Origin: Gemmatimonadota bacterium
GTDB lineage: Bacteria; Gemmatimonadota; Gemmatimonadetes; Longimicrobiales; Gaopeijiaceae
Assembly (NCBI GenBank): GCA_029262115.1
Contig: JAJCZZ010000016.1
Coordinates: forward strand, 62,001 to 126,000
Direction: 5' to 3'
DNA length: 64,000 nucleotides
The translations under genes were made by a program, and so were the position numbers. The notes beneath the pieces were generated by a model. That model did not search any database and had not been told where the DNA came from. It saw only the letters and a list, made by a program, of their open reading frames with translations. This document shows positions 1-64,000 of the stretch, piece after piece. Position 1 is the first letter of the stretch, and every line of letters starts with the position of its first letter.

Positions 1-7
1 AGGGCGG

Positions 8-1300
8 TCAGCCCATCTCGACGGGACGGGTAATCTTCTCCAGTACGACGGAAGCATCCAACTCGCGGCGCTCGAACGTGAACACACGGAGCACACGCGC
101 GGACGTGTATAGCTCACGGGTTACCTGTGGGAGATCGAGAACGCCCGGCAGGCCACCCTGCCCGAGTCTCTCCACCGCACCGTCCCGGCGCTCGACCAGG
201 ACATCGAGCTGGAACATCGCCGCCTTGGCAGGGAAGTCGATCATCACTTCACCCGGCTCGAGACCGAGATCCGACGCCAGTTCGTTCTCCACGGCCCGCT
301 TCCACGGCGAGTCCGCCGCGGCCCAGTCCTCGACCGCGCGACCACGTAAGTCGGCCGCGGTCAACTCCACTGCCCGCTTCGGAAGGCGTCGCTGACGAAG
401 CGCTGGTAACCAACGGGTGGCTAATCGTTCGGACACCTCGGAGTCGTCCTCCGCGGCCCGACGGCCGATTTCGTAGAGGAGTTCCTCATCCGTCGGACCG
501 ACGAGCTCCTCGGCGTCGATCAGACCCGAGCGCAAGGCCTCCTCCACAATCCGCTTGTACAACACCGTGGCGCCCCGGACCGCATGGTGCCAGTAAACGT
601 TTCGAAACATCTGGTACTTCGCGAAGAGAAGGGACTCGAGCGCCGCCACGGCTTTCTCGTGGACGCCCACCTCGTACAGACCCGTCTCCGGGGCCGGTAG
701 CAGCACGAGCCCCTGCAGCAGCCGGTCGACGTCCACTTCACCGTACGGGACGCCGCAGAAGCGAGCATCGCGCCGGAGGTACTCCATCTTGTCCAGATCG
801 AGGCTGCCGCTCACGAGCCCTCGCAGAGGCAGGGCCGACCGGCCCCGGATGATCTCGTGGATATCCTCCGAGGCGGTCAGGCCCAGGGGAGCGAGGGCGT
901 CCCGAAGCATCGGTGATGCGAAGAACTGGCTGCTCGCCTCTTCGTGATCGGTCGGAACCTGCTCCGGCTCGAGTTCCTCGAGGGCGTGGGAAAACGCGTA
1001 GTGACCGATGTCGTGCAACAGCGCGGCATAGGGGATCAGCTCTTCGCCACGCCAGACCTCCGGGGGGACGCCGCCTCGCTCGCGAAGGTGTCGAAGCGCC
1101 GTCTTCGTGAGGTGGTACACCCCGAGCGCGTGGTCGAATCGCGTGTGTGTCGCTCCGGGATAGACCAGGTGCGCGAGGCCGAGTTGGCGGATGTACCGGA
1201 GCCGTTGGAATGCCGCCGTGTCGACGATGCGGGCGGCGGTCGCATCGAGGCGAATCGTGTTCCAGAGCGGATCGCGAACCAGCTTGAACGGCGAGGTCAT
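8..1300 (-). CDS. HD-domain phosphohydrolase (dNTPase/SAMHD1-like)
   Basis: Cytoplasmic metal-dependent phosphohydrolase of about 430 residues. The N-terminal half carries the HD signature: HTRFDH near residue 47 and LLHDIGHYAFSH near residue 95, giving the expected His/His-Asp metal ligands, followed by a conserved DLDKMEYLRRDA segment. This arrangement is known from deoxynucleoside triphosphate triphosphohydrolases and SAMHD1-like proteins, so a nucleotide phosphohydrolase role is inferred; the substrate cannot be read from sequence. The frame stays open well upstream of residue 1, but that extension is arginine-rich shadow sequence over the neighbouring gene. I therefore chose the ATG directly before TSPFKLVRDPLWNTI, where homology-like sequence begins. 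It follows the DUF4287 gene by 14 nt on the same strand. Confidence 0.88.
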   Translation of the reverse strand: MTSPFKLVRDPLWNTIRLDATAARIVDTAAFQRLRYIRQLGLAHLVYPGATHTRFDHALGVYHLTKTALRHLRERGGVPPEVWRGEELIPYAALLHDIGHYAFSHALEELEPEQVPTDHEEASSQFFASPMLRDALAPLGLTASEDIHEIIRGRSALPLRGLVSGSLDLDKMEYLRRDARFCGVPYGEVDVDRLLQGLVLLPAPETGLYEVGVHEKAVAALESLLFAKYQMFRNVYWHHAVRGATVLYKRIVEEALRSGLIDAEELVGPTDEELLYEIGRRAAEDDSEVSERLATRWLPALRQRRLPKRAVELTAADLRGRAVEDWAAADSPWKRAVENELASDLGLEPGEVMIDFPAKAAMFQLDVLVERRDGAVERLGQGGLPGVLDLPQVTRELYTSARVLRVFTFERRELDASVVLEKITRPVEMG

Positions 1301-1314
1301 AGGAGAGTCGGGCC

Positions 1315-1857
1315 TCACGCCCGCTCGTACGCGTCCCGGAGCCACTCGATTAATTCGTCGTCGACCTCGCCGACGTCCTCGACGCGGACCCGATGGCTGA
1401 CCATGGAGTTGAAACTCCCGGACTCTTCGAGTCGGTCGCCTGGCCGAGCATCCCCCAGATTCAACCCGACATCGATTCGACTCTTCGTCGACGGTTGGAC
1501 GAGTCCGAACTGCTTGGACCGGCGTAGGCTCACGTAAGTCTTTTTGGGAGCGATCTCGACGTCGTCGCCGAAGCCCTCGACCGCGGTGACGATCGCGCCG
1601 TAGATGGTCCGGAGCGGCTCCTTCCCGGCGTATTGCTGGCGGAGAAGGTCGGTGTCGTCGCTGCCTTCCGCACGGCTCCGGAACTCGTGCGCCACCAGGT
1701 TGGCGTATCCGTGCGTGAACCCATGCTCGGTCTTGAGGTGCTTGATCAATTGGCCGTGTTTCTGAAGGCCGCTCCGCTGGAGCACTCCGCACCATTCGTC
1801 GAGGCTCCGACCTGTTTGGACCTCCATATTGGCGATCATCGTCTCAACCTGCGACAC
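1315..1857 (-). CDS. DUF4287/DUF5655 domain protein
   Basis: A 180-residue soluble protein with two recognisable parts. Residues about 3-75 resemble DUF4287, with the helical segment GRSLDEWCGVLQRSGLQKHG and a GFTHGYAN motif. Residues about 85-178 resemble DUF5655, which often occurs alone as a small predicted transport or nucleic-acid-associated domain. No catalytic residues are evident and I do not assign a reaction. It lies just upstream of the HD phosphohydrolase on the same strand and may share its transcript. The domain assignment is from memory of the families. Confidence 0.82.
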   Translation of the reverse strand: MSQVETMIANMEVQTGRSLDEWCGVLQRSGLQKHGQLIKHLKTEHGFTHGYANLVAHEFRSRAEGSDDTDLLRQQYAGKEPLRTIYGAIVTAVEGFGDDVEIAPKKTYVSLRRSKQFGLVQPSTKSRIDVGLNLGDARPGDRLEESGSFNSMVSHRVRVEDVGEVDDELIEWLRDAYERA

Positions 1858-1891
1858 GGATCTCCTCCTGGCTCGTGTTCTCTGATTCCGG

Positions 1892-3265
1892 ATGGGCCTC
1901 GCGGAATTAGCGGATGGCCCGGCCCGATTCTATGTTACCGAACAAATAGCGAAACCTCCGCCCCCGCACCAACCGTCCGTCACCTTCGTGCCCGCCAACC
2001 CCGCCCTTCGCGCCTACGTCAGAACGCACGCCGAGAACCGGCCGGGCGTCTATCGGATGTACGGACCCGGAAACGAACTGTTGTACGTGGGCAAGTCGAT
2101 ACGCGTGCGGACACGGCTGCTCTCGTACTTCCGCGCCCCCCGCGGTGAGAAGGCGTGGGAGTTGATCCGTGAGACGTCGCGGATCGAGTGGGACAACATC
2201 CCGAATGAGTTCAGCGCCCTCGTGACGGAAATGAAGTCCATCCAGCGTTGGCGGCCGAGGTACAACGTCCAGCACAAGCGGAAACGCATCTACGCGTTCG
2301 TGAAGGTCACCCAGGAAATAGCGCCTCGCGTGTTACCTGTGAGCCGGGTGGCGGAGGACCATGCCACGTACTACGGACCCTTCCCGCGCGTGAAGGCGCT
2401 CACGCACACCATTCGCGAGCTCTCGAACCTCCTGGGTCTGCGCGATTGTCCGGCCAGCACGCCGATGTTCTTCGGCGACCAACTCGAGATCTTCAAGGCG
2501 GGACGAGCGCCACGATGCCTGCGCGCCGATCTTCACACCTGTCTCGCGCCGTGCTGTGGGCGACCGAGCGCTGCGGAGTACGGCCAGGCGGTGGAGACGG
2601 CCCGCCGTTTCCTGGAAGGTCGGGCCGAAGCCCCGTTGCACGACCTGGAGGCCAAGATGCGCGACGCAGCCGCCCGGATGGACTTCGAGTACGCCGGCGT
2701 CCTGCGGGACCGCCTCGAACGCCTCCGGCGCTTCCGGGATGAACTCGTCGCTTTCCGCGGCCGGGTTGAAGACCTCTCCTTCGTCTACCGTGTCCCCGGT
2801 TTTCGCGGCGACGACCGGCTCTATCTGATCCGAAAGGGGCGGATCCGTAAGGAGATGGCCCATCCGAAGGGGCGGTCGGCACGGAAAAAGGCCGCCGCCA
2901 TTGTGGAGGAGGTCTACTCCAACGTCGATACCGGGCCGGCCGGGCTCGCACCCGAAGACGCGGCAGAGATCCTGCTGGTGGCTCGGTGGTTCCGGATCAA
3001 GCCGAAGGAGCGAAAGCGGGCGTTGGAGCCGGGCCGATGGCTGGAGGAGAAGGGGGACCATGAGGCCCATGCTTTCGAGCCTCCGCTGGCGACCTCGCGA
3101 GCGAACTCACGATCCGCCTGCATCAGGACGGCGGGGTCCGGAGCCGGCTCTTCGGGCGAATCCGTCACCGCACAAGCCGGTAGGGCCAACAGCGCAACGA
3201 CGACCAGCAATGGGCGTACGGGAGCTTTCATGGCACTGTCGCGAATAGGGTGCGCATTGCGTTGA
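1892..3265 (+). CDS. GIY-YIG / UvrC-like endonuclease with chimeric C-terminal tail
   Basis: The N-terminal half is a GIY-YIG nuclease domain (about residues 50-125: PGVYRMYG, then LLYVGKSI, then an EMKSIQRWRPRYNV glutamate region), as in UvrC and Cho, which cut DNA beside bulky lesions. A cysteine-containing linker (LRADLHTCLAPCCG, near residue 215) and a UVR-like helical segment (about 245-280) follow, so the order matches UvrC-related repair nucleases. There is no C-terminal RNase H-like domain or HhH pair, so it is not full UvrC. From about position 3057 the reading frame is simply the antisense of a truncated lipoprotein gene. The last 65 or so residues therefore look foreign, and the natural end is probably near RWLEEKGD. 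Start is the first ATG of the open frame. Confidence 0.78.
   Translation: MGLAELADGPARFYVTEQIAKPPPPHQPSVTFVPANPALRAYVRTHAENRPGVYRMYGPGNELLYVGKSIRVRTRLLSYFRAPRGEKAWELIRETSRIEWDNIPNEFSALVTEMKSIQRWRPRYNVQHKRKRIYAFVKVTQEIAPRVLPVSRVAEDHATYYGPFPRVKALTHTIRELSNLLGLRDCPASTPMFFGDQLEIFKAGRAPRCLRADLHTCLAPCCGRPSAAEYGQAVETARRFLEGRAEAPLHDLEAKMRDAAARMDFEYAGVLRDRLERLRRFRDELVAFRGRVEDLSFVYRVPGFRGDDRLYLIRKGRIRKEMAHPKGRSARKKAAAIVEEVYSNVDTGPAGLAPEDAAEILLVARWFRIKPKERKRALEPGRWLEEKGDHEAHAFEPPLATSRANSRSACIRTAGSGAGSSGESVTAQAGRANSATTTSNGRTGAFMALSRIGCALR
2914..3231 (-). pseudogene. 3'-truncated DUF4440/SnoaL-like lipoprotein remnant
   Basis: The frame begins with a clear lipoprotein signal, MKAPVRPLLVVVALLALPAC, followed by a short linker and MQADREFAREVASGGSKAWASW. 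That is the usual beginning of secreted DUF4440 (SnoaL-like) proteins. At about position 3057 the similarity stops and the frame continues only as antisense of the facing nuclease gene until a stop at 2914. More than half of a normal DUF4440 domain is missing. It converges on the UvrC-like gene, which appears to end abnormally at the same point, so a deletion joining two gene interiors (or an assembly chimera) is the simplest reading. Confidence 0.6.
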
Positions 3266-3307
3266 TCCGCCATAGGCCCACAGCGCACGGGGCCCCCTCG
3301 ACCCACC

Positions 3308-5752
3308 TCACCCGCCGGGCTGCAGTTGTATCTTGCGAGCGGTGACCCCCTCGATCCGCTCCCGAGTGTAGAACACCGGGTGGAAGCGATCGGCGGCCCA
3401 GTCTTCGAACAGGTTGCGGTAGAACGGCGAATCCGGGTCCCCCGACTGACCAGGATTGTTCATGCCCACGGACCGATCCCAGTCGCCCGTGTCCACGATG
3501 ATGCGAAACGACGCTCCGGCCGTCTGGTTGTCACCGTTCCCGGTGGCATTCACGGTCACGCCGTACCCACCTCGGGGCAGCGGCCCCACCTCCAGGCGCG
3601 CGCGGGTGCGTTCATCGACCGCGTTGCCCATGGGATGCCGTAGGTAGACGTGTTTGTAGTCGACCTGCCCGTACTGCCACCGTGTCATATCCGCGCCCAG
3701 TTTCCCCTCCAGGTCGGTGACGGCGGCTGCGAGCGCGTCCATCAGGACGGCATCTCGCGCCCTCATCGGATCGTTCCCCAACTCTCCCGGCGGGATGACC
3801 AGGGTCTCGATCACCCTCTGGAGGCTCGGACCAACACCCTCCGGCGCATCGTCCGGAACCAGCTCTGCGGACACAGCGCGGCGTAGCCGACTCTCCCACG
3901 CGACGTAGACCGCAGCTTCGACCGAGTTCTTGTCCAGCACGTAGTTCCAGTCGAGCAGACGGCGCCGGACCTCCTCCACGCGTGCGTTCGGCCCTGTGAG
4001 ATCCCGCAGAAACGGCACCAACTGCCGGGCCGGAATCGACAGCTCGTCCGTCTGGAGGCGCATCATGTCAGCCACTGAGAACCTTCGACCGCTTCCAAGA
4101 ACTTCGACAATCCGAAGCCACCGATACGGGTCGGCCCAGGAGAAACCGATTGCGTCGGGGAACGGGTAGTCCGGAGGCACCACGTCGTTGTTGGCCGTAG
4201 CGAAGTATCCTTCCTCAGGATTGACGACGTGCGGCTTGGCCTGGATCGGCAGGTAGCCATCCCATTCGAAACGCCCATCGCCTGGAACGGGAACCATTCC
4301 GCTGAAGTTGCGCCGTATCGGAGCGATACCTACGGATTGCCATCCGATGGTCCCGTCCCGGCCCGCCCACACCATGTTCTCGCCGGGGATGTTCGAATAC
4401 GTGCACGCCTCGACGAACTCCTCCCAGGTGGTGGCCTGGTCCATGCGGAGGGAGGCCAGATACGGAGATCCCCCTACCTCCATCCATGCCGCTCGCACGG
4501 CATACGCGAGATCGCGACCCGCGTCCTCGAAGACGACGGGACCGTGGCGGGTGTACTTCAGTGTCACGGTCTCGGGCGCCTGCCCTTTCACCGGGATCGT
4601 CTCGGTGACGGTGGTCATCCGTTCCCACTGGCCCCGATACCGGTACCGGTCCGGATCTGCCGGATCCGTCTCGTACACCATCAGGTCCTCTCCGTCCGTA
4701 CGGAACACCGTGAGCCCCCACGCGCCGAACTCGTTGTGCCCGATGGACACACCCGGCAGGCTGGGCTCCCCGCCGCCGATGACGTTCCATCCCGGCCCCA
4801 CGAGGTGGACCCAGTAGCGAAGGGATGGCGCAGCCTGTACGCGATGGGGGTCGTTCGCCATCATCGGGTATCCGCTCTCCGACAACCTGCCGTCCACCGC
4901 CCAGTTGTTCGACCCGATGTCATGGGAGGGGTCGTACGCCGGGGCGTGGGCGGCCCGTGCCTCAGCCGCCTCCAGCATCGCGAACGCGTCGCCGTCTCCC
5001 CGGTGCTCGGCCATGATGTCGCCGGGCGCAAAGCGGACGCTTCCTCGGAACGCGTCGTACAGGGCGAGGATGTCCTCCGATAGAGCCTCACGGGTGACGG
5101 GACCGTGCAGCGTGAGGTCCGGGTCGCCCGGACCGTACGTTTCGATGGCCTTGACCTTCTCTGCGCCAAGGGCGGCGACAGCGCGGCCCGTCGCCAGTTC
5201 CTCGCCGATGTTGCCGAGGAGACCCTGATGCCGCGAGATGACCACTTCCGGCGTCCAGATGCCCGGAGTGATTCCCAGCAACTCGAATTCGATGGGCAGG
5301 AGGTCGGGGTCGCGCCGAGTCTGCCGCACGTAGGCGTTGATACCGTCCACGTAGGCGCCGATGATGCCAACACCGCGCGGATGGTAGTGATTGAGTTCTT
5401 GGTCCAGGTCGCGCCGGAACATGAAGAGACGGGCGCCAATGTCTCTTTCCAGTTCACGCGGCCCGAGGATTTCCGCGACGGTGCCCGTCGCCTGCCGCCG
5501 CCACATCTCCAACTGAAAGAGCCGATCGCGCGCAGCGTTCCAGCCCTGCGCGAAGAATAGATCGTGTTCGGTATCCGCGTAGATGTGGCTGATGCCCCAA
5601 GCGTCGACGAGGATCTCGACGGGGGATTCCAGGCCGGGGAGCGCGAGTCGGGTGGACTCCTGCGCGGCCGCCGCGGACGCGGCCGTCAGGGCGGCCGCAG
5701 CGAGCGCGAGCAGAGCAGAAACGCGGAGTGCGAGGGCACGGGTGGGGCGCAT
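3308..5752 (-). CDS. Secreted penicillin acylase family Ntn-hydrolase
   Basis: An 814-residue precursor of the penicillin G acylase / acyl-homoserine lactone acylase family, which cleaves amide bonds of acylated compounds in the periplasm. It has a signal peptide (about residues 1-32, ending ASAAAAQ), an alpha-chain region with DAWGISHIYADTEHDLFFAQG, and an internal GSNNW motif. Ser281 there is the expected autocatalytically exposed N-terminal nucleophile of the beta chain. Other family features follow, such as ANDPH soon after the nucleophile and GENMVWAGRDGTIGWQS. The start was set at MRPTRALALRV because the signal peptide begins there; the longer open frame upstream lacks such structure. 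Substrate cannot be chosen between beta-lactams, lactone signals and other amides. It is divergent from the VOC gene. Confidence 0.92.
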   Translation of the reverse strand: MRPTRALALRVSALLALAAAALTAASAAAAQESTRLALPGLESPVEILVDAWGISHIYADTEHDLFFAQGWNAARDRLFQLEMWRRQATGTVAEILGPRELERDIGARLFMFRRDLDQELNHYHPRGVGIIGAYVDGINAYVRQTRRDPDLLPIEFELLGITPGIWTPEVVISRHQGLLGNIGEELATGRAVAALGAEKVKAIETYGPGDPDLTLHGPVTREALSEDILALYDAFRGSVRFAPGDIMAEHRGDGDAFAMLEAAEARAAHAPAYDPSHDIGSNNWAVDGRLSESGYPMMANDPHRVQAAPSLRYWVHLVGPGWNVIGGGEPSLPGVSIGHNEFGAWGLTVFRTDGEDLMVYETDPADPDRYRYRGQWERMTTVTETIPVKGQAPETVTLKYTRHGPVVFEDAGRDLAYAVRAAWMEVGGSPYLASLRMDQATTWEEFVEACTYSNIPGENMVWAGRDGTIGWQSVGIAPIRRNFSGMVPVPGDGRFEWDGYLPIQAKPHVVNPEEGYFATANNDVVPPDYPFPDAIGFSWADPYRWLRIVEVLGSGRRFSVADMMRLQTDELSIPARQLVPFLRDLTGPNARVEEVRRRLLDWNYVLDKNSVEAAVYVAWESRLRRAVSAELVPDDAPEGVGPSLQRVIETLVIPPGELGNDPMRARDAVLMDALAAAVTDLEGKLGADMTRWQYGQVDYKHVYLRHPMGNAVDERTRARLEVGPLPRGGYGVTVNATGNGDNQTAGASFRIIVDTGDWDRSVGMNNPGQSGDPDSPFYRNLFEDWAADRFHPVFYTRERIEGVTARKIQLQPGG

Positions 5753-5994
5753 GGGACGCTCGTCGGCTGGGAGTCTGTTCGGACTGTGCCAGCGTAGGGC
5801 GAGGGGGGAGCCGCGCACAAGCGAGCAATGGGCACAGCGATGGGATTGGGGAGACGGACGCCCGGAAGCGGGCGCCGCGAGGTGACCTTGGGAGATCCTC
5901 GTCGGGCGGGTGGGCGCACAGGTCTGATCGCCGGAAGGTCGACCCCGACCATATGTTGCCTCCCACTTCGCACATGAGATTGGAAGGAGGCCGT

Positions 5995-6375
5995 ATGACG
6001 AGCACACCACTGCTCGGCGGGAAGCCGGTTCCGTCGCTACTGGCCCGGGATCTCGAAGTCACGCTCGCCTTCTATGAGCGACTCGGGTTCGCCCGCACCG
6101 GCGTGTTCCCGGACGACGGGCCCCCTACCTGGGGCGAGGTCACCCGCGATGGCATCTCGCTTCAGTTCTACTCCGACCCGCCGCACGGCACGCCGACCGA
6201 GCCGATCTGCAGCGGGACGCTCTATGTGAACGCGAACGACGTACTGGCGCTGGCAGAGGAGCTGAGAGGTTACGCGCCGTTCGCCTGGGGGCCGGAGGTC
6301 ATGGACTACGGAATGCGCGAATTCGCCGTCAAGGACCCGAACGGCTACTTCCTGGCCTTCACGGAGCCTGCCTGA
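5995..6375 (+). CDS. VOC family (glyoxalase/bleomycin resistance-like) protein
   Basis: A 126-residue single VOC domain. The fold signature is visible: PVPSLLARDLEVTLAFYERLGF at the start and a C-terminal FAVKDPNGYFLAFTEPA with the usual metal-proximal glutamate. Such proteins include dioxygenases, glyoxalases and antibiotic-binding resistance proteins; the substrate is not predictable here. The ATG follows a strong GGAAGGAGG ribosome-binding site at 5982-5990, which settles the start. It is transcribed away from the penicillin acylase gene across a 242-bp gap. Confidence 0.9.
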   Translation: MTSTPLLGGKPVPSLLARDLEVTLAFYERLGFARTGVFPDDGPPTWGEVTRDGISLQFYSDPPHGTPTEPICSGTLYVNANDVLALAEELRGYAPFAWGPEVMDYGMREFAVKDPNGYFLAFTEPA

Positions 6376-6469
6376 GCCACGACGGCTTGGAAGGAAGCGA
6401 AGGAGTGCGACTACCCTCCGTCTCGGGTATCGAGCGTGCCCACCGGGAACTGTTGGGCGCGTCTTCGGC

Positions 6470-6778
6470 TCAGCCGAGCTTTGCCGCGATTACCTCGACC
6501 GACGGCGCGCCGTCCGCCCTGCACGCCATCGCGCTGTTGCCCGGGCCCTCCCCCGTCACGTCCCGGCCATCCACCAGGACGGTGGGGGAGCCATAGCGCT
6601 TGAAGACGTCCGGGGTCGATTCCTTCGAGAGATTCCACTCTACCCATTCGATCGGCCGGTCGAACGCCTGGGTGACGGCGCTCCGGATGTTCTCGCGCGC
6701 TTTCACGGCGTTCGGACAGCCGTCGAAGTAGACCAGTTCGAGCGTGGGGGGTGTTGGCATGTCAGTTTCAATCTCCAT
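6470..6778 (-). CDS. Thioredoxin-like protein of the mercury operon
   Basis: A 102-residue thioredoxin-fold protein. After a short N-terminus it has strand LELVYFDGCPNA with a single N-terminal cysteine (Cys21), a helix, IEWVEWNL, and the cis-proline segment YGSPTVLVDGRDVTG. Small proteins of this type recur in mer operons. I recall related members being described as possible selenoproteins at the Cys21 position, but here it is cysteine. It is the last gene of the operon. Its ATG (6778) lies inside the final codons of the upstream merP frame, an 11-nt overlap indicating translational coupling; a second ATG at 6760 would also preserve the fold. A redox or Hg-transfer partner role is inferred. 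Confidence 0.85.
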   Translation of the reverse strand: MEIETDMPTPPTLELVYFDGCPNAVKARENIRSAVTQAFDRPIEWVEWNLSKESTPDVFKRYGSPTVLVDGRDVTGEGPGNSAMACRADGAPSVEVIAAKLG

Positions 6779-7145
6779 CCGGGGGGCGTTCGGTGGCGCT
6801 GAAGTCAGTCAGCCGCTCCAACTCCGCGACGATCGCGGCCACAGACGTCATCGTCGTATCGAACGTCACGAAGCCTTCCGCTTGGTCGTACGAAAACTTC
6901 GCTTCGCTTACACCTTCTACTCGTTGCACGGCCACACGGGCCGCCGTGGCACAACCGTCTCAGGTCATGCCGGTGACGTCGAGCGCCACCGTCGTATAGG
7001 ACCCTTGAGCTTCGGCCATGTCGGCGGGCATCTCACCGTGGCCCATCGCTGCGTGATTCATGTCCGCATCATCGTGGCCGGGGATCTGAAGGAGAAGGCC
7101 CCCTCCGATCAGCACCGCCACCGCCGTCCACTGTTTCCAACCCAT
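6768..7145 (-). CDS. merP: MerP-like heavy-metal-associated protein, predicted selenoprotein (in-frame UGA)
   Basis: Read through the UGA at 6960-6962, this frame gives 125 residues: an N-terminal anchor or signal (GWKQWTAVAVLIGGGLLLQI), a His/Met-rich linker (HDDADMNHAAMGHGEM), then an HMA domain. HMA proteins bind soft metals with GMTCxxC. Here the motif reads GMT-UGA-D-G-C, so the stop codon sits exactly at the first metal-binding Cys (position 62), with Cys65 as the second. The domain continues intact (ATAARVAVQRVEGVSEAKF, then FVTFDTTMTSVAAIVAELER) to a TGA at 6768. AGGAG precedes the ATG with normal spacing, merT ends 14 nt upstream, and the downstream gene overlaps the end of the read-through frame. 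Selenocysteine insertion is the best explanation; a single Cys-to-stop mutation is the alternative. Confidence 0.75.
6931..6950 (-). promoter_or_regulatory. Candidate bacterial SECIS hairpin downstream of merP UGA
   Basis: Beginning 10 nt after the UGA codon, the transcript can fold as GCCAC paired with GTGGC. It may be extended by two further G-C pairs above a 2-nt bulge, closing a small G-containing loop about 16-20 nt from the UGA. Bacterial SECIS elements lie in this position within the coding sequence and carry a loop guanine and often a bulge. The structure was found by eye; no folding energy was calculated, and GC-rich sequence forms hairpins easily. Confidence 0.4.
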
Positions 7146-7159
7146 CCGAATACTCCTTC

Positions 7160-7507
7160 TCAGAATACGAGATCTTGCCAGCGTGGGAACGTGGCGAAGA
7201 CCACCGCCAACACGGTGGCACTCCACAGAGTGATCTTCATTCGTCGACGCACGTCCGGATCAGCGCACGGCTTTCCTGGCTCACAAGCGGCTTTCTCTTC
7301 CCGGTCGAGCATCACGAACCCCGCAATCAGAAAGATCGCGGTAGCACCCAGGAAGTACGGCCGAAACGGTTCGAACGCGGAGAGGCCGGCGCTCGAGACA
7401 CCAAGCGTCACGGCAATCACTGGACCCCCGCAGCACAGCGCGGAACCTGCCGCGGCCAACACGCCGCCGAGTCCTGGTACAACCGCCCTCAGTGAATCCC
7501 GCATCAT
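7160..7507 (-). CDS. merT: Mercuric ion transporter MerT
   Basis: Inner-membrane protein of 115 residues that moves Hg(II) from MerP or the periplasm to the cytoplasm. The first membrane helix carries the diagnostic cysteine pair ALCCGGP (Cys25-Cys26). A second helix (about 50-67) leads to a cytoplasmic loop with Cys75 and Cys81, and a third helix ends near FPRWQ. Length, three helices and both cysteine pairs match MerT. I start at the ATG-ATG pair at 7507; the frame is open upstream but that region holds the MerR-type promoter. It sits 14 nt before merP. Confidence 0.9.
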   Translation of the reverse strand: MMRDSLRAVVPGLGGVLAAAGSALCCGGPVIAVTLGVSSAGLSAFEPFRPYFLGATAIFLIAGFVMLDREEKAACEPGKPCADPDVRRRMKITLWSATVLAVVFATFPRWQDLVF

Positions 7508-7593
7508 CGTCCCCCGGCAATATCGAGCCACCCCATCAGCGTTGGGCCAAGAGGAAGCACTCCGAATCCCCGACGAGCGGCCCTGCACATGTA

Positions 7594-7624
7594 GTGTAAG
7601 CCCGGTACCGGAGTACAAGGTCAA
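7594..7624 (-). promoter_or_regulatory. MerR-type promoter/operator of merTP
   Basis: On the minus strand a TTGACC -35 element (7619-7624) and TTACAC -10 element (7594-7599) are separated by 19 bp, the overlong spacer typical of MerR-activated promoters. The spacer contains an imperfect dyad, TTGTAC and GTACCGGGC, resembling the one ahead of merR in this window. It lies about 87 nt before merT, just after the oxidoreductase gene, so merT, merP and the thioredoxin-like gene may be induced separately from the first two genes. Confidence 0.7.
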
Positions 7625-7636
7625 GGGCTGGACCGC

Positions 7637-9001
7637 CTAGACCATGGAAGCCAGGTCTGAGGCATAGCTGGGATAGGCGAAGACCACGGCCTTCATCTGG
7701 TTGGCTGTGAGACCCGCTCCCATGGCCATGGCGAAGAGGTTTATCTGCTCCTCCGCGCCTGGACCCAGCACGTGAGCGCCGACGATCCGGCCGGTGCCCT
7801 TCTCGATGAGGACCTTGTGAGCGGTGTAGGGCTCTGCGACCCGCAGCGAAGAATACCAATCCGCGGTCCTTCGAAACCGAACGTAGAACTCAACTCCGTC
7901 CGCGCGAGCCGCTTCCTCGAGCAGCCCCACGGAAGCGAGCGGGGGGACTGTGAAGACAGTCGAAGGAATTGGTGGATACTCGATGTGCCGGACGTCCTTA
8001 CCGGCGAGCAGGTTCTTGGCCGCGATGCGGCCTTCATTCGCTGAAATGGGCGTCAGGTTGGGCGCGCCGGTGTCGGCGCAGTCACCTGCAGCGAAGACGG
8101 CCGGGTTCGAGACACTGCGCATTGCCGTGGAGACGATGATGCCACGGTCGCTTGCCGCGACCCCGGCGGCGTCGAGAGCCAGATCCCCCAAATTCGGAAC
8201 GCGGCCTGCCCCATGAACCGCCATGTCGCACGAGAGAGTGTGGGGGCCTGTGAGCGTTTCAAAGCGCACCTGCAGTCCGTCGTCGGTTTTTTCGATCCCT
8301 TCCACGCACGACTCGAGACGGACGTCGATGCCCAGCTCACGTGTGCGCTCGACGAGCAGAGCGACGAGGTCTGGATCGAAGTGGACGAGCGGGCTCGCGC
8401 CGCGGTGAAGGATCGTGACGTTCGAGGCCCCGGCTCTGCGCACGATGTGAGCGAACTCGAAGGAGATGAAGCCGCCGCCTACGAACACGATACGCTTCGG
8501 AAGGCTCTCCAGATTGAGGAAGTCCGTGCTCGTGGACAGCAGCCCTTCGCCGGGGATCTCCAGGGTCGCGGGGCGGGCCCCTGTCGCGACGTGGACGTAG
8601 CGTGCCCGAAGCGACCGGTCACCGATCCGCACCTGGTTGGGGCCGGTGAACCGGGCGGTGCCGTGGAGCGTCTCGATCCCGAGTCGTTCGAAGCCGGTCT
8701 CCAGCCGTGGCGGAACCGCGTCGGTGAAGGTGCGCTTGAAGGCCATCATATCGGACCAATCGATCCAGATGCCGTCGCTCCGTAGACCGTTGCCGGTCAT
8801 CCGTTCGGCCCAGTCGAGCGCCTCGCTGACCGAGACCAGCATCTTCTTCGGATCGCAGCCCCGAAGCGCACACGTGCCCCCATAGGGAAGCGCGTCCACG
8901 ATGGCGACCTGCCAGCCCTCCTTCGCGCAGGCTCGGGCCACGCCGTTGGCCCCGGTGCCCGCCCCGATCACGACCAGATCGAAGCCTTCCACGTCACTCA
9001 T
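7637..9001 (-). CDS. MerA-like FAD/NAD(P) disulfide oxidoreductase lacking the C-terminal Cys pair
   Basis: A 454-residue flavoprotein with an N-terminal FAD-binding GAGTGANGVARA, the redox-active disulfide GGTCALRGCDPKKM (CxxxxC), an NAD(P)-binding GGGFISFEFAH, and the second FAD motif FAAGDCADTG, so the glutathione reductase / lipoamide dehydrogenase / MerA fold is clear. True mercuric reductase ends in a vicinal Cys-Cys and often has an N-terminal HMA domain. This protein ends YPSYASDLASMV and has neither, so Hg(II) reduction is not assured. Its ATG overlaps the merR stop by 4 nt (ATGA) and has an AAGGGAG ribosome-binding site. Reduction of the thioredoxin-like or Sec-containing partner is an alternative role. 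The active-site motif with LRGC differs from MerA VNVGC. Confidence 0.88.
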   Translation of the reverse strand: MSDVEGFDLVVIGAGTGANGVARACAKEGWQVAIVDALPYGGTCALRGCDPKKMLVSVSEALDWAERMTGNGLRSDGIWIDWSDMMAFKRTFTDAVPPRLETGFERLGIETLHGTARFTGPNQVRIGDRSLRARYVHVATGARPATLEIPGEGLLSTSTDFLNLESLPKRIVFVGGGFISFEFAHIVRRAGASNVTILHRGASPLVHFDPDLVALLVERTRELGIDVRLESCVEGIEKTDDGLQVRFETLTGPHTLSCDMAVHGAGRVPNLGDLALDAAGVAASDRGIIVSTAMRSVSNPAVFAAGDCADTGAPNLTPISANEGRIAAKNLLAGKDVRHIEYPPIPSTVFTVPPLASVGLLEEAARADGVEFYVRFRRTADWYSSLRVAEPYTAHKVLIEKGTGRIVGAHVLGPGAEEQINLFAMAMGAGLTANQMKAVVFAYPSYASDLASMV

Positions 9002-9432
9002 CCGGTATCTCCCTTCTGAGGCACCTGGCGACCAGCCTCGAGTTCCTCGAGGATCGGGCACTCGCTCGTCGGCTGGCGGGCTACGCACTTCTGCACCAGG
9101 CGCTCGAGCGAGTGCCCAATGCGCCGAAGGTCACCAATCTTGTCTTCCACTGTGGCGAGCTTGGCGCGTGCCCGTGCTTCTACGGTGACGCAAGCGGAGA
9201 CCTCGTCGATACGCAGGTCGAGGAGCTCGGTGATCTCAGCCAAAGTAAAGCCGAGTTCCTGGGCGCGGCGGATGAAGCGCAGCCGATCGATAGCTTCTGC
9301 GGGATAGTGTCGGTATCCCGCCCGGGAGCGTGGAGGCTCGTCGAGCAGACCCACCCGCTCATAGTAGCGAATGGTCTCGCGCCCTACGCCTGCCGCGTCG
9401 GCAAGCCGTCCAACCGTCAGCATGTCGCTCAT
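8998..9432 (-). CDS. merR: Hg(II)-responsive MerR regulator
   Basis: A 144-residue MerR-family activator/repressor: N-terminal winged helix-turn-helix (LTVGRLADAAGVGRETIRYYERVGLL), a helical linker, a long dimerisation helix and a C-terminal metal loop. Cys81, Cys116 and Cys125 occupy the same spacing as the three Hg ligands of Tn501 MerR (82, 117, 126), which supports mercury sensing over copper, zinc or redox sensing. It is the first gene of the operon. Its -10 element ends only a few bases before the ATG at 9432, so the message may be leaderless; an internal ATG at 9423 is the alternative start. Confidence 0.93.
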   Translation of the reverse strand: MSDMLTVGRLADAAGVGRETIRYYERVGLLDEPPRSRAGYRHYPAEAIDRLRFIRRAQELGFTLAEITELLDLRIDEVSACVTVEARARAKLATVEDKIGDLRRIGHSLERLVQKCVARQPTSECPILEELEAGRQVPQKGDTG

Positions 9433-9438
9433 GCCTGA

Positions 9439-9469
9439 GAGTAAACCCTGTAGTTACGTACAAGGTCAA
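9439..9469 (-). promoter_or_regulatory. MerR-type promoter/operator of merR operon
   Basis: Minus-strand TTGACC (9464-9469) and a weak TTACTC (9439-9444) are 19 bp apart. The spacer holds the near-perfect dyad ACCTTGTA and TACAGGGT around a GTAA-like centre, the classic MerR operator layout. The predicted transcription start falls at or next to the merR ATG. The same TTGACCTTGTAC core recurs ahead of merT, which supports both sites. Confidence 0.75.
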
Positions 9470-9500
9470 GCGGAACCGATTGGGCGGTGGCCGTGGCGGC

Positions 9501-12158
9501 CTACCGCGGCCGCAGCACCATGAGGGGATCCACTCGGGCCGCGCGCATGGCGGGAACGAGGGAAGCGGCGACCGCCACGGCTACGAGGATCGTAGCGACT
9601 ACCGCGAAGCTGAGCGGGTCCGTGGGGGCGACTTCAAACAGGAGGCCGGCCAGGATTTTACTGGCCAAGAGCGCGATGACGACTCCAAGCCCCACCCCCA
9701 CGATCGCCTGAAGCAGTCCACGCCGCACAACCAGGGCGACCACGTCGGCGCCTCCCGCCCCCACGGCCCGCCGGATTCCCACTTCCTCGAGGCGAGTGGA
9801 TACCGTGAAGGTGACGGTGGCATAGACTCCCACGGCAGCAATGCCCAGGGCGATCAGGGAGAACAAGCTGAGCAGTAGCGCATAGTGGCGCTCTTCGACC
9901 GTGTTCTCACCGACTCGATCGGCCAACGCCGATACATCGGTCAGCGGCACGTTGACGTCCGCCCGGACAGCCGCCTCGCGAAGCGCGGGCGTGAGGGCTG
10001 CGGCATCGCCCGAGTACCGAAACAGGAACGCCATCGACGGCATCCAGGGGTCCTGGTACCAGGAATGGTAGGCGAGTCCTTGAATTTCGGCTTTGGGTCC
10101 CCCGTTTCGGATGTCCGCCACCACCCCGATGACAACCCACTCGAGGTTCCCCTGCCCGACGGAACTCGACAGCGTCCGGCCGACGGGTGACTCCCCGGGC
10201 CAGAGGTCGTCCGCCAGCGACTCACTCACAACGATCTCCCGAACATCGTCGGGGCCCTCAGATGGGTCGAAATCCCGGCCTGCGATGAGCGGGATCCCGA
10301 CGGTGGAGAAGAAGCCGGGAAGGACGCTGTGGCGCCACCGCTTGAGCGGTTCTCCAGAGGCGGGGTGCTCGATCTCGAGTTGAACAGGCAGCCCCTCGCC
10401 GGGCAGGAACATGCTCCCGCTGACGTGGCTCACGCCGGGAATGGCCGCGAGTTGATCGCCCATGGTCCGCACGTAGTTGGTCGACGCTGGTTTGTCCGTC
10501 AGCGGACTCTGCCGGGTCGTGACGACATAGATCTCGTCCGTTTCGAAGCCCACCTCCACCATAGCGAGGCGTACGACGCTGTTGAGGAGTAGCGCTCCGC
10601 CTGCGACGAGCACCACAGTGAGGGCGATCTGGCCGACCACCAGGACCGCCCGAGCCGTCTGGCCGGAGGTCCCATCCAACGCAGTGAGGGTGAGATCCCG
10701 CCCCGGGTCGACCTGTGAGGTCGACCACGCGGGGACCATGCCGAAGGCGAGGCCGGCGAGCACGGAAGTCGCGGCCGCAAGGGCCGTGACCCGCATGTCG
10801 ACAGCCACCTCACCCGCGCGGGGAAGATCCGGTGTGAAAGCGGCGAGCGTATCGACCGAGAGGAACGCGAGAACGCATCCGACGGTGCCTCCAATCAGGG
10901 CGATGACGACGCTCTCCGTGAGGAGTTGGACGACGAGCCGGGCCCGCCCCGCACCAAGGACCGTTCGGAGAGAGATCTCACGGCGCCGATCGGCGCCACG
11001 GGCGAGAAACATGTTGGCGACGTTCGCGCAGGCGATGAGCAGCAAGGTTGCCACGCCCGCGAAAATCAGACCAAGCCGGTCGCCGATTTGACCGACGGTC
11101 TGGGCATGGAGGGGTCGTGCCTCGAGCATGCGAGGGGTGCCGTCGTTTTCGGTGTTCGCGCTCGGGTGCGCCTCCGCCAGAGCGAGCGCACTGGCCCGCA
11201 ACTGCTCGTTCGCGGCGCCCAGGTCGGAAGGGTCCGCCAGGCGTGCGACCCCGGAGGAGAATCCGAACGCCCGAGTCCGCTGCACGATTGGATCGCTGTA
11301 GTCGAGTGGAACCCACAGATCGCCGGCGGAGCCCCGGAGTGCCTCGGGAGGAATCCAATCTCTCGGGAGCACTCCCACGACGGTGAGGTCGCCGAGATCG
11401 GTCCGAAGCGTCGCGCCGAGGACGTTCGTCACTCCCCCCCATCGGCGCTGCCAGAGGTCGTGTGTGACGATCGCAACCGTGGGCTCCCGAAACTCGGACG
11501 CGTTAAAGCCGCGGCCTCGCGCGGGGTCCAGGCCCACGATGTTCATGAAGGCCCGCGTCGGGCGGGTGATCTGTTCGAGCGTGGCGCCTTCGTCGTCGTA
11601 CACGAGCGTGGAGCCACCCTGGACACCCCCGACCTCCGTGAAGGCGCCGATGGCCTCCTCGAGATCGATGAGGTTAGCCGTCGAGATCGGCGCCAACACA
11701 CCATTGTCCAACGGTCGTCCCACCTCCACGAGCACGTCCGGGTCGGGGTAGGGCAGCGGGCGCAGGAGAACGATGTCGATGACGGCGAATACGGCGGTCA
11801 CGCCAGCTACGCCAAGAGCGACGGGTCCGGCGGCGGCCAGGACAAAGCCGGGGTGGCGGCGTAGAGATCTGAAGCCGTGGGCAACGTCCGCCCGGTAGCA
11901 AAAGGGGCCACCCGAAGGCGAGCCTCGCCCGCCCCTCTCGGCCAGTCCGGCGGCAACCGCACTCACCGCATCGCGGGCCGTCAGCGAAAGGACCCCGAGC
12001 ACGCCCGTCCTCCCGTGCGCCTCCACGACACGATCGACATAGTAGGTCAGCGCGTCGGCTCCGTACTGGCGGCGGAAACGTGCGGGAAATGCGTACAGGC
12101 ACACGCTCACAATGAGGCGACCCGCACGAACGATTGTGGGGAGCGACGGGCCGGTCAT
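9501..12158 (-). CDS. ADOP-family FtsX/MacB-like ABC permease
   Basis: An 885-residue duplicated permease. A short N-terminal region (LYAFPARFRRQYG) is followed by a first helix (about 100-122), a periplasmic MacB-type domain (about 125-325), an FtsX three-helix block (about 370-480), then a second periplasmic domain and a second FtsX block (about 765-880) ending ARVDPLMVLRPR. This is the layout of the orphan permeases first noticed as duplicated in Acidobacteria, normally without an adjacent ATPase. No ATPase is adjacent here. A role in macrolide/peptide-type export or lipoprotein handling is only family inference. It overlaps the PadR gene by 4 nt, so the two are co-transcribed. Confidence 0.9.
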   Translation of the reverse strand: MTGPSLPTIVRAGRLIVSVCLYAFPARFRRQYGADALTYYVDRVVEAHGRTGVLGVLSLTARDAVSAVAAGLAERGGRGSPSGGPFCYRADVAHGFRSLRRHPGFVLAAAGPVALGVAGVTAVFAVIDIVLLRPLPYPDPDVLVEVGRPLDNGVLAPISTANLIDLEEAIGAFTEVGGVQGGSTLVYDDEGATLEQITRPTRAFMNIVGLDPARGRGFNASEFREPTVAIVTHDLWQRRWGGVTNVLGATLRTDLGDLTVVGVLPRDWIPPEALRGSAGDLWVPLDYSDPIVQRTRAFGFSSGVARLADPSDLGAANEQLRASALALAEAHPSANTENDGTPRMLEARPLHAQTVGQIGDRLGLIFAGVATLLLIACANVANMFLARGADRRREISLRTVLGAGRARLVVQLLTESVVIALIGGTVGCVLAFLSVDTLAAFTPDLPRAGEVAVDMRVTALAAATSVLAGLAFGMVPAWSTSQVDPGRDLTLTALDGTSGQTARAVLVVGQIALTVVLVAGGALLLNSVVRLAMVEVGFETDEIYVVTTRQSPLTDKPASTNYVRTMGDQLAAIPGVSHVSGSMFLPGEGLPVQLEIEHPASGEPLKRWRHSVLPGFFSTVGIPLIAGRDFDPSEGPDDVREIVVSESLADDLWPGESPVGRTLSSSVGQGNLEWVVIGVVADIRNGGPKAEIQGLAYHSWYQDPWMPSMAFLFRYSGDAAALTPALREAAVRADVNVPLTDVSALADRVGENTVEERHYALLLSLFSLIALGIAAVGVYATVTFTVSTRLEEVGIRRAVGAGGADVVALVVRRGLLQAIVGVGLGVVIALLASKILAGLLFEVAPTDPLSFAVVATILVAVAVAASLVPAMRAARVDPLMVLRPR

Positions 12159-12505
12159 GCCGGGTCCAACGTCAGGCGGGCCTCCGCGAGCGACAGGACC
12201 TCTCTCAGGCGGTGGGCCTCGGCGGTAGCCACGCTTCGCCCCAACTCCGTAATGCAGTAGATCTTCCGCCTCGGGCCGGCGGACACGGAGCGGGCCCCCG
12301 TATCGACCTCGATTAACCCACTTCGATCCAGTCGGGCGAGGATCCGGTAGAGCGATCCCAGCTCCAAGGGGACCCTCGCACGCTCCTGCTCCATCACCGC
12401 GCCGGCGATCCCGTACGCGTGGCGCGGCCGGTCGAGCAGAATGAGGAGCAGTTGGAAGTCGGCGGGCGACAGGGGAAGGAAGGACCCCGGCTCAGCGGTA
12501 CGCAT
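12155..12505 (-). CDS. PadR-family transcriptional regulator
   Basis: A 116-residue winged-helix protein: LSPADFQLLLILLDRPRHAYGIAGAV is the PadR N-terminal signature, followed by LELGSLYRILARLDRSGLIE and the wing GPRRKIYCITELGR. PadR proteins usually repress a linked transporter and their own gene. Here it overlaps the start of the ADOP permease by 4 nt, the common PadR-ADOP arrangement, so control of that permease is inferred. No ligand can be predicted. Confidence 0.92.
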   Translation of the reverse strand: MRTAEPGSFLPLSPADFQLLLILLDRPRHAYGIAGAVMEQERARVPLELGSLYRILARLDRSGLIEVDTGARSVSAGPRRKIYCITELGRSVATAEAHRLREVLSLAEARLTLDPA

Positions 12506-12514
12506 GAGTCACAC

Positions 12515-12546
12515 TATCTGCAAGGGACATATACCACGTATCTGCA
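12515..12546 (-). promoter_or_regulatory. Repeated TATCTGCA sites in front of padR
   Basis: Two identical octamers, TATCTGCA at 12515-12522 and 12539-12546, lie 24 bp apart between the padR start and the amidohydrolase gene, flanking an AT-rich GGTATAT stretch (minus strand) that could serve as the -10. Paired sites around a promoter suit autoregulation by a PadR dimer. Evidence is positional only. Confidence 0.35.
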
Positions 12547-12612
12547 CACTACAAATAGCCGTTCCAAATGACAAGAGGTCCTGTTCGCGTCCTCCGAGGC
12601 GGCCTACCCGGC

Positions 12613-14358
12613 CTACGCCAAATACACGGTCCGACCACCCAGAGCCGTCCGCAGAACCGGGATCTCCTTGATACGATCTGGTTCGACATCGTGCGGATCA
12701 CGCTCGAGTAACACGAAGTCCGCGAGCTTGCCCGACGTGATGCTGCCCTTGTCCGACTCCTCGAACGACGCGTACGCGCCATTCATCGTGCAGACCTTGA
12801 GCGCTTGATCGACGGAGATGCGCTGGCTCGGTCCCCAGACGCGTCCGGAAAAGTCCTTCCGAGTGACCATGCTCTGGATCGCCATCAGTGGCTCGTAGGG
12901 GCCTGGCGAGTGATCCGACGCCGGGGCCACGGGAATGCCGTGGTCGAGGAATGACCGGTGCGCGAACATCCACTCCATCTTGTCCTCCCCGTACTCGATC
13001 CACTTCTCGCCGTGGTAGTGCGCGTATGTGTAGAACGGAGCCGGGATGTAGTTGCCGGCGGCGATGCGCCGGAGAAGCTCTGGGTTCACTAGCGAGCAGT
13101 GCTCGATCCGGTGGCGCGGATCCGCTCGCGGCCACATCCGCTGCACTCGCTCGTAGGCGTTGAGTACCATGTCGATCGTGACGTCTCCGTTGGCATGGAT
13201 CGCGACCTGCCATCCGGCGCGATGTGCGTCTTCGACCACCTCGTGGATCTCGTCCTGCGTCATGGTCAGGATCCCGAAGTCGTCCGGCCGGCCGGCATAC
13301 GGCGTACTCATGGCCATCGTGCGCTCGGATGCCGAACCGTCGGCAGCGAACTTGACCGGGCCCACCCGGAGGAGCCCATCACCCAGGCCGGTCCGAACGC
13401 CCGCGTCACGAAGCGCGGGATAGGCGCCGCCGCGCGCCATGCAGTAGGTCCGCAGCGTGAGATCTCCGGCCTCCCGCGCATCCTGATAGGCCGTGAAGTC
13501 CGCCCGGCTCGTGCCCGCCTGATGGACAGAAGTCAGACCCGTCGCGTTCATCTCCCGACAGATCGCCGCGATCCCAGCGGCGCGATCCTTGGGCGTGACC
13601 TCATTGGGAATCTCGAAGACGGCTCGCGCGCGTTCCGCGACCTTCCCCGTCAACTCCCCGTTCTCCCGGAAGAAGTGACCGCCGAACGGATCGGGCGTCC
13701 GAACCGTGACTCCCGCCAACTCGAACGCCTTCGAGTTGTACACGCCGGTATGCCCCCCGCGATGCCCGACGACGATCGGGTGCCGGGTCGACACCGCGTC
13801 GAGGTCACGACGGTTCAGCGGGCGACCCTCCGCCTGCTTGGTGTCGTCGTACATGTAGCCGATGATCCACGCGCCGTGAGGCGTCGTCGACGCCCGCTCA
13901 CGGAGGGCCTCCTGAATGCGCGCGATCGAGCCGAGGTTTGTGTTGACGTTCTTCAGCGCGTTGAGGCCGGCACCAGACGGATGAGAGTGCGCATCAATGA
14001 AGCCCGGAACGACGGTCGCGTCGCCCGCATCAAGGACTTCAGTGCGGCCGGACGCGGCCAGATTCCGCACGTCTCTGGACGTCCCGACCGCGATGAAGCG
14101 CCCGTCCTTGACGGCAAATGCTTCGGCCCGTGGTTGCGAATCGTCCTGGGTGAGGACGCGCGCGTTCGTGATGATGAGGTCGGGGGCGGCACCCGAGGAC
14201 GCGGCCCCGCGGGCGGGGGAACCACCCACCGAGCCTCCCAATGGGACGCCGTCCTGAGCGCCCCCCTGCATCGCTCCGGACGAGGCACACCCGCTCGTGA
14301 CGCCGGCAACCGCCAGCCCGCTGATGCCGAGAAAGTCCCTCCGGGTGAACTCGCTCAT
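12613..14358 (-). CDS. TAT-exported amidohydrolase (amidohydrolase 3 / YtcJ-like)
   Basis: About 581 residues with an N-terminal twin-arginine and lipobox-like leader (MSEFTRRDFLGISGL, then TSGCASSG), so it is probably exported folded and possibly lipid-anchored. The hydrolase begins at PDLIITNARVLTQDD, with the metal-binding VVPGFIDAHSHPSG near residue 105 and later conserved elements (FAADGSASERTMAM, AIHANGD, HRIEHCSLV, VAPASDHSPGPYEP). This is the composite-domain metal-dependent amidohydrolase family typified by YtcJ; the substrate is unknown. I moved the start to the TAT leader, because upstream open frame has no signal. Confidence 0.88.
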   Translation of the reverse strand: MSEFTRRDFLGISGLAVAGVTSGCASSGAMQGGAQDGVPLGGSVGGSPARGAASSGAAPDLIITNARVLTQDDSQPRAEAFAVKDGRFIAVGTSRDVRNLAASGRTEVLDAGDATVVPGFIDAHSHPSGAGLNALKNVNTNLGSIARIQEALRERASTTPHGAWIIGYMYDDTKQAEGRPLNRRDLDAVSTRHPIVVGHRGGHTGVYNSKAFELAGVTVRTPDPFGGHFFRENGELTGKVAERARAVFEIPNEVTPKDRAAGIAAICREMNATGLTSVHQAGTSRADFTAYQDAREAGDLTLRTYCMARGGAYPALRDAGVRTGLGDGLLRVGPVKFAADGSASERTMAMSTPYAGRPDDFGILTMTQDEIHEVVEDAHRAGWQVAIHANGDVTIDMVLNAYERVQRMWPRADPRHRIEHCSLVNPELLRRIAAGNYIPAPFYTYAHYHGEKWIEYGEDKMEWMFAHRSFLDHGIPVAPASDHSPGPYEPLMAIQSMVTRKDFSGRVWGPSQRISVDQALKVCTMNGAYASFEESDKGSITSGKLADFVLLERDPHDVEPDRIKEIPVLRTALGGRTVYLA

Positions 14359-14557
14359 GAGTCGCAATCCTCTGAGAGGTGTCGGCGCCGTTCGAGGTTG
14401 CGCCGGTCCGCCATCGTACGACGGCGAGCGCCCGCCAGGCCAGGTCGCGTGGGCCAGGCGTTCCATGACTCCCGTCCTGGTCGGCATCGTCGCAGGCTCG
14501 TGGTCGCGGCCGAGGGTGGGCGCGTCATGGAGGAACTCCTCTTCGGTGTCCGCGCGA

Positions 14558-16054
14558 CTAAGATGGGGGACTGGAAGAAAACACCGGTCCCACCGTCCGC
14601 CGCACGTCCTCGAACTCGGCAACGGCGTCGGCGTCGGGCTCGCCTATCAAGCTGACTCCGATGCACAGTGCGAAGCCCGCTGCGAACCCCGGGATCATCT
14701 CGTACAGGTCGTAGAAGCGTTCCTTGAACAGCACGACCCAGACGACGGTGGTCAAAAAGCCGCCGACCATTCCCGCCAGCGCACCGGCCCGTGTCGTCCG
14801 CCTCCAGAACAGGGAGCACAGGACCACCGGCGTGAACGCAGCCGCGATGCCCGACCAGGCGAAAAGGACGAAGTAGAACACCATTCGTACCTCCGTCAGG
14901 GCCGCAGCGAGCCCGACGAGCCCGATGACGACGGTCACTCCCTTTCCGAGCAGGGACAGCGACCGCTCCGAGGCCGTCGAGCCGAGCGCCTTCTGCCAAA
15001 CGTCACGCACCACGGCCGACGACGCGAGGATCAGCAAGGAGTCGACGGTCGACATGATGGCGGCCAACACGACCACGAGGAACACACCGGTAAAGAAGGC
15101 CGGAAAGAGCGCCGCGCTCATCTCGGGGAGAACCAGTTCCGGATCGATCAGTCCGGGAAAGAGGATCCGCCCCGCCATCCCGGAGAAGACGGCGCCCACG
15201 TCGAAGCCGATCACGCAGAGCACGGCCCAGAAGCCCCCGTCGACGATGTGCTTCTGGTCGCGAGCGGCCATGAATCGCGTGAGGAGCTGCGGCGAGCCCA
15301 GGAACGCGAAGCCGATGGCGACGAAGCCAGACGCGCTGGCGACCCCGGCAGCGGTCACCCCGAACTCTCCCATGGGTCGGAGGAGCGCCGGGTCGATAGC
15401 GCCGAGCGCGTTCATGACACCTGAAAAGCCCCCCGCAGCCGGAAACGCCACGATCGGAAGCCCGATGAGGCACAGGAGCATGAGGATGCCCTGCACGAAG
15501 TCGGAGTAGGCAACAGCCTTGAAGCCACCTACCGTCGTGTAGAACAGAACGATCGCGAGGCCGATCCAGACGCCCGCGGTGTAGCCGGTGCCCAGGAACG
15601 AGTCGAACGCCTTGCCCGACGCGGTGAGCTGCGCGGCGGTGTAGGCAGCGACCATACTCAGGAGGATGACCGCGGACACGATCCGGAACGCGTGCGACGT
15701 GTCGCGAAAGCGCTCCGTCAGATAGTCCGGCACCGTGATGGCGCGATACCGGTCCGTGTACTCCTTGAAGGGGCGAGCCACGAAGACCCAGGCAGCCGCC
15801 ACCCCCAACACCTCACCGAGGATGACCCAGAACGCGTGGACACCGATGGCGTATCCCATGCCCGTAAGGCCCAGGAGCAGCCACGCGCTCTCTCCGGTGG
15901 CGTTCGAACTGAATGCGATGACCCAGGACGGCAGTCGCTTACCCGCTACATAGTATCCTTCAAGGTCGTGCCCGTCCTTTCTGCTCCACAGACCAATGCC
16001 CAGGAGGATCGTCAGGTAAAGGCCGAGAACGGCCAGGACGACGCCCGACGTCAC
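14558..16054 (-). CDS. Sodium:solute symporter (SSS/PutP family)
   Basis: A 498-residue inner-membrane transporter with about 13 hydrophobic helices. The family pattern is visible: LEGYYVAGKRLPSWVIAFSSNATGESAWLLLG near the N-terminus, and a later core segment GFKAVAYSDFVQGILMLLC. SSS proteins use Na+ to import amino acids, sugars or organic acids; GESAW and the neighbouring aminotransferase suggest an amino acid, which is inference. It starts with GTG at 16054, and that GTG overlaps the stop of a 35-codon membrane peptide gene (GTGA), so translation is coupled to it. Confidence 0.9.
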   Translation of the reverse strand: MTSGVVLAVLGLYLTILLGIGLWSRKDGHDLEGYYVAGKRLPSWVIAFSSNATGESAWLLLGLTGMGYAIGVHAFWVILGEVLGVAAAWVFVARPFKEYTDRYRAITVPDYLTERFRDTSHAFRIVSAVILLSMVAAYTAAQLTASGKAFDSFLGTGYTAGVWIGLAIVLFYTTVGGFKAVAYSDFVQGILMLLCLIGLPIVAFPAAGGFSGVMNALGAIDPALLRPMGEFGVTAAGVASASGFVAIGFAFLGSPQLLTRFMAARDQKHIVDGGFWAVLCVIGFDVGAVFSGMAGRILFPGLIDPELVLPEMSAALFPAFFTGVFLVVVLAAIMSTVDSLLILASSAVVRDVWQKALGSTASERSLSLLGKGVTVVIGLVGLAAALTEVRMVFYFVLFAWSGIAAAFTPVVLCSLFWRRTTRAGALAGMVGGFLTTVVWVVLFKERFYDLYEMIPGFAAGFALCIGVSLIGEPDADAVAEFEDVRRTVGPVFSSSPPS

Positions 16055-16158
16055 CGATCACCACGCCGGGACAGGTAGAAGGCGACCTCGATGCCGAGAC
16101 CGAGAGCCACGGAGAACACGAGGAGCGCCCAGGCGTCGAGCGGCATGCCCGCGATCAC
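16051..16158 (-). CDS. 35-residue single-pass membrane peptide coupled to symporter
   Basis: A small open frame between aminotransferase and symporter genes. It starts with GTG overlapping the aminotransferase stop (GTGA at 16155-16158) and ends with TGA overlapping the symporter GTG (GTGA at 16051-16054). The product has one hydrophobic helix (ALLVFSVALGLGIEVAFYL) and a basic tail RRGDR. An ATG at 16146 would give 31 residues. Perfect double overlap and a clean helix argue for a real gene. Small accessory subunits of SSS transporters are known, so a symporter partner is the likely role; no direct evidence exists here. Confidence 0.65.
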   Translation of the reverse strand: MIAGMPLDAWALLVFSVALGLGIEVAFYLSRRGDR

Positions 16159-17474
16159 GCGGCGGCCACGCGCGCACAGGCGCGTCCCAACTTCTCCAGA
16201 CCTTCCCCGATCTCGCTCTCGGAAATAAGCAGCGATGGGCCGATTCGGACGACGTGGCCCTCCATCCCTCCCTGCCCCACGAGCAGCGCCTCTTCTCTGG
16301 TGGCTTCCAGGAGCGCCCTCGCCCGGCCCGCGTCCGGCACCCGCGAGGAGCCGTCGACCACCAACTCCATCGCCTGCATGAGGCCCATCCCGCGGACGTC
16401 CCCGATCCAGTCGTACCGGCGGCCCAGCGAATCGAGCCCTTCGCGAAGTTGTCGCCCCCGCTCCTCGGCCCGGGTCGGTACGTCCTCGTCGCGCATGACG
16501 TCCAATGTGGCGCACATGGCGGCCATGCAGACCGGGTTGCCGCCAAAGGTGGAGATGGTCTTTCCCTTCCACGAACGGGCGATCTCATCGGTGGTGATCG
16601 TGGCGCCCACCGGGAATCCCCCGGCGATGCCCTTGGCCATGACCATGACGTCAGGCACGACATTTTCGTGCTCGATGGCAAACCAATGTCCACCGGTCCT
16701 GCCGAAGCCCGCCTGCACCTCGTCGATGATCAGCAGCGCGCCGTATCCGCGGACGATCTCCGCCACTCTCTCGAAATAGCCCTTCGGCGGCACCACGTAC
16801 CCGCCGACCCCCAGGATCGTCTCCGCGATGAAGGCGGCGGGCTGGCCGTTGGTCGTCGTGCGGATGACGTCCTCGACGTCCCGAGCGAAGCGCTCGGCGC
16901 ACGTCTCGTCGCACGGTCGCTTGAAGGGACAGCGATAGGGATAGGGGGTGATGGCGTGGTGCACGCCCGCTACCCGGGTGGCAAGGGGACGCCACGCCGC
17001 GTGAGCGGTGACGCTCGTGGCCATGAACGAGCGGCCGTGGTACGCCTGCCGGAGCGCGATGATCTCGGAGCGCCCCGTGTGGGCGCACGCCATCTGGAGG
17101 GCGGTCTCGATCGCCTCCGTTCCCGAATTCGTGAAGAACGTCCGACGCAGACCGCCCGGGGCGATGTCCGCCAGCTTCCGAGCGGCCTCGACCTGGACAT
17201 CGGTGGCGTACAGGGTAGAGACATGGCCCAGGCGACCCACCTGGTCGCGGACCCGATCGACTACTCGCGGATGGCAGTGCCCGACCGAGGTCGTCAGAAT
17301 GCCGCTGAACAGGTCGAGGTACTCCACCCCGTCGGCGTCCGTCACCCGCGCGCCGCATCCTTCCGACAGGACCAGCGGCTCGTCGTACATGTGCAGAAGT
17401 GCCGGCAGCAGGTAGTCGTCCTGGCCACTCCGGACATCAGCGGCGGTCGGGTGCGACAGAGCGGTCTGGATCAT
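16155..17474 (-). CDS. Class III pyridoxal-phosphate aminotransferase
   Basis: A 439-residue PLP enzyme of the ornithine/4-aminobutyrate/alanine-glyoxylate aminotransferase class. Visible landmarks are the substrate and cofactor loop FFTNSGTEAIETALQMA, AYHGRSF, the cofactor aspartate in LLIIDEVQAGFGRTG, and the Schiff-base lysine in VMAKGIAGGFPVG (Lys281). Members transfer amino groups to pyruvate, glyoxylate or 2-oxoglutarate; the exact donor is not decidable. It is translationally coupled on both sides: 4-nt overlap with the upstream metallophosphoesterase and with the downstream membrane peptide, suggesting an uptake-plus-transamination unit with the symporter. Confidence 0.9.
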   Translation of the reverse strand: MIQTALSHPTAADVRSGQDDYLLPALLHMYDEPLVLSEGCGARVTDADGVEYLDLFSGILTTSVGHCHPRVVDRVRDQVGRLGHVSTLYATDVQVEAARKLADIAPGGLRRTFFTNSGTEAIETALQMACAHTGRSEIIALRQAYHGRSFMATSVTAHAAWRPLATRVAGVHHAITPYPYRCPFKRPCDETCAERFARDVEDVIRTTTNGQPAAFIAETILGVGGYVVPPKGYFERVAEIVRGYGALLIIDEVQAGFGRTGGHWFAIEHENVVPDVMVMAKGIAGGFPVGATITTDEIARSWKGKTISTFGGNPVCMAAMCATLDVMRDEDVPTRAEERGRQLREGLDSLGRRYDWIGDVRGMGLMQAMELVVDGSSRVPDAGRARALLEATREEALLVGQGGMEGHVVRIGPSLLISESEIGEGLEKLGRACARVAAA

Positions 17475-18232
17475 GGCTTCCTCAAGGACGCGGCTTCGAA
17501 GGTCTCAAGCATATCGGCCTCCGCTGGCGGGCTCCGCAAGTCCGAGGGCAACGGATAGTCCGTGGCAGCGACGGCGTCCTGGGCGGCGTCGAGGTCGTAA
17601 CGTGTGCACTGAAGCATCACGTCCTCATGCAGGAGTGCCCAGTAGGCACCGGGCGCGCCGAACGGCATGCCTACGCTGCCCGCGTTGACCAAACGGACCG
17701 GGCGACCGTCAATCGAGATAATTCGGTCGAACTGCATGTGGGTGTGCCCGCACACGATCAGGTCCGCGTCGACCCCGCGGAGTTCCGTAGCGAGACGACC
17801 CTCGTCGGTGACCCGTGTGAATATCGTGTTCTCGTCGTTCGGAGTGGCGTGGCAGAAGAGCACGTCACCGAGAGCCGGGAGTCGCCTTCGTACGGTCGCC
17901 GGCCAGGTGGCCATGAAGTCCAGGTCGGCGCCGTCGACGGCGTCGACTACCCATCGCATGGTCTCCTGGAAGGCCGCCGGGACTCGAGCGGGCATGGTCC
18001 CACCACGGATTGTCAGGACGTCCCGTTCGCCATTTCCGTACAAAAATTCGACGGGGATCTCGAGCGCCCGGAGCGCGGCCATGCAAGCTCCCGGCATCGG
18101 ACCCGGAAGAACGTCGCCACCGACGACCACTTGATCGACCTCAGCAGCGCGAACGTCCCCGAGCACCGCTTCCAGCGCGGGGAGATTCCCGTGGATGTCG
18201 TATAGAGCGGCAATGCGCACGCTGATCCGCAC
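17471..18232 (-). CDS. Calcineurin-like metallophosphoesterase
   Basis: A 253-residue protein with the binuclear-metal motifs of the YfcE/DevR-type phosphoesterases: IAALYDIHGNLPALEAVL (D-x-H), VVVGGDVLPGP (GD), LYGNGERD (GN-E in place of GNHD), and VCGHTHMQF with a downstream VNAGSVGMPFG. Phosphodiesterase or phosphatase activity is expected; substrate unknown. The GNGER variation at the GNH position is seen in some family members. It overlaps the aminotransferase by 4 nt and probably heads that operon. Confidence 0.88.
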   Translation of the reverse strand: MRISVRIAALYDIHGNLPALEAVLGDVRAAEVDQVVVGGDVLPGPMPGACMAALRALEIPVEFLYGNGERDVLTIRGGTMPARVPAAFQETMRWVVDAVDGADLDFMATWPATVRRRLPALGDVLFCHATPNDENTIFTRVTDEGRLATELRGVDADLIVCGHTHMQFDRIISIDGRPVRLVNAGSVGMPFGAPGAYWALLHEDVMLQCTRYDLDAAQDAVAATDYPLPSDLRSPPAEADMLETFEAASLRKP

Positions 18233-18280
18233 GGTTGGGGGAGACTCCTTGCCGCCCTCGACTACCGGAGGTGCCCGCCG

Positions 18281-18490
18281 CTACCGCCTGCGGAACGCGC
18301 CGGTGATCTCGACCGTGACCGGCACACCGTCGATGCTGTCCGGCACGGCCGCAGCCGCCTCCTCGGAGCGTACATATACCATCAGGCAGGGGCTGTCCGC
18401 GTCACCGCCCACGGCGGTGCCCGTTACTCCAGGCCGGCCCATGACGGTGCGGCTCAACTTCTTGAGGGCTGCTTTCAGATCGGGATTCAT
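18281..18490 (-). CDS. Small protein resembling the N-terminal domain of the adjacent protease
   Basis: A 69-residue soluble protein. Its central part (GVTGTAVGGDADSPCLMVYV, then VPDSIDGVPVTVEITGAFR) matches by eye the N-terminal domain of the next gene upstream, which reads VVGTAVGLSPAGRPVVQVYV, then LPASVAGVDVVPVITEPFR. It starts in a 4-nt overlap with that gene. No function is known to me; it could be a stand-alone prodomain or inhibitor-like domain acting on the protease. Confidence 0.7.
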   Translation of the reverse strand: MNPDLKAALKKLSRTVMGRPGVTGTAVGGDADSPCLMVYVRSEEAAAAVPDSIDGVPVTVEITGAFRRR

Positions 18491-19515
18491 CTCGTGCCCT
18501 CACCGTCGATGGATACCGAGAACCGGTCCAGGACGAAGTCGATGGGATTGGCGATCGTGTTGGTGTTGCTACCCGCGAACAGGAGCGCGACGGGGCGTCG
18601 GTCACCCAGGAGCAGCCCCTTCGTCACAACCAACGAGCCCGAGTCACCGGGACCGCTGAAACTTCCGTCGGAAATTACGATCTGATCGACAAAGCGGGCG
18701 TTGCCGGCCCCGTAGCCGACGTCGATCGTGGCATGGATTCCGGTCACGCGTCCGACCGTCTGCCCCGTCGTGCGGCCGAACTTCTGCACGGTCATGCCCA
18801 ACTCGGCGTCTGCGGTCCGCGAGCGTGGTGCACCGTATCCCTCCTCGGGAGTCTCCGTGCCGAGGTTCTCGGGCGTTGTGCGTACCAGCGCCGCGTCGAT
18901 GCGGTTCTCGGCACACAGAAACGCGCGGCAGAACCGAATCGGCTCGAAGTCCGAGAGGGTCCCGAGGACGTCGTCGGGGTCGCGCCCGCCATCCGCCACG
19001 CCAGGCTGAAGAAGGGCGTCACCCTCGCGGCCACCATTGTTCGCGGCGGCTACATGATTGTTGCTGAGGGCGAATACCTCCGAGCCATTGGTGGCTCGAG
19101 CGCCAATGGTGCCGGCGGTCACGTTCGGGTGGCCGGCGCTGACACCGATCGGTACGGGCCGCTCGTACGCGCGCTTCCCGTCCGTCTCGGCGGCGGGAAG
19201 CGCCCTGAACGGCTCGGTGATGACCGGTACGACATCGACGCCGGCTACGCTTGCCGGGAGCGAGGCGAAGCCGAGCGCCGTGACGTAGACCTGAACCACG
19301 GGGCGCCCGGCCGGACTCAACCCGACCGCGGTGCCCACGACCTCGTCCCGATCGATCCAAGCCGCGGTTACGGTCGTTTGGGCGGCCAGGGCCGCGGAGA
19401 GGTCCGGACCCGGTGACAACTCGGGCAGAGCCGGTCGGTCGACCGAGGTGAGCAGCGCGATGGCCGCAACCAGGCAGGCCACAATGATCGGAACGATCTT
19501 CTTTGCCGTCGTCAT
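18487..19515 (-). CDS. Secreted trypsin-fold serine protease-like protein
   Basis: About 342 residues. Signal peptide or anchor in the first 25 (IVPIIVACLVAAIALLTSV), an N-terminal domain of about 75 residues (see the 69-residue neighbour), then a chymotrypsin-like fold: ALSNNHVAAANN supplies the histidine, RIDAALVR the probable aspartate, and FSGPGDSGSLVV the serine. This matches Nal1-type bacterial serine proteases rather than classic trypsin. The start was set at MTTAKKIV because the hydrophobic leader begins there. Periplasmic or extracellular proteolysis is inferred; the catalytic triad looks complete. Confidence 0.82.
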   Translation of the reverse strand: MTTAKKIVPIIVACLVAAIALLTSVDRPALPELSPGPDLSAALAAQTTVTAAWIDRDEVVGTAVGLSPAGRPVVQVYVTALGFASLPASVAGVDVVPVITEPFRALPAAETDGKRAYERPVPIGVSAGHPNVTAGTIGARATNGSEVFALSNNHVAAANNGGREGDALLQPGVADGGRDPDDVLGTLSDFEPIRFCRAFLCAENRIDAALVRTTPENLGTETPEEGYGAPRSRTADAELGMTVQKFGRTTGQTVGRVTGIHATIDVGYGAGNARFVDQIVISDGSFSGPGDSGSLVVTKGLLLGDRRPVALLFAGSNTNTIANPIDFVLDRFSVSIDGEGTR

Positions 19516-19702
19516 ACCCACCCTACCTGACGCGAGCCGCGCTCCGTCGGGACCTCCGCACATTCGCGCGGCATTGCCGTCTCCGGCCTCCCGACATCAT
19601 TCGGCGTTCTCCTCACCCCGGCGGCCCCCACTACGCCCGCCGCCCCCTTCCCTACGTCTGTAGAACGACCCGGGTTCCGCGCCCATGACGGCAGGACCCG
19701 CC

Positions 19703-21151
19703 CTACCAGCGGGAAATCACAACCCGTTGCTCCGTGAAGAAGGAGACCGCGTCTCGCCCCTGAGCCTTCAGATCCCCGTAGAAGCTCTCTTTCGACCCAC
19801 CGAAGGGAAAGAAGGCCATGGGCGCCGCGACTCCGACGTTCACGCCCATCATGGCGACTCCCGACCCATGGCGAAACTCGCGCGCGGTCCGTCCCGATGT
19901 CGTGAAGATGGAGCAGGCGTTGCCGTATCGACTCCGACGTACCCGCTCGATGGCATCCTCGACCGTCGTCGCCTTCGAGAGCGTAACCACCGGTCCGAAC
20001 ACTTCCTCCGTGCCGAGGGGCGAATCAGGAGGAACGTCTTCGAACACCGTGGGTCCGACCCAGTATCCTCCGTCCCGCCCTTCGACCGAAGCCGCCCGAC
20101 CATCCAGGAGAAGCCGACCCGGCCCGGCCGCGCCCACGTCGATAAACGAGCGCACACGGTCACGGTGCGCGGCGGAGATGACCGGCCCCATGTCCGTTTC
20201 CGGATCCAGCCCGTTCCCCAACCGCATGGAGGAAGCAACGTCCATCAGCCGGTCACGGAACGGCGCGTACGCGTCGCCGACGCCGCTGAAGACGCTCCCG
20301 GCGAGGCACCGCTGCCCCGAGCTGCCGAACGCTGAAGCAGCGCACGCGTCCGCGGCGGCTTCCATGTCCGCGTCGGGCATGACAATGATGTGGTTCTTCG
20401 CTCCCCCCAGTGCCTGCACTCGCTTCCCTGACGCCGCCGCACGGGCATACACCATCGCCGCAACCCGCGAGGAGCCCACGAACGAAACGCCCACGATGTC
20501 CGGATGATCGCAGACCGACTCGACGACCGCCCGACCGCCGTGAACCACGTTGAGGACGCCCGGGGGAAGGCCCGCCTCCTCGGCCAGCGCCACGATCCTC
20601 TGATGGGTCAGCGGATCCTGCTCGCTGGGCTTCAACACAACCGTGTTGCCGGTGGCCACCGCGTACGGCCAGAACCACATGGGAATCATGACCGGAAAGT
20701 TGTATGGCGTGATGATGCCAAAAACGCCGAGGGGTTGTCGCCACGAGGCGCAGTCGATTCCGCTCGCCACGTCCTCCAGTGTATCGCCCAGCATCAACGA
20801 CGGGATTCCGCACGCGTGCTCGACGTTTTCGATTCCGCGTTGGATCTCCCCGCGGGTCTCGGCAATGACCTTTCCGTGCTCGCCTGTCAGCGACACGGCC
20901 AGCTCTTCCTTGTGCTCCTCCAGCAGGGCCTTCAGCCGAAACAGGACCCGGGCTCTCTCAACCGCCGGCGTTCCACGCCACGCAGGAAAAGCGCTCGCCG
21001 CGGCGGCGACGGCGGCGCCCACGTCGCTCGGCCCGGACAGAGGCAGACGCGCCAGCTCCTCGCCCGACGACGGATCCGTGACGGTGAGCGTATCGCGGGC
21101 GATGGGAGCGACCCACCGCCCGCCTATGTAGTTGCGGACGAGATCAGCCAC
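19703..21151 (-). CDS. mmsA: CoA-acylating methylmalonate-semialdehyde dehydrogenase-like aldehyde dehydrogenase
   Basis: A 482-residue aldehyde dehydrogenase. Features include NYIGGRWV at the N-terminus, the CoA-acylating-type segment CASWRQPLGVFGIITPYNFPVMIPMWF (residues near 130-150), an NAD-binding region VGVSFVGSSRVA, and the catalytic cysteine in SSGQRCLAGS (Cys282). The NFP and FWP motifs are those of MmsA/IolA enzymes, which convert malonate or methylmalonate semialdehyde to acetyl- or propionyl-CoA in valine or inositol degradation. No Met codon lies near the start; GTG at 21151 fits the family N-terminus. The role in valine catabolism is family inference. Confidence 0.88.
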   Translation of the reverse strand: MADLVRNYIGGRWVAPIARDTLTVTDPSSGEELARLPLSGPSDVGAAVAAAASAFPAWRGTPAVERARVLFRLKALLEEHKEELAVSLTGEHGKVIAETRGEIQRGIENVEHACGIPSLMLGDTLEDVASGIDCASWRQPLGVFGIITPYNFPVMIPMWFWPYAVATGNTVVLKPSEQDPLTHQRIVALAEEAGLPPGVLNVVHGGRAVVESVCDHPDIVGVSFVGSSRVAAMVYARAAASGKRVQALGGAKNHIIVMPDADMEAAADACAASAFGSSGQRCLAGSVFSGVGDAYAPFRDRLMDVASSMRLGNGLDPETDMGPVISAAHRDRVRSFIDVGAAGPGRLLLDGRAASVEGRDGGYWVGPTVFEDVPPDSPLGTEEVFGPVVTLSKATTVEDAIERVRRSRYGNACSIFTTSGRTAREFRHGSGVAMMGVNVGVAAPMAFFPFGGSKESFYGDLKAQGRDAVSFFTEQRVVISRW

Positions 21152-21165
21152 CGTCGAGTACCGCG

Positions 21166-22773
21166 CTACATCCGAGGGCTCTGGCCGCTCGCACGCACCG
21201 CGGCATTGCACGACGGCCACCCGCCCATCTGGCCGGCACGGTTCATCGGAAAGACGTCCCGCCGCTCGCGGCTCACCATCTCCGGGTCTTCCGACGCCAG
21301 GTAGACGAGAGACGCCACGAGGACCGCGTTGTTCTTCAGGTCGTCGAAGACCAGCTTGTCGAAGGTGTCCCGCTGGGTATGCCAGGTGTGGTCGAAGTAG
21401 CCCCAGTTGAGCGCACCGAGGTTGAAGCCCGGCGCCCCGATGCACACGAACGACGCCGAATCGGTGCCGCCGCCCGACGGCATGCCCGGGAACGACGTGT
21501 TGATGTAGCTCGTGACCTCGGCCGGGACCTTCGCGAGCCACCGCGATAGCGACCCTCCCGCCTCGACGAAGCCGGACGAACTCATGTTGACCACCCGGCC
21601 CGTGCCGTTGTCCTGGTTGAAAAGCGCCTGGAGGCCAGCGACGACGTCCGGGTTGTCCTCGACGAACGCGTGGGATCCGTTCAGGCCCTGCTCCTCACCG
21701 CTCCACAGCCCGATCATGATCGTGCGCTTGGGGTTCGGATAGACTTCGCTGAGGATGCGCATGGCTTCCAGCATCAGAAGCGATCCGCTGCCGTTGTCCG
21801 TGGCGCCCGAACCGCCTTCCCACGAATCGAAGTGGGCGGACAACATCACGTATTCGTCCGGACGCTCTGTTCCGCGCTTCGAGGCGATCACGTTGTAGAC
21901 CGGCACCTCACCGCGGCTCGTGGCTTCAGCCGTCAGACGGACCATCGGGTTCTGACCGTTCTCGGCCAGCCGGTACACGAGGCCGTAGTCCTCGCACCCG
22001 AGCTCGAAGGTCGGGATCTCGCGCGTATAGGAGTTGAACACCCGCGTCGTTCCGTAGGCGCCGCTCCAACTGGAAGTCACGATGCCCGCGGCACCGGCAT
22101 CCTCCAACGCTTCGTGGAGGTCGCGGCGGCGCGGGTCCTGCGCCCCCGCGTTCTCGATATTTTGGTTCCACGCGTCGCGCGCCCTGTCCCGCTCCGCGTC
22201 CATCTGCTCGAACGATCCGTCCATGGCGTATTCGCGCCATTGGGCGTTGGTGCGGCACGTGGGCTCGGGAAACGAGAGCATGACCCACCTCTCGCTCACG
22301 GTGCCCAGGAATCGCTGCCAGTCGGAAGGGGATCGGATGCCGGAGGGGAAGGTGACCCCGCCTTCGACCGGCCGTCCATCCGTCCCGGGACTCCACGCCA
22401 GGATGCGTCCTTCCAACGAGCGCACGCGGGGCGACACAAGGTCGACGTGGCTCACGCCGCGGTCCCAGCCCTCCCATGTGCCGTAGCGCTCGGTGCGCGC
22501 ATCGTATCCCCAGGAGGCGAGTTGCTTCACCGCCCAATCCTGGGCGCGCTCCATCTGAGGCGACGCGGTCAGGCGCGGCCCGATGGAATCCAGAAGAGCC
22601 TGGGCCATCGGCCGGATCCGCGACTCGTCGATCGCCTCGCTCCATATCCCACGCAGAACCGCGTCTTCCGTAGTCAGGCTCTGCCCGGACAGGCCGGACG
22701 GGCCACTCCCGCCCATGACCGTGAATGCGCCCACCACCAGAGTCGTTATCCCTCGCCTCGTCATCCCCATCAT
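21166..22773 (-). CDS. Secreted M28 family zinc aminopeptidase
   Basis: A 535-residue precursor with a signal peptide (about 1-29) and two domains: a PA-like insert region and an M28 peptidase domain. Zinc ligands are visible in order: SAHFDSWEGGSGATDNGSG (His and bridging Asp), LWSGEEQGLNGS (catalytic and metal Glu), FNQDNGTGR (Asp), and FDHTWHTQRDTFD (His). This is the complete co-catalytic set. Periplasmic or secreted exopeptidase activity is expected. The start was placed at the ATG-ATG preceding the hydrophobic leader. It ends 14 nt before the aldehyde dehydrogenase GTG on the same strand. Confidence 0.9.
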   Translation of the reverse strand: MMGMTRRGITTLVVGAFTVMGGSGPSGLSGQSLTTEDAVLRGIWSEAIDESRIRPMAQALLDSIGPRLTASPQMERAQDWAVKQLASWGYDARTERYGTWEGWDRGVSHVDLVSPRVRSLEGRILAWSPGTDGRPVEGGVTFPSGIRSPSDWQRFLGTVSERWVMLSFPEPTCRTNAQWREYAMDGSFEQMDAERDRARDAWNQNIENAGAQDPRRRDLHEALEDAGAAGIVTSSWSGAYGTTRVFNSYTREIPTFELGCEDYGLVYRLAENGQNPMVRLTAEATSRGEVPVYNVIASKRGTERPDEYVMLSAHFDSWEGGSGATDNGSGSLLMLEAMRILSEVYPNPKRTIMIGLWSGEEQGLNGSHAFVEDNPDVVAGLQALFNQDNGTGRVVNMSSSGFVEAGGSLSRWLAKVPAEVTSYINTSFPGMPSGGGTDSASFVCIGAPGFNLGALNWGYFDHTWHTQRDTFDKLVFDDLKNNAVLVASLVYLASEDPEMVSRERRDVFPMNRAGQMGGWPSCNAAVRASGQSPRM

Positions 22774-22799
22774 CGATTCCTCACTCACTGTCCGCGGGT

Positions 22800-23264
22800 T
22801 CACTTGAGACCTCCCATCGTCTTCACTCGATCGAACTCGGCCTTCTTCACCTCTTGAACGGACAGCCGCATGTAGCGGACGAGCTCCATATCCGCTAGCG
22901 CGGGCTCTCCCTTCACGTCCACCAACGAGACCAGCTCCGGCAGCTTCTCGACGAACTCGATATCGACCATGTGCCATCGAGGCTTCGCGGCATCGGACTT
23001 CGCGTCGAAGTACTTGTGACCCTTCTCGAACGCGAAGTGGTCCGGATACGCCTCCCTGGAAACGCGAGCGATTCCCGCAATGCCCGGCGGCTTGGCGTTG
23101 CTGTGGTAGAAGAGCACGAGATCACCCTCGCGCATGGCCTGCATATTGTTGCGGGCCTTGTAGTTTCGAACGCCTTCCCACGACGTGGATCCATCTCGGG
23201 CCAGGTCGTCGATCGAATACACGTCCGGCTCCGATTTCATCAACCAGTACCGCTTCTTTGGCAT
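22800..23264 (-). CDS. EVE domain protein
   Basis: A 154-residue PUA-like EVE domain protein: KKRYWLMKSEPDVYSIDDLARDG, WEGVRNYKARNNM and GDLVLFYHSNAKPPGIAGIARV are signature segments. EVE domains bind modified bases in DNA or RNA through an aromatic pocket. Stand-alone bacterial members are widespread and their biological role is poorly defined. The start is the ATG directly before PKKRYW; the longer frame upstream is shadow. It is divergent from the sensor kinase gene 75 bp away. Confidence 0.92.
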   Translation of the reverse strand: MPKKRYWLMKSEPDVYSIDDLARDGSTSWEGVRNYKARNNMQAMREGDLVLFYHSNAKPPGIAGIARVSREAYPDHFAFEKGHKYFDAKSDAAKPRWHMVDIEFVEKLPELVSLVDVKGEPALADMELVRYMRLSVQEVKKAEFDRVKTMGGLK

Positions 23265-23339
23265 GCGTCTCCCTCGGTGGTCGAGCCGTCCCCTCTGCTT
23301 TCCCGTTTCCCGCACGCGCGGGACCGTCCATAATGGTTC

Positions 23340-26300
23340 ATGAGTGAAACCTGCGCGACCAGACCCCTCAACTCCGTCCTCACGATGGTGGTCGCCGGGG
23401 CGCTCTCCTCCCTCCCTGGAGCTGCGCAGGAGGGGGGACTCCGATTCAACGCCCCCCCGCTGACCCTCCCGCAGCCGATCGTCACGACCTTCCTCCAGGA
23501 TCGGCACGGCTTCATGTGGATCGGGACCCAAGGGGGTCTCGTGCGCTACGACGGCCACGGGACGCAGGTGTACAAAGGAGCACGTGGCGATCATCAGGGT
23601 CTCCCTTCGAACTCCGTCCGGGCGCTGATGGAGCACAGTGACGGTCGCATATGGGTCGCCACCCTCGGCGGGCTCGGCGTCCTGAATGTCGAGCGTGACA
23701 CGGTGGTCGCGCTGACCCGTGAGGATCGACCGGATCTGTTTCCGACCACCGACGTGCTGAACGCCCTGGCGGAGCTGCCGGGCGGCCGGGTGGTGGTGGG
23801 CACGGACGGCGGCGGAATCGTCATTCTCGATGCGGATCTGCGCGGCGGGGAGGTATACACCCACTCGCGGGGCGACCCGACCACTCTCCCGAACAACGCC
23901 GCCGAAGCGGTGGTCGTCGTCGACGACGGGACGCTCTGGGTCGCGACGCTGGCGGGAGTGGCATACAAGAGGATGGCCGATTCCGTGTTCCGGTCGGCTC
24001 CGCTGCCAGCGCCTCGGCGCGATCTCGGTGATCAACCTCGCAGGCTCGCGATGGGTGCGGACGGAGTGGTCTGGGTCGGGGGTCTCGACGGCGTCGTCCG
24101 GTTCGATCCCCGTTCGGGCACGAGTCGGCGCACCGGCCTCGCCACCGGCCGGGTCCAGTCGATGGTGGCGGTAGGCAGCGACACCCTTTGGGTAGGGACG
24201 TACGGAGGCGGCCTGCATCTCCTCGACGGCGAGGGCCGCCTTGTCGAAGAGTTCCCACCGGGAGACGGCCGCCCGCAGACGCTCCTGGACGGACGGGTAT
24301 CCGCGTTGACGGTCGACCGGAGCGGGCTTCTGTGGGTGGGACTGTGGGGCCGCGGCGTTCAGACGGCCGATCCCGGGGGAGGGGCGTTTGGCTTTCTCGG
24401 CGGCGGGCTCGAGTTGGACGGCGACGAGGTCACATCGATCGGGCGGATGCCTGCGGGGGACGTGCTACTCACCACGTACGATGGAGGGGTGCACGTCCTG
24501 CGGTCGGACGGGACCGTGCGTCGCCGCGTGGGGGCTCGCTTCGGCCTGGGCCGACCTGTCGAGACGCTCGCGGCGCTCGGGCTCGAGAGCGGTGAGATCC
24601 TCATCGGCACCATGCGGTCAGGCTTGATCCAAACGAACGTCCGAGGTGCATCTCGCGTATACCGGAACGACGAGGCCGACTCGCTCTCGGCGCCTCCGGC
24701 CACTGTCTACGGCATCGCGAGGGATTCGGCAGGTGGCATCTGGGTCGGTACTACGCTCGGACTTCGGAAGATGGACCTCACGTCTGCCACCTTCACCCTC
24801 CCGATCGAGGGAGACGGACGAGAGACGTTGAGAACCGCGTTCGTCCGCGGACTCCACGTCGGTGGGGATGGCACCCTCTGGGTGGCGACCCTCGGGAGTG
24901 GCCTGATGGCAGTCGACCCCGCTCGGGGATCGATGGAGGTGATCAACCCCGAGCGCTTCGCAGGCATTCCGGACGACGAGGTTTCCGCGGTCACGACGGC
25001 CGGGGGTTACGCATGGTTCGGGACGCGCTCGGCCGGAACGCTTCATCGGGTGTCGAACTGGGGTACCGACGGCCGCACGACGGTGGAATTGATCGGACCC
25101 ACGGACGGGCTGGGCTCAGCCGTTCAGTGCATGACGCCCGATGCGTCCGGCACTCTCTGGGCCTCCACGTCGTTTTCGATCGTGCGCATCGACCCGATGT
25201 CCCTGACGACCACGATCTACGGCGCCGCCAACGGATTGCCAGCAGGCGAGTTCCGCTCGGGGTCATGCACCCTCGCGCCGGATGGTCGGGTCTGGTTCGG
25301 TCAACAAACCGGGGTCACCGTGTTCCATCCGGACTCCGTCCCCACCCCGACCCTGTCGGCCCGCGCGGTTGTCAGCGCGGCGTCGTTCGGAGGCCGTCAG
25401 GCTCTGGCCCCTTTCGGCCCGACCCTGCGAGCCATCCCCTGGCGTGAACACCTCATCACGTTCAACCTCGCGCTCCTCGAGTACCGAAATCCCGCCACGC
25501 AGACGTTCTCGTACCGTTTGAACACCGGTCCGTGGATCGAACTCGGGCGGGAAGCCACGGTGGCGTTCGCAAATCTGGCGCCGGGTACCTACCAGTTCGA
25601 AGCGCGAGGTCGGGACGCGCACGGTTTTCTGGCCGAGCCTTCGGAACCTCTGACGTTCGATGTGGTCCCTCCGTTCTATATGACCACCTGGTTCCGTCTT
25701 CTTGCGGCCATTCTCCTGGGTGGGGTCATGGTCGGACTCTACCAGTGGAGGACCCGAACCATCCGCAGGCACAATGTTGCGCTTCGGCGGGAGATGCGGG
25801 CCCGTGAACGTCTGGAAGCAGAGGGAGCCGAGCTCGAAGAGCAGCTACGCCACGCCCAGAAGATGGAGGCGGTCGGACGCCTGACTGGAGGAATCGCACA
25901 CGACTTCAACAACATCCTGACTGTACTCATGGGCAACGCGGAGTTGTTGATGGAAACCTCCGTCGCCCCGGACGACCGCGCTCTCGCGGAAGAGATTCGG
26001 GAGTCGGGCCAACGGGCCGCAAAGCTCGTGAGCCAGCTACTGGTCTTCTCGCGGAAGCAGCCACTTACGCCGGAGTCGACCTCGCTGACAGGCCTGCTCG
26101 AACGCATCGCCCCGATGCTTCGACGCACCCTCGGCGAGCGCACCGAGGTCGTACTCGATCTCCCTGACGACCCGGGTGTGGTGGTCCTGGACGAGAACCA
26201 GATGGAGGCGGCTGTGCTGAACCTCGCAATCAACGCCCGTGACGCCATGCCGGACGGCGGAGTCCTGACGCTATGGCTCGAGAAGGTCCTTGCCGACCGA

Positions 26301-26546
26301 GATGACGCCGGTCTCCCGACGGGAACGTGGTGGCGCCTGTCCGTCACCGACACCGGCACGGGCATCGAGCCCGACGTGATGGATCGGATCTTCGAACCAT
26401 TCTTCACCACGAAGTCGGTCGGCCAGGGGTCAGGCCTCGGCTTGTCCATGGTGTACGGCTTCCTGGAGGAGTCGGGGGGGCACCTCCGAGTCGTCTCGGA
26501 GCCCGGAGTCGGAAGTGAGTTCCGACTCTATCTCCCTCCCGGCTGA
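23340..26546 (+). CDS. Propeller sensor histidine kinase (Reg_prop, Y_Y_Y, HisKA, HATPase)
   Basis: A 1068-residue transmembrane kinase. After a signal peptide there are about twelve regulator-propeller repeats (for example GFMWIGTQGGLVRYDG, GTLWVATLAGVAYKR, GLLWVGLWGRGVQTAD) spanning residues 45-690, then a Y_Y_Y domain (about 735-790), one membrane helix (about 795-815), a HisKA domain with GGIAHDFNNILT (phospho-acceptor His854) and an HATPase ending with SGLGLSMVYGF. Such sensors often detect extracellular glycans or metabolites, but most have a fused receiver/regulator or nearby partner. Neither is present here, so the response regulator must lie elsewhere. Confidence 0.92.
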   Translation: MSETCATRPLNSVLTMVVAGALSSLPGAAQEGGLRFNAPPLTLPQPIVTTFLQDRHGFMWIGTQGGLVRYDGHGTQVYKGARGDHQGLPSNSVRALMEHSDGRIWVATLGGLGVLNVERDTVVALTREDRPDLFPTTDVLNALAELPGGRVVVGTDGGGIVILDADLRGGEVYTHSRGDPTTLPNNAAEAVVVVDDGTLWVATLAGVAYKRMADSVFRSAPLPAPRRDLGDQPRRLAMGADGVVWVGGLDGVVRFDPRSGTSRRTGLATGRVQSMVAVGSDTLWVGTYGGGLHLLDGEGRLVEEFPPGDGRPQTLLDGRVSALTVDRSGLLWVGLWGRGVQTADPGGGAFGFLGGGLELDGDEVTSIGRMPAGDVLLTTYDGGVHVLRSDGTVRRRVGARFGLGRPVETLAALGLESGEILIGTMRSGLIQTNVRGASRVYRNDEADSLSAPPATVYGIARDSAGGIWVGTTLGLRKMDLTSATFTLPIEGDGRETLRTAFVRGLHVGGDGTLWVATLGSGLMAVDPARGSMEVINPERFAGIPDDEVSAVTTAGGYAWFGTRSAGTLHRVSNWGTDGRTTVELIGPTDGLGSAVQCMTPDASGTLWASTSFSIVRIDPMSLTTTIYGAANGLPAGEFRSGSCTLAPDGRVWFGQQTGVTVFHPDSVPTPTLSARAVVSAASFGGRQALAPFGPTLRAIPWREHLITFNLALLEYRNPATQTFSYRLNTGPWIELGREATVAFANLAPGTYQFEARGRDAHGFLAEPSEPLTFDVVPPFYMTTWFRLLAAILLGGVMVGLYQWRTRTIRRHNVALRREMRARERLEAEGAELEEQLRHAQKMEAVGRLTGGIAHDFNNILTVLMGNAELLMETSVAPDDRALAEEIRESGQRAAKLVSQLLVFSRKQPLTPESTSLTGLLERIAPMLRRTLGERTEVVLDLPDDPGVVVLDENQMEAAVLNLAINARDAMPDGGVLTLWLEKVLADRDDAGLPTGTWWRLSVTDTGTGIEPDVMDRIFEPFFTTKSVGQGSGLGLSMVYGFLEESGGHLRVVSEPGVGSEFRLYLPPG

Positions 26547-26551
26547 CAACT

Positions 26552-27967
26552 TCAGGCCGTCGCCCTTCCCACCCTGACCTCGATGCTTCGCCAGCGACCC
26601 TGACGGAATCGGATCACGCTGAGGAGGGCCCGCGTGACATGGCCCAGGACGATCGCCAGCCAGATATCCCCCGGCTCGAGCGTGCCGAGAGCCGAGAAGA
26701 CAGCGCATAACCCGAGGGGGATCACGATCTGTGATACGATGGAGATGTACAACGGGCTCTTGGTGTCCCCCGTACCTTGGAGACCGCCCGTGTAGGTCAG
26801 GGCCACCGTGATGAAGAAGGCGGAGACGGCGAGGTAGCGGAGAAGCTCCACACCCAGGGCCAGAACGAGCGGGTCCTCCATACCGAAGATACCCAAGAGG
26901 GACTTCGGGATCGTCACGAACAGAAGGGCCAGGAAGGCCGCGACCGCCACGCCGATGAAGGCGGCCACCCGGACACCCTCGACCGTGCGATCCGGCTTGT
27001 TCGCTCCGAGATTCTGGCCACCCACGGCGGCGGCCGCGCCCATAAGCCCCACCGAAGTCCACGTGATGAACGAAAAGAGCTGTACGTAGCTTACCGTGTA
27101 CGCCGCCTGCGCCTCGGCACTCGCCTCCAAAGATCCGATGAAGCGGAGAAGGAACACGCCTCCCACGTTCATGGCAATGCCCTGGATGCCCGTCGGCAGG
27201 CCAAAGCGGAAAAGCTCCCGGATGATCGCGAAGTCCGGCTTCCACCCGCCGAGGTTTGTGAAGCTCACGACAGCGCGATCGGTCAGGAGCAGCCAGAGCA
27301 CGATGGAGCTGATGACGCCGCCCGCGATGACGGTCCCGAGCGCGGCACCGAGTGTACCGAACGCGGGAATCGGGCCGAGGCCTCGAATCAGGATGACGTT
27401 CAGCCCGATGTTCAGGACCGTGTACAGGATGCCCAGACGCATCGGAGTCTGAGCATCACCGGCCGACCGGAATGCCCCTCCGGTCATGAAGAACATCATC
27501 ATGCCGAAGCTGAAGACGAACATGGTGCGCAGATACGGAAGCGCCTCCGCCTGGACCTCGGGAGCCGCGTTCACCAGGCCCAGCAACTGGGGCGAAAACA
27601 CGTAGCCGAGGGGGGCCATGACGAGGAGCGACAGCCCCGTCGCCGTGAGGAACGCGTTGTAAACAGTTCGATTGACCGCCGCCTCGTCGTGCGCGCCGGC
27701 GAAGCGGGCAACCAGGACGCCCATTCCCGTGAACACGGACGTGATGAAGACGACGACGACCAGGAAGATCTGCCACGCCACCCCGATGGCGGCGTTCCCG
27801 GTGAAGCCCACGTAGTGGCCGACCATAGCGTGATCGACCATCCCCTGCAGCCCGCCGATGAGGTTCTGCAGCATTGTCGGCCAGGCCAACCGCCAGACGG
27901 CGCCCGGGATCGGCCCTTCGACGATCCGACGGTCGTACTTACGTCCGCTCTTGGCTGGCGCCGCCAT
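26552..27967 (-). CDS. MATE family multidrug/Na+ antiporter
   Basis: A 471-residue inner-membrane protein with about twelve hydrophobic helices in two six-helix halves. The MATE pattern is visible in IPGAVWRLAWPTMLQNLIGGLQGMVDHAMVG near the N-terminus and an internal repeat in the second half (FRFGLPTGIQGIAMNVGGVFLLRFIG). MATE proteins export drugs or metabolites in exchange for Na+ or H+. The start is three bases after the M24 peptidase stop, so the two genes are co-transcribed. It converges with the kinase gene, leaving only 5 bp between. Confidence 0.92.
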   Translation of the reverse strand: MAAPAKSGRKYDRRIVEGPIPGAVWRLAWPTMLQNLIGGLQGMVDHAMVGHYVGFTGNAAIGVAWQIFLVVVVFITSVFTGMGVLVARFAGAHDEAAVNRTVYNAFLTATGLSLLVMAPLGYVFSPQLLGLVNAAPEVQAEALPYLRTMFVFSFGMMMFFMTGGAFRSAGDAQTPMRLGILYTVLNIGLNVILIRGLGPIPAFGTLGAALGTVIAGGVISSIVLWLLLTDRAVVSFTNLGGWKPDFAIIRELFRFGLPTGIQGIAMNVGGVFLLRFIGSLEASAEAQAAYTVSYVQLFSFITWTSVGLMGAAAAVGGQNLGANKPDRTVEGVRVAAFIGVAVAAFLALLFVTIPKSLLGIFGMEDPLVLALGVELLRYLAVSAFFITVALTYTGGLQGTGDTKSPLYISIVSQIVIPLGLCAVFSALGTLEPGDIWLAIVLGHVTRALLSVIRFRQGRWRSIEVRVGRATA

Positions 27968-27970
27968 CCG

Positions 27971-29374
27971 CTACCAGATCAAGTGGAATCGAGCCTGCCG
28001 TCGAAACGCCCAATGACGGTCGCCGTTGCCATCGAGATACGCCTCCTCCTCCTGACGGCACGATGCCCGCGCGCCGCCCCACTCCGGGATCGCCATCGAC
28101 GCTTGCAGCTCGATGCTGAACCACGTGTTCGGCCGGAGTTCGGCATCGCCGCGACCGGGCACGCCCTCCTGCCGGTCCCAGAGTCCGATGAGTGGGCCGG
28201 CACCATGTCCGTGATCGCCGATCGGGTGAGAATAGAGCGAGCCCGTGATCCCCTCCCGAGCCATCTCGGCAAGCGCCCCCGCGAGCGCCTCGTTGCCTGT
28301 GCGGCCCGGATGCATCTCCTCGAGCTGGATGTCCTGCATCCGGTTCGACGCCGCCAGACAGGCCTTGAGACCGTCGGGGGCGTCCGTTTCGCCCGGACGC
28401 AGCACGTAGCCCATGTGCTGCGTGTCGGTCTTCAGCCGCATTGCGATCACGCCGAAGTCGGTCCAGATCAGGTCGCCGGGCTGAATGATCGCGTCGGACC
28501 CCTCCAGTTCCTGCCCCCGGCGCTGCACCGAAACCGACGTCTGGAACCAGGTATCCCAACCCAGGTCGTTCACCCGCTGCCGGAGCCACCATACCACGTC
28601 CTCCGTGGTGGTTTCGCCCGGCGTGATGACGGCGTTGCTGAACGCCTCGGAGATCATCGCGTGGACGGTCTCCTGGATCTGGCGATAGCGGGGCATCATC
28701 TCGGGCACGCGCGTCTCGATGTACTGGTACGCAAGCCTTGGCTCGCGGCGGATCCGGCTTGCGTAGCTTCCGAGCGCCTCCTCCAGCGCCTCGCGCTCGC
28801 CCGCGCCCAGCCCGTCCGAGAAGGCCCAGGTGTCGGAGATGTTCAGAACGATGTTGTCCGGATCACGGTCGGCCACGATCTCGTGGAGGAGCCGCCACTG
28901 CTCGTCACCCCAGAGCTCCGCCTCTTCGCCCGTCGGGGTCGGATGCGGCGATCGGTAGATCTGGAACAGCCCTCCTTGAGAGGTTCCTCCGAGCGCCAAG
29001 CGCTCCACGGACCCGTCGTCCTGGCGGGTGAAGACGTAGATGCTCCGCCGCCGTGCCGCGAACGTCGTCGGCGACACCATCGACCAGAAGACGGGGTCCT
29101 CGCCGTACTCGCGCATGGCCAGGATCCACATGTCCGCCCCGTATTCGGCCATGAGCGCCGGCAGAACACGGTTGAGGCGCGCGTCCACCCACTGCTGCAT
29201 CTCCGCGGCCTGCTGACGGAGAGGAGGCAACTCGTGGTAGTGCGCCGGAGCGCCCGGCGGAACGTTCGCAGGAGCCTGAGCGAAGGCTCCGGAGGCGGCA
29301 GTACTCGCGATCAGGACGGCCGTCGCGATTCGGGCGACGGCTCTGGGGGGTGCGTCAACGAACCGGTTCATCAT
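27971..29374 (-). CDS. Secreted M24 family peptidase (Xaa-Pro aminopeptidase-like)
   Basis: A 467-residue precursor with an N-terminal signal (TAVLIASTAASGAFA). The C-terminal pita-bread domain shows the metal ligands: LIWTDFGVIAM (Asp), IGDHGHGAGPLIG (His), NTWFSIELQASM (Glu) and CRQEEEAY (Glu); the second Asp is less clear (LKTDTQHMGY). These match aminopeptidase P/prolidase-like enzymes acting on proline-containing peptides. It is first gene of a pair with the MATE transporter. Confidence 0.87.
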   Translation of the reverse strand: MMNRFVDAPPRAVARIATAVLIASTAASGAFAQAPANVPPGAPAHYHELPPLRQQAAEMQQWVDARLNRVLPALMAEYGADMWILAMREYGEDPVFWSMVSPTTFAARRRSIYVFTRQDDGSVERLALGGTSQGGLFQIYRSPHPTPTGEEAELWGDEQWRLLHEIVADRDPDNIVLNISDTWAFSDGLGAGEREALEEALGSYASRIRREPRLAYQYIETRVPEMMPRYRQIQETVHAMISEAFSNAVITPGETTTEDVVWWLRQRVNDLGWDTWFQTSVSVQRRGQELEGSDAIIQPGDLIWTDFGVIAMRLKTDTQHMGYVLRPGETDAPDGLKACLAASNRMQDIQLEEMHPGRTGNEALAGALAEMAREGITGSLYSHPIGDHGHGAGPLIGLWDRQEGVPGRGDAELRPNTWFSIELQASMAIPEWGGARASCRQEEEAYLDGNGDRHWAFRRQARFHLIW

Positions 29375-29531
29375 GGTGGGGCAAGGTTGTGGTGCCGGGA
29401 GTCGGGCGGGAGGGAACCCCGAAGCTACCGACGCGGGCGGGGCAACGGCAATCGGGAGTAGGCCGACTGACCACCACCCGCGACCCCGACCCCGCCGGAA
29501 AATCCTTGCGTGTCACGTTCGACCGCACTAC

Positions 29532-29559
29532 TGTGTCGATAGACTGATACACTGACACA
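29532..29559 (+). promoter_or_regulatory. Candidate operator upstream of the GntR/ABC operon
   Basis: A perfect inverted repeat TGTGTC and GACACA with a 16-nt spacer lies 20 bp before the first gene of the operon that also encodes a YtrA-type GntR regulator. Inner bases (GATAGACTGATACA) add partial symmetry. Location and symmetry suit autoregulation, but no binding evidence exists. Confidence 0.4.
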
Positions 29560-29578
29560 CCTCGCCCCCAACAACTTC

Positions 29579-29944
29579 ATGAATCAGTTGCGCGCTGCCG
29601 GTATCGCCCTTCCGCTCGCCCAGGCCATGACCGGCTGGGCGGCGATCTTCCACGTGATGGAGGAGCCGTTCTCTCCCTTCGTGATCGGGTTCACGGCAGC
29701 GGCGCTCGCGGTGACCCTCCGAGGCGCGATGGACTCACGCGATCGAGCGGTAAACTGCTTCGCCGCCGGCATGCTGACGACGGGGCTCTTCGCGGGCTCA
29801 CTACTCGACGCGGGCCTCCTTCTCTGGGTCGGTCGTCCGGGAGGACCGGGACTGCCGACCACGACCCTTCTGCTCCTTGCCGCTTCGGTACTCTTCGTGA
29901 CCGCCGGAGCGTTCTACTGGGTCCATCGCCCGGAGGAGGGATGA
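29579..29944 (+). CDS. Small four-helix membrane protein, first gene of GntR/ABC operon
   Basis: A 121-residue hydrophobic protein with about four predicted helices (including ALPLAQAMTGWAAIFHVM, FVIGFTAAALAVTL and TTTLLLLAASVLFVTAGAFYWV). I do not recognise the family and no catalytic motif is visible. Its stop overlaps the next start by 4 nt (ATGA at 29941-29944), tying it to the lipoprotein gene and the rest of the operon. Confidence 0.7.
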   Translation: MNQLRAAGIALPLAQAMTGWAAIFHVMEEPFSPFVIGFTAAALAVTLRGAMDSRDRAVNCFAAGMLTTGLFAGSLLDAGLLLWVGRPGGPGLPTTTLLLLAASVLFVTAGAFYWVHRPEEG

Positions 29945-31137
29945 GGACCGGGGCCATGCGTGTGGCCGCCGTTCAGACGATCGCGCTCGGCGTTGCGCTG
30001 TCAGGCTGCTCCTCCGACCTGGCCGAACCCACGGGCAGCGACCTCCCGGTCTTCCGTGCGGCCGCTGAACCAGCGCTCGAGATCGGGGTGCTCGACGGAG
30101 CCGAGGATTACTCGTTCGGGCGTCTGGCCGGGGTCATCCGCCTGGATGACGGCGGGCTTGCGGTCTCGGACGCCATGTCGAACCGTATCTCGGTGTTCGA
30201 GCCGGACGGCACGATCCGCTTGACGTTCGGCGGAGAGGGCGAGGGACCGGGTGAGTTCCGATCGCTCTCCCGGATCTACGCTCGCGGTGACAGCCTCTTC
30301 GCCTTCGATGCACGAGGGGGACGTCTGTCGGTGTTCGACACCGACGGTGAGTACCTCGGACAGGGCGATCGGGACGCTCTGGGTGGAGACGCCGCGTTCC
30401 GGCTCGACGTGTGGCTCTACGGTCGCTACTGGATCGACGGAGGGCTCGACGCGGCATCTCGGGAACGAGTTCGAAGTACGCTCGACCGTCTTCCATCGCT
30501 CAGAGGTGTGGCGACGTTCCGCATCGTCCGGGTGGCCGAGGACGGCTCACTCTGGATCAGGGCGCCGGAGTCCGGACCCACGCACCGGTGGACGGTCGTA
30601 TCGTCCGACGGTTCTCCACAGGCGGTCATCGACACGCCCTCGCGACTGTCCGTGGACGTCATCGAGGACGGGCGCGTTTCGGGTCGGTGGCGCGACGAAT
30701 CGGAGGTCCACTTCGTGCGCACCTACGCTCTGGAAGAGCCGGACGAGCGGACGCCTGCCCCCGCCTGGTTGCTCGCCAGCGAGGCCGCCGCGTCCACCGA
30801 CGTTGCGCCCGACGCGGACGAGTTCCGAGCCGCGATCACGCGGACAATCATGGGTATGGCCCGCGCGCAAGAGATCCACTACTCGGAGAACTACAGCTAC
30901 ACCGCGGACATCGGCGCCCTCGGCGATCAGTTTCAACAGCCCGAGGATATTTCCGTATACGTGATCGATGCCGGAACGCGCGGCTGGGCAGCCGTCTACT
31001 CCCACCCGCAACTCAACTACATCTGTGCGCTGAGCTACGGGACCACCGAAGCGGTCGGCTGGTCACCGGGCGCGATCACCTGCGCTGACGACCCCGCGAA
31101 CCGGGGCACGGGCGATCCCGGAGCTGGGCAGCGCTGA
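29941..31137 (+). CDS. Beta-propeller lipoprotein with pilin-like C-terminal domain
   Basis: A 398-residue protein with a lipoprotein-type leader (QTIALGVALSGCSSD). Residues about 45-280 form NHL/6-bladed-propeller-like repeats (VIRLDDGGLAVSDAMSNRISVFEPDG; RIYARGDSLFAFDARGGRLSVFDTDG). The last 100 residues change character: MGMARAQEIHYSENYSYTAD, then GWAAVYSHPQLNYICALSYG, resembling the C-terminal half of type IV pilin-like proteins without their N-terminal helix. Function is unknown; a surface-exposed binding protein is plausible. It overlaps the neighbour upstream by 4 nt and the GntR gene by 1 nt. Confidence 0.78.
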   Translation: MRTGAMRVAAVQTIALGVALSGCSSDLAEPTGSDLPVFRAAAEPALEIGVLDGAEDYSFGRLAGVIRLDDGGLAVSDAMSNRISVFEPDGTIRLTFGGEGEGPGEFRSLSRIYARGDSLFAFDARGGRLSVFDTDGEYLGQGDRDALGGDAAFRLDVWLYGRYWIDGGLDAASRERVRSTLDRLPSLRGVATFRIVRVAEDGSLWIRAPESGPTHRWTVVSSDGSPQAVIDTPSRLSVDVIEDGRVSGRWRDESEVHFVRTYALEEPDERTPAPAWLLASEAAASTDVAPDADEFRAAITRTIMGMARAQEIHYSENYSYTADIGALGDQFQQPEDISVYVIDAGTRGWAAVYSHPQLNYICALSYGTTEAVGWSPGAITCADDPANRGTGDPGAGQR

Positions 31138-31520
31138 TGTTCGACGACATCGACCCGCGAAGCCCAACGCCCCTGTACGAGCAGATCGCGGCCCGCGTGC
31201 GGCTGGCGGTGGCCGCGGGGGACCTCGAGCCCGGGCAGTCACTTCCGTCCGTTCGGGGGCTCGCACGGGAGCTGCGGGTCAACCCGGCGACGGTGGTTCA
31301 GGCCTACCGGGACCTCGCGAGCGACGGCTTCGTCGAGGTCAGGCACGGCCAGGGCACCTTCATCCAGGAGGTGCCGTCGTTCCTGCGCGACGAGGAGCGG
31401 ACGGCACACGCCTCCGGCATGGTGAGGAAGCTCCTTCAGGACGCGGCACGACTGGGCATCGGGGTGGACGAACTCACACAGGCCTTCCGGGCCGAGACAG
31501 GAGCCGAGATCCTTGAATAG
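31137..31520 (+). CDS. GntR family regulator (YtrA type)
   Basis: A 127-residue regulator: N-terminal winged helix (PLYEQIAARVRLAVAAGDLEPGQSLPSVRGLARELRVN in outline) with VNPATVVQAYRDLASDGFVEVRHGQGTFI, followed by only a short C-terminal helix region. That size and tail are those of the YtrA subfamily, which normally represses an adjacent ABC transporter operon. It is embedded in exactly such an operon and overlaps the ATPase gene by 8 nt. Confidence 0.92.
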   Translation: MFDDIDPRSPTPLYEQIAARVRLAVAAGDLEPGQSLPSVRGLARELRVNPATVVQAYRDLASDGFVEVRHGQGTFIQEVPSFLRDEERTAHASGMVRKLLQDAARLGIGVDELTQAFRAETGAEILE

Positions 31521-32424
31521 CGCCATCGAAATCACCGACCTGAACTGGAAGGCGGGCAAGTCCTTCGCTCTGAAGGACGTTTCTCTCCGCGTCCCGGTCG
31601 GGTCGATCTACGGCTTTCTCGGCCCCAACGGCTCGGGAAAGACCAGTACGATCCGGACCTTCATGGGCATGACCAAGCCGAACAGCGGACGCATCAGCGT
31701 CCTGGGCATGTCCGTCCCTGACGAACTCCCCAGAATCCTTGGGCGTGTAGGCTACGTTCCGGAAAGACCGCACGTCTATCCCGCGCTGACCGTCGGTGAG
31801 CAGGTCAAGTACCACGCCTCGTTCTTCAAGCTGTGGGACCCGGGATGGGCGAACGAGTTAATGGATCGCCTGGACGTCGACCCGGATCGGAAGATCGCCC
31901 GGATGTCCAAGGGGGAAACCGGGAAACTCCTGCTGCTCCTGGCCCTCTCTCAACGTCCAGACCTGCTGGTTCTCGACGAACCGACGGACGGCCTCGATCC
32001 GGTCGTCCGCCGTGATGTCCTGACCGCAGTTCTCGACTATGTCGGTGAGACGGGAGCCACCGTCTTCATTTCCAGCCACCTGGTCCATGAGTTGGAGCGG
32101 ATCTGCGACTGGGTCGGTGTGATGGACCACGGTGAGCTCGTCGCGGAAATGCCGATGCACCGCTTCAAGAACGGCATCAAGAAGATCCGGCTCGAAGACG
32201 CCCCGGAGGCTGCGGCAGAAGCACCTTTCCGGATCCTGAGCCGGAGCCGAACGAACGGCCGCGTCGCGTCAGAAACGTGGATCGTCCGCGGCTGGGAGGA
32301 CCCCATGCGCATGTACTTCAACGGCGTCGGCGCCACGGTGCGGGACGTCGTCGATCTCGACCTCGAGGAGGGCTTCGTGGAGCTCCTTCGCGCCTCCAGA
32401 CCCTCGAACCCACAGGGACGCTGA
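31513..32424 (+). CDS. ABC transporter ATP-binding protein
   Basis: A 303-residue ATPase: Walker A GPNGSGKTST, a signature-like MSKGETGKLLLLLAL, Walker B LLVLDEPTDGLDP and the H-loop ISSHLVHELE. The signature is KGE rather than SGGQ, a variant frequent in YtrB/CcmA-like exporters of this operon type. Translation starts at a TTG (31513) overlapping the GntR stop; no closer ATG is available. About 70 C-terminal residues beyond the nucleotide-binding domain are poorly conserved. It forms a transporter with the permease that follows. Confidence 0.92.
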   Translation: MNSAIEITDLNWKAGKSFALKDVSLRVPVGSIYGFLGPNGSGKTSTIRTFMGMTKPNSGRISVLGMSVPDELPRILGRVGYVPERPHVYPALTVGEQVKYHASFFKLWDPGWANELMDRLDVDPDRKIARMSKGETGKLLLLLALSQRPDLLVLDEPTDGLDPVVRRDVLTAVLDYVGETGATVFISSHLVHELERICDWVGVMDHGELVAEMPMHRFKNGIKKIRLEDAPEAAAEAPFRILSRSRTNGRVASETWIVRGWEDPMRMYFNGVGATVRDVVDLDLEEGFVELLRASRPSNPQGR

Positions 32425-32426
32425 TC

Positions 32427-33110
32427 ATGTACCAACCCATGCTGGCTCTTCATTGGAAGCAGGTCCGCTTCGGCCTGATTCCCTTCGTCGTGGCGGCCTT
32501 CGCGCTTCCGCTGCTTGCTGTTCAGGGGCTCGGAAGCTCGATCGCGATGATGGACGCCGACGCGTATCGGCGCGCGTTGACCTTCAACCAGGGGTTGCTC
32601 GTCTTCTTTCCGGCCCTGGCGGCATCGATCGGGTGCGTCCTCGCGCTGTCCTCGTGGAACTGGGATCACCAACAAAAACACGTGTACGCGCTCAGCCTTC
32701 CGATCGCGCGGTGGCGGTACGCGGCGTTGAAGATGGGCGCGGGGGCAGTCATTGCGCTCGTTCCTACGATCGCCTTCGGCATCGGCTGCCTGGCTGCGAC
32801 TGCCTCGGTCGAGCTTCCGGCCGGCTTACACGCCTATCCCGTGCAGCTCACGGTCCGCTTCTTCCTGGCCACTCTGATGGCTTACTCGATTCTGTTCGCG
32901 CTGGCCGCGGGAACCATGCGAACGACTATCGGCGTCTTCACCGCCGCGTTCCTGCTGCTCCTGCTCAGCGGGCCTCTCAACCACTTCCTCGTCCAGATGG
33001 ATCCGATGAGGGAACACGTCCACGTCGTGGAGTGGGTCGCAACCCGCATCGTCGAGTCCCCGGGCCCCCTCCAGATCTTCGTGGGCAACTGGTCCCTGAT
33101 CGATGTGTAA
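32427..33110 (+). CDS. ABC transporter permease (ABC-2-like)
   Basis: A 227-residue membrane protein with about six helices, starting two bases after the ATPase stop (ATG at 32427). No enzyme motif; the hydrophobic pattern and position identify it as the transmembrane partner of the adjacent ATPase. The substrate is unknown. In YtrA-type operons such transporters are often linked to envelope stress or antimicrobial peptides, which is only family inference. Confidence 0.85.
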   Translation: MYQPMLALHWKQVRFGLIPFVVAAFALPLLAVQGLGSSIAMMDADAYRRALTFNQGLLVFFPALAASIGCVLALSSWNWDHQQKHVYALSLPIARWRYAALKMGAGAVIALVPTIAFGIGCLAATASVELPAGLHAYPVQLTVRFFLATLMAYSILFALAAGTMRTTIGVFTAAFLLLLLSGPLNHFLVQMDPMREHVHVVEWVATRIVESPGPLQIFVGNWSLIDV

Positions 33111-34233
33111 TGCGATGGCGGGTCGGGTGGCTTCGCTCCTGTTGGTTCTCCTCGCGACGGCCACCCCCCTGTCGGCTCGGCAATCGGACGAGGAGCTGAG
33201 GCGGAAGATCGATTCACTGGCACCTCTCATCGTCGAAGCTGAAGCGGCGGCCCGCGCTGCCGTGGAAGCGCAGCAGATGGAGAAGATGGGCGAGGGTGCC
33301 GTTCCGGTCGACACGTTCGGCGTGGGTCCGTTGCTCGTGGTTGCGCGTCGCGAGCAGAGAGGCCTGGCGACGGCGATCTTCTCGGAGGCACTCGAGTCGT
33401 TCGGGCCCTGGCTCGACGAGAGCCGCGTGATCGGCGACGCTCTCGTCGCGTTCCAGTGGGCACGTGAGTTGGTGCCCATCACGCTTGAGGATGAACACCG
33501 GCGGGTGGAATCGACCTTCTTCCGCTCCCGAGCGGAGATAGTCGAGAATGCCCGCCATGCGGTCGGCTCAATGCTCACCGCGGATCTGGCTGGCTCACCC
33601 ACGGCGGGGTGGTTCGCGGGACCCGTCGCCGAGCCGCTCGAGCCGAGCCGCGTCTACCGTCTATTGGCTTCCTTGCCCGCCGAGATCAATCAGCGGTGTC
33701 TGGGCGAAGGCGGCGTCGCGTGCTGGACGGCTCTCGGTCTGGACGCCGACGACTGGCAAATGGACGAGTGGTACTCCGACGACCAACGGCGGGACTTCGC
33801 CGTCCAATTGGCGCGCTTCTTCGAGCGGATCGACCGCCCGATTCCTCTAGGCGAGCGGGCCGTCGCCGACTGCGTGGACGGAGGCTCGATCGCGGCGTGT
33901 GACCAGGTCCTCCGTCAGCGCGGATCGGGCAGGACCTACGCCCCTTTGCATCGCGGTGACGCGCGCCCCGCAATGGTCTACCTGGCCATGCAGGCCGGGG
34001 GCGACGGAGCGTGGGCACGCATGCTACAGATGGGTGAGGCGGCTCCAGGAGATGCGCTCCGGTATGCGTCCGGCCTGTCCAGCGAGGAGTTGGGCGACCT
34101 CTGGCACGCCTGGGTGCTGGCGCAGCGGCCGGAAGTACAGGCCGGTCTTGGAGTCGGATCTCTGTTCACCCTTCTATGGATCCTGGCGTTCGCCGGCCTG
34201 GCGATGAGGAGTTCGAGATGGCGTTTGGGATGA
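33103..34233 (+). CDS. Envelope protein with signal peptide and C-terminal membrane anchor (member 1)
   Basis: A 376-residue protein of unknown family. It has a signal peptide (VASLLLVLLATATPLSARQS), an Ala/Glu-rich helix (about 25-60), a body with several cysteines (CLGEGGVACWTAL; CVDGGSIAACDQVL), and a final membrane helix (GVGSLFTLLWILAFAGLAM) with a basic end RSSRWRLG. The order, cysteine placement and terminal anchor parallel those of the next gene, so the two may be distant paralogues working together outside the membrane with the ABC transporter. The start overlaps the permease stop by 8 nt; an ATG at 33115 is the alternative. Confidence 0.75.
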   Translation: MCNAMAGRVASLLLVLLATATPLSARQSDEELRRKIDSLAPLIVEAEAAARAAVEAQQMEKMGEGAVPVDTFGVGPLLVVARREQRGLATAIFSEALESFGPWLDESRVIGDALVAFQWARELVPITLEDEHRRVESTFFRSRAEIVENARHAVGSMLTADLAGSPTAGWFAGPVAEPLEPSRVYRLLASLPAEINQRCLGEGGVACWTALGLDADDWQMDEWYSDDQRRDFAVQLARFFERIDRPIPLGERAVADCVDGGSIAACDQVLRQRGSGRTYAPLHRGDARPAMVYLAMQAGGDGAWARMLQMGEAAPGDALRYASGLSSEELGDLWHAWVLAQRPEVQAGLGVGSLFTLLWILAFAGLAMRSSRWRLG

Positions 34234-35375
34234 AGAGCTGGGTGGGCCTCACGGCCCTCGCGATGGTTGCCGCCGGAGCGAACGTGCTCCCGGTGACTGG
34301 ACCTGAGATCAACACCTCGGAGCCCGAACTGCCCGAGGCGTCGGTTCACCGCCAACTCATGGCGGAGTCGTCCCGGCTGGAGCGCAAGCTGCAGCGTCGG
34401 GGCTGGGTGGATTCACTGTCAGCCTTGACGATCGCGGCAGCCGGGACCGACGACGGCTTCGTATTCGGGGGGCCGGACCGGGTGCCCGTCGATCAGTTGG
34501 ACAAACGAGAGCGTCGAATTCGGGAGGAGTCGCGATTGCTCGGGGGGGTACGGTCCGATGTGGGGCTCGGCTTCTTCGTGCAGTCCCGGTCGGTCGGGGC
34601 GGTCGGCGAGCGCTCCGCCAAGGACGGTCGACTGAGCCAGGAGATTTACATCGGCCGGAGGGACGGCGTGGCCTACTGCATGAATCTCGTCGTTTCCGGT
34701 CAGGGTCGGGTCGCTTCGGCGCTTCGCGACCTCGGCCAGCTGGAGACGGCGAGCGTCCAGGGACCATGCCACCTCGCCGCGCGCTTCGGCCCTCCGGGTC
34801 CGGGCATCCTCGCGTGGCTGAAAGGTGGAGGGATTGAGTTCGCTCGCCAGCCGGCCGGTTTCACATCTGCCCGGAACCTGAGAGCCTTCTACCAGGGTAC
34901 GCGTGCCTTCGGCGTCAAGTGGGCGCCGTTCGTCCAGTTGGCGCCCATGGACGCGGCCCGTTGTAGAGCGGGTATCGTGGACGGGTGTGGGGCGGTCCTC
35001 GTCGACCCCGACTTCGGGCGGTTCGGCTCTACGCGGGCTGATCTCGGCGCCCACCCTGAACTGGTGGGTGAAATCCGCTCGACCTACGGCTCCCCCTTCG
35101 GGCCGTTCGACGACACGATCCTCGCAGACCTCGCCGCCGACTTCGGCGACGAGCGTTTCGAACGCTTCTGGACGTCCGATGCCTCGTTCGAGGAAGCATT
35201 CGAGACGGCGTTCGACACGTCCCCCGGAGATTGGATGACCGGGTGGGCCGCTCGGAATCTCTGGATGGAGGCACGGGGACCCGGAGTGAAGAGAGGCTCG
35301 CTGATGGGCTCCATGCTCCTGGTGTCGCTGTGCGGTCTACTCGGCGCGGCGTGGGCTGGTACGCGGGAGGTCTGA
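34218..35375 (+). CDS. Envelope protein with signal peptide and C-terminal membrane anchor (member 2)
   Basis: About 385 residues. A hydrophobic leader (WVGLTALAMVAAGANVL) precedes a body with paired cysteines (DAARCRAGIVDGCGAVL) and a C-terminal anchor (GSLMGSMLLVSLCGLLGAAW) ending TREV. I do not recognise the family. It is the last gene of the operon and shares the layout of the preceding protein, including the W-x-x-W segment followed by GV and GSL before the anchor. GAGGAG lies six bases before the chosen ATG at 34218; an ATG at 34230, which overlaps the upstream stop as ATGA, is also possible. Confidence 0.75.
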   Translation: MAFGMKSWVGLTALAMVAAGANVLPVTGPEINTSEPELPEASVHRQLMAESSRLERKLQRRGWVDSLSALTIAAAGTDDGFVFGGPDRVPVDQLDKRERRIREESRLLGGVRSDVGLGFFVQSRSVGAVGERSAKDGRLSQEIYIGRRDGVAYCMNLVVSGQGRVASALRDLGQLETASVQGPCHLAARFGPPGPGILAWLKGGGIEFARQPAGFTSARNLRAFYQGTRAFGVKWAPFVQLAPMDAARCRAGIVDGCGAVLVDPDFGRFGSTRADLGAHPELVGEIRSTYGSPFGPFDDTILADLAADFGDERFERFWTSDASFEEAFETAFDTSPGDWMTGWAARNLWMEARGPGVKRGSLMGSMLLVSLCGLLGAAWAGTREV

Positions 35376-35771
35376 GGCGGCAGATCTCAGCCCCACCTGA
35401 ATTGCCGTCCCCAATGCCGCGGGGTGTGCGGGATCCGCCGCGGTGCGCGACACCCATATCCGACACTCGGAATGGGCGCGCCTGGACTGACGGGCTGGAC
35501 AATCGAGCACTGCTGTGCAAGCGTGTAACAACGGTACCGGTTCGTTTGAGTACGCGGTTCGCTGCTATACTGCATCGTACGCCGATACTCTGCCCGGCAT
35601 GGCCCATCCACCCTCAACCGTGTCCACCCCCCACCGTGACACAAATCCGAGTCGGCCGCGGTCGAGGACCCGTGGCCTACGTCCGTATCGGGAGCGACAT
35701 ACCTGATGCCGAACGTCCGGCGCCAGGTCCTGCCTTTGATGGTGGAGACGCGAGGTGATGGAAGGACAGCG
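35376..35771. other. Non-coding gap before the hybrid kinase gene
   Basis: Nearly 400 bp without a supportable gene; frames crossing it show no recognisable domain. A TATACT hexamer at 35566-35571 is the best -10-like element for the downstream kinase, with only a weak CGTTTG 17 bp before it. No convincing terminator or RNA gene was seen. Confidence 0.5.
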
Positions 35772-38144
35772 ATGACGGAGTCCGGGATCCCGGACTCCGA
35801 GCGGCTTGCGGCCGCGCAGAGGGTGCTGGATCACGACCCGGCGGCCCAGGAGACCTACAATCGCCTGGTAGAACTCGCCGCGCGCGCGCTGAATGCGCCC
35901 ATCGCGGAGGTCACTCTGATCCTCGATGACCGCCAGGTGTCGCTCAGTTCGCGGGGGCCTGACCAGTATTGGTCGAAAGGTCGCGAAATCCCCCTCGAAT
36001 ACTCCCTGTGCAAGAACGCCGTGACCACGGGGCTACCCCTCCTGATCACGGATGCAGCGACACACCCCCTTACGAGGGAGTGGCCACCGGAGGCCAAAGG
36101 CGACATCCGGTCCTACGCTTCCGTACCATTGACTGTGTCGGGCGACCTCGTCATGGGGTCGCTGTGTGTGCTGGATACCGAACCGCGTGACTGGGCTCCG
36201 GAGGAGGTCGACCTCCTCCGCGGCCTTGGAGAGTTCGTCGTTCGCGAGATGCACCGCCGAGGGGTTGATCAGGAGCGAATCAACGAACTCGTGGATGCAG
36301 TCGACTCCGCGAACGACGGCATCTTCACACTCACGACCTCCGGAGCGGTCACGACCTGGAGCGACGCGTGCGTCCGCCTCTTCCACCTCCCGAAGGAGGA
36401 TGCCATCGGGCGGCACTTTCACGATAGGGTTTCCGGACGAGAGCCCCGGGGCGTCGCTGAAGCGCTGGCCCGGGTCGCGAATGGAGATCCCGCGTACTGG
36501 GAGGAGCACCGCGACCACGCTGGGGCCGACGGGCGTGACTTTTCCTTCAGGCTCTCACCCCGTTACGACCTGGGTGACCGACTGTGCGGAGTGCTCGCCG
36601 TCGTCCAGGACATCACCGACCGGACTCAAGCGAATCTGGCCGTCCGAAAACAGGAAGCCCGCTTCCGATCCATCATCGAGAACAGTTCGGACCTGATCAC
36701 GATCACCGATTCTGAGGGGACGATCATGTACATGAGTCCCTCAGTGCACCGAATCCTGGGCTTCGAGCCGGAGGAACTGGTCGGACGAAGTAGCCTCGAT
36801 CTGGTCCATGAAGACGATATAGGTAGTCTGGAACTCTCAATGAGCCAGCTACTCGGCGCTGGACTCGACCTCAGGACGACGACGTACAGACACAGGCACA
36901 AGGACGGTTCCTGGGTCACGCTCGAAATCGAGGGTCGGAACCTTCTGGATCAGGTCGACGTGGAGGGCGTCGTCTTGAACGCCCGAGACGTGACCGAGAG
37001 AAACGAGGTACGCGAGCGTCTTGCTCAAGCACAGAAGCTCGAGTCTTTGGGCCGCTTGGCCGGTGGGGTCGCCCATGACTTCAACAATCTGCTCACTGCT
37101 CTTCGCGCGAATCTCGGCTTCCTACGGATCATCGCGCCCGAGGAGAGTGGTGAGCTCACGGCCGAGCTCAACGCGATGTCGAGCACCTTGACCCGGGCGA
37201 AGCGTCTGACCCAGCAGTTGCTTTCCTTCGGAGAACGACAGGTGAGCCCTGTGGAAACCCTCGACGTGCGCGAGGAGCTACTCAACCTCCTGCCCCTCTT
37301 GGACAACATGACCGGTCCAGAGGTCGAGTTGGCTGTAGACGTCGCCGAAGGGACGTTCCTGTCGATGTCGTGCGTGCATCTGGAACAGGTTCTTACGAAT
37401 CTCGCCGTCAACGCCTCCGATGCGACCGGGGCAGGGCGCGTGACCATCACGGCGGGGGTGGAGCCCACCGAGGGCGACGGCGTCGGCAAGGAGGGTGCGG
37501 GTGAGGTGGTCGTCCTGCGTGTCGAGGACCGGGGTAGCGGCATCCCTGAGGATGTTCGTGTACGCATTTTCGACCCATTCTTCACCACGAAGTCTCCCGA
37601 GAAGGGGACCGGTCTCGGGCTTGCGACCGTGCGTGGAATCGTGGACCAGGCGGGAGGGACCATCGAGGTCGAGAGTGAGGTCGGGAAAGGAACGACCATG
37701 GTCCTCACCTTCCCGGCCGGTGGCCACCCCGCGACCGGGCCCCACGCGTCCGCGGAGGCGGAGGAAGAGACGGAGCCCGTTTCCTGCACCGTCCTGGTGG
37801 TGGACGATGATCGGGACGTGCGCAGGGTGGTCGGCCGAATCCTGTCGCGTTGGGGCTACGAAGTGATCGAAGCCGCGTCTGGCGCAGAGGCGATGGAGCG
37901 GCACGGTAGCACGGACGGCGGGGTCGACCTGCTCCTTTCAGATATCATGATGCCCGGGATGAGCGGGCTCTTGCTGGCGTCTCATCTGAGGGAACAGCAC
38001 CCGGAGCTGCGTGTCCTCTTCACCTCCGGCTTCGCTCCAGCGTCCGTCGCGACCGAGGAGCCGGTCCCGCCCGACGCGCATTTTCTCGAGAAGCCCTTCG
38101 AGCCACTGGAGTTGGTCGCTGCGGTCCGACGGGTCATGGCGTAG
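35772..38144 (+). CDS. Hybrid sensor kinase (GAF, PAS, PAS, HisKA, HATPase, receiver)
   Basis: A 790-residue cytoplasmic kinase without membrane helices. Domain order: GAF (about 20-165; EYSLCKNAVTTGLPLLITDA, IRSYASVPLTVSGDLVMGSLCVLD), two PAS domains (about 175-300 and 300-420; IIENSSDLITITDSEG, MYMSPSVHRILGFEPEELVG), HisKA with GGVAHDFNNLLTA (His435), HATPase with GTGLGLATVRGIV, and a C-terminal receiver with DLLLSDIMMPGMSG (Asp724). The GAF with a conserved CKNAV segment resembles light- or small-molecule-binding GAFs in soluble kinases. No DNA-binding partner is adjacent. GGAAGGA six bases upstream supports the ATG at 35772 over the longer frame. Confidence 0.92.
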   Translation: MTESGIPDSERLAAAQRVLDHDPAAQETYNRLVELAARALNAPIAEVTLILDDRQVSLSSRGPDQYWSKGREIPLEYSLCKNAVTTGLPLLITDAATHPLTREWPPEAKGDIRSYASVPLTVSGDLVMGSLCVLDTEPRDWAPEEVDLLRGLGEFVVREMHRRGVDQERINELVDAVDSANDGIFTLTTSGAVTTWSDACVRLFHLPKEDAIGRHFHDRVSGREPRGVAEALARVANGDPAYWEEHRDHAGADGRDFSFRLSPRYDLGDRLCGVLAVVQDITDRTQANLAVRKQEARFRSIIENSSDLITITDSEGTIMYMSPSVHRILGFEPEELVGRSSLDLVHEDDIGSLELSMSQLLGAGLDLRTTTYRHRHKDGSWVTLEIEGRNLLDQVDVEGVVLNARDVTERNEVRERLAQAQKLESLGRLAGGVAHDFNNLLTALRANLGFLRIIAPEESGELTAELNAMSSTLTRAKRLTQQLLSFGERQVSPVETLDVREELLNLLPLLDNMTGPEVELAVDVAEGTFLSMSCVHLEQVLTNLAVNASDATGAGRVTITAGVEPTEGDGVGKEGAGEVVVLRVEDRGSGIPEDVRVRIFDPFFTTKSPEKGTGLGLATVRGIVDQAGGTIEVESEVGKGTTMVLTFPAGGHPATGPHASAEAEEETEPVSCTVLVVDDDRDVRRVVGRILSRWGYEVIEAASGAEAMERHGSTDGGVDLLLSDIMMPGMSGLLLASHLREQHPELRVLFTSGFAPASVATEEPVPPDAHFLEKPFEPLELVAAVRRVMA

Positions 38145-38147
38145 GGC

Positions 38148-38432
38148 ATGCGGTCCGGCGTGGTGGTCTCGGCAGTCGTCGCGTTCGTCTTCTCGGGTTG
38201 CGGCATCTTGACGCCCGACCTGTCGGAGATCGGAACCGTGGAGTTTCTCGACCTGGAAGGTGGTTGCTGGGTGCTGGAAACGGAGCGCGCGACCTACTCC
38301 CCGATCAACCTTCCTGACTCGCTACGAATAGACGGCCTCGACGTGCGCTTCGAGGCCGACTTCGTCGACGACGTGGCCGGCTTCTGTCCGGGGCGGATCA
38401 TCCAGCTCGAGAGGATTTCGCGGATCGAGTAG
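38148..38432 (+). CDS. Small lipoprotein, unknown function
   Basis: A 94-residue protein with a lipoprotein leader (VVSAVVAFVFSGCGIL) and a compact domain: GGCWVLETERATYSPINLP, IDGLDVRFEADF, then FCPGRIIQLERI. Two internal cysteines may form a disulfide. I do not recognise a named family. It begins three bases after the kinase stop and may be co-transcribed. Confidence 0.7.
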   Translation: MRSGVVVSAVVAFVFSGCGILTPDLSEIGTVEFLDLEGGCWVLETERATYSPINLPDSLRIDGLDVRFEADFVDDVAGFCPGRIIQLERISRIE

Positions 38433-38513
38433 GCCGTGCGCACACGGACAGTGTCGTGGCCATGAGTCCAACGAGACCGCCACGCATGAGGCTCGATCCA
38501 AGCATATCCAACG

Positions 38514-38786
38514 CTACTCGGTCCGCCAGAACTCGGCAATCCGGGACTCGAGACGCCCACGGGCTCCGTCCACGTCACCCGCAGGACGAGAACCGAGCTC
38601 GTCCCTCAGACGCTCGACGAGCGCGCCGTACTCGCCGCCAAACCTGGCGCAGTTGTCGCATCCCCGGAGGTGGCCCTCGACCTGTTCCAGCCGCGCGGGT
38701 GACAGTTCTCCAGCGACATACTCGTCGAGGAGGGCCAGGACATCCCGGCAACGCAGTCCGGCCACCATTCGATCCAACTCAGGCAC
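38514..38786 (-). CDS. Anti-sigma factor with zinc-finger domain
   Basis: A 90-residue soluble protein with the ZAS-type zinc motif: LRCRDVLALLDEYVAGELSPARLEQVEGHLRGCDNCARF (His, and Cys-x-x-Cys), followed by a helix. It overlaps the ECF sigma gene by 8 nt, the normal arrangement in which the anti-sigma factor binds and holds its cognate sigma. No membrane segment is present, so signal sensing would be cytoplasmic, for example redox at the zinc site. Confidence 0.88.
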   Translation of the reverse strand: MPELDRMVAGLRCRDVLALLDEYVAGELSPARLEQVEGHLRGCDNCARFGGEYGALVERLRDELGSRPAGDVDGARGRLESRIAEFWRTE

Positions 38787-39393
38787 GCCCCACCTCCGCC
38801 CTCAGAATGCCCATCAGCTCGAGCCGCGCCCGGTGCAGTCGGCTCTTCATCGCGGCCAGGCTCAACTCCAGCGCCTCTGCCGTCTCTTCCCCGGAAAGGC
38901 CCGCGATATCGCGAAGGCGAATGACCTCCTGTTGGTCCATGGAGAGCCGAGCGAGCGCCCACTCGAGCTCGTCGTGGGCCGCCAGTCGCTCCACGAAGTC
39001 CGACCTCGTGCCCCACCCCGCGCGCTCCCCGAGGACCTCCAGAGAATCGAAGTCCTCGGGGTCGTCCACCCGCCTTCGGTGCTGCCTACGCAAGGCGTTG
39101 CGAGCGATGGCGAACAGCCATCCCCTCGCCGTGCCCGAATCGGCAAACGTCACCGCACTCCGCCAGGCGGAAATGAAGCATTCCTGGAGCGCGTCCTCCG
39201 CGTCGGCGGGCTGCGCGTTCAGTGACAGCAGGAGTCGGTGGACCGCGCTCGCATGCCGGTTCATGAAGATGCCGAACGCAGCGCGGTCCCCGCCCGCGCT
39301 CAACTCGAGCAGGTGGGCATCGCTAGTGCGGTGCTTCGGAAGTTCGCGAGCCACCGAGAGAGCCGAGGCGCCGGATCCTGGTAGGCGCGACAA
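38779..39393 (-). CDS. ECF RNA polymerase sigma factor
   Basis: A 204-residue group 4 sigma factor. Region 2 is visible at FMNRHASAVHRLLLSLNAQPADAEDALQECFISAWR and ARGWLFAIARNALRRQHRRR; region 4 at LARLSMDQQEVIRLRDIAGLSGEETAEALELSLAAMKSRLHRARLEL. Adjacent to a zinc-finger anti-sigma factor whose gene begins within its last codons. Target promoters unknown. Confidence 0.93.
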   Translation of the reverse strand: MSRLPGSGASALSVARELPKHRTSDAHLLELSAGGDRAAFGIFMNRHASAVHRLLLSLNAQPADAEDALQECFISAWRSAVTFADSGTARGWLFAIARNALRRQHRRRVDDPEDFDSLEVLGERAGWGTRSDFVERLAAHDELEWALARLSMDQQEVIRLRDIAGLSGEETAEALELSLAAMKSRLHRARLELMGILRAEVGRA

Positions 39394-39485
39394 CGAGGAA
39401 TAGCACCGCTACTTCGAGGAGAAGCAACGACCCAGGGCCGGATGCATCGGCTCCCGAATGGCCGAGACACTTCCGAAACAGCGCA

Positions 39486-39698
39486 CTAACAGCTTCCGTC
39501 ACGTGGGCATGTGCTGAGGCCGAACACCGAGTAGATCGGGCATGTGCCCACGATTCCCGTCACGAGGGGTACGAGTCCGATCCATCCCCACACCGTCCTG
39601 GGTCCGACGAACACCAGACTCAGCAGGCCGAGGCCGAGAACCACCCTCGCGACCCGCTCCATCTGATGCTCGTTCCTGGCAAAGAATCCTGTGTCCAT
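39486..39698 (-). CDS. DUF2892 family membrane protein
   Basis: A 70-residue protein with two hydrophobic helices (VARVVLGLGLLSLVFVG and WIGLVPLVTGIVGTCPIYSVFG) and the typical ending GTCPIYSVFGLSTC. DUF2892 proteins are small inner-membrane proteins, sometimes fused or linked to rhodaneses; function is unsettled. It stands alone between the ECF sigma gene and pckA, on the same strand. Confidence 0.9.
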   Translation of the reverse strand: MDTGFFARNEHQMERVARVVLGLGLLSLVFVGPRTVWGWIGLVPLVTGIVGTCPIYSVFGLSTCPRDGSC

Positions 39699-39771
39699 TT
39701 CAGTCTCCCGTTCGAAGGGTCTCTTCCGTACCTGGGAGAGCCAGAAAGCGGGGCCGAGGATTCAGAACCCT

Positions 39772-41394
39772 CTATCGCGGACCGGCCTTCCTCACGGCGT
39801 CGGGGAGCTCGTCGGCGAACCGCTCGAAGTTCTCCTTGAACATCGAGGCGAGCTGCTCGGCCTGTCTGTCGTAGGCGTCCTTGTCCTTCCACGTATTCCG
39901 TGGCGTGAGAACGTCAGTGGGGACGCCTGGCACCGTGTTCGGAATCTGGAGCCCGAACACCGGGTCGGCCCGTGTGGGCACTTCGTCCAGTTCGCCGGCT
40001 AGAGCCGCCTTCACCATGGTGCGGGTGTGCTTCAGCGACATCCGATTGCCTTCGCCGTACTTTCCGCCCGTCCACCCAGTGTTGACCAGCCACACCTTGG
40101 CTCCGGTCTCGCGGAGTCGTTCTCCCAGCATCTCGGCGTACACGCTCGGGTGGCGGGGAAGAAACGGTGCCCCGAAACAGGCGCTGAAGGCCGCCTTGGG
40201 CTCGGTCACGCCTCGCTCCGTACCCGCGAGTTTGGCCGTGTACCCCGACAGGAAGTGGTACATGGCCTGTTCCGGCGTCAGCCGGGAGATCGGAGGTAGA
40301 ACCCCGTACGCGTCGGCGGTCAGGAATACGACGTTCTGCGGCTGGCCACCCATTCCCGAGGGAACAGCGTTGGGAATGTACTCGATCGGGTAGGACGCGC
40401 GCGTGTTCTCCGTGATCTCGCTATCGAAGAAGTCCATCTCCCTGGACTCCCTATCGAGGATCACGTTTTCGATGATCGTGCCGAACATCTGCGTGGCCCG
40501 GTAGATCTCGGGCTCACCCTCTTCGGTCAGCTTGATCGTCTTGGCGTAACATCCACCTTCGAAGTTGAAGACGCCGTCGTCTCCCCACCCGTGCTCGTCG
40601 TCGCCGATCAAGCCCCGGTTCGCGTCGGCGGACAGCGTCGTCTTGCCCGTGCCCGAGAGCCCGAAAAAGAGCGCGACATCGCCCTCCGGCCCGATGTTCG
40701 CGGAACAGTGCATCGGGAGCACACCCTGCTCGGGCAGGAGGTGATTCAGCACCGCGAAGATCGACTTCTTGATCTCACCGGCGTATCGCGTTCCGCACAC
40801 GATGACTTCCTGGGCGGAGAAGTTCACCGCGACACAGGTCGCCGAACGGCTGCCATGCGTCTCGGGATCGGCTTTGAAGTGGGGGGCGTGCAGCACCGTG
40901 AAATCCGGCACCAGTTCTCGCAGTTCATCCGCAGAAGGACGCCGAAACATGTTGTACGCAAAGAGCGAGTGCCAAGGGCTCTCACTCACGACCCGAACCT
41001 TGATCGCGTAGGCGTCGTTGGCACCGGCCTGCGCATCGCGAACGAAGAGATCCTGACCGTCCAGGTAGTCGACCACGTCGGCGCGCAGCGCATTCCAGTG
41101 GTCGGTGGACATGGGCACGTTGACCTTGCCCCAGTCGACGGTTTCCTCGGTCAGATCGTCGCGAACCGTGAACTTGTCGTTCGGTGAGCGACCGGTGTGG
41201 GGCGCGGTGACCGTGGAGATGGCGCCCATGTGGGCCAGGCGCCCGTCGCCTCGGGCGAAGGATTCCTCATACAGCCGCGCGGGAGACAGATTCCAGTAGA
41301 CGGTCCCGTTCGGGTCCAGTCCGTGATGATCGAGACCGTACTCGCCCGGTTCTCCGGTGGCGGCAACGGTCGGTTCCAGCGTCTCGGCGGTCAT
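39772..41394 (-). CDS. pckA: ATP-dependent phosphoenolpyruvate carboxykinase
   Basis: A 540-residue enzyme converting oxaloacetate and ATP to phosphoenolpyruvate, CO2 and ADP, the first committed step of gluconeogenesis. Landmarks: TGRSPNDKF, the kinase-1 loop FFGLSGTGKTTLSAD, the metal-binding LIGDDEHGWGDDGVFNFEGGCYAK in outline, and RASYPIEYIPNA. These define the ATP-type rather than GTP-type enzyme. The start was placed at MTAETLEP, matching family length. With the neighbouring malic enzyme it forms a C4-to-C3 metabolic pair on the same strand. Confidence 0.95.
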   Translation of the reverse strand: MTAETLEPTVAATGEPGEYGLDHHGLDPNGTVYWNLSPARLYEESFARGDGRLAHMGAISTVTAPHTGRSPNDKFTVRDDLTEETVDWGKVNVPMSTDHWNALRADVVDYLDGQDLFVRDAQAGANDAYAIKVRVVSESPWHSLFAYNMFRRPSADELRELVPDFTVLHAPHFKADPETHGSRSATCVAVNFSAQEVIVCGTRYAGEIKKSIFAVLNHLLPEQGVLPMHCSANIGPEGDVALFFGLSGTGKTTLSADANRGLIGDDEHGWGDDGVFNFEGGCYAKTIKLTEEGEPEIYRATQMFGTIIENVILDRESREMDFFDSEITENTRASYPIEYIPNAVPSGMGGQPQNVVFLTADAYGVLPPISRLTPEQAMYHFLSGYTAKLAGTERGVTEPKAAFSACFGAPFLPRHPSVYAEMLGERLRETGAKVWLVNTGWTGGKYGEGNRMSLKHTRTMVKAALAGELDEVPTRADPVFGLQIPNTVPGVPTDVLTPRNTWKDKDAYDRQAEQLASMFKENFERFADELPDAVRKAGPR

Positions 41395-41534
41395 TCTTGG
41401 GGGTCTCCAGAAATGCGCGGAGGGGCCCACCGGCGACGGTGCTGCCCCACCACCAACACGACAATTTTTTCACGAGGGCCCTCCCGAGCACGGCACCCGG
41501 GCCGGGTTTTCGGCTCCACCGACCGGGAAGGGTC

Positions 41535-43802
41535 CTAAATGTGCCCTGACTTCGCCTGACAGTCCACCGACGCCACCGTGGCCAGGTTGAGAACGTCCTG
41601 GAGAGACGACCCCCGCTGGAGAATGTGGACCGGCTCCTTCATACCCAGCAAAATCGGCCCGATCACGTCCGCGCCGCCCAGGCAATCGAGGAGTTTGTAC
41701 GCCGCGTTCGCGGCCGCCAGACCGGAGAAGACCAGCACATTGGCAGGTTTGGTGAGGTAACTGAACGGGTAGATGTTCTTGAGCTTGACCGCGTTGACCG
41801 CCGTATCCGCCTGCATCTCGCCGTCGATCTCCAGATCAGGGTGCGACTCTCGCACGAGCGCGACGGCCTCCGCCATCTTTCGCGCTTCCGCGTGATCCAC
41901 CGATCCGAAGTTCGAAAATGACACCATGGCTATCCGCGGCTCGATCTGGAGTTCCCGCGCAAAATTCGCGGTTTGCAAGGCGATGTCCGCCAAGGTGCGC
42001 GCGTCCGGGTCGATATTGACGGTCGTATCCGCCAGGAACAGCAACTCCCGATTCGGAAACGCGAGCAGGTAGAGGCCGGACACCCGTCGCACGCCGTCCG
42101 CCACGCCGATGGTCTGGAGGCTCGGGCGGAGGATCTCGCCGTAGTTGGCCTCGATTCCCGCGACCATGGCGTCAGCCTCGCCGTCCGCGACCATCGCGGC
42201 AGCGTAATAGACCGGCTTGTAGAGGTTCCAGCGTGCCTCGGAAAGCGTCAGCCCGCGGCGCCCCCGCTTCTCGAACAGCCTGTCGGCATACTCGCGGCGC
42301 TTCTCCTCCAGCGCTGCGGCATACACGATCTCGACACCGTCGAGGCTCACCCCCATCGAGTCGGCTTTCTCCCGGACGCGTTCGGGCCGCCCGAGCAGAA
42401 TGGGATGCGCGACCCCGTCCTCCACCATATGCGATGCCGCCCGGATGATGGTGCTGTTGTGACCCTCGGGTAGTACGACCCGGGCCGGCTTCCGCCTCGC
42501 CCGGTTCGACATCTGCCGCATCACCTCGTAACCCGGGCCGAGACTCGCACGGAGGCGATCGCGATACTCGTCGAGGTCGACAGTCTCCCTCGCGACTCCC
42601 GACTCCATGGCCGCTTTGGCGACCGCCGGAGCCACGTGAAAGAGGACCCGCTGGTCGAACGGCTTGGGAATCAGATACTCACGCCCGAACGCGATGTTGT
42701 TGCCATCGTAGGCACCCCGCACGGTATCCGGAACTTCCTCACGGGCCAGCGACGCCAGGGCGTTCGTGGCCGCGAGCATCATCTCTTCGTTGATACCTCG
42801 AGCACGAACGTCCAAGGCACCCCGGAAGATGAAGGGGAAGCCGAGGACGTTGTTGACCTGGTTCGGGTAATCGGATCGCCCGGTGGCCATGATGGCGTCG
42901 TCTCGAACTTCGGCAACCGCCTCGGGCAGGATCTCGGGGTCCGGGTTCGCCAGCGCGAAAATGATCGGGTCGCGCGCCATTGATTGGACATGCTCAGGTT
43001 TGAGTAGATCCTTGGCACTCAGACCGATGAAGACGTCCGCTCCCTCCATCGCGTCGGCCAGGCTCCGGCGCTCGGTCTTGCGAGCGAACGGGAGCTTGTA
43101 CTCGTTCATGTCACCGTCGCGACCCACGAAGATCACACCGTTTCGATCGACCATCAGGATGTTCTCCGGGTCGACACCGAGGCGCATGAAGTGCTGAGCC
43201 GTCGACAGCGCCGAGGCTCCGGCGCCGGAGAAGACCACTCGAACCTCTCCGATCTCCTTGCCCACCAACTCCAGCGCGTTGATCAGGGCAGCCGCGGCAA
43301 TGATCGCGGTCCCATGCTGGTCATCGTGGAAGACCGGGATATCGAGCCTCTCCTGGAGCGTGCGCTCAATGACGAAGCATTCGGGCGCCGCGATGTCTTC
43401 CAGGTTGATCCCACCGACGGTGGGCTCCAGGAGCTCGCAGAATTTGATGATGTCGTCCGGATCCTCGGACGCGACCTCGAGGTCGAAGACATCGATGCCC
43501 GCGAATCGCTTGAACAGGACGCCCTTTCCTTCCATAACGGGCTTGGCAGCGAGGGGACCGATGTTCCCGAGGCCCAGAACGGCGGTACCATTCGACACGA
43601 CTGCGACCAGATTCCCTCGAGCCGTGTATCTGAACACGTCTTGAGGGTTCTTGTGGATCTCGCGGCATGGCTCCGCAACGCCGGGAGAGTACGCCAACGA
43701 GAGTTCGCGCTGGGTTCCCACGGCCTTGGTGGGTACCACTTCGATCTTGCCCGGGCGGCCCTCCTCGTGATAGTCGAGGGCCTCCTGCCTCCTGTCTGCC
43801 AT
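41535..43802 (-). CDS. maeB: NADP-dependent malic enzyme with phosphotransacetylase-like domain
   Basis: A 755-residue bifunctional-type malic enzyme. The N-terminal part (about 1-425) has [34 protein letters not shown] and a NAD(P)-binding [17 protein letters not shown]. The C-terminal part (about 430-750) resembles phosphotransacetylase ([22 protein letters not shown]), which in MaeB proteins acts as an allosteric acetyl-CoA sensor rather than a catalyst. It converts malate to pyruvate and CO2 with reduction of NADP. It is divergent from the outer-membrane protein gene. Confidence 0.95.
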
Positions 43803-43949
43803 GGCGTGCGCTACTCCGGCTGGTCAATGGGAAACGTGATGATGGACATAGCCGTCAGCCGGTGTCAAACCTCCAGTGCGGGAGTAGATTCCCCGCAAGC
43901 CAGCCCCGCGCGTGCCCTCACTCCGTCCTACGAGCCCACACTGCACTCG

Positions 43950-45761
43950 GTGTCCCAACCGCTCATCGGCTTGGCCCTGGCCCTGTCCTCGGTTGGCGCC
44001 TTCGGTCCTCTCAGCGCCCTGGCGGCGCAGGAGGCGGAGACGCCCGCCCGGTGCACAACCGGCCGGATCTCCAACGTGTTCGTGGACAACAAGTCGATCT
44101 TCGATGTCGACGATCTGGAGGACGGCGCGATCGGGTGGGTATACGGCCTCGCAAACGGCCTGCACGTCCGCACGAACGGCGGCTTCATCCGGCGTGAAGT
44201 GCTCTTCGACGTCGGCGACTGCTTCGACCCGATGCTCCTCGACGAATCGGGGCGCATTCTGCGCTCCTATCCCTTCATATCACGGGCGGACGTGTTCGCC
44301 GTCGAGCAGGCGGACGGCACCATGCACGTCGTCATCGACACCCAGGACCAGTGGAGCACGCAGGTGGACCTCGGTGCCTCCTTCGACGATGGATTCAACC
44401 TCGAGGTCGTGGACGTAACCGAGCGAAACCTCCTCGGTCGTGGGATCCTCGCGTCCGGCTTCCTGCGCACAGAGAAGGAGCGGCGAGACAGAGGCGTCCG
44501 CTTCGAATTTCCGCGCTTCTTTGGCACCCGGCTGAACACGTACGGAGCGGTCGGCGAGACCCGCGACGGGAATTTCCTCGAGGTCGGGGCCGACTACCCC
44601 TTCGTCGGCGAAGTTGGTCGCTTCGGTGCCCGTCAACTCTTCCGCCGGCGGGACGAGCTGTTTCCCTACGCCTTGGGCGCAGACTCGGAGTTCAGCCACG
44701 TCCTCCTGCCCATGACCGACGAACGCGCGGAATTTTCGGTTGCGCGGCGGTGGGGAGAGCCAGGAAGGCTCACCATGTTGGGCGTGGGCATCTTCCGGGA
44801 GGAACTGTCCTTTGCGGGCGGAGCCGGTGCCGCGGAGGTGGCCGTCGACAACGACTTCGGCAATACGTCGCCGGCACCAACGACGTTCATTGAGGCCCTC
44901 CGCCCGCAGGCGAATCCGCTGTCCGCGACCCGCTTCAACCTGCTGGTGGGACAGAGGAATCTTCGCTTCGTGCGCGTGCGCGGCCTCGATGCCCTGGCGG
45001 GGCAGCAGGATGTCCGGCTCGGCTCCGACATCGGCCTCACGCTCGGGAGGACGGTGTCGTTCCTTTCATCGGACCAACCGGGCCGCTCGATCGACAACTA
45101 TTCTCGCCTCCGGCTGTTCCTCGGCCACGACCCCGGTTCTTCCTACCTGTTCTTCAACCTGGCAGCCGAGGGGAGACGGCGGATCGGCGATCCGATCGGG
45201 AGCGACCCCTGGCGCGATTTGATCGGCGAGTTCGATCTCTATTCCTACCTGAAGTCCACCCGAGTCCCTGGCCACACCGTTTTTGCCCGCGTGTCGGGCT
45301 CAGGAGGGTGGCGCATGGAAACGCCCTTTCAGTTGACGGGGGGGGGGAGGGGAGGCGTGCGGGGGTACACGGAGGAAGACGATCCCGGTGGACGCCGACT
45401 CCTGCTCACCCTCGAGGACCGCATCTTCGTGGGCTGGCCCGCGCCCGACTTGCTGGATATGGGCTTCACGGTCTTCGGCGATCTCGGACGTGTCTGGCCG
45501 GGAGACACCCCGTTCGGCGACGATTCCGGTTGGCGGACCGCGGTAGGAGGGGGGCTGCGCGTCGGCTTCCCGGCGGGATCGCGTGGTCTGCTCCGCGTGG
45601 ACGTTGCCTTTCCGATCGGCACGGACTCGTCCCGCAGTCCGATCTGGCGCGTGACACTCCAGGAGCAACTCGGCATCATCACCGGGTTTTTCGATCACCA
45701 ACTGGATCGGAGCCGAAGGGTCAGCGTCGGCCCGGACTTCTTCGTGACCGAGGTCCGCTGA
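43950..45761 (+). CDS. Outer-membrane BamA/Omp85-like barrel protein
   Basis: From the GTG at 43950 the product is 603 residues and begins directly with a signal peptide (QPLIGLALALSSVGAFGPLSALAAQ); an ATG at 43827 is in frame but places the signal internally. A POTRA-like periplasmic region (residues about 30-130: RISNVFVDNKSIFD, YPFISRADVFAVEQADG) precedes a barrel whose signature loop reads TGGGRGGVRGYTEEDDPGG, as in D15/Omp85 surface antigens. The glycine run is encoded by ten consecutive G bases (45338-45347). It ends two bases before the methyltransferase gene, so outer-membrane protein and biosynthetic genes may share a transcript. Confidence 0.82.
   Translation: MSQPLIGLALALSSVGAFGPLSALAAQEAETPARCTTGRISNVFVDNKSIFDVDDLEDGAIGWVYGLANGLHVRTNGGFIRREVLFDVGDCFDPMLLDESGRILRSYPFISRADVFAVEQADGTMHVVIDTQDQWSTQVDLGASFDDGFNLEVVDVTERNLLGRGILASGFLRTEKERRDRGVRFEFPRFFGTRLNTYGAVGETRDGNFLEVGADYPFVGEVGRFGARQLFRRRDELFPYALGADSEFSHVLLPMTDERAEFSVARRWGEPGRLTMLGVGIFREELSFAGGAGAAEVAVDNDFGNTSPAPTTFIEALRPQANPLSATRFNLLVGQRNLRFVRVRGLDALAGQQDVRLGSDIGLTLGRTVSFLSSDQPGRSIDNYSRLRLFLGHDPGSSYLFFNLAAEGRRRIGDPIGSDPWRDLIGEFDLYSYLKSTRVPGHTVFARVSGSGGWRMETPFQLTGGGRGGVRGYTEEDDPGGRRLLLTLEDRIFVGWPAPDLLDMGFTVFGDLGRVWPGDTPFGDDSGWRTAVGGGLRVGFPAGSRGLLRVDVAFPIGTDSSRSPIWRVTLQEQLGIITGFFDHQLDRSRRVSVGPDFFVTEVR
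45338..45347 (+). repeat. G10 homopolymer inside the Omp85-like gene
   Basis: Ten consecutive G residues encode part of the conserved Gly-rich loop of the barrel protein. Gain or loss of one base would shift the frame and cut the last 140 or so residues, also uncoupling the downstream genes. Confidence 0.9.
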
Positions 45762-45763
45762 GG

Positions 45764-46468
45764 GTGACCCTGCCACGGTCGCTGGAACCGGAACTCCTCG
45801 ACGAGGAGGGCCACGACGTGGACGAGCTGGCGGAGTCCCTCGTCCAGGTGGCTCAGGTCAACAGCTGGCTCGGGGGAGACCGCTCGCTACGACGTCACCT
45901 CGCCCGATTGCCGTCGCGGGTTATGCCGGAGCACACTCCCCGAACCCGCGCCATTCGCGTTCTCGACGTCGGCACGGGCAACGGAGAGACCCTCGTGCGC
46001 CTCCTCCGCTGGGCGGGCCGGTTCGATGAACGTTGGACCGGAGTCGGCGTCGACCGGAGCGCCGCCACGGTACGGATCGCGGCCGACCGGGGCACGCCGG
46101 TAGTTCAGGCCGACGGCCTTGCCCTTCCGTTTCCCGACTGCTCGTTCGACGCGGTCTTCTGCTGCCTCACTCTCCATCACTTCGATGATGACGGGGCACG
46201 AGCCCTGCTCCGGGAGATGGGACGGGTGGCCCGCTCGCTCGTGCTCGTGAGCGACCTGGAGCGGTCGCGGCTGCACTACGGAGGGGCTCGAGTGCTGGCA
46301 GAAACCCTGTGGCGGGGGAATCGGCTCACGCGGGCGGACGGCCCGCACTCCGTCCTGCGGGCATTCACCCGCCACGAGATGGAGGCTCTCGGACGTAGCG
46401 CGGGGCTCTCCGAGGTCAGGGTGGAACGCTTCCTTCCTTGGCGCCTCCTCCTGTCTGCTGCGCCATGA
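45764..46468 (+). CDS. SAM-dependent methyltransferase (UbiE-like)
   Basis: A 234-residue class I methyltransferase: motif I IRVLDVGTGNGETLVRLLRW, motif II-like PVVQADGLALPFPDCSFDAVFCC and LTLHHFDDDGARALLREM. A GTG start at 45764, two bases after the upstream stop and behind GAGG, fits the protein better than the longer open frame. Adjacent FAD oxidoreductase, SRPBCC protein and ketosynthase suggest methylation of a polyketide- or isoprenoid-like product. Substrate unknown. Confidence 0.88.
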   Translation: MTLPRSLEPELLDEEGHDVDELAESLVQVAQVNSWLGGDRSLRRHLARLPSRVMPEHTPRTRAIRVLDVGTGNGETLVRLLRWAGRFDERWTGVGVDRSAATVRIAADRGTPVVQADGLALPFPDCSFDAVFCCLTLHHFDDDGARALLREMGRVARSLVLVSDLERSRLHYGGARVLAETLWRGNRLTRADGPHSVLRAFTRHEMEALGRSAGLSEVRVERFLPWRLLLSAAP

Positions 46469-47763
46469 CCGCCTCGAGGGTCCCCGACGGCTCCGACCCG
46501 GATGCGTTCGACGTCGCGGTGGTCGGCGGTGGTCCGGCTGGATCGACGGTGGCGGGCCTCCTGGCACGGCAAGGACACAACGTCCTGATCGTCGACCGGG
46601 CCACCTTTCCGCGACCCAAGCCATGTGGAGAGTGCGTGAACCCCGGCGCCGTGGCTGCGCTCCGACGGCTCGGGCTCCTGGACGACGTACGCGCGCTGGC
46701 GCCGGCCCGGCTCCTCGGGTGGACGATTCGGGCCGGCTCGTCGGAAGCCAGCGGGTCGTTTGGGAGCGGGACCACCGGCCTGGGCATCGGCCGATCGGAG
46801 CTCGACCACGCGCTCTTGAAGGCTGCGGGCCGGAGGGGCGCGAGGCTGTGGCAAGACACCCGGGTGGAGCACGTCGAAGTGGCGGTAGGCGGCGGTCGGC
46901 CGACCCTCCGACTCCGCACGGCCGCAGGTCTCCGTACCCTTCGCCCGCGCGTCGTCGTGGGCGCTGACGGACTCCGCTCCCGGGTGGCAAGATCGATCGG
47001 CGCGGTGGCCCCGCCCGGTCCCCTGCGAAAGGTCTCCCTCACGTGCCGGGTGCGATGGACCGGGCGGAGTGGAGCACCCGCCGAGGGCGGCCTGCTCGAC
47101 GTCCGCGACGGCGTCACGCTCGGCATCGCGCCCGTATCCGCCGACCGGTCGCTCTGGAACGCGACGGTGGTGGGCGAATCCGCCCGCTATCGCTATGAAG
47201 CCGACCGATTCGGAGATCCTGCCGCGTGGGTCGCCTCCCTGATGGACGAGCGACTGGGGGAGTGTCGCGGTCGGGAGATCATCGGGGGTCCGTGGGCTTC
47301 TGGGCGGTTCGACCGGCCTGTCGCACGACCGTGGGCCCCCGGCGTCGTTCTCGTGGGCGACGCGGCCGGCTACTACGACCCGTTTACAGGCCAAGGCGTC
47401 TACCGGGCGCTCCGGTCGGCCGAACTTGCCGCAGATGCGGTTGCCGAAGTACTCGACCGTGCCGACGGTGGCTCCCGTCGAGAGCGCGACCCGTGGACGC
47501 CGCTCAGGAGATACGGCCGCCGCTGGAAGGCGAACAACCGCGGGGCGCGTTTCGTCCAGCGGGTCATCGAGGCCGCGGTCTCCCGCCCGGCGGTCACGTC
47601 CTGGATCCTGCCGCGATTCGAGAGGGCCGGATCGCTCGACGGTCTCATCCGTGTCACGGGAGACACCGTTTCGATATTCTCATTGGCCGCCCCGACCTGG
47701 TGGATACCCCCGCTCCTGGCGCGACCCGCGCGCCCCTTTTCTCCCGACCCACCGACCGCCTGA
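46465..47763 (+). CDS. FAD-dependent oxidoreductase (geranylgeranyl reductase-like)
   Basis: A 432-residue flavoprotein: N-terminal FDVAVVGGGPAGSTVAGLLARQG, the FPRPKPCGECVNPGAV segment typical of geranylgeranyl reductase/halogenase-like enzymes, VVGADGLRSRVAR, and VVLVGDAAGYYDPFTGQGVYRAL. It overlaps the methyltransferase stop as ATGA. Family members saturate isoprenoid chains or hydroxylate/halogenate aromatic products; no lysine of the halogenase WxWxIP motif was found, so reduction or oxidation is favoured. Confidence 0.9.
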   Translation: MTASRVPDGSDPDAFDVAVVGGGPAGSTVAGLLARQGHNVLIVDRATFPRPKPCGECVNPGAVAALRRLGLLDDVRALAPARLLGWTIRAGSSEASGSFGSGTTGLGIGRSELDHALLKAAGRRGARLWQDTRVEHVEVAVGGGRPTLRLRTAAGLRTLRPRVVVGADGLRSRVARSIGAVAPPGPLRKVSLTCRVRWTGRSGAPAEGGLLDVRDGVTLGIAPVSADRSLWNATVVGESARYRYEADRFGDPAAWVASLMDERLGECRGREIIGGPWASGRFDRPVARPWAPGVVLVGDAAGYYDPFTGQGVYRALRSAELAADAVAEVLDRADGGSRRERDPWTPLRRYGRRWKANNRGARFVQRVIEAAVSRPAVTSWILPRFERAGSLDGLIRVTGDTVSIFSLAAPTWWIPPLLARPARPFSPDPPTA

Positions 47764-47766
47764 CCG

Positions 47767-48243
47767 ATGCTGACCATCGATGAACAGATCTGTGACGCAT
47801 TGCCGGACATCTGCTTTCAGGTCGCGGCGGACGTGGAGAACTGGCCCAAGATCCTCCCCCACTACCGGTGGGTTCGGTTCCACGAAAAGCGCGGCTTCGC
47901 CGAGGGTGTGGTCGAGATGGCCGCGTGGCGTCACTTCGGCCCGATCGGGTACCCGACGTGGTGGGTGTCGGAGATGGAGCATGATGCCGCGGAGCGGGTA
48001 GTCCGCTACCGTCATATCGACGGGATCACCCGTGGGATGGACGTCCTCTGGGAGGTTCTGCCGCTCGACTCGGGGCAGTGCCACCTCCGGATCGTGCACG
48101 AGTGGACCGGTCCCCGGTGGCCGGTGATCGGCGGCCTTGCCGCCAACTTCGTCATCGGCCCTCAATTCATCAGTCACATTGCTGGGCGCACCCTGGCCGG
48201 GGTTGCCGCTGAAGCCGAACGGAGGCACCGCGTTGCACGCTGA
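47767..48243 (+). CDS. SRPBCC family protein (polyketide cyclase/aromatase-like)
   Basis: A 158-residue START-fold protein: ICFQVAADVENWPKILPHYRWVRFHE is the characteristic first helix and strand, followed by EVLPLDSGQCHLRIVHEWTG and a long C-terminal helix. Family members include polyketide cyclases and lipid carriers. Position between an oxidoreductase and a ketosynthase in a four-gene run supports a biosynthetic role, though no catalytic residues can be asserted. Confidence 0.88.
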   Translation: MLTIDEQICDALPDICFQVAADVENWPKILPHYRWVRFHEKRGFAEGVVEMAAWRHFGPIGYPTWWVSEMEHDAAERVVRYRHIDGITRGMDVLWEVLPLDSGQCHLRIVHEWTGPRWPVIGGLAANFVIGPQFISHIAGRTLAGVAAEAERRHRVAR

Positions 48244-49510
48244 GGCAGGAACCCACACCCCCCGTCGCGTAGTCGTCACGGGCATCGGCCCGATCACGGC
48301 GTCGGGCTCTACGGCGGAAAGGCTGTGGGCGGGGCTACGCGCCGCGAAGTCGCCCGTCGTGGAAGTGACCCGGTTCGACGCCTCGCCGTTCCGCACCCGG
48401 ATCGCCGCGGAAGTGCAGGACTTCGACGCCGAGAACTTCATGGACCGGCAGCGGGCCCGCCGACTCGACCTGTTCTCACAGTTTTCCGTAGCCGCCACCA
48501 AACTCGCGCTGGACGATGCCGCGCTGAACCCGGGGGACGTCGATCCGGGCAGGGCAGCGGTGCAGATGGGCTCGGCGCTCGGGGGACTGTCCCACGCGCA
48601 GGAGCAGATGTTCAACTTCGTGGGCCGGGGCGTGCGAGCCGTAGACCCGCGGGTCGCCACGACGGTCTTCTGCGGGGCGGCGAGCTGTCAGGTCGCGATC
48701 GAGTTCGGTTTCACGGGGCCCAACTCGACCAACGCTATGAGTTGCGCCTCCGGCACCATGGCGATCGGAGACGCCTTTCGACTCATCCGGGACGGCATTT
48801 CGGACGTAGCGGTGGCGGGCGGCATCGAGGCCCCTCTGGCTCCGTTGTCCTACGGGGCGTTCGCGATCATTCGTGCCATGAGCCAGAGAAACGACGATCC
48901 GACCCACGCGTGCCGACCGTTCGACGCGGATCGGGACGGCTTCGTAATGGGCGAAGGCGCCTGCATCCTCGTGCTGGAGGAGGAGTCCAAGGCGCGCGCG
49001 CGAGGTGCGCGCATCTATGCCGAAGTCCGGGGCTTCGGCGTGACGAACGACGCTCACCATATGACCGCGCCACGGCCCGACGGAGCGCAGGCCGCGGCGG
49101 CCATGCGGCATGCGATCGCTGGCGGGGGCATGACCCCGGAGGACATCGATCACGTCAACGCACACGGATCGTCCACGCCGCTGAACGACTCCACGGAGAG
49201 TCTGGCCATCCGTTCGGTCCTTGGGGATCGGGCCGACCGCGTGCCTGTAACCGCGACCAAACCATTCTACGGCCACGCTCTGGGCGCCTCCGGCGCGATC
49301 GAAGTCGGCATCGCCTGCATGACTCTCAGAAACGGGTGGATCCCCCCCACCCTCAACCTCGAGTCTCCCGGCGAAGGGTGCGACCTCGCGTACGTGACGG
49401 GAGAGGGACTGGACGCCGAGGTCGAGACCGTCCTGTGCAACTCGTTCGGCTTCGGGGGCATCAACGCGTGCCTCACGCTTTCTTCGGTCCCCGAGGACGA
49501 CGCCGGTTGA
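48233..49510 (+). CDS. Beta-ketoacyl synthase (FabF/KAS II-like)
   Basis: A 425-residue condensing enzyme. The catalytic triad is complete: Cys171 in NAMSCASGTMAI, His311 in VNAHGSSTPLND, and His348 in KPFYGHALGASG. These are KAS I/II features. Translation most likely starts at TTG 48233, behind a GGAGG seven bases upstream and overlapping the SRPBCC stop by 11 nt. It differs from housekeeping FabF by context: no acyl carrier protein, ketoreductase or other fab gene is nearby, and it follows tailoring-type enzymes. A dedicated secondary-metabolite or unusual lipid synthase is inferred. Confidence 0.9.
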   Translation: MHAEAGTHTPRRVVVTGIGPITASGSTAERLWAGLRAAKSPVVEVTRFDASPFRTRIAAEVQDFDAENFMDRQRARRLDLFSQFSVAATKLALDDAALNPGDVDPGRAAVQMGSALGGLSHAQEQMFNFVGRGVRAVDPRVATTVFCGAASCQVAIEFGFTGPNSTNAMSCASGTMAIGDAFRLIRDGISDVAVAGGIEAPLAPLSYGAFAIIRAMSQRNDDPTHACRPFDADRDGFVMGEGACILVLEEESKARARGARIYAEVRGFGVTNDAHHMTAPRPDGAQAAAAMRHAIAGGGMTPEDIDHVNAHGSSTPLNDSTESLAIRSVLGDRADRVPVTATKPFYGHALGASGAIEVGIACMTLRNGWIPPTLNLESPGEGCDLAYVTGEGLDAEVETVLCNSFGFGGINACLTLSSVPEDDAG

Positions 49511-49636
49511 TGCCCGACCCGCGGCCATGGCCAGATCCCGTATCGAGGATCGGGAACCGGTGCGCACGGCGACGGGTATCCGCGCACTCTTCCAGTTCTG
49601 CTGGTACATCGGACCGATGAGGGGCGAAGAGCGATT

Positions 49637-49663
49637 TTGACCGCCGAAACACGCGTTTATAGC
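49637..49663 (+). promoter_or_regulatory. Candidate promoter of the RpoD-like sigma gene
   Basis: TTGACC at 49637-49642 and TATAGC at 49658-49663 are separated by 15 bp, slightly short for a sigma-70 promoter, 58 bp before the sigma gene. The region between the ketosynthase and this gene otherwise shows no coding signal. Confidence 0.35.
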
Positions 49664-49720
49664 TTCAACGCAATTGCGTTCCCGCTTCGCGCGCCCCTGT
49701 CTGAGGACTGCTGACCACGA

Positions 49721-50581
49721 ATGTTCTCCTCCTCCCGTGGCTTGGACTCGTTCGATCAGTATCTCCAGGACGTGGAGAAGTACCCACTGATCCAGGATCC
49801 TCAAGAGGAGCGCGCCCTCGCTCGACGGGCACGGGAGGGTGACAAAGAGGCCGCGGAACGGCTCGTCACGGCCAACCTCCGCTTCGTTATCTCCTATGTG
49901 AAGAAGTATCAGGGGCGTGGTCTGGGGCTGGCCGAGCTGGTGTGCATCGGGAACGAGGGGCTGCTCAAGGCGGTCAAGAAGTTTGATCCAGAGAAGGGCG
50001 TGAAATTCATCTCGTACGCCGTTTGGTGGATCCGGCAGACGGTACTGCAGGCCCTGGCCGAACAGACGCGGTCCGTGCGGATCCCTCTGAATCAGAATTC
50101 GAACCTCGCGCGCCTCTCCCGCACCGATACTCAGCTCACGCAGAGCTTGGGCCGATCTCCGACCGATCAGGAGATCGCCGAGGAGATGGGGGAACCGCTC
50201 GACACCATTCGAGCGCTTCGCCGCGTGGCCGCCTCCGAGTTGAGCCTGGACGCCCCGATCGACCGGAGCGACCGAGATAGTTCCAGCTTCGGTGAGCGCT
50301 TCGCGGGCGCCGAGGGCTCCGACATCGAGGAGGATGTCGAGTCGATCGCCCGCCGGGACTTCCTCGAGCACATGTTCGAGACGTACCTGACCGAGCGGGA
50401 ACGGAAGATTCTCTATCTGTACTACGGCCTCGACGACGGTGAGGAGCGGACTCTGGAGGAAATCGGCTCACTTCTCGGCGTCACGCGCGAGCGCATTCGT
50501 CAGATCCGGAACCGAGCGTTCGAGAAGTTGCGGGAGAGCCCGCATGGCGACTCCCTGTCCGGGTTCTGGGCTCCGAACTGA
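49721..50581 (+). CDS. RNA polymerase sigma factor, RpoD/SigA-like
   Basis: A 286-residue sigma-70 factor with region 1.2 (FDQYLQDVEKYPLIQDPQEERALARRAREGD), region 2 (LVTANLRFVISYVKKYQGRGLGLAELVCIGNEGLLKAV; FISYAVWWIRQTVLQAL), region 3 and region 4 (LTERERKILYLYYGLDDGEERTLEEIGSLLGVTRERIRQI in outline). It lacks the long N-terminal 1.1 region. It could be the primary sigma factor of the organism or a group 2 factor; the sequence alone does not decide. A strong terminator follows. Confidence 0.93.
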   Translation: MFSSSRGLDSFDQYLQDVEKYPLIQDPQEERALARRAREGDKEAAERLVTANLRFVISYVKKYQGRGLGLAELVCIGNEGLLKAVKKFDPEKGVKFISYAVWWIRQTVLQALAEQTRSVRIPLNQNSNLARLSRTDTQLTQSLGRSPTDQEIAEEMGEPLDTIRALRRVAASELSLDAPIDRSDRDSSSFGERFAGAEGSDIEEDVESIARRDFLEHMFETYLTERERKILYLYYGLDDGEERTLEEIGSLLGVTRERIRQIRNRAFEKLRESPHGDSLSGFWAPN

Positions 50582-50626
50582 CCGAGCGCCGCCCACGGAT
50601 CCCGGCCGTACCCCGGCCAATCGGGC

Positions 50627-50667
50627 ACGAGGCCCGGTCTGCTAGCAGGCCGGGCCTCGTGGCTTTT
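50627..50667 (+). terminator. Rho-independent terminator after the sigma gene
   Basis: An 11-bp perfect stem (ACGAGGCCCGG with CCGGGCCTCGT) can extend to about 15 bp with a four-base loop, followed by GGCTTTT. It lies 45 bp after the sigma factor stop. Confidence 0.85.
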
Positions 50668-50729
50668 CCGGGAACCGCCCGATCGGGGACAGCGTACCAG
50701 ACTGCTCCCCATCCCATTCCGGAAGCCCG

Positions 50730-52832
50730 GTGAGAGTGTACCCGACCTGCCCTCGATTCCCTGGCGCGATCCTCCATGCACTCGTGGTGTCGGCCCTGCT
50801 CGCCGTGCCCGGTGCAGGGGTCGGGGCGGCGGCGCTGTCCGCGCAGGACAGCGGGTGGAACTCGAGCCGCGTGTTGGGCCTCGTGGAAGGCGCGAGGGAC
50901 CGACGCGCCGTAACGGCGGTCGACTCCACGTTCCAGTCCTACAAGGCGGACGCCCGCGGCTTCGTCTACTTCTTCATCGACCGGCCCGACTCCGATGAAC
51001 GGACTCTGGTCAAGGCCGATCAGGTGGCGCTGGAGGTCTACTGGAAAGCGCCCGACAAGACACGCCAGCGGATCGTCGGCCTGCGGGACCGGAAAGTGCT
51101 CCCCACCAACATCCGGTATCACCTCGATCATCTGACGGTCGTCCAGGACGACTTCGGCGACTGGATCCGGATGGGCGATGGCGACGAGGTGGAGAGGGTC
51201 CTTCACCCTGCGGGGCCCGACAGCAACCTCATGTACGACTACCTGCTGGCGGACTCGCTCACCCTCCGGTACGGCGGCGCGGGCGACGAGGTCCGGGTCT
51301 ACGAGGTACGGGTGCGCCCGAAGACGCCTGAGCTGCCGGGCTTCGTCGGCTCGATGTTCCTGGACCGGGACCGGTCGGCCATCGTGCGGATGAACTTCAC
51401 ATTCACGCCGGCGTCCTACGTCGACCCGTACCTCGACTACATCCGCGTGTCCCTCGACAACTCGCTGTGGGACGGACGCTTCTGGCTCCCCTATCGGCAG
51501 GAGGCAGAGATCCGCAGGGAGATGCCGAATCTGGATTTCCTCGCGGGGAGCATCATCCGGGGACGTTTCGAGATCCGGGGATACGAGTTCAACCTGCCCC
51601 TCGGGGACCCCTTCTTCCTGACGCGCGTCAGCACCGTCTCGCAGGCGAACCGACAGGCGTTCCCGTTCGAGCGCGGCCTGCTCGACGACCTGGATGAGGA
51701 GGGACTCGCGCCCAGCGAGTCGCTGAAGGACATCCAAGTCCAGGCTCGGGAGATCGTGGCCGGGCGGGCGCTCTCGGGACTTCCTGGGACGCGCTTCACC
51801 GCGGGCACGTTCTCGGACTGGCTTCGTTACAACCGCGTGGAAGACCTCTTCGTCGGCGTGGGCGCTCAGGTACGAACGGGGCGAGTCGGGCTGCTCCAGG
51901 GCACCGGGGGATACTCGTTCGGGCGGAAGGCGCTGTCGGGCGCACTCGAGTTCGCGCCGGGAGAACACCCGGCACCTGGGTCGGTCCGGCTATTCTGGGA
52001 CGAGATCCGCGACCGCGGCGCCGTTCCCGGCTCGACTCTACTGGAGAACAGCTTCGAGGCCGGAATTGGCGAGATGGACTACCTGGACCCGTGGTTCGCG
52101 CGGGGCGTCTCGCTTCGAGCGAGGCCGTTCGACGCCGCGACGGGGCCGACTTTCACGCTCGGGGTCGAACGCCATCGCTCGGCAGTCGACGTGGTGGATG
52201 GACGTCTGCGCCCTGTGGCCCTGATCGAAGAGGGCGTCATGAGTTCGCTCGGAGTGTCGGTCCCCTTCCGATCCGCGCACACCCACGGAGACGTCGCACT
52301 CACGGCCTCACGGTTCCGTTCGAGGGCCCTCCTGGCCGCGACAGGCGGATGGAGTTGGGAGACCACGCCCCACCGGGCGGGTCAGGCCGCAACAGTGGAT
52401 GTTCTCGGCGGCGCGGTGTTCGGGGACGCACCGGTGCAGTCGCACTACTATCTGGGCGGTCGGTCGACCCTGCCGGGTATCCCGTATCGCAGCATGGTCG
52501 GTACGGCCTTCGGACTGATCGCAACGAGCGGCACGGTTCCGATCCGCGCCCCGTGGGTGGGCGTGCGGGCTCTCGCGAGTGTCGGGGTCGTGGGCGGCGG
52601 GGACGCCCCGCCCGTACCCCGCCCAAGCGACCCCTTCGTCGATCAACAGGAAGCCGCATCGGATCCGAAGCTCTCCGACCCCGACGATACCGTGACCGCG
52701 CGCGCCACCGCGGGCCTCGGCGTCTCCCTCTTCTGGGACGTGCTGCGTATCGACCGGTTGCGCGGGATCGGCCCGGAGGGGAGTTGGGAATGGGTGGTGT
52801 CGATTTCACCCCGGTTCATGCGCTGGTTCTGA
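50730..52832 (+). CDS. Outer-membrane beta-barrel protein (DUF5686-like)
   Basis: A 700-residue secreted protein. Signal peptide about residues 1-39 (LHALVVSALLAVPGAGVGAAALSAQ). A periplasmic-like N-terminal half contains YDYLLADSLTLRYG, YEVRVRPKTPELPGFVGSMFLDRD, DNSLWDGRFWLPYRQEAEIR. The C-terminal half has alternating strands (VSLRARPFDAATGPTFTLGVERH; YYLGGRSTLPGIPYRSM) ending with phenylalanine (RFMRWF), a barrel-assembly signal. The overall pattern recalls DUF5686 proteins of Bacteroidota, related to TonB-independent barrel proteins; function is unknown. Confidence 0.8.
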   Translation: MRVYPTCPRFPGAILHALVVSALLAVPGAGVGAAALSAQDSGWNSSRVLGLVEGARDRRAVTAVDSTFQSYKADARGFVYFFIDRPDSDERTLVKADQVALEVYWKAPDKTRQRIVGLRDRKVLPTNIRYHLDHLTVVQDDFGDWIRMGDGDEVERVLHPAGPDSNLMYDYLLADSLTLRYGGAGDEVRVYEVRVRPKTPELPGFVGSMFLDRDRSAIVRMNFTFTPASYVDPYLDYIRVSLDNSLWDGRFWLPYRQEAEIRREMPNLDFLAGSIIRGRFEIRGYEFNLPLGDPFFLTRVSTVSQANRQAFPFERGLLDDLDEEGLAPSESLKDIQVQAREIVAGRALSGLPGTRFTAGTFSDWLRYNRVEDLFVGVGAQVRTGRVGLLQGTGGYSFGRKALSGALEFAPGEHPAPGSVRLFWDEIRDRGAVPGSTLLENSFEAGIGEMDYLDPWFARGVSLRARPFDAATGPTFTLGVERHRSAVDVVDGRLRPVALIEEGVMSSLGVSVPFRSAHTHGDVALTASRFRSRALLAATGGWSWETTPHRAGQAATVDVLGGAVFGDAPVQSHYYLGGRSTLPGIPYRSMVGTAFGLIATSGTVPIRAPWVGVRALASVGVVGGGDAPPVPRPSDPFVDQQEAASDPKLSDPDDTVTARATAGLGVSLFWDVLRIDRLRGIGPEGSWEWVVSISPRFMRWF

Positions 52833-52917
52833 GGTCGCCGAGCGACTTCCCACCCTCGCCTACCCTCCGGTCCGACCCATGCGCGAGGTCCAAACCGCTC
52901 TCCCGGTCCGACCCCTA

Positions 52918-52971
52918 CCTCCGGTTCGACCTCAACCTCCGGTTCGACCTCAACCTCCGGTCCGACATGCG
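52918..52971. repeat. 18-bp tandem repeat between barrel gene and ssb
   Basis: Two perfect copies of CCTCCGGTTCGACCTCAA (52918-52953) are followed by a degenerate third, and a related CCTCCGGTCCGACCC lies about 50 bp upstream. It is in the convergent gap and probably non-coding. Confidence 0.75.
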
Positions 52972-53004
52972 CCCGGCGGCCGCGAGCGACCGCCGGACCC
53001 ACGC

Positions 53005-53358
53005 TCAAGCCGCGTCCTCGACCACCTCGTCGGCACGCCGTGCCGAGAGTAGTACCACCTCGGTCCCGATGACCTCGGCCGTCGGGATGCTGACGCCGTC
53101 CCGCTCGTAGGCATCGTAGGCGACCCGCCCCTCCACGTAGAGACGATCGCCGGCGTGGAGATAGTCCTCGACGAACTGGGCCAGCTTGTTCCAGACCGTG
53201 ATCCTGTGCCAATCCGTACGCTCGTTTCCCTCCGCGTCCGGCCGCCTGTTGGTCGCGAGGGAGAAGTGGGCCACCTTCGTCCCGTTCTTGGTCTCCTGGA
53301 TGTCAGGGTCCCGGCCCACGTTCCCCACCAGAATCATCTTGTTCACCGAACGGCTCAT
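53005..53358 (-). CDS. ssb: Single-stranded DNA-binding protein
   Basis: A 117-residue OB-fold protein: SVNKMILVGNVGRDPDIQETKNG at the start, WHRITVWNKLAQFVEDYLHAGDRLYVEGRV in the middle. The acidic tail is short (EVVEDAA) and lacks the usual DDDIPF-type ending that recruits partner proteins, so this may be an accessory SSB rather than the replication SSB. No neighbouring rpsF/rpsR genes, unlike the usual main ssb locus. Confidence 0.92.
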   Translation of the reverse strand: MSRSVNKMILVGNVGRDPDIQETKNGTKVAHFSLATNRRPDAEGNERTDWHRITVWNKLAQFVEDYLHAGDRLYVEGRVAYDAYERDGVSIPTAEVIGTEVVLLSARRADEVVEDAA

Positions 53359-53481
53359 GCGTTTCCTCCGGTCCGTGTGTGGTAGCTCGGCGCCTCATCA
53401 CCGATGTGGACTACAGAGATGCATGGCCGTCAGGGGCCTGCATATGGCCGGATGCGCCCACGGCCCGCATGGCGCGTTCGA

Positions 53482-54306
53482 CTACTGTCCACCACCGTCG
53501 ACGAAGCTGTCGGTGAGGGTCCGGTCCCGACCCAGGAACACGGAGGGCGAACAGCCGGCCAGCCGCTTGAACTCACGGGTGAAGTGGGCGTGGTCGTAAT
53601 AGCCGGCCTGGAGACCGATCCGACCCAACTCGAGCGTCGGGTCGGAGAGCAGACGCCCCAGCGCGGATTGCAGCCTGAGAATTCGCGAGAGAACCGTCGG
53701 TGCAAGGCCCACGTCGTGCCGCATCGTCCGCCCCACCGTCCTTTCGCTCACGTGCAGCCGCGCAGCCAGACCACGCACCGAGATCCTCCCTCCGGACGCC
53801 CGGATCTCCGCCACGATACGGCGGGCCAACGACGAGTTCCCGACATCCCCGAGGTGCCCCTTGGAGCGGAGGAACTCGTAGACCTCGACCGGCCACTCCG
53901 CCGGCGACAGCAGCGCGAGTCGGTCCTGCAGATCACTGAGCCAGGAGATACCGAGGTCGGAGGTCCCGATCTCCTCGTCGGTGAAATCCGACATCGGCGT
54001 CCGGAGAAGGGAGGCGCCGCCCCAGGGGAGGAGTCGAATGCCCACGAGTCGGATTGCGCCCGACGGACGGATGACCCACGGGCGCGTGATCTGCCCGACG
54101 AACATGGCGGTCGGCTGTACGATCTCCCCCTCGTCCGCGCAGGATCGGATGAACGGGTCGGAGAGGTTGAGAATCACCTCGGGGCAGCCGTCGGGGATGA
54201 TCGGCTGTGCGTCACCAGCACCGCCGTCGTCACCCCACAGGGCCCACACGCATTGGATCATATGGGCCAGATCGCGCGGAGGGGCCCACTCGCGATACTC
54301 GTTCAC
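53482..54306 (-). CDS. AraC family transcriptional regulator
   Basis: A 274-residue regulator. The N-terminal half (YREWAPPRDLAHMIQCVWALWG; IIPDGCPEVILNLSDPF) resembles DUF6597-type sensory domains; the C-terminal half is the double helix-turn-helix (ISVRGLAARLHVSERTVGRTMRHDVGLAPTVLSRILRLQ and LGRIGLQAGYYDHAHFTREFKRLAGCSPSVFL in outline). It faces away from the DUF6265 gene across a region containing a 9-bp repeat array, so control of that gene is possible but unproven. Confidence 0.92.
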   Translation of the reverse strand: MNEYREWAPPRDLAHMIQCVWALWGDDGGAGDAQPIIPDGCPEVILNLSDPFIRSCADEGEIVQPTAMFVGQITRPWVIRPSGAIRLVGIRLLPWGGASLLRTPMSDFTDEEIGTSDLGISWLSDLQDRLALLSPAEWPVEVYEFLRSKGHLGDVGNSSLARRIVAEIRASGGRISVRGLAARLHVSERTVGRTMRHDVGLAPTVLSRILRLQSALGRLLSDPTLELGRIGLQAGYYDHAHFTREFKRLAGCSPSVFLGRDRTLTDSFVDGGGQ

Positions 54307-54370
54307 GTCACTGATTTCGTGGCGGATTCATACAAGCGCACCTCACTCCTGCGGCCCATGTTGGGTAAGC

Positions 54371-54442
54371 GACACTCCCGACACTCCCGACACTCCCGAC
54401 ACTCCCGACACTCCCGACACTCCCGACACTCCCGACACTCCC
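54371..54442. repeat. 9-bp tandem repeat, eight copies (GACACTCCC)
   Basis: Eight exact copies of GACACTCCC (54371-54442) followed by a partial copy sit in the intergenic region 17 bp before the DUF6265 gene and 65 bp from the AraC start. Because the unit is nine bases and the array is uninterrupted by spacers, it is a microsatellite, not a CRISPR. Copy-number change would alter promoter or leader spacing. Confidence 0.95.
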
Positions 54443-54458
54443 GACACCTACGAGTCTC

Positions 54459-54947
54459 ATGACCAAAATTGCACTCCTCGCGGCCGCGCTGACAATGTCC
54501 GCGACCGCCGCATGCGCTCAAACCCCACCTCCGCAAACGGCGGGAAATCCGATGGATGCGGTCGCCTTCATGACCGGGTGCTGGAGCCAGTCCGGGCAGG
54601 GGCTGCGGGAGCACTTCTCGCCGGTGGCGGCCAACATGATGACGGGCTTCTCACAGTTCTGGCGGGGCGAAGCGATCGTCGACTGGGAGTTCCATCGAGT
54701 GGACGTGACGCCGGACGGACCGGCGCTCACCCCACATCCCCGGGGGATCGCGTCGGTCCAGTTCCTTCCCGTGGCCATCGAGTCGAACAAGATCGTGTGG
54801 CAGAACCTCGAACACGACTTCCCCCAGCGCATCATCTACCACCGCAGCGCCCCCGACACCCTGGTCGCGCGGACCGAGGGCGGCGAGGGGGAGGCCGCCC
54901 GCTCGATGGAGTGGAAGATGGCGCGGGTGGACTGCTCGTCACGGTAG
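54459..54947 (+). CDS. Secreted DUF6265 domain protein
   Basis: A 162-residue protein with a signal peptide (IALLAAALTMSATAACAQ) and a DUF6265-like domain: MDAVAFMTGCWSQSG, WEFHRVDV, IVWQNLEHDFPQRIIYHR and ARSMEWKMARVDC. The EHDFPQRIIY segment is the best marker. Two cysteines could pair. Function unknown. The start follows a repeat array that replaces any ordinary upstream region. Confidence 0.85.
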   Translation: MTKIALLAAALTMSATAACAQTPPPQTAGNPMDAVAFMTGCWSQSGQGLREHFSPVAANMMTGFSQFWRGEAIVDWEFHRVDVTPDGPALTPHPRGIASVQFLPVAIESNKIVWQNLEHDFPQRIIYHRSAPDTLVARTEGGEGEAARSMEWKMARVDCSSR

Positions 54948-55009
54948 AGGACCGAGCCGCCTCGGCAACCCGCCGGTAGCGCGAGAACTCTCGCGCACCC
55001 TCGTTCGGG

Positions 55010-57793
55010 TCACCCGCCCTTGCATTCGTACCAGTTCGGACCGACACCCCATTCGGCCACGAGCGGCACGTCGAGGTCCATCGCGCCTTCCATACGGTCG
55101 ACCACCATATCCCGGACTGCGTCCACATCCGCCTCGGCCACCTCGAATAGTAATTCGTCGTGGACCTGCAGGAGCATACGAGCCTCGACGTCCATCTCCG
55201 ACAGGCCCCCCGCCACCGCGATCATGGCCACTTTGATCATGTCCGCCGCCGTGCCCTGGATCGGAGTGTTCTGAGCGACCCGCTCTCCGAACTGGCGCAC
55301 GCTCCAGTTCCGCGCCCGCAATTCGGGGACGTACCGTCTGCGCCCCATGAGCGTCTCGACGTATCCGCACTCCTTGGCCTTGAGGACCTGCTCGTCGAGG
55401 TACCGCCGGACGCCCGCGAACCGCTCGAAGTACGTCTCGATGAACTGCTTGGCCTGCTCGCGCGTGGTTCCGAGTTGACGGGCGAGGCTGAACGGGCCCT
55501 GCCCGTACAGGGTGGCGAAGTTCACCGTCTTGGCCTGGCCCCGCATACCCGCGCTGACGTCCTCGACCGGTACGTCGAAGATGACGGACGCGGTCTGCTT
55601 GTGGACATCCACACCCGTCGTGAAAGCGGTAACGAACGCATCGTCGCCCGAGAAGTGGGCGAGAATGCGGAGCTCGATCTGCGAGTAGTCGACAGCGAGG
55701 AACAAGGTACCCGGCGCCGCCACGAAGCCCTTTCGGATCTGTCTGCCGAGATCCGTCCGGATCGGAATGTTCTGAAGATTCGGGTCGCTGCTGGACAGCC
55801 GCCCCGTCGCCGCAACCGCCTGGTTGAAGCTGGTGTGGATACGCCCCGTTTCCGGGTTCACCAACTGGGGCAGCGCTTCCACGTACGTGCTCCGCAACTT
55901 CTCCAGCTCGCGATACTCCATGAGAAGGCGAGGAATCTCATGCCCGTCCGCCGCCAGTTCCTCGAGAACCGAGGCGTCCGTGGACGGCCCCGTCTTGGTC
56001 CGCTTCAGGACCGGAAGATCCAGCTTTTCGAACAGGATCTGCCGGAGCTGCGGCGTCGAGTTCAGGTTGAACTCCGAGCCGGCCACCTTGAAGATCTCTT
56101 CCTGAATGAGGTCCAGCTCCCTCTTGAGCTTGGCCCGCATGGTCCGGAAGAATTCGTCGTCGATCTTGATGCCGGCCAACTCCATATCCGTAAGGACCGG
56201 CACCAACGGCATCTCCAGATCGGCCAACAACGGACGGAGACCTTCCTCGTCCAATTCCGTCTCGAAACGATCCGCCACCCTCAGCGCGAGGTCGGCGCGT
56301 TCGCAGAGGTAGTCCCGCGCCCTCTCCACCGGCAGTTCCGGAAAGGGAACCCGCTTCCTTCCGGTACCCACCGCGTCGCTGAGGGCCATGACCCGGCGGG
56401 CCAACAGCTCGAGCGCGAGGAACGGGAGGTCGTGAGCCCTCCGCCCGGGGTCAAGGACGTAACTTGCGATTGCGGTGTCGAGCGACATACCCTCCAGACC
56501 GACACCCGCTCTGGAAAGACACAGCGCAGCTCGCTTGAGATCAGGACCGACCTTCGCAACGGAAGGATCTTCGAGGACCGCCTTCAGCGCGTGCATGCTC
56601 CGGCTGCCCAACGGAGGGAGGTTCGACACTTCCCCGGCACCGTCCTCTCCTTCGAACGTCAGCTCGAACGGCTGGAGGTGACCGAACGGCAGGTACCACG
56701 CCTCCCCGTTGGAACTCGCGAACGAGACGCCCACGAGGGTCCCCCTCAAGGGATCCGGGTCCGAGCACTCGGCTTCAATCGAAAAGCGTCCGGCGGATCG
56801 CAACGCCTCGACGAGGGCGGCGACATCCTGGGCCCGATCCAGCGTCCGGTACAAGAGGTCGCCGCGCTCCTCCTCTTCCTCCTTCGCCTGACCCGCGGCA
56901 GCTTCGGTGAACTGCTCGGCGAGGCGCCGGAACTCCAGGTCGACGAAGACCTGGCGCAGCTTGTCCGGATCGGGTTCCCGCACGCGCAGGGCTTCGAGAT
57001 CGAGCGGAACGTCCAGGTCCGTCATGATCGTCACCAGACGTCGTGACAGACGAACGTTGTCGGCGTTCTCGACGAGCGAGTTGGACGCGCGCTTCGGCTT
57101 CACCCGGGGCGCGTCCGCCAGCATGCTCTCGAGATCCGGGTACTTCTCGATGAGCGCCACCGCGGTCTTCGGACCGATGCCCGCCGCGCCCGGCACATTG
57201 TCCGAGGAGTCGCCGACGAGCGCCAGATAGTCGGCGACTCTGCCGGGCGGGATTCCGAACTTCTCGTGCGCGTTCTCTTCGGTCACCCATTCCGCCGCCA
57301 CCCCCGTCGCGCCTCCGCGCCCCGGGTTCATCAGGTGGATGCCGGGTTGGACCAGTTGATAGAAATCCTTGTCGCCCGACACGATGACCGCCTCGAGGTC
57401 ACGGTCCCGAGCCTGGACCGCCAGTGTCCCGATGACGTCATCGGCTTCGTATCCGGCCAACTCGACAACGGGATCCCGAAAGCCCTCCACAATGTCGCGG
57501 ATCCGCGACAGACTCGCGGCCAGGTCGTCCGGCATTTTCTCCCGTGTCGCCTTGTACTCCGGGTACTCCTCCTCACGAAACGAATTGCCCGAGTCGAACA
57601 CCACCGCCAGATAGTCCGGTTCGAACTTCTCACGGATGTCCATCAAGAACTGGGTGAATCCGAAGGGAGCCGACGTGTTCTCGCCGCGCGAATTGGTCAG
57701 CGGCCGGTTGATGAACGCGAAGTAGGAACGGTAGATCAGCGCATAGGCATCCACGAGAAAGATGCGCGGTGCGCTCTTGGGCGGTATTTCCAA
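55010..57793 (-). CDS. polA: DNA polymerase I
   Basis: A 927-residue family A polymerase. The N-terminal 5'-nuclease domain (about 10-300) begins PRIFLVDAYALIYRSYFAF and contains DDVIGTLA, VSGDKDFYQLV and GDSSDNVPGAAGIGPKTA. The middle exonuclease-like domain (about 330-520) is degenerate: the DTET position reads IEAE, and the YxxxD motif is absent (DYLCERADLAL), so proofreading is probably lost. The polymerase domain is intact (FLAVDYSQIELRILAHFSGD; LLQVHDELLFEV). A TTG at 57793 is the best start; the long open frame upstream is shadow of the divergent DinB gene. Confidence 0.95.
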   Translation of the reverse strand: MEIPPKSAPRIFLVDAYALIYRSYFAFINRPLTNSRGENTSAPFGFTQFLMDIREKFEPDYLAVVFDSGNSFREEEYPEYKATREKMPDDLAASLSRIRDIVEGFRDPVVELAGYEADDVIGTLAVQARDRDLEAVIVSGDKDFYQLVQPGIHLMNPGRGGATGVAAEWVTEENAHEKFGIPPGRVADYLALVGDSSDNVPGAAGIGPKTAVALIEKYPDLESMLADAPRVKPKRASNSLVENADNVRLSRRLVTIMTDLDVPLDLEALRVREPDPDKLRQVFVDLEFRRLAEQFTEAAAGQAKEEEEERGDLLYRTLDRAQDVAALVEALRSAGRFSIEAECSDPDPLRGTLVGVSFASSNGEAWYLPFGHLQPFELTFEGEDGAGEVSNLPPLGSRSMHALKAVLEDPSVAKVGPDLKRAALCLSRAGVGLEGMSLDTAIASYVLDPGRRAHDLPFLALELLARRVMALSDAVGTGRKRVPFPELPVERARDYLCERADLALRVADRFETELDEEGLRPLLADLEMPLVPVLTDMELAGIKIDDEFFRTMRAKLKRELDLIQEEIFKVAGSEFNLNSTPQLRQILFEKLDLPVLKRTKTGPSTDASVLEELAADGHEIPRLLMEYRELEKLRSTYVEALPQLVNPETGRIHTSFNQAVAATGRLSSSDPNLQNIPIRTDLGRQIRKGFVAAPGTLFLAVDYSQIELRILAHFSGDDAFVTAFTTGVDVHKQTASVIFDVPVEDVSAGMRGQAKTVNFATLYGQGPFSLARQLGTTREQAKQFIETYFERFAGVRRYLDEQVLKAKECGYVETLMGRRRYVPELRARNWSVRQFGERVAQNTPIQGTAADMIKVAMIAVAGGLSEMDVEARMLLQVHDELLFEVAEADVDAVRDMVVDRMEGAMDLDVPLVAEWGVGPNWYECKGG

Positions 57794-57819
57794 GGAGAGG
57801 AATCGGCTCGAGAAAAAGG

Positions 57820-58446
57820 ATGATGGAGATGGAAGATATTGGGAGTGGTGCCCGCGCGGACCAAAAGGGGGCAGATGGGACGGAGCTGAGAGCGGGGTCG
57901 TCCGAGCGGGAGATGCCCGCCGCGTCGCTGGCGGACGAGGACTACGGCTTCGTAGAGCGTCAGCTCGCGCTGGTCGGCGACCGCGACCCGCTCGACATCC
58001 TGCACCGGTCCCCCGGAGAAGCGGCCGCGCTGTTCGGACGCGCACGGCCGGACTTCCTGACCCGCCCGTGGGCGCCCAGCAAGCGCTGGAGCCCTCTGGA
58101 TATCCTCGCCCACATGTCGCTGACCGAGTGGGTGTTCGGGTACCGAACGAGGGCCGTGTTGTGCGATCCCGAGCCGGTGCTGCCCCCGGTCGCCCAGGAA
58201 CATTGGGCGGATCGGTGCGGCGGCCAGATCGGCAGTGCCGCCGACCATCTTCAGGACTTCGCGGCGCTCCGCCGAGCGAATCTGCGCACCTGGTCGACGC
58301 TCACGCCGAACGAACTGGAGCGAACGGGATGGCACTCGGTCCTGGAGCGCTCCCTGAGCCTGGACTTCCTCCTACGACTACTGGCGGGCCACGACCTGAA
58401 TCACCTGAATCAGCTTCACCAGGGCCTTCCACCGCGGAATCAATAG
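57820..58446 (+). CDS. DinB-like four-helix protein
   Basis: A roughly 208-residue protein with a DinB/YfiT-type domain: WSPLDILAHMSLTEWVFGYR (first helix with histidine), HWADRCGGQIGSA, and HDLNHLNQLHQGLP near the C-terminus, supplying the three metal-binding histidines of the family. Family members are metal-dependent thiol transferases or hydrolases, but many are uncharacterised. ATG codons at 57820, 57823 and 57829 are all usable; AAGGA before 57829 gives the best spacing for the last of them. Divergent from polA. Confidence 0.82.
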   Translation: MMEMEDIGSGARADQKGADGTELRAGSSEREMPAASLADEDYGFVERQLALVGDRDPLDILHRSPGEAAALFGRARPDFLTRPWAPSKRWSPLDILAHMSLTEWVFGYRTRAVLCDPEPVLPPVAQEHWADRCGGQIGSAADHLQDFAALRRANLRTWSTLTPNELERTGWHSVLERSLSLDFLLRLLAGHDLNHLNQLHQGLPPRNQ

Positions 58447-58518
58447 GGAAGCAGCGCGAGCCGGCACCAAGATGGAGGAACGCGGCCGCAGGAGAGCGGC
58501 GGCGCAAAGGCGGGCACA

Positions 58519-60918
58519 CTACATGACCGGGCCGTAGAGGATCCGGTAAACGCCGAGATTCCGGCTGACGTTCTTGATGTACCCACGCGTCTCCGCGAAC
58601 GGCACCCGCTCGGTGAAGCGAAGCCAGTCGCCCGCCTCGGGGTAGTTCCGCCACCGATTGGCGCGGGTCGGTCCCGCGTTATAGGCCGACAGGACCAGGG
58701 GCAGGTCCTCGTACCGCTGGAGCATGTCCCGGAGGAAGGCCGCACCGAGGTGCAGATTCACCTCCGCCGTCTTGAGGCCGTCGGTCTCAAAATCCTCCGG
58801 CCCATGACGGCCAGCCAACTCCCGCGCGGTGGGAGGCATGACCTGCATCAGGCCCACGGCTCCAGCGCTGCTGACGATCTCCTCTTCCCACGCGGACTCC
58901 TGGCGGATGAGCGCGGCCATCATCATCGGATCGATGCCCCACTCGGCCGCTTCGCGTCGGACCATTTCCCGGTGCGGGAATGGATAGACGACGCGGACGA
59001 GACGGTCGTCCCATGCGTGACCCTCTCGCCGCAGGGCCCACCCCATGTTGATGGCCGCGATCGTTCGACCTCGTTCGATCAGCCCTTCGGCCACACGGAG
59101 CCGTACCACTCGATCGCCGGCCGCCAAGGCGACCAGTCGCTCCTCTTCCGCGTCGACCGCGTCATCCAGACCGGCGGCAGTGAACAGATCCATCCGACGG
59201 AAGCCCTCCGTGAGCCAGTCGGGCTCCACGACCGAATCGGCTTCGGCGAGAGGTACCATGCGGTACTCCTCGCCCAGAATCTCGGCCGCCTTCACGGCGT
59301 AGTACGAGAACGGCTCCTCCGCCTGGAGTCGCGTCACGTGGGCGCGGGCGGCTTCCTCGTTCCCGCTGTCCAGCCGCGCCTTCGCGGCCCAGAACGCGGC
59401 CTCCTCCCAGCGGGCCCCGTCGGGAAAGGCGTCGAGGTACGCCTCATAGGTCAACGCGGCCTCTCTCGTGTTGCCGCGTGCCAGGTGGATCTGGCCGAGC
59501 CGCATGCGGGCCTGTCCACCGCGGGAAAGCGACGGGGCGTTTTCGACCACTGACGTGTACCCTTCGACCGCCCTCGTGGTCGCGCCTTCCGACTCCGCGT
59601 CCCACGCACGCAGGAAGACGATCTCGACCGCCTCGGGACTCTCCGGATAGCGCTCGACGAGCCAGCGGCGGAGCGTGTCCGCGTTGCCGGACTGACCCTG
59701 ACGTCGACGCACGCCTGACCAGATATTGAGCGTTCGCGCCGCTACGCGCCGGTCGAGGTCGGGATCGTCGGTGTCCGTAAGCGCGCGGAACTCCTCGATG
59801 GCGTCTCCTCGCCTGTTCGAGACCGTCGCCATGAGTCGAGCTCGTGACAGCCGGTCTCCCGGCGACAGTTCCTCGGCCCCTCCCGCCAGCGAGGCAGCCC
59901 GATCGTAGGCCGCCAGGGCGGTCGCGCCGTCCCCACCACGGTCGAGGATGGCCGCCAGCGCGAGCGACTCCTCACCCCCGGGCTGACCATACCGAAATAC
60001 GAGGCGCGCCCCCCGAGCAGCCGTCAGGCGAACGGCACCCGGGATCGACGCGCTCGCGAGCTCGACCGCCGAAGCGGTGTCGCCTTCTTCGAGGAGAAGC
60101 TGCGCGACCTCGATACCGGCCCGCGCTCTCCGCGCGCCCGACTCGGCGGAGTGGATTCGCCGAAACTCGACCAACGCCCCGACGGAGTCCCCCGCCTCGA
60201 GTCGTGCGTCGGCCATGGCCCGCCAGACCGCCGAGCGGGCGGACTCGTCCGTGATCAGGTCGAAGAACGCCGTGACCGTGGCCGTGTCTCCTTCCTCGAC
60301 CGGGCGCGACATCAGTTCCACCGCGGCCCAGCTACCCACTCCGTCCAAAGGATCGACCTGCTCCAGATGGGATCGGGCCGCGTCAGGATCGCCGGAGCGC
60401 ATGGCGGCGCGGGCGAGCCGAGCGTGCACGGCAGGGGCGAACGGATCCCTAGCGGACGCGTCCGAGGACAAGTATGCCGCGTACGCATTGGCGGCCTCGG
60501 GCCACCTCTCAGCGTCCTCGTAGGCCCGACCCAGATACGCGTGGCCCTGCCCATCCGCCTCGGTGGACAGCCACGGGGCGTTGGCCAGTAACTCGATCAC
60601 GGCGTCGTAGTTCTTCCAGCCAGCCTCGGCCGAAGCCAACAGCAGGACGTCGGACGCGTGGCCCGTCTCGGCACCGGCCGCACGCAGGAGCCGTGCGGCA
60701 TGCCACGCCCGTCCCACTCGTAGTTCGTCTCGAGCGGAGTCGGATACGGCCGCCGAAAGAGAACTCTCCTCGGAGGCACGATCCCACACGGCTGGAGGCC
60801 AGTTCCCCGGAACGCTGACCGCCACCGCGACCGGGTCGAGAGGCGAGGCGCCCTGTCTGGAAACCGATACGATCGCGACGCCCAGGATTGCCAGAGCGAC
60901 GATCAGAAAGAGGCGCAT
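58519..60918 (-). CDS. Soluble lytic murein transglycosylase (Slt70-like)
   Basis: A 799-residue periplasmic enzyme cleaving peptidoglycan with 1,6-anhydromuropeptide release. A signal anchor (MRLFLIVALAILGVAIVSV) is followed by a long TPR-like superhelical region (about 60-600) and the C-terminal SLT domain: LIRQESAWEEEIVSSAGAVGLMQVMPPTA with catalytic Glu674, then VLSAYNAGPTRANRWRN. Full domain length matches Slt70. The start was placed at the anchor; the longer frame upstream is unsupported. Confidence 0.92.
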   Translation of the reverse strand: MRLFLIVALAILGVAIVSVSRQGASPLDPVAVAVSVPGNWPPAVWDRASEESSLSAAVSDSARDELRVGRAWHAARLLRAAGAETGHASDVLLLASAEAGWKNYDAVIELLANAPWLSTEADGQGHAYLGRAYEDAERWPEAANAYAAYLSSDASARDPFAPAVHARLARAAMRSGDPDAARSHLEQVDPLDGVGSWAAVELMSRPVEEGDTATVTAFFDLITDESARSAVWRAMADARLEAGDSVGALVEFRRIHSAESGARRARAGIEVAQLLLEEGDTASAVELASASIPGAVRLTAARGARLVFRYGQPGGEESLALAAILDRGGDGATALAAYDRAASLAGGAEELSPGDRLSRARLMATVSNRRGDAIEEFRALTDTDDPDLDRRVAARTLNIWSGVRRRQGQSGNADTLRRWLVERYPESPEAVEIVFLRAWDAESEGATTRAVEGYTSVVENAPSLSRGGQARMRLGQIHLARGNTREAALTYEAYLDAFPDGARWEEAAFWAAKARLDSGNEEAARAHVTRLQAEEPFSYYAVKAAEILGEEYRMVPLAEADSVVEPDWLTEGFRRMDLFTAAGLDDAVDAEEERLVALAAGDRVVRLRVAEGLIERGRTIAAINMGWALRREGHAWDDRLVRVVYPFPHREMVRREAAEWGIDPMMMAALIRQESAWEEEIVSSAGAVGLMQVMPPTARELAGRHGPEDFETDGLKTAEVNLHLGAAFLRDMLQRYEDLPLVLSAYNAGPTRANRWRNYPEAGDWLRFTERVPFAETRGYIKNVSRNLGVYRILYGPVM

Positions 60919-60972
60919 GATCAAAGGGCGTTCAACGGTAGCGGGGGGACCATCCACTTTGTCTATCCACGC

Positions 60973-61008
60973 AAAAAGGGGGCCGCCCGATTCAACGAGC
61001 GACCCCCT
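60973..61008 (-). terminator. Rho-independent terminator after the TolQ/ExbB-family gene
   Basis: On the minus strand AGGGGGTCGC pairs with GCGGCCCCCT (ten base pairs, one G-T), loop about 12 nt, then TTTTT. It follows the stop of the TolQ/ExbB-family gene by about 24 bp and separates it from the transglycosylase gene. Confidence 0.85.
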
Positions 61009-61031
61009 CCGGTCCTGCGGTCAGCTTCGGA

Positions 61032-61730
61032 TCAGTGCGCCCGACCCGCTTCGATCGAATGGAGCACGTCGACCATCTTCTGGGCCGACTCCTCCATGTC
61101 GATGACCAGGCTGTCGATGCGGGCCACGAAGTAGTTGTGACCGATCGACACCGGGATGGCGATCATCAGACCAATAGCCGTCGTCAGAAGAGCGACCTTG
61201 ATCCCACCGGCCACCAGCGTCGCTTCGACTTCACCGGCCTGCTCGATGGATTCGAAGGCGATGATCATGCCGATGACCGTTCCGAGGAAGCCCAGGAGCG
61301 GCGCGATGTTCGTCAGCGTGGCCAGGATGACCAGGCCGCGCTCGAGCTTGCTCATCTCGATCAGGCCCTGGTTCTCGATGGCCTTCATGACGCGATCCGT
61401 GCCCTCCTCGTGCCGCTCGAGGCCGGCGTAGAGGATGTTTGCGGCCGGAGCGTTCGTGTCACGCGTCAGCTCGAGAGCCTCCTTGATGCGTTGCTGCGTC
61501 AGGAGTTCATCGACGTCCTTGAGGATCCGCTTGGTGCGGCTCGCCTTTGCGGACAGATCCACGAACTTCCAGGCGATCACAATCAGACCCAGGATCAAAC
61601 AGAAGGCCAGCGGCCAGGCCATGAAGCCAGTGTCATCCCAGAGCTGGGGGAGCTGTTCCAACAGGGACTGATCCGGGGCATCCATCCCAGGAATTTGGAG
61701 CAACGCTCCGTAAATCGGCGTAACCAGCAA
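61032..61730 (-). CDS. MotA/TolQ/ExbB proton-channel family protein
   Basis: A 232-residue inner-membrane protein with three helices: MAWPLAFCLILGLIVIAW, NIAPLLGFLGTVIGMIIAF (the conserved channel helix) and ALLTTAIGLMIAIPVSIGHNYF. The conserved AP.LGFLGTV.GM motif identifies the ExbB/TolQ branch. Such proteins use the proton gradient to energise outer-membrane work with ExbD/TolR-type partners, which are not in this window beside it. It could equally be a stand-alone copy. Confidence 0.92.
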   Translation of the reverse strand: MLVTPIYGALLQIPGMDAPDQSLLEQLPQLWDDTGFMAWPLAFCLILGLIVIAWKFVDLSAKASRTKRILKDVDELLTQQRIKEALELTRDTNAPAANILYAGLERHEEGTDRVMKAIENQGLIEMSKLERGLVILATLTNIAPLLGFLGTVIGMIIAFESIEQAGEVEATLVAGGIKVALLTTAIGLMIAIPVSIGHNYFVARIDSLVIDMEESAQKMVDVLHSIEAGRAH

Positions 61731-61846
61731 AGGAACCTCCAGCCAGGGTCTTCGGGTTCAGGGGGGTGGCGCTCACCCAATCTCGTACGTCGAGACGTGG
61801 GTAGGTTTGCAAGAGGGACGGATAATGGGCCGGGTCCAAATGGGTG

Positions 61847-62962
61847 TCAAGGAGCGTGTGCACGCGGGTCGAGGGCGTCTCTGAGCCCGTCTCCCACGAG
61901 GTTGATGGCCAGGACCGTGACCACGATGGCCAAGCCCGGGAAGGTCGAGAGCCACCACGCTTCGAGGAGGTTCTCCCGACCCTCCGCGACCATATTCCCC
62001 CATGAGGGAATCGAGGGAGACAGCCCGATCCCCAGAAACGAGAGACCCGCTTCCAGCACGATCGCGTGCCCGACGCCCAGCGTGGTCGCCACGATGACCG
62101 GCCCGAGCGCGTTCGGCACCAGATGCCGGGTGATGATGCGGGAGCGCGACATTCCCAGCGCCCTAGCCGCAACGATGAAGTCTCGCTCCTTGAGGCTCAG
62201 CACTTCCCCGCGCACCAGTCGCGCGGTCGACGGCCACTGCGTAAGCGCGAGGATCACGACGATCAGCGGAACGGACGGTCGTACGATGGCCACGATGCTG
62301 ATGAGAAGGACCAGTCGCGGAAAGGCCAGAACGATGTCCACCGTACGCATGATGACGGAGTCCACCAAGCCGCCGACGTACCCGGCCACGGCACCGGCCA
62401 TCGTCCCGAGGGTCGCCGCCAGACCGGCGGCGACGAGACCGATCGTGAGCGAGATCCGGGCGCCGTAGAGGATCCGTGTGAAGACATCCCGGGCGAGACG
62501 ATCGGTCCCGAGCAGGTGTGCCGACGACGGCCCTATGAGCCTCTCCGACCGTATCGAACCACCCACGTATGGGTCGAAGTCCGTGAGGAGAGGCGCCAGG
62601 AGGGCGGCCAGGACGATCGCTGCGAGCGCCCCCACCCCGACCACCACGGGACCTCCCCACGTGTCTGACGCCCGCTCCTGGGCGGCTGGGCCCACGTCCG
62701 CGCGCGCCCTCCAGGACCAAACCCAGACGGCCACGAGGGTGATGCCGAGAATCGTGACGGCCCCCGACCCCCGGCCACCACCCAAGGCCGCCCGAACCGC
62801 GCTCCATCTCAGCCACAGGACCATCCAGACAGCCACCCACGCCCCCAGGGCCAGTGCCCCACGCTTCCGACCCGCCAGCAACTGTGGCAAGCCGGGCAGC
62901 ACGAAGGCGAGCGTCGATGCCGCCCTGTGAGCCGTGCCCCGCTCCGCCACGCCCTCAGTCAT
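61847..62962 (-). CDS. Dipeptide/oligopeptide ABC transporter permease (DppC/OppC type)
   Basis: About 371 residues. Residues 1-110 contain extra hydrophobic segments (ALGAWVAVWMVLWLRWSAV) unusual for DppC. The main permease starts near LLAPLLTDFDPY, with HLLGTDRLARDVFTRILYGARISL and the EAA loop ALGMSRSRIITRHLVPNALGPVIV. DppC-like proteins pair with a DppB-like partner, here overlapping upstream by 8 nt. The start was placed at the ATG just after the partner stop; substrate (dipeptide, nickel, opine) is not determinable. Confidence 0.9.
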   Translation of the reverse strand: MTEGVAERGTAHRAASTLAFVLPGLPQLLAGRKRGALALGAWVAVWMVLWLRWSAVRAALGGGRGSGAVTILGITLVAVWVWSWRARADVGPAAQERASDTWGGPVVVGVGALAAIVLAALLAPLLTDFDPYVGGSIRSERLIGPSSAHLLGTDRLARDVFTRILYGARISLTIGLVAAGLAATLGTMAGAVAGYVGGLVDSVIMRTVDIVLAFPRLVLLISIVAIVRPSVPLIVVILALTQWPSTARLVRGEVLSLKERDFIVAARALGMSRSRIITRHLVPNALGPVIVATTLGVGHAIVLEAGLSFLGIGLSPSIPSWGNMVAEGRENLLEAWWLSTFPGLAIVVTVLAINLVGDGLRDALDPRAHAP

Positions 62963-63941
62963 ATCGAACTCGTGGATCGATGGCCGCATAAAGAACATCC
63001 GCGAGGAGGTTTCCAGCAACCACCATCACCGCGAAGACGAAGCTACCGGCCATCACCAGCGGATAGTCCCGTGCGTGAACGGCCTCGACCATGGCCCGCC
63101 CCATCCCCGGCCAGCCGAACACCGACTCGACGAACACGGTCCCACTCAGCAGCAGCGGCACATACAACCCTGAAAGTGTGGCGATAGGCAGGAGTGCGTT
63201 CCGGAACGCGTGTCCCCAGATGACTCTGCGTTCAGAAAGTCCCTTGGCCCTCGCGGTGCGCACGTAGTCCTCACCGATGACTTCCAGCATGCTCCCACGC
63301 ATGAATCGCGCGATACCCGCGGTGAGGACGAGGGTGAGGGTGAGCGTCGGAAGCGTCAGATAGCGGAGACGCTCGACGACGCGCGCTGCGCTGCCCAGCG
63401 ACTGGTAGTCGACGGAGTACATGCCCGACGCAGGAAACCAGATAGGCCATCCCCATACATTACGTGCCATCAGGCCGAAGGTCAGCGTCAGCATGAGAGC
63501 GAGCCAGAAGGAAGGCATCGAATAGAAGAAGAGCATGACCACGCTGAGCGCGCCGTCCACCGCCGTGCGGTGCTTCAACGCCTGCACCACTCCTATGAGG
63601 ATTCCGAGCACGAAGGAGCCGAGCAGAGCGGCCGCTCCAAGGGACAGAGTGTTGGGAAGCAGCGAGGCCAACACCGTTCGTACGGGAGCCTGGTGCGTGT
63701 GTGAGTACCCGAAGTCGCCCGTGGCGAAGGCGGCGAGCCAACGCCCGTACTGGACGGCCAACGGTCGATCGAGACCGAAGTTCGCCCTCATCTGAGCCGC
63801 GGCGTCCGCCGTCAGGGCGGGCCCGGCCATGATGTCGACCGGGTCCCCGGGTGCCAGGTGGACCACAACGAACACGACGGTCGCCAGACCCAGGATCAGG
63901 GGGATGGCACCCAGGAGGCGGCGGGCGACGTATCGGCTCAG
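62955..63941 (-). CDS. Dipeptide/oligopeptide ABC transporter permease (DppB/OppB type)
   Basis: A membrane permease of the DppB family: FVVVHLAPGDPVDIM early, then SLLPNTLSLGAAALLGSFVLGILIGV, FYSMPSFWLALML, and the EAA loop RTARAKGLSERRVIWGHAFRNALLPI. Sequence-like homology begins at SRYVARRLLGAIPLILGLATVV, upstream of the first GTG/ATG in the frame. No ATG, GTG or TTG exists between that and an upstream stop, so CTG at 63941 is given as a provisional start. An ATG at 63961 would be in frame if the adjacent seven-G run had eight G bases. Confidence 0.85.
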   Translation of the reverse strand: MSRYVARRLLGAIPLILGLATVVFVVVHLAPGDPVDIMAGPALTADAAAQMRANFGLDRPLAVQYGRWLAAFATGDFGYSHTHQAPVRTVLASLLPNTLSLGAAALLGSFVLGILIGVVQALKHRTAVDGALSVVMLFFYSMPSFWLALMLTLTFGLMARNVWGWPIWFPASGMYSVDYQSLGSAARVVERLRYLTLPTLTLTLVLTAGIARFMRGSMLEVIGEDYVRTARAKGLSERRVIWGHAFRNALLPIATLSGLYVPLLLSGTVFVESVFGWPGMGRAMVEAVHARDYPLVMAGSFVFAVMVVAGNLLADVLYAAIDPRVRYD

Positions 63942-63971
63942 AACCCCCCCTGGGTGATCATCCGCGGTCGG

Positions 63972-64000
63972 CTAGCGGGCAGCCGGGTCGATCCACCAGT
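63972..64000 (-). CDS. Partial gene, C-terminus WWIDPAAR
   Basis: The window edge cuts an open frame ending WWIDPAAR-stop at 63972. This ending resembles C-termini of extracellular solute-binding proteins, which commonly precede DppB/DppC. Eight residues are too few for a firm call. Confidence 0.3.

Follow-up and report, generated by a model that had tools for sequence, protein, structure and literature searches.

The window analysed here, a stretch of 64,000 nucleotides from a Gemmatimonadota bacterium, harbours on its minus strand a run of genes in the order merR, FAD-dependent disulphide reductase, merT, merP and a small DF-family thioredoxin-like gene. The merP-like gene (6768..7145, minus strand) contains an in-frame UGA (6960..6962, minus strand), read here as selenocysteine, at codon 62, which is the position of the first metal ligand in the GMTxxxC motif. 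Its predicted product of 125 residues, including Sec62, comprises an N-terminal membrane anchor, a His/Met-rich linker and an HMA domain. Directly upstream lies merT (7160..7507, minus strand), whose product matches PF02411 with 73 bits and carries both cysteine pairs (CCGG and CEPGKPC). The merT-merP pair is preceded by a MerR-type operator/promoter, TTGACC-TTGTACTCCGGTACCGGGC-TTACAC, with a 19-bp spacer (7594..7624, minus strand); 0 matches to its strict core were expected in shuffled sequence, and similar MerR-type sites precede merT in several relatives. From this operator the merT-merP operon would appear to be under the control of MerR. The regulator gene itself (merR, 8998..9432, minus strand) encodes a protein scoring 143 bits against TIGR02051 (cut-off 150.85), with three cysteines at what we take to be the spacing of the MerR mercury site. 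Besides, a second MerR-type promoter-like site, TTGACCTTGTACGTAACTACAGGGTTTACTC (9439..9469, minus strand), was read by eye upstream of merR and falls outside the strict pattern.

Between merR and merT lies a gene for a pyridine-nucleotide disulphide oxidoreductase (7637..9001, minus strand) that resembles MerA and glutathione reductase and keeps the CxxxxC redox site. It ends in PSYASDLASMV without the C-terminal cysteine pair of MerA and scores 258.5 bits versus the MerA cut-off of 454; a search for MerA across the source genome returned no gene reaching this cut-off. In this the reductase departs from a canonical mer operon, whose MerA has the cysteine pair. The reductase standing in the place of merA may act on a different substrate. 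Five related loci with the UGA form of merP (L055, L066, L069, L071 and L106) and one with the Cys form (L061) encode a canonical MerA that has SCCA(V) at its C-terminus; merT adjoins merP in most of the UGA loci and merR lies near many of them. The last gene of the run (6470..6760, minus strand) encodes the DF-family protein in its Cys form. The family model NF049942 is named '(seleno)protein', and cysteine (YFDGCPN) is present in the window as well as in neighbouring loci.

The placement of the gene in a mercury operon, as originally predicted, is thus supported by MerT, MerR, the MerR-type operator and the MerA of relatives. A reading in which selenocysteine is inserted but the protein serves copper or general soft-metal chaperoning instead of mercury has some grounds, as HMA domains are common to MerP, CopZ and Cu-ATPases and the metals they bind include Cu(I) and Zn(II). 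The matches of the merP-like protein to PDB sequences comprise Cu-ATPases along with MerP, and the reductase of the window is not a canonical MerA. However, MerT encoded directly upstream, a MerR with three cysteines, the MerR-type operator and canonical MerA with its C-terminal CC in related loci all point to mercury, and the top PDB match is MerP itself (1osd, E 2.5e-6). We therefore consider a role with another metal unlikely.

Translated from 7145 to 6768 with TGA as U, the merP-like frame reads MGWKQWTAVAVLIGGGLLLQIPGHDDADMNHAAMGHGEMPADMAEAQGSYTTVALDVTGMT-U-DGCATAARVAVQRVEGVSEAKFSYDQAEGFVTFDTTMTSVAAIVAELERLTDFSATERPPDGD and closes with a terminal TGA; the protein starts with MGWKQW, carries VTGMT-U-DGCATAARVAV at the metal site and ends in PPDGD. 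The TGA at 6962-6960 is the sole internal stop, and the original prediction of one UGA at the first HMA cysteine (GMT-U-DGC), followed by a normal stop, was borne out by the translation. The HMA domain was likewise found intact across the UGA, PF00403 spanning residues 55-111 with 40.6 bits against a cut-off of 24.8, and the AlphaFold model (built with 15 homologues) contains a helix at residues 3-19 and an HMA fold at residues 50-120 with pLDDT of about 95. A Shine-Dalgarno-like GAAGGAG (7153..7159, minus strand), read directly in the sequence, is located 7 nt 5' of the ATG. The earlier claim that the downstream gene starts within the end of the read-through frame holds in part: ATG 6778 is a possible start and would overlap the last codons of merP, but ATG 6760, which falls just past the merP stop, is an equal or better one.

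The UGA might also work as a selenium-dependent switch, in which an anchored peptide of 61 residues is the product when selenium is lacking and the full-length Sec protein is made only in its presence. Decoding of UGA in bacteria generally competes with termination, and the short product would stop just before the metal site. Yet nothing in the sequence hints that the truncated form has a function. The linker that precedes the UGA is poorly conserved and of low confidence in the AlphaFold model, and such a switch seems improbable to us.

The presence of the genes for selenocysteine insertion had been named as a check on the prediction, and family searches located all four in the source genome: selA (C53, 527 bits), selB (C93, 303 bits), selD (C17, 382 bits) and the tRNA-Sec gene selC with anticodon UCA (C59, 65.9 bits). 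The selD gene of the genome (G000:C17:3609-4535, L062) itself has an in-frame UGA, in the context GAG-U-ACK, followed by a hairpin of 7 bp with the loop CAUGU, which ends in GU like the loop after the merP UGA. The selA gene scored above cut-off in 18 of 18 genomes with the UGA form of merP and in 46 of 78 relatives; the nine UGA genomes among these 78 all possess it (hypergeometric p = 0.006, uncorrected for kinship). Many of the sister genes with cysteine also sit in selA-positive genomes, so a genome that can decode Sec need not carry the UGA form.

Downstream of the UGA, where a candidate SECIS element had been proposed within 6960-6920, a compact hairpin GCGGCC-CGUGU-GGCCGU was delineated (6928..6944, minus strand), with 6 bp and a 5-nt apical loop starting 21 nt after the UGA. 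The bacterial SECIS model calls for a loop of 3-9 nt with G at one of its first two positions, an upper stem of 4-16 bp, a distance to the UGA of 16-37 nt and an energy of -7.5 kcal/mol or lower (2026 review, PMC13188914), and the hairpin of the window lies within each of these limits (loop CGUGU with G second, 6 bp, 21 nt, -9.5 kcal/mol). It takes up positions 19-35 counted from the T of the UGA, all UGA copies can be aligned gap-free from the UGA onwards, and close variants of the hairpin occur among them. Pairing in the UGA copies amounts to 114 of 120 cells, whereas shuffles of synonymous codons averaged 93.3 and none reached 114 (0 of 5000); in 14 Cys homologues it is at chance (55 of 84 cells versus 54.3 shuffled). 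Similarly, synonymous codons 6-11 are identical in 79% of same-amino-acid pairs of the UGA genes (shuffles 36%, maximum 48%), compared with 40% against 33% shuffled in the Cys homologues. We examined with the shuffles and the Cys homologues whether the hairpin is a mere by-product of the codons for A-A-R-V-A-V; such an origin accounts for the pairing in the Cys genes but not for that in the UGA genes.

Sliding the hairpin position as a control lowered the paired cells to 28-70%, and RNAalifold recovered the same stem. Compensatory double changes were seen in two pairs, the covariation resting on two sequences. The distant copies L073, L087, L089, L090 and L094 form 5 of 6 pairs with stem energies of +0.7 to -6.6 kcal/mol, and in a longer stretch of the window the minimum-energy fold pairs slightly differently from the 6944-6928 hairpin. 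An Rfam scan of 6300-9700 gave no match. The stem alone is no proof of a SECIS element, because six pairs can still be formed at this site in the Cys gene of G030. With conservation beyond coding need and the fit to the bacterial SECIS model taken together, the proposed element gained support. Such a hairpin could in principle promote plain readthrough, in which a near-cognate tRNA or an altered code would have the UGA read as Trp or Cys. However, the Sec machinery is complete, the hairpin fits the bacterial SECIS model and homologues carry cysteine at the site, which makes another amino acid highly improbable; an altered code was rejected because TGA also serves as the terminal stop of merP itself and of many homologues.

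Homologue searches covered 78 relatives, 395 genomes of the phylum and a named genome collection. TGA stands at the position of codon 62 in 20 of 20 homologous genes from 18 genomes, with no other stop in frame, and the second ligand, Cys65, is cysteine in all 20, giving the motif UxxC throughout; the alignment that had been suggested further yielded 14 sister or outgroup copies with cysteine in place of the UGA. Where carriers of the UGA form are named, they are MAGs of Gemmatimonadota, apart from a single MAG chromosome of the Acidobacteriota (Terriglobia), OX638355.1; these relatives place the source genome in the Gemmatimonadota. Two genomes hold two diverged UGA copies of merP each (G219:C20, loci L105 and L106; G042, loci L066 and L074). 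No relatives were found on viral contigs or plasmids. Downstream of the hairpin, the ten closest UGA copies have a mean pN of 0.185, a mean pS of 0.621 and a median dN/dS of 0.148, with pN<pS in 45 of 45 pairs. This purifying selection argues that the region 3' of the UGA is translated, and the degraded frames in close relatives that would have spoken against the prediction are replaced by intact ones. Although the source genome is a draft in 110 contigs, a pseudogene or sequencing error, whether the TGA of one assembly arose by nonsense mutation or by misreading of TGC/TGT, has a negligible chance of being correct, as the TGA is common to 20 homologues and dN/dS after it is 0.15, and an error in a single assembly or a chance TGA is ruled out by its recurrence in 18 separately assembled genomes.

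In the gene tree, a single Cys gene, that of G030, groups within the UGA clade, where its branch is long, and this genome is without selA; its Cys form fits a reversion from Sec to Cys after the loss of Sec decoding. On the Terriglobia chromosome (L065), which has selA, the cluster merR-merT-merP(U)-DF is 76-86% identical to the genes of the window, and a transfer of this selenoprotein mercury cluster between phyla is probable from the sequences. Taken together, we lean towards a phylum-wide Gemmatimonadota lineage of anchored carriers that evolved a mixed selenolate/thiolate (UxxC) site for Hg(II), maintained by selection along with a SECIS element of their own, which may have been shared with Acidobacteriota by transfer and may revert to Cys upon loss of selenium decoding.

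Predicted selenoproteins of mercury systems, to which the original prediction alluded, are found in the literature. A selenoprotein 'Mercuric transport protein MerP' was predicted in the 2008 Global Ocean Sampling survey (PMC2398784, Table 2), which, like the protein of the window, is a MerP-type mercury protein with predicted Sec. As it appears in that table, it comprises 2 sequences from 1 sample with no Cys homologue there and no Sec motif stated, whereas the present clade has 20 copies with UxxC, the two being set apart by description only. Reviews also list a selenoprotein MerT, the UxxU protein NF041115, UxxC cation ATPases and other mercury-linked selenoproteins (PMC9312934, PMC13188914). 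NF041115 (UxxU_metal_bind), entered as a 'putative mercuric reductase' selenoprotein (PMC13188914), is HMA-like with Sec in the metal motif, as is the protein of the window, and among NCBIfam models it matched the scanned members best. However, it has two Sec residues (UxxU) over 74 positions, whereas the protein of the window combines UxxC with an N-terminal anchor and scores 66.5 bits versus a cut-off of 95. NF045683 (MerT_CopZ_Se) likewise brings MerT and HMA together in one heavy-metal selenoprotein system, but as a single fusion-like MerT/CopZ protein, whereas MerT and MerP are encoded by separate genes in the window (37.9 bits versus a cut-off of 375).

Canonical MerP (TIGR02052; PDB 1osd and 1afi) shares with the present gene the HMA fold, a GMTCxxC-type site and merT as neighbour; it is a free periplasmic Cys protein, in contrast to the Sec in place of the first cysteine and the membrane anchor predicted here. 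The HMA fold, the GMTxxxC site, the merT neighbour and an operon under putative MerR control are the features of MerP found at the locus; the score against TIGR02052 is 46.3 bits versus a cut-off of 92.55, and the protein falls below the cut-off of every NCBIfam model that it matched. Our literature search, with subscription papers mostly outside its scope, found no description of mercury-operon selenoproteins in Gemmatimonadota. Selenium in proteins of mercury operons has thus been predicted before, and the anchored UxxC clade appears to be undescribed.

Sec machinery, conservation of the UGA, selection, hairpin and operon together uphold the original proposal of a MerP-like selenoprotein. 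On the strength of the sequence evidence, the Gemmatimonadota bacterium very probably puts selenocysteine into the metal site of a predicted mercury-carrier protein, which is probably a membrane-anchored Hg(II) carrier using a selenolate plus a thiolate. In the mechanism we propose, SelB would recognise the hairpin and bring Sec-tRNA(Sec) to the internal UGA, the N-terminal helix would anchor the protein so that the GMT-Sec-x-x-Cys site is displayed outside the inner membrane, and the HMA domain would take up Hg(II) between Sec62 and Cys65 as a selenolate/thiolate complex and hand it on to MerT, its neighbour, which would import it. The steps leading up to Sec insertion have strong sequence evidence, from which we infer the insertion itself; Hg(II) as the metal and its transfer to MerT are suggested by the operon and by analogy with known MerP. 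We hold the scheme as a whole, an anchored MerP-like HMA protein with SelB/SECIS-guided Sec that captures Hg(II) and passes it to MerT, with high confidence.

Standard annotation ends such genes at the UGA or begins them past it, and gene finders miss them; mercury operons of selenium-using bacteria can therefore appear to lack MerP. Most known selenoproteins are redox enzymes in which Sec improves catalysis. Selenium binds mercury very tightly, and it may be for this affinity that Sec is favoured at the metal site. Selenocysteine in a non-catalytic metal carrier would provide a natural test of selenium as a mercury ligand.
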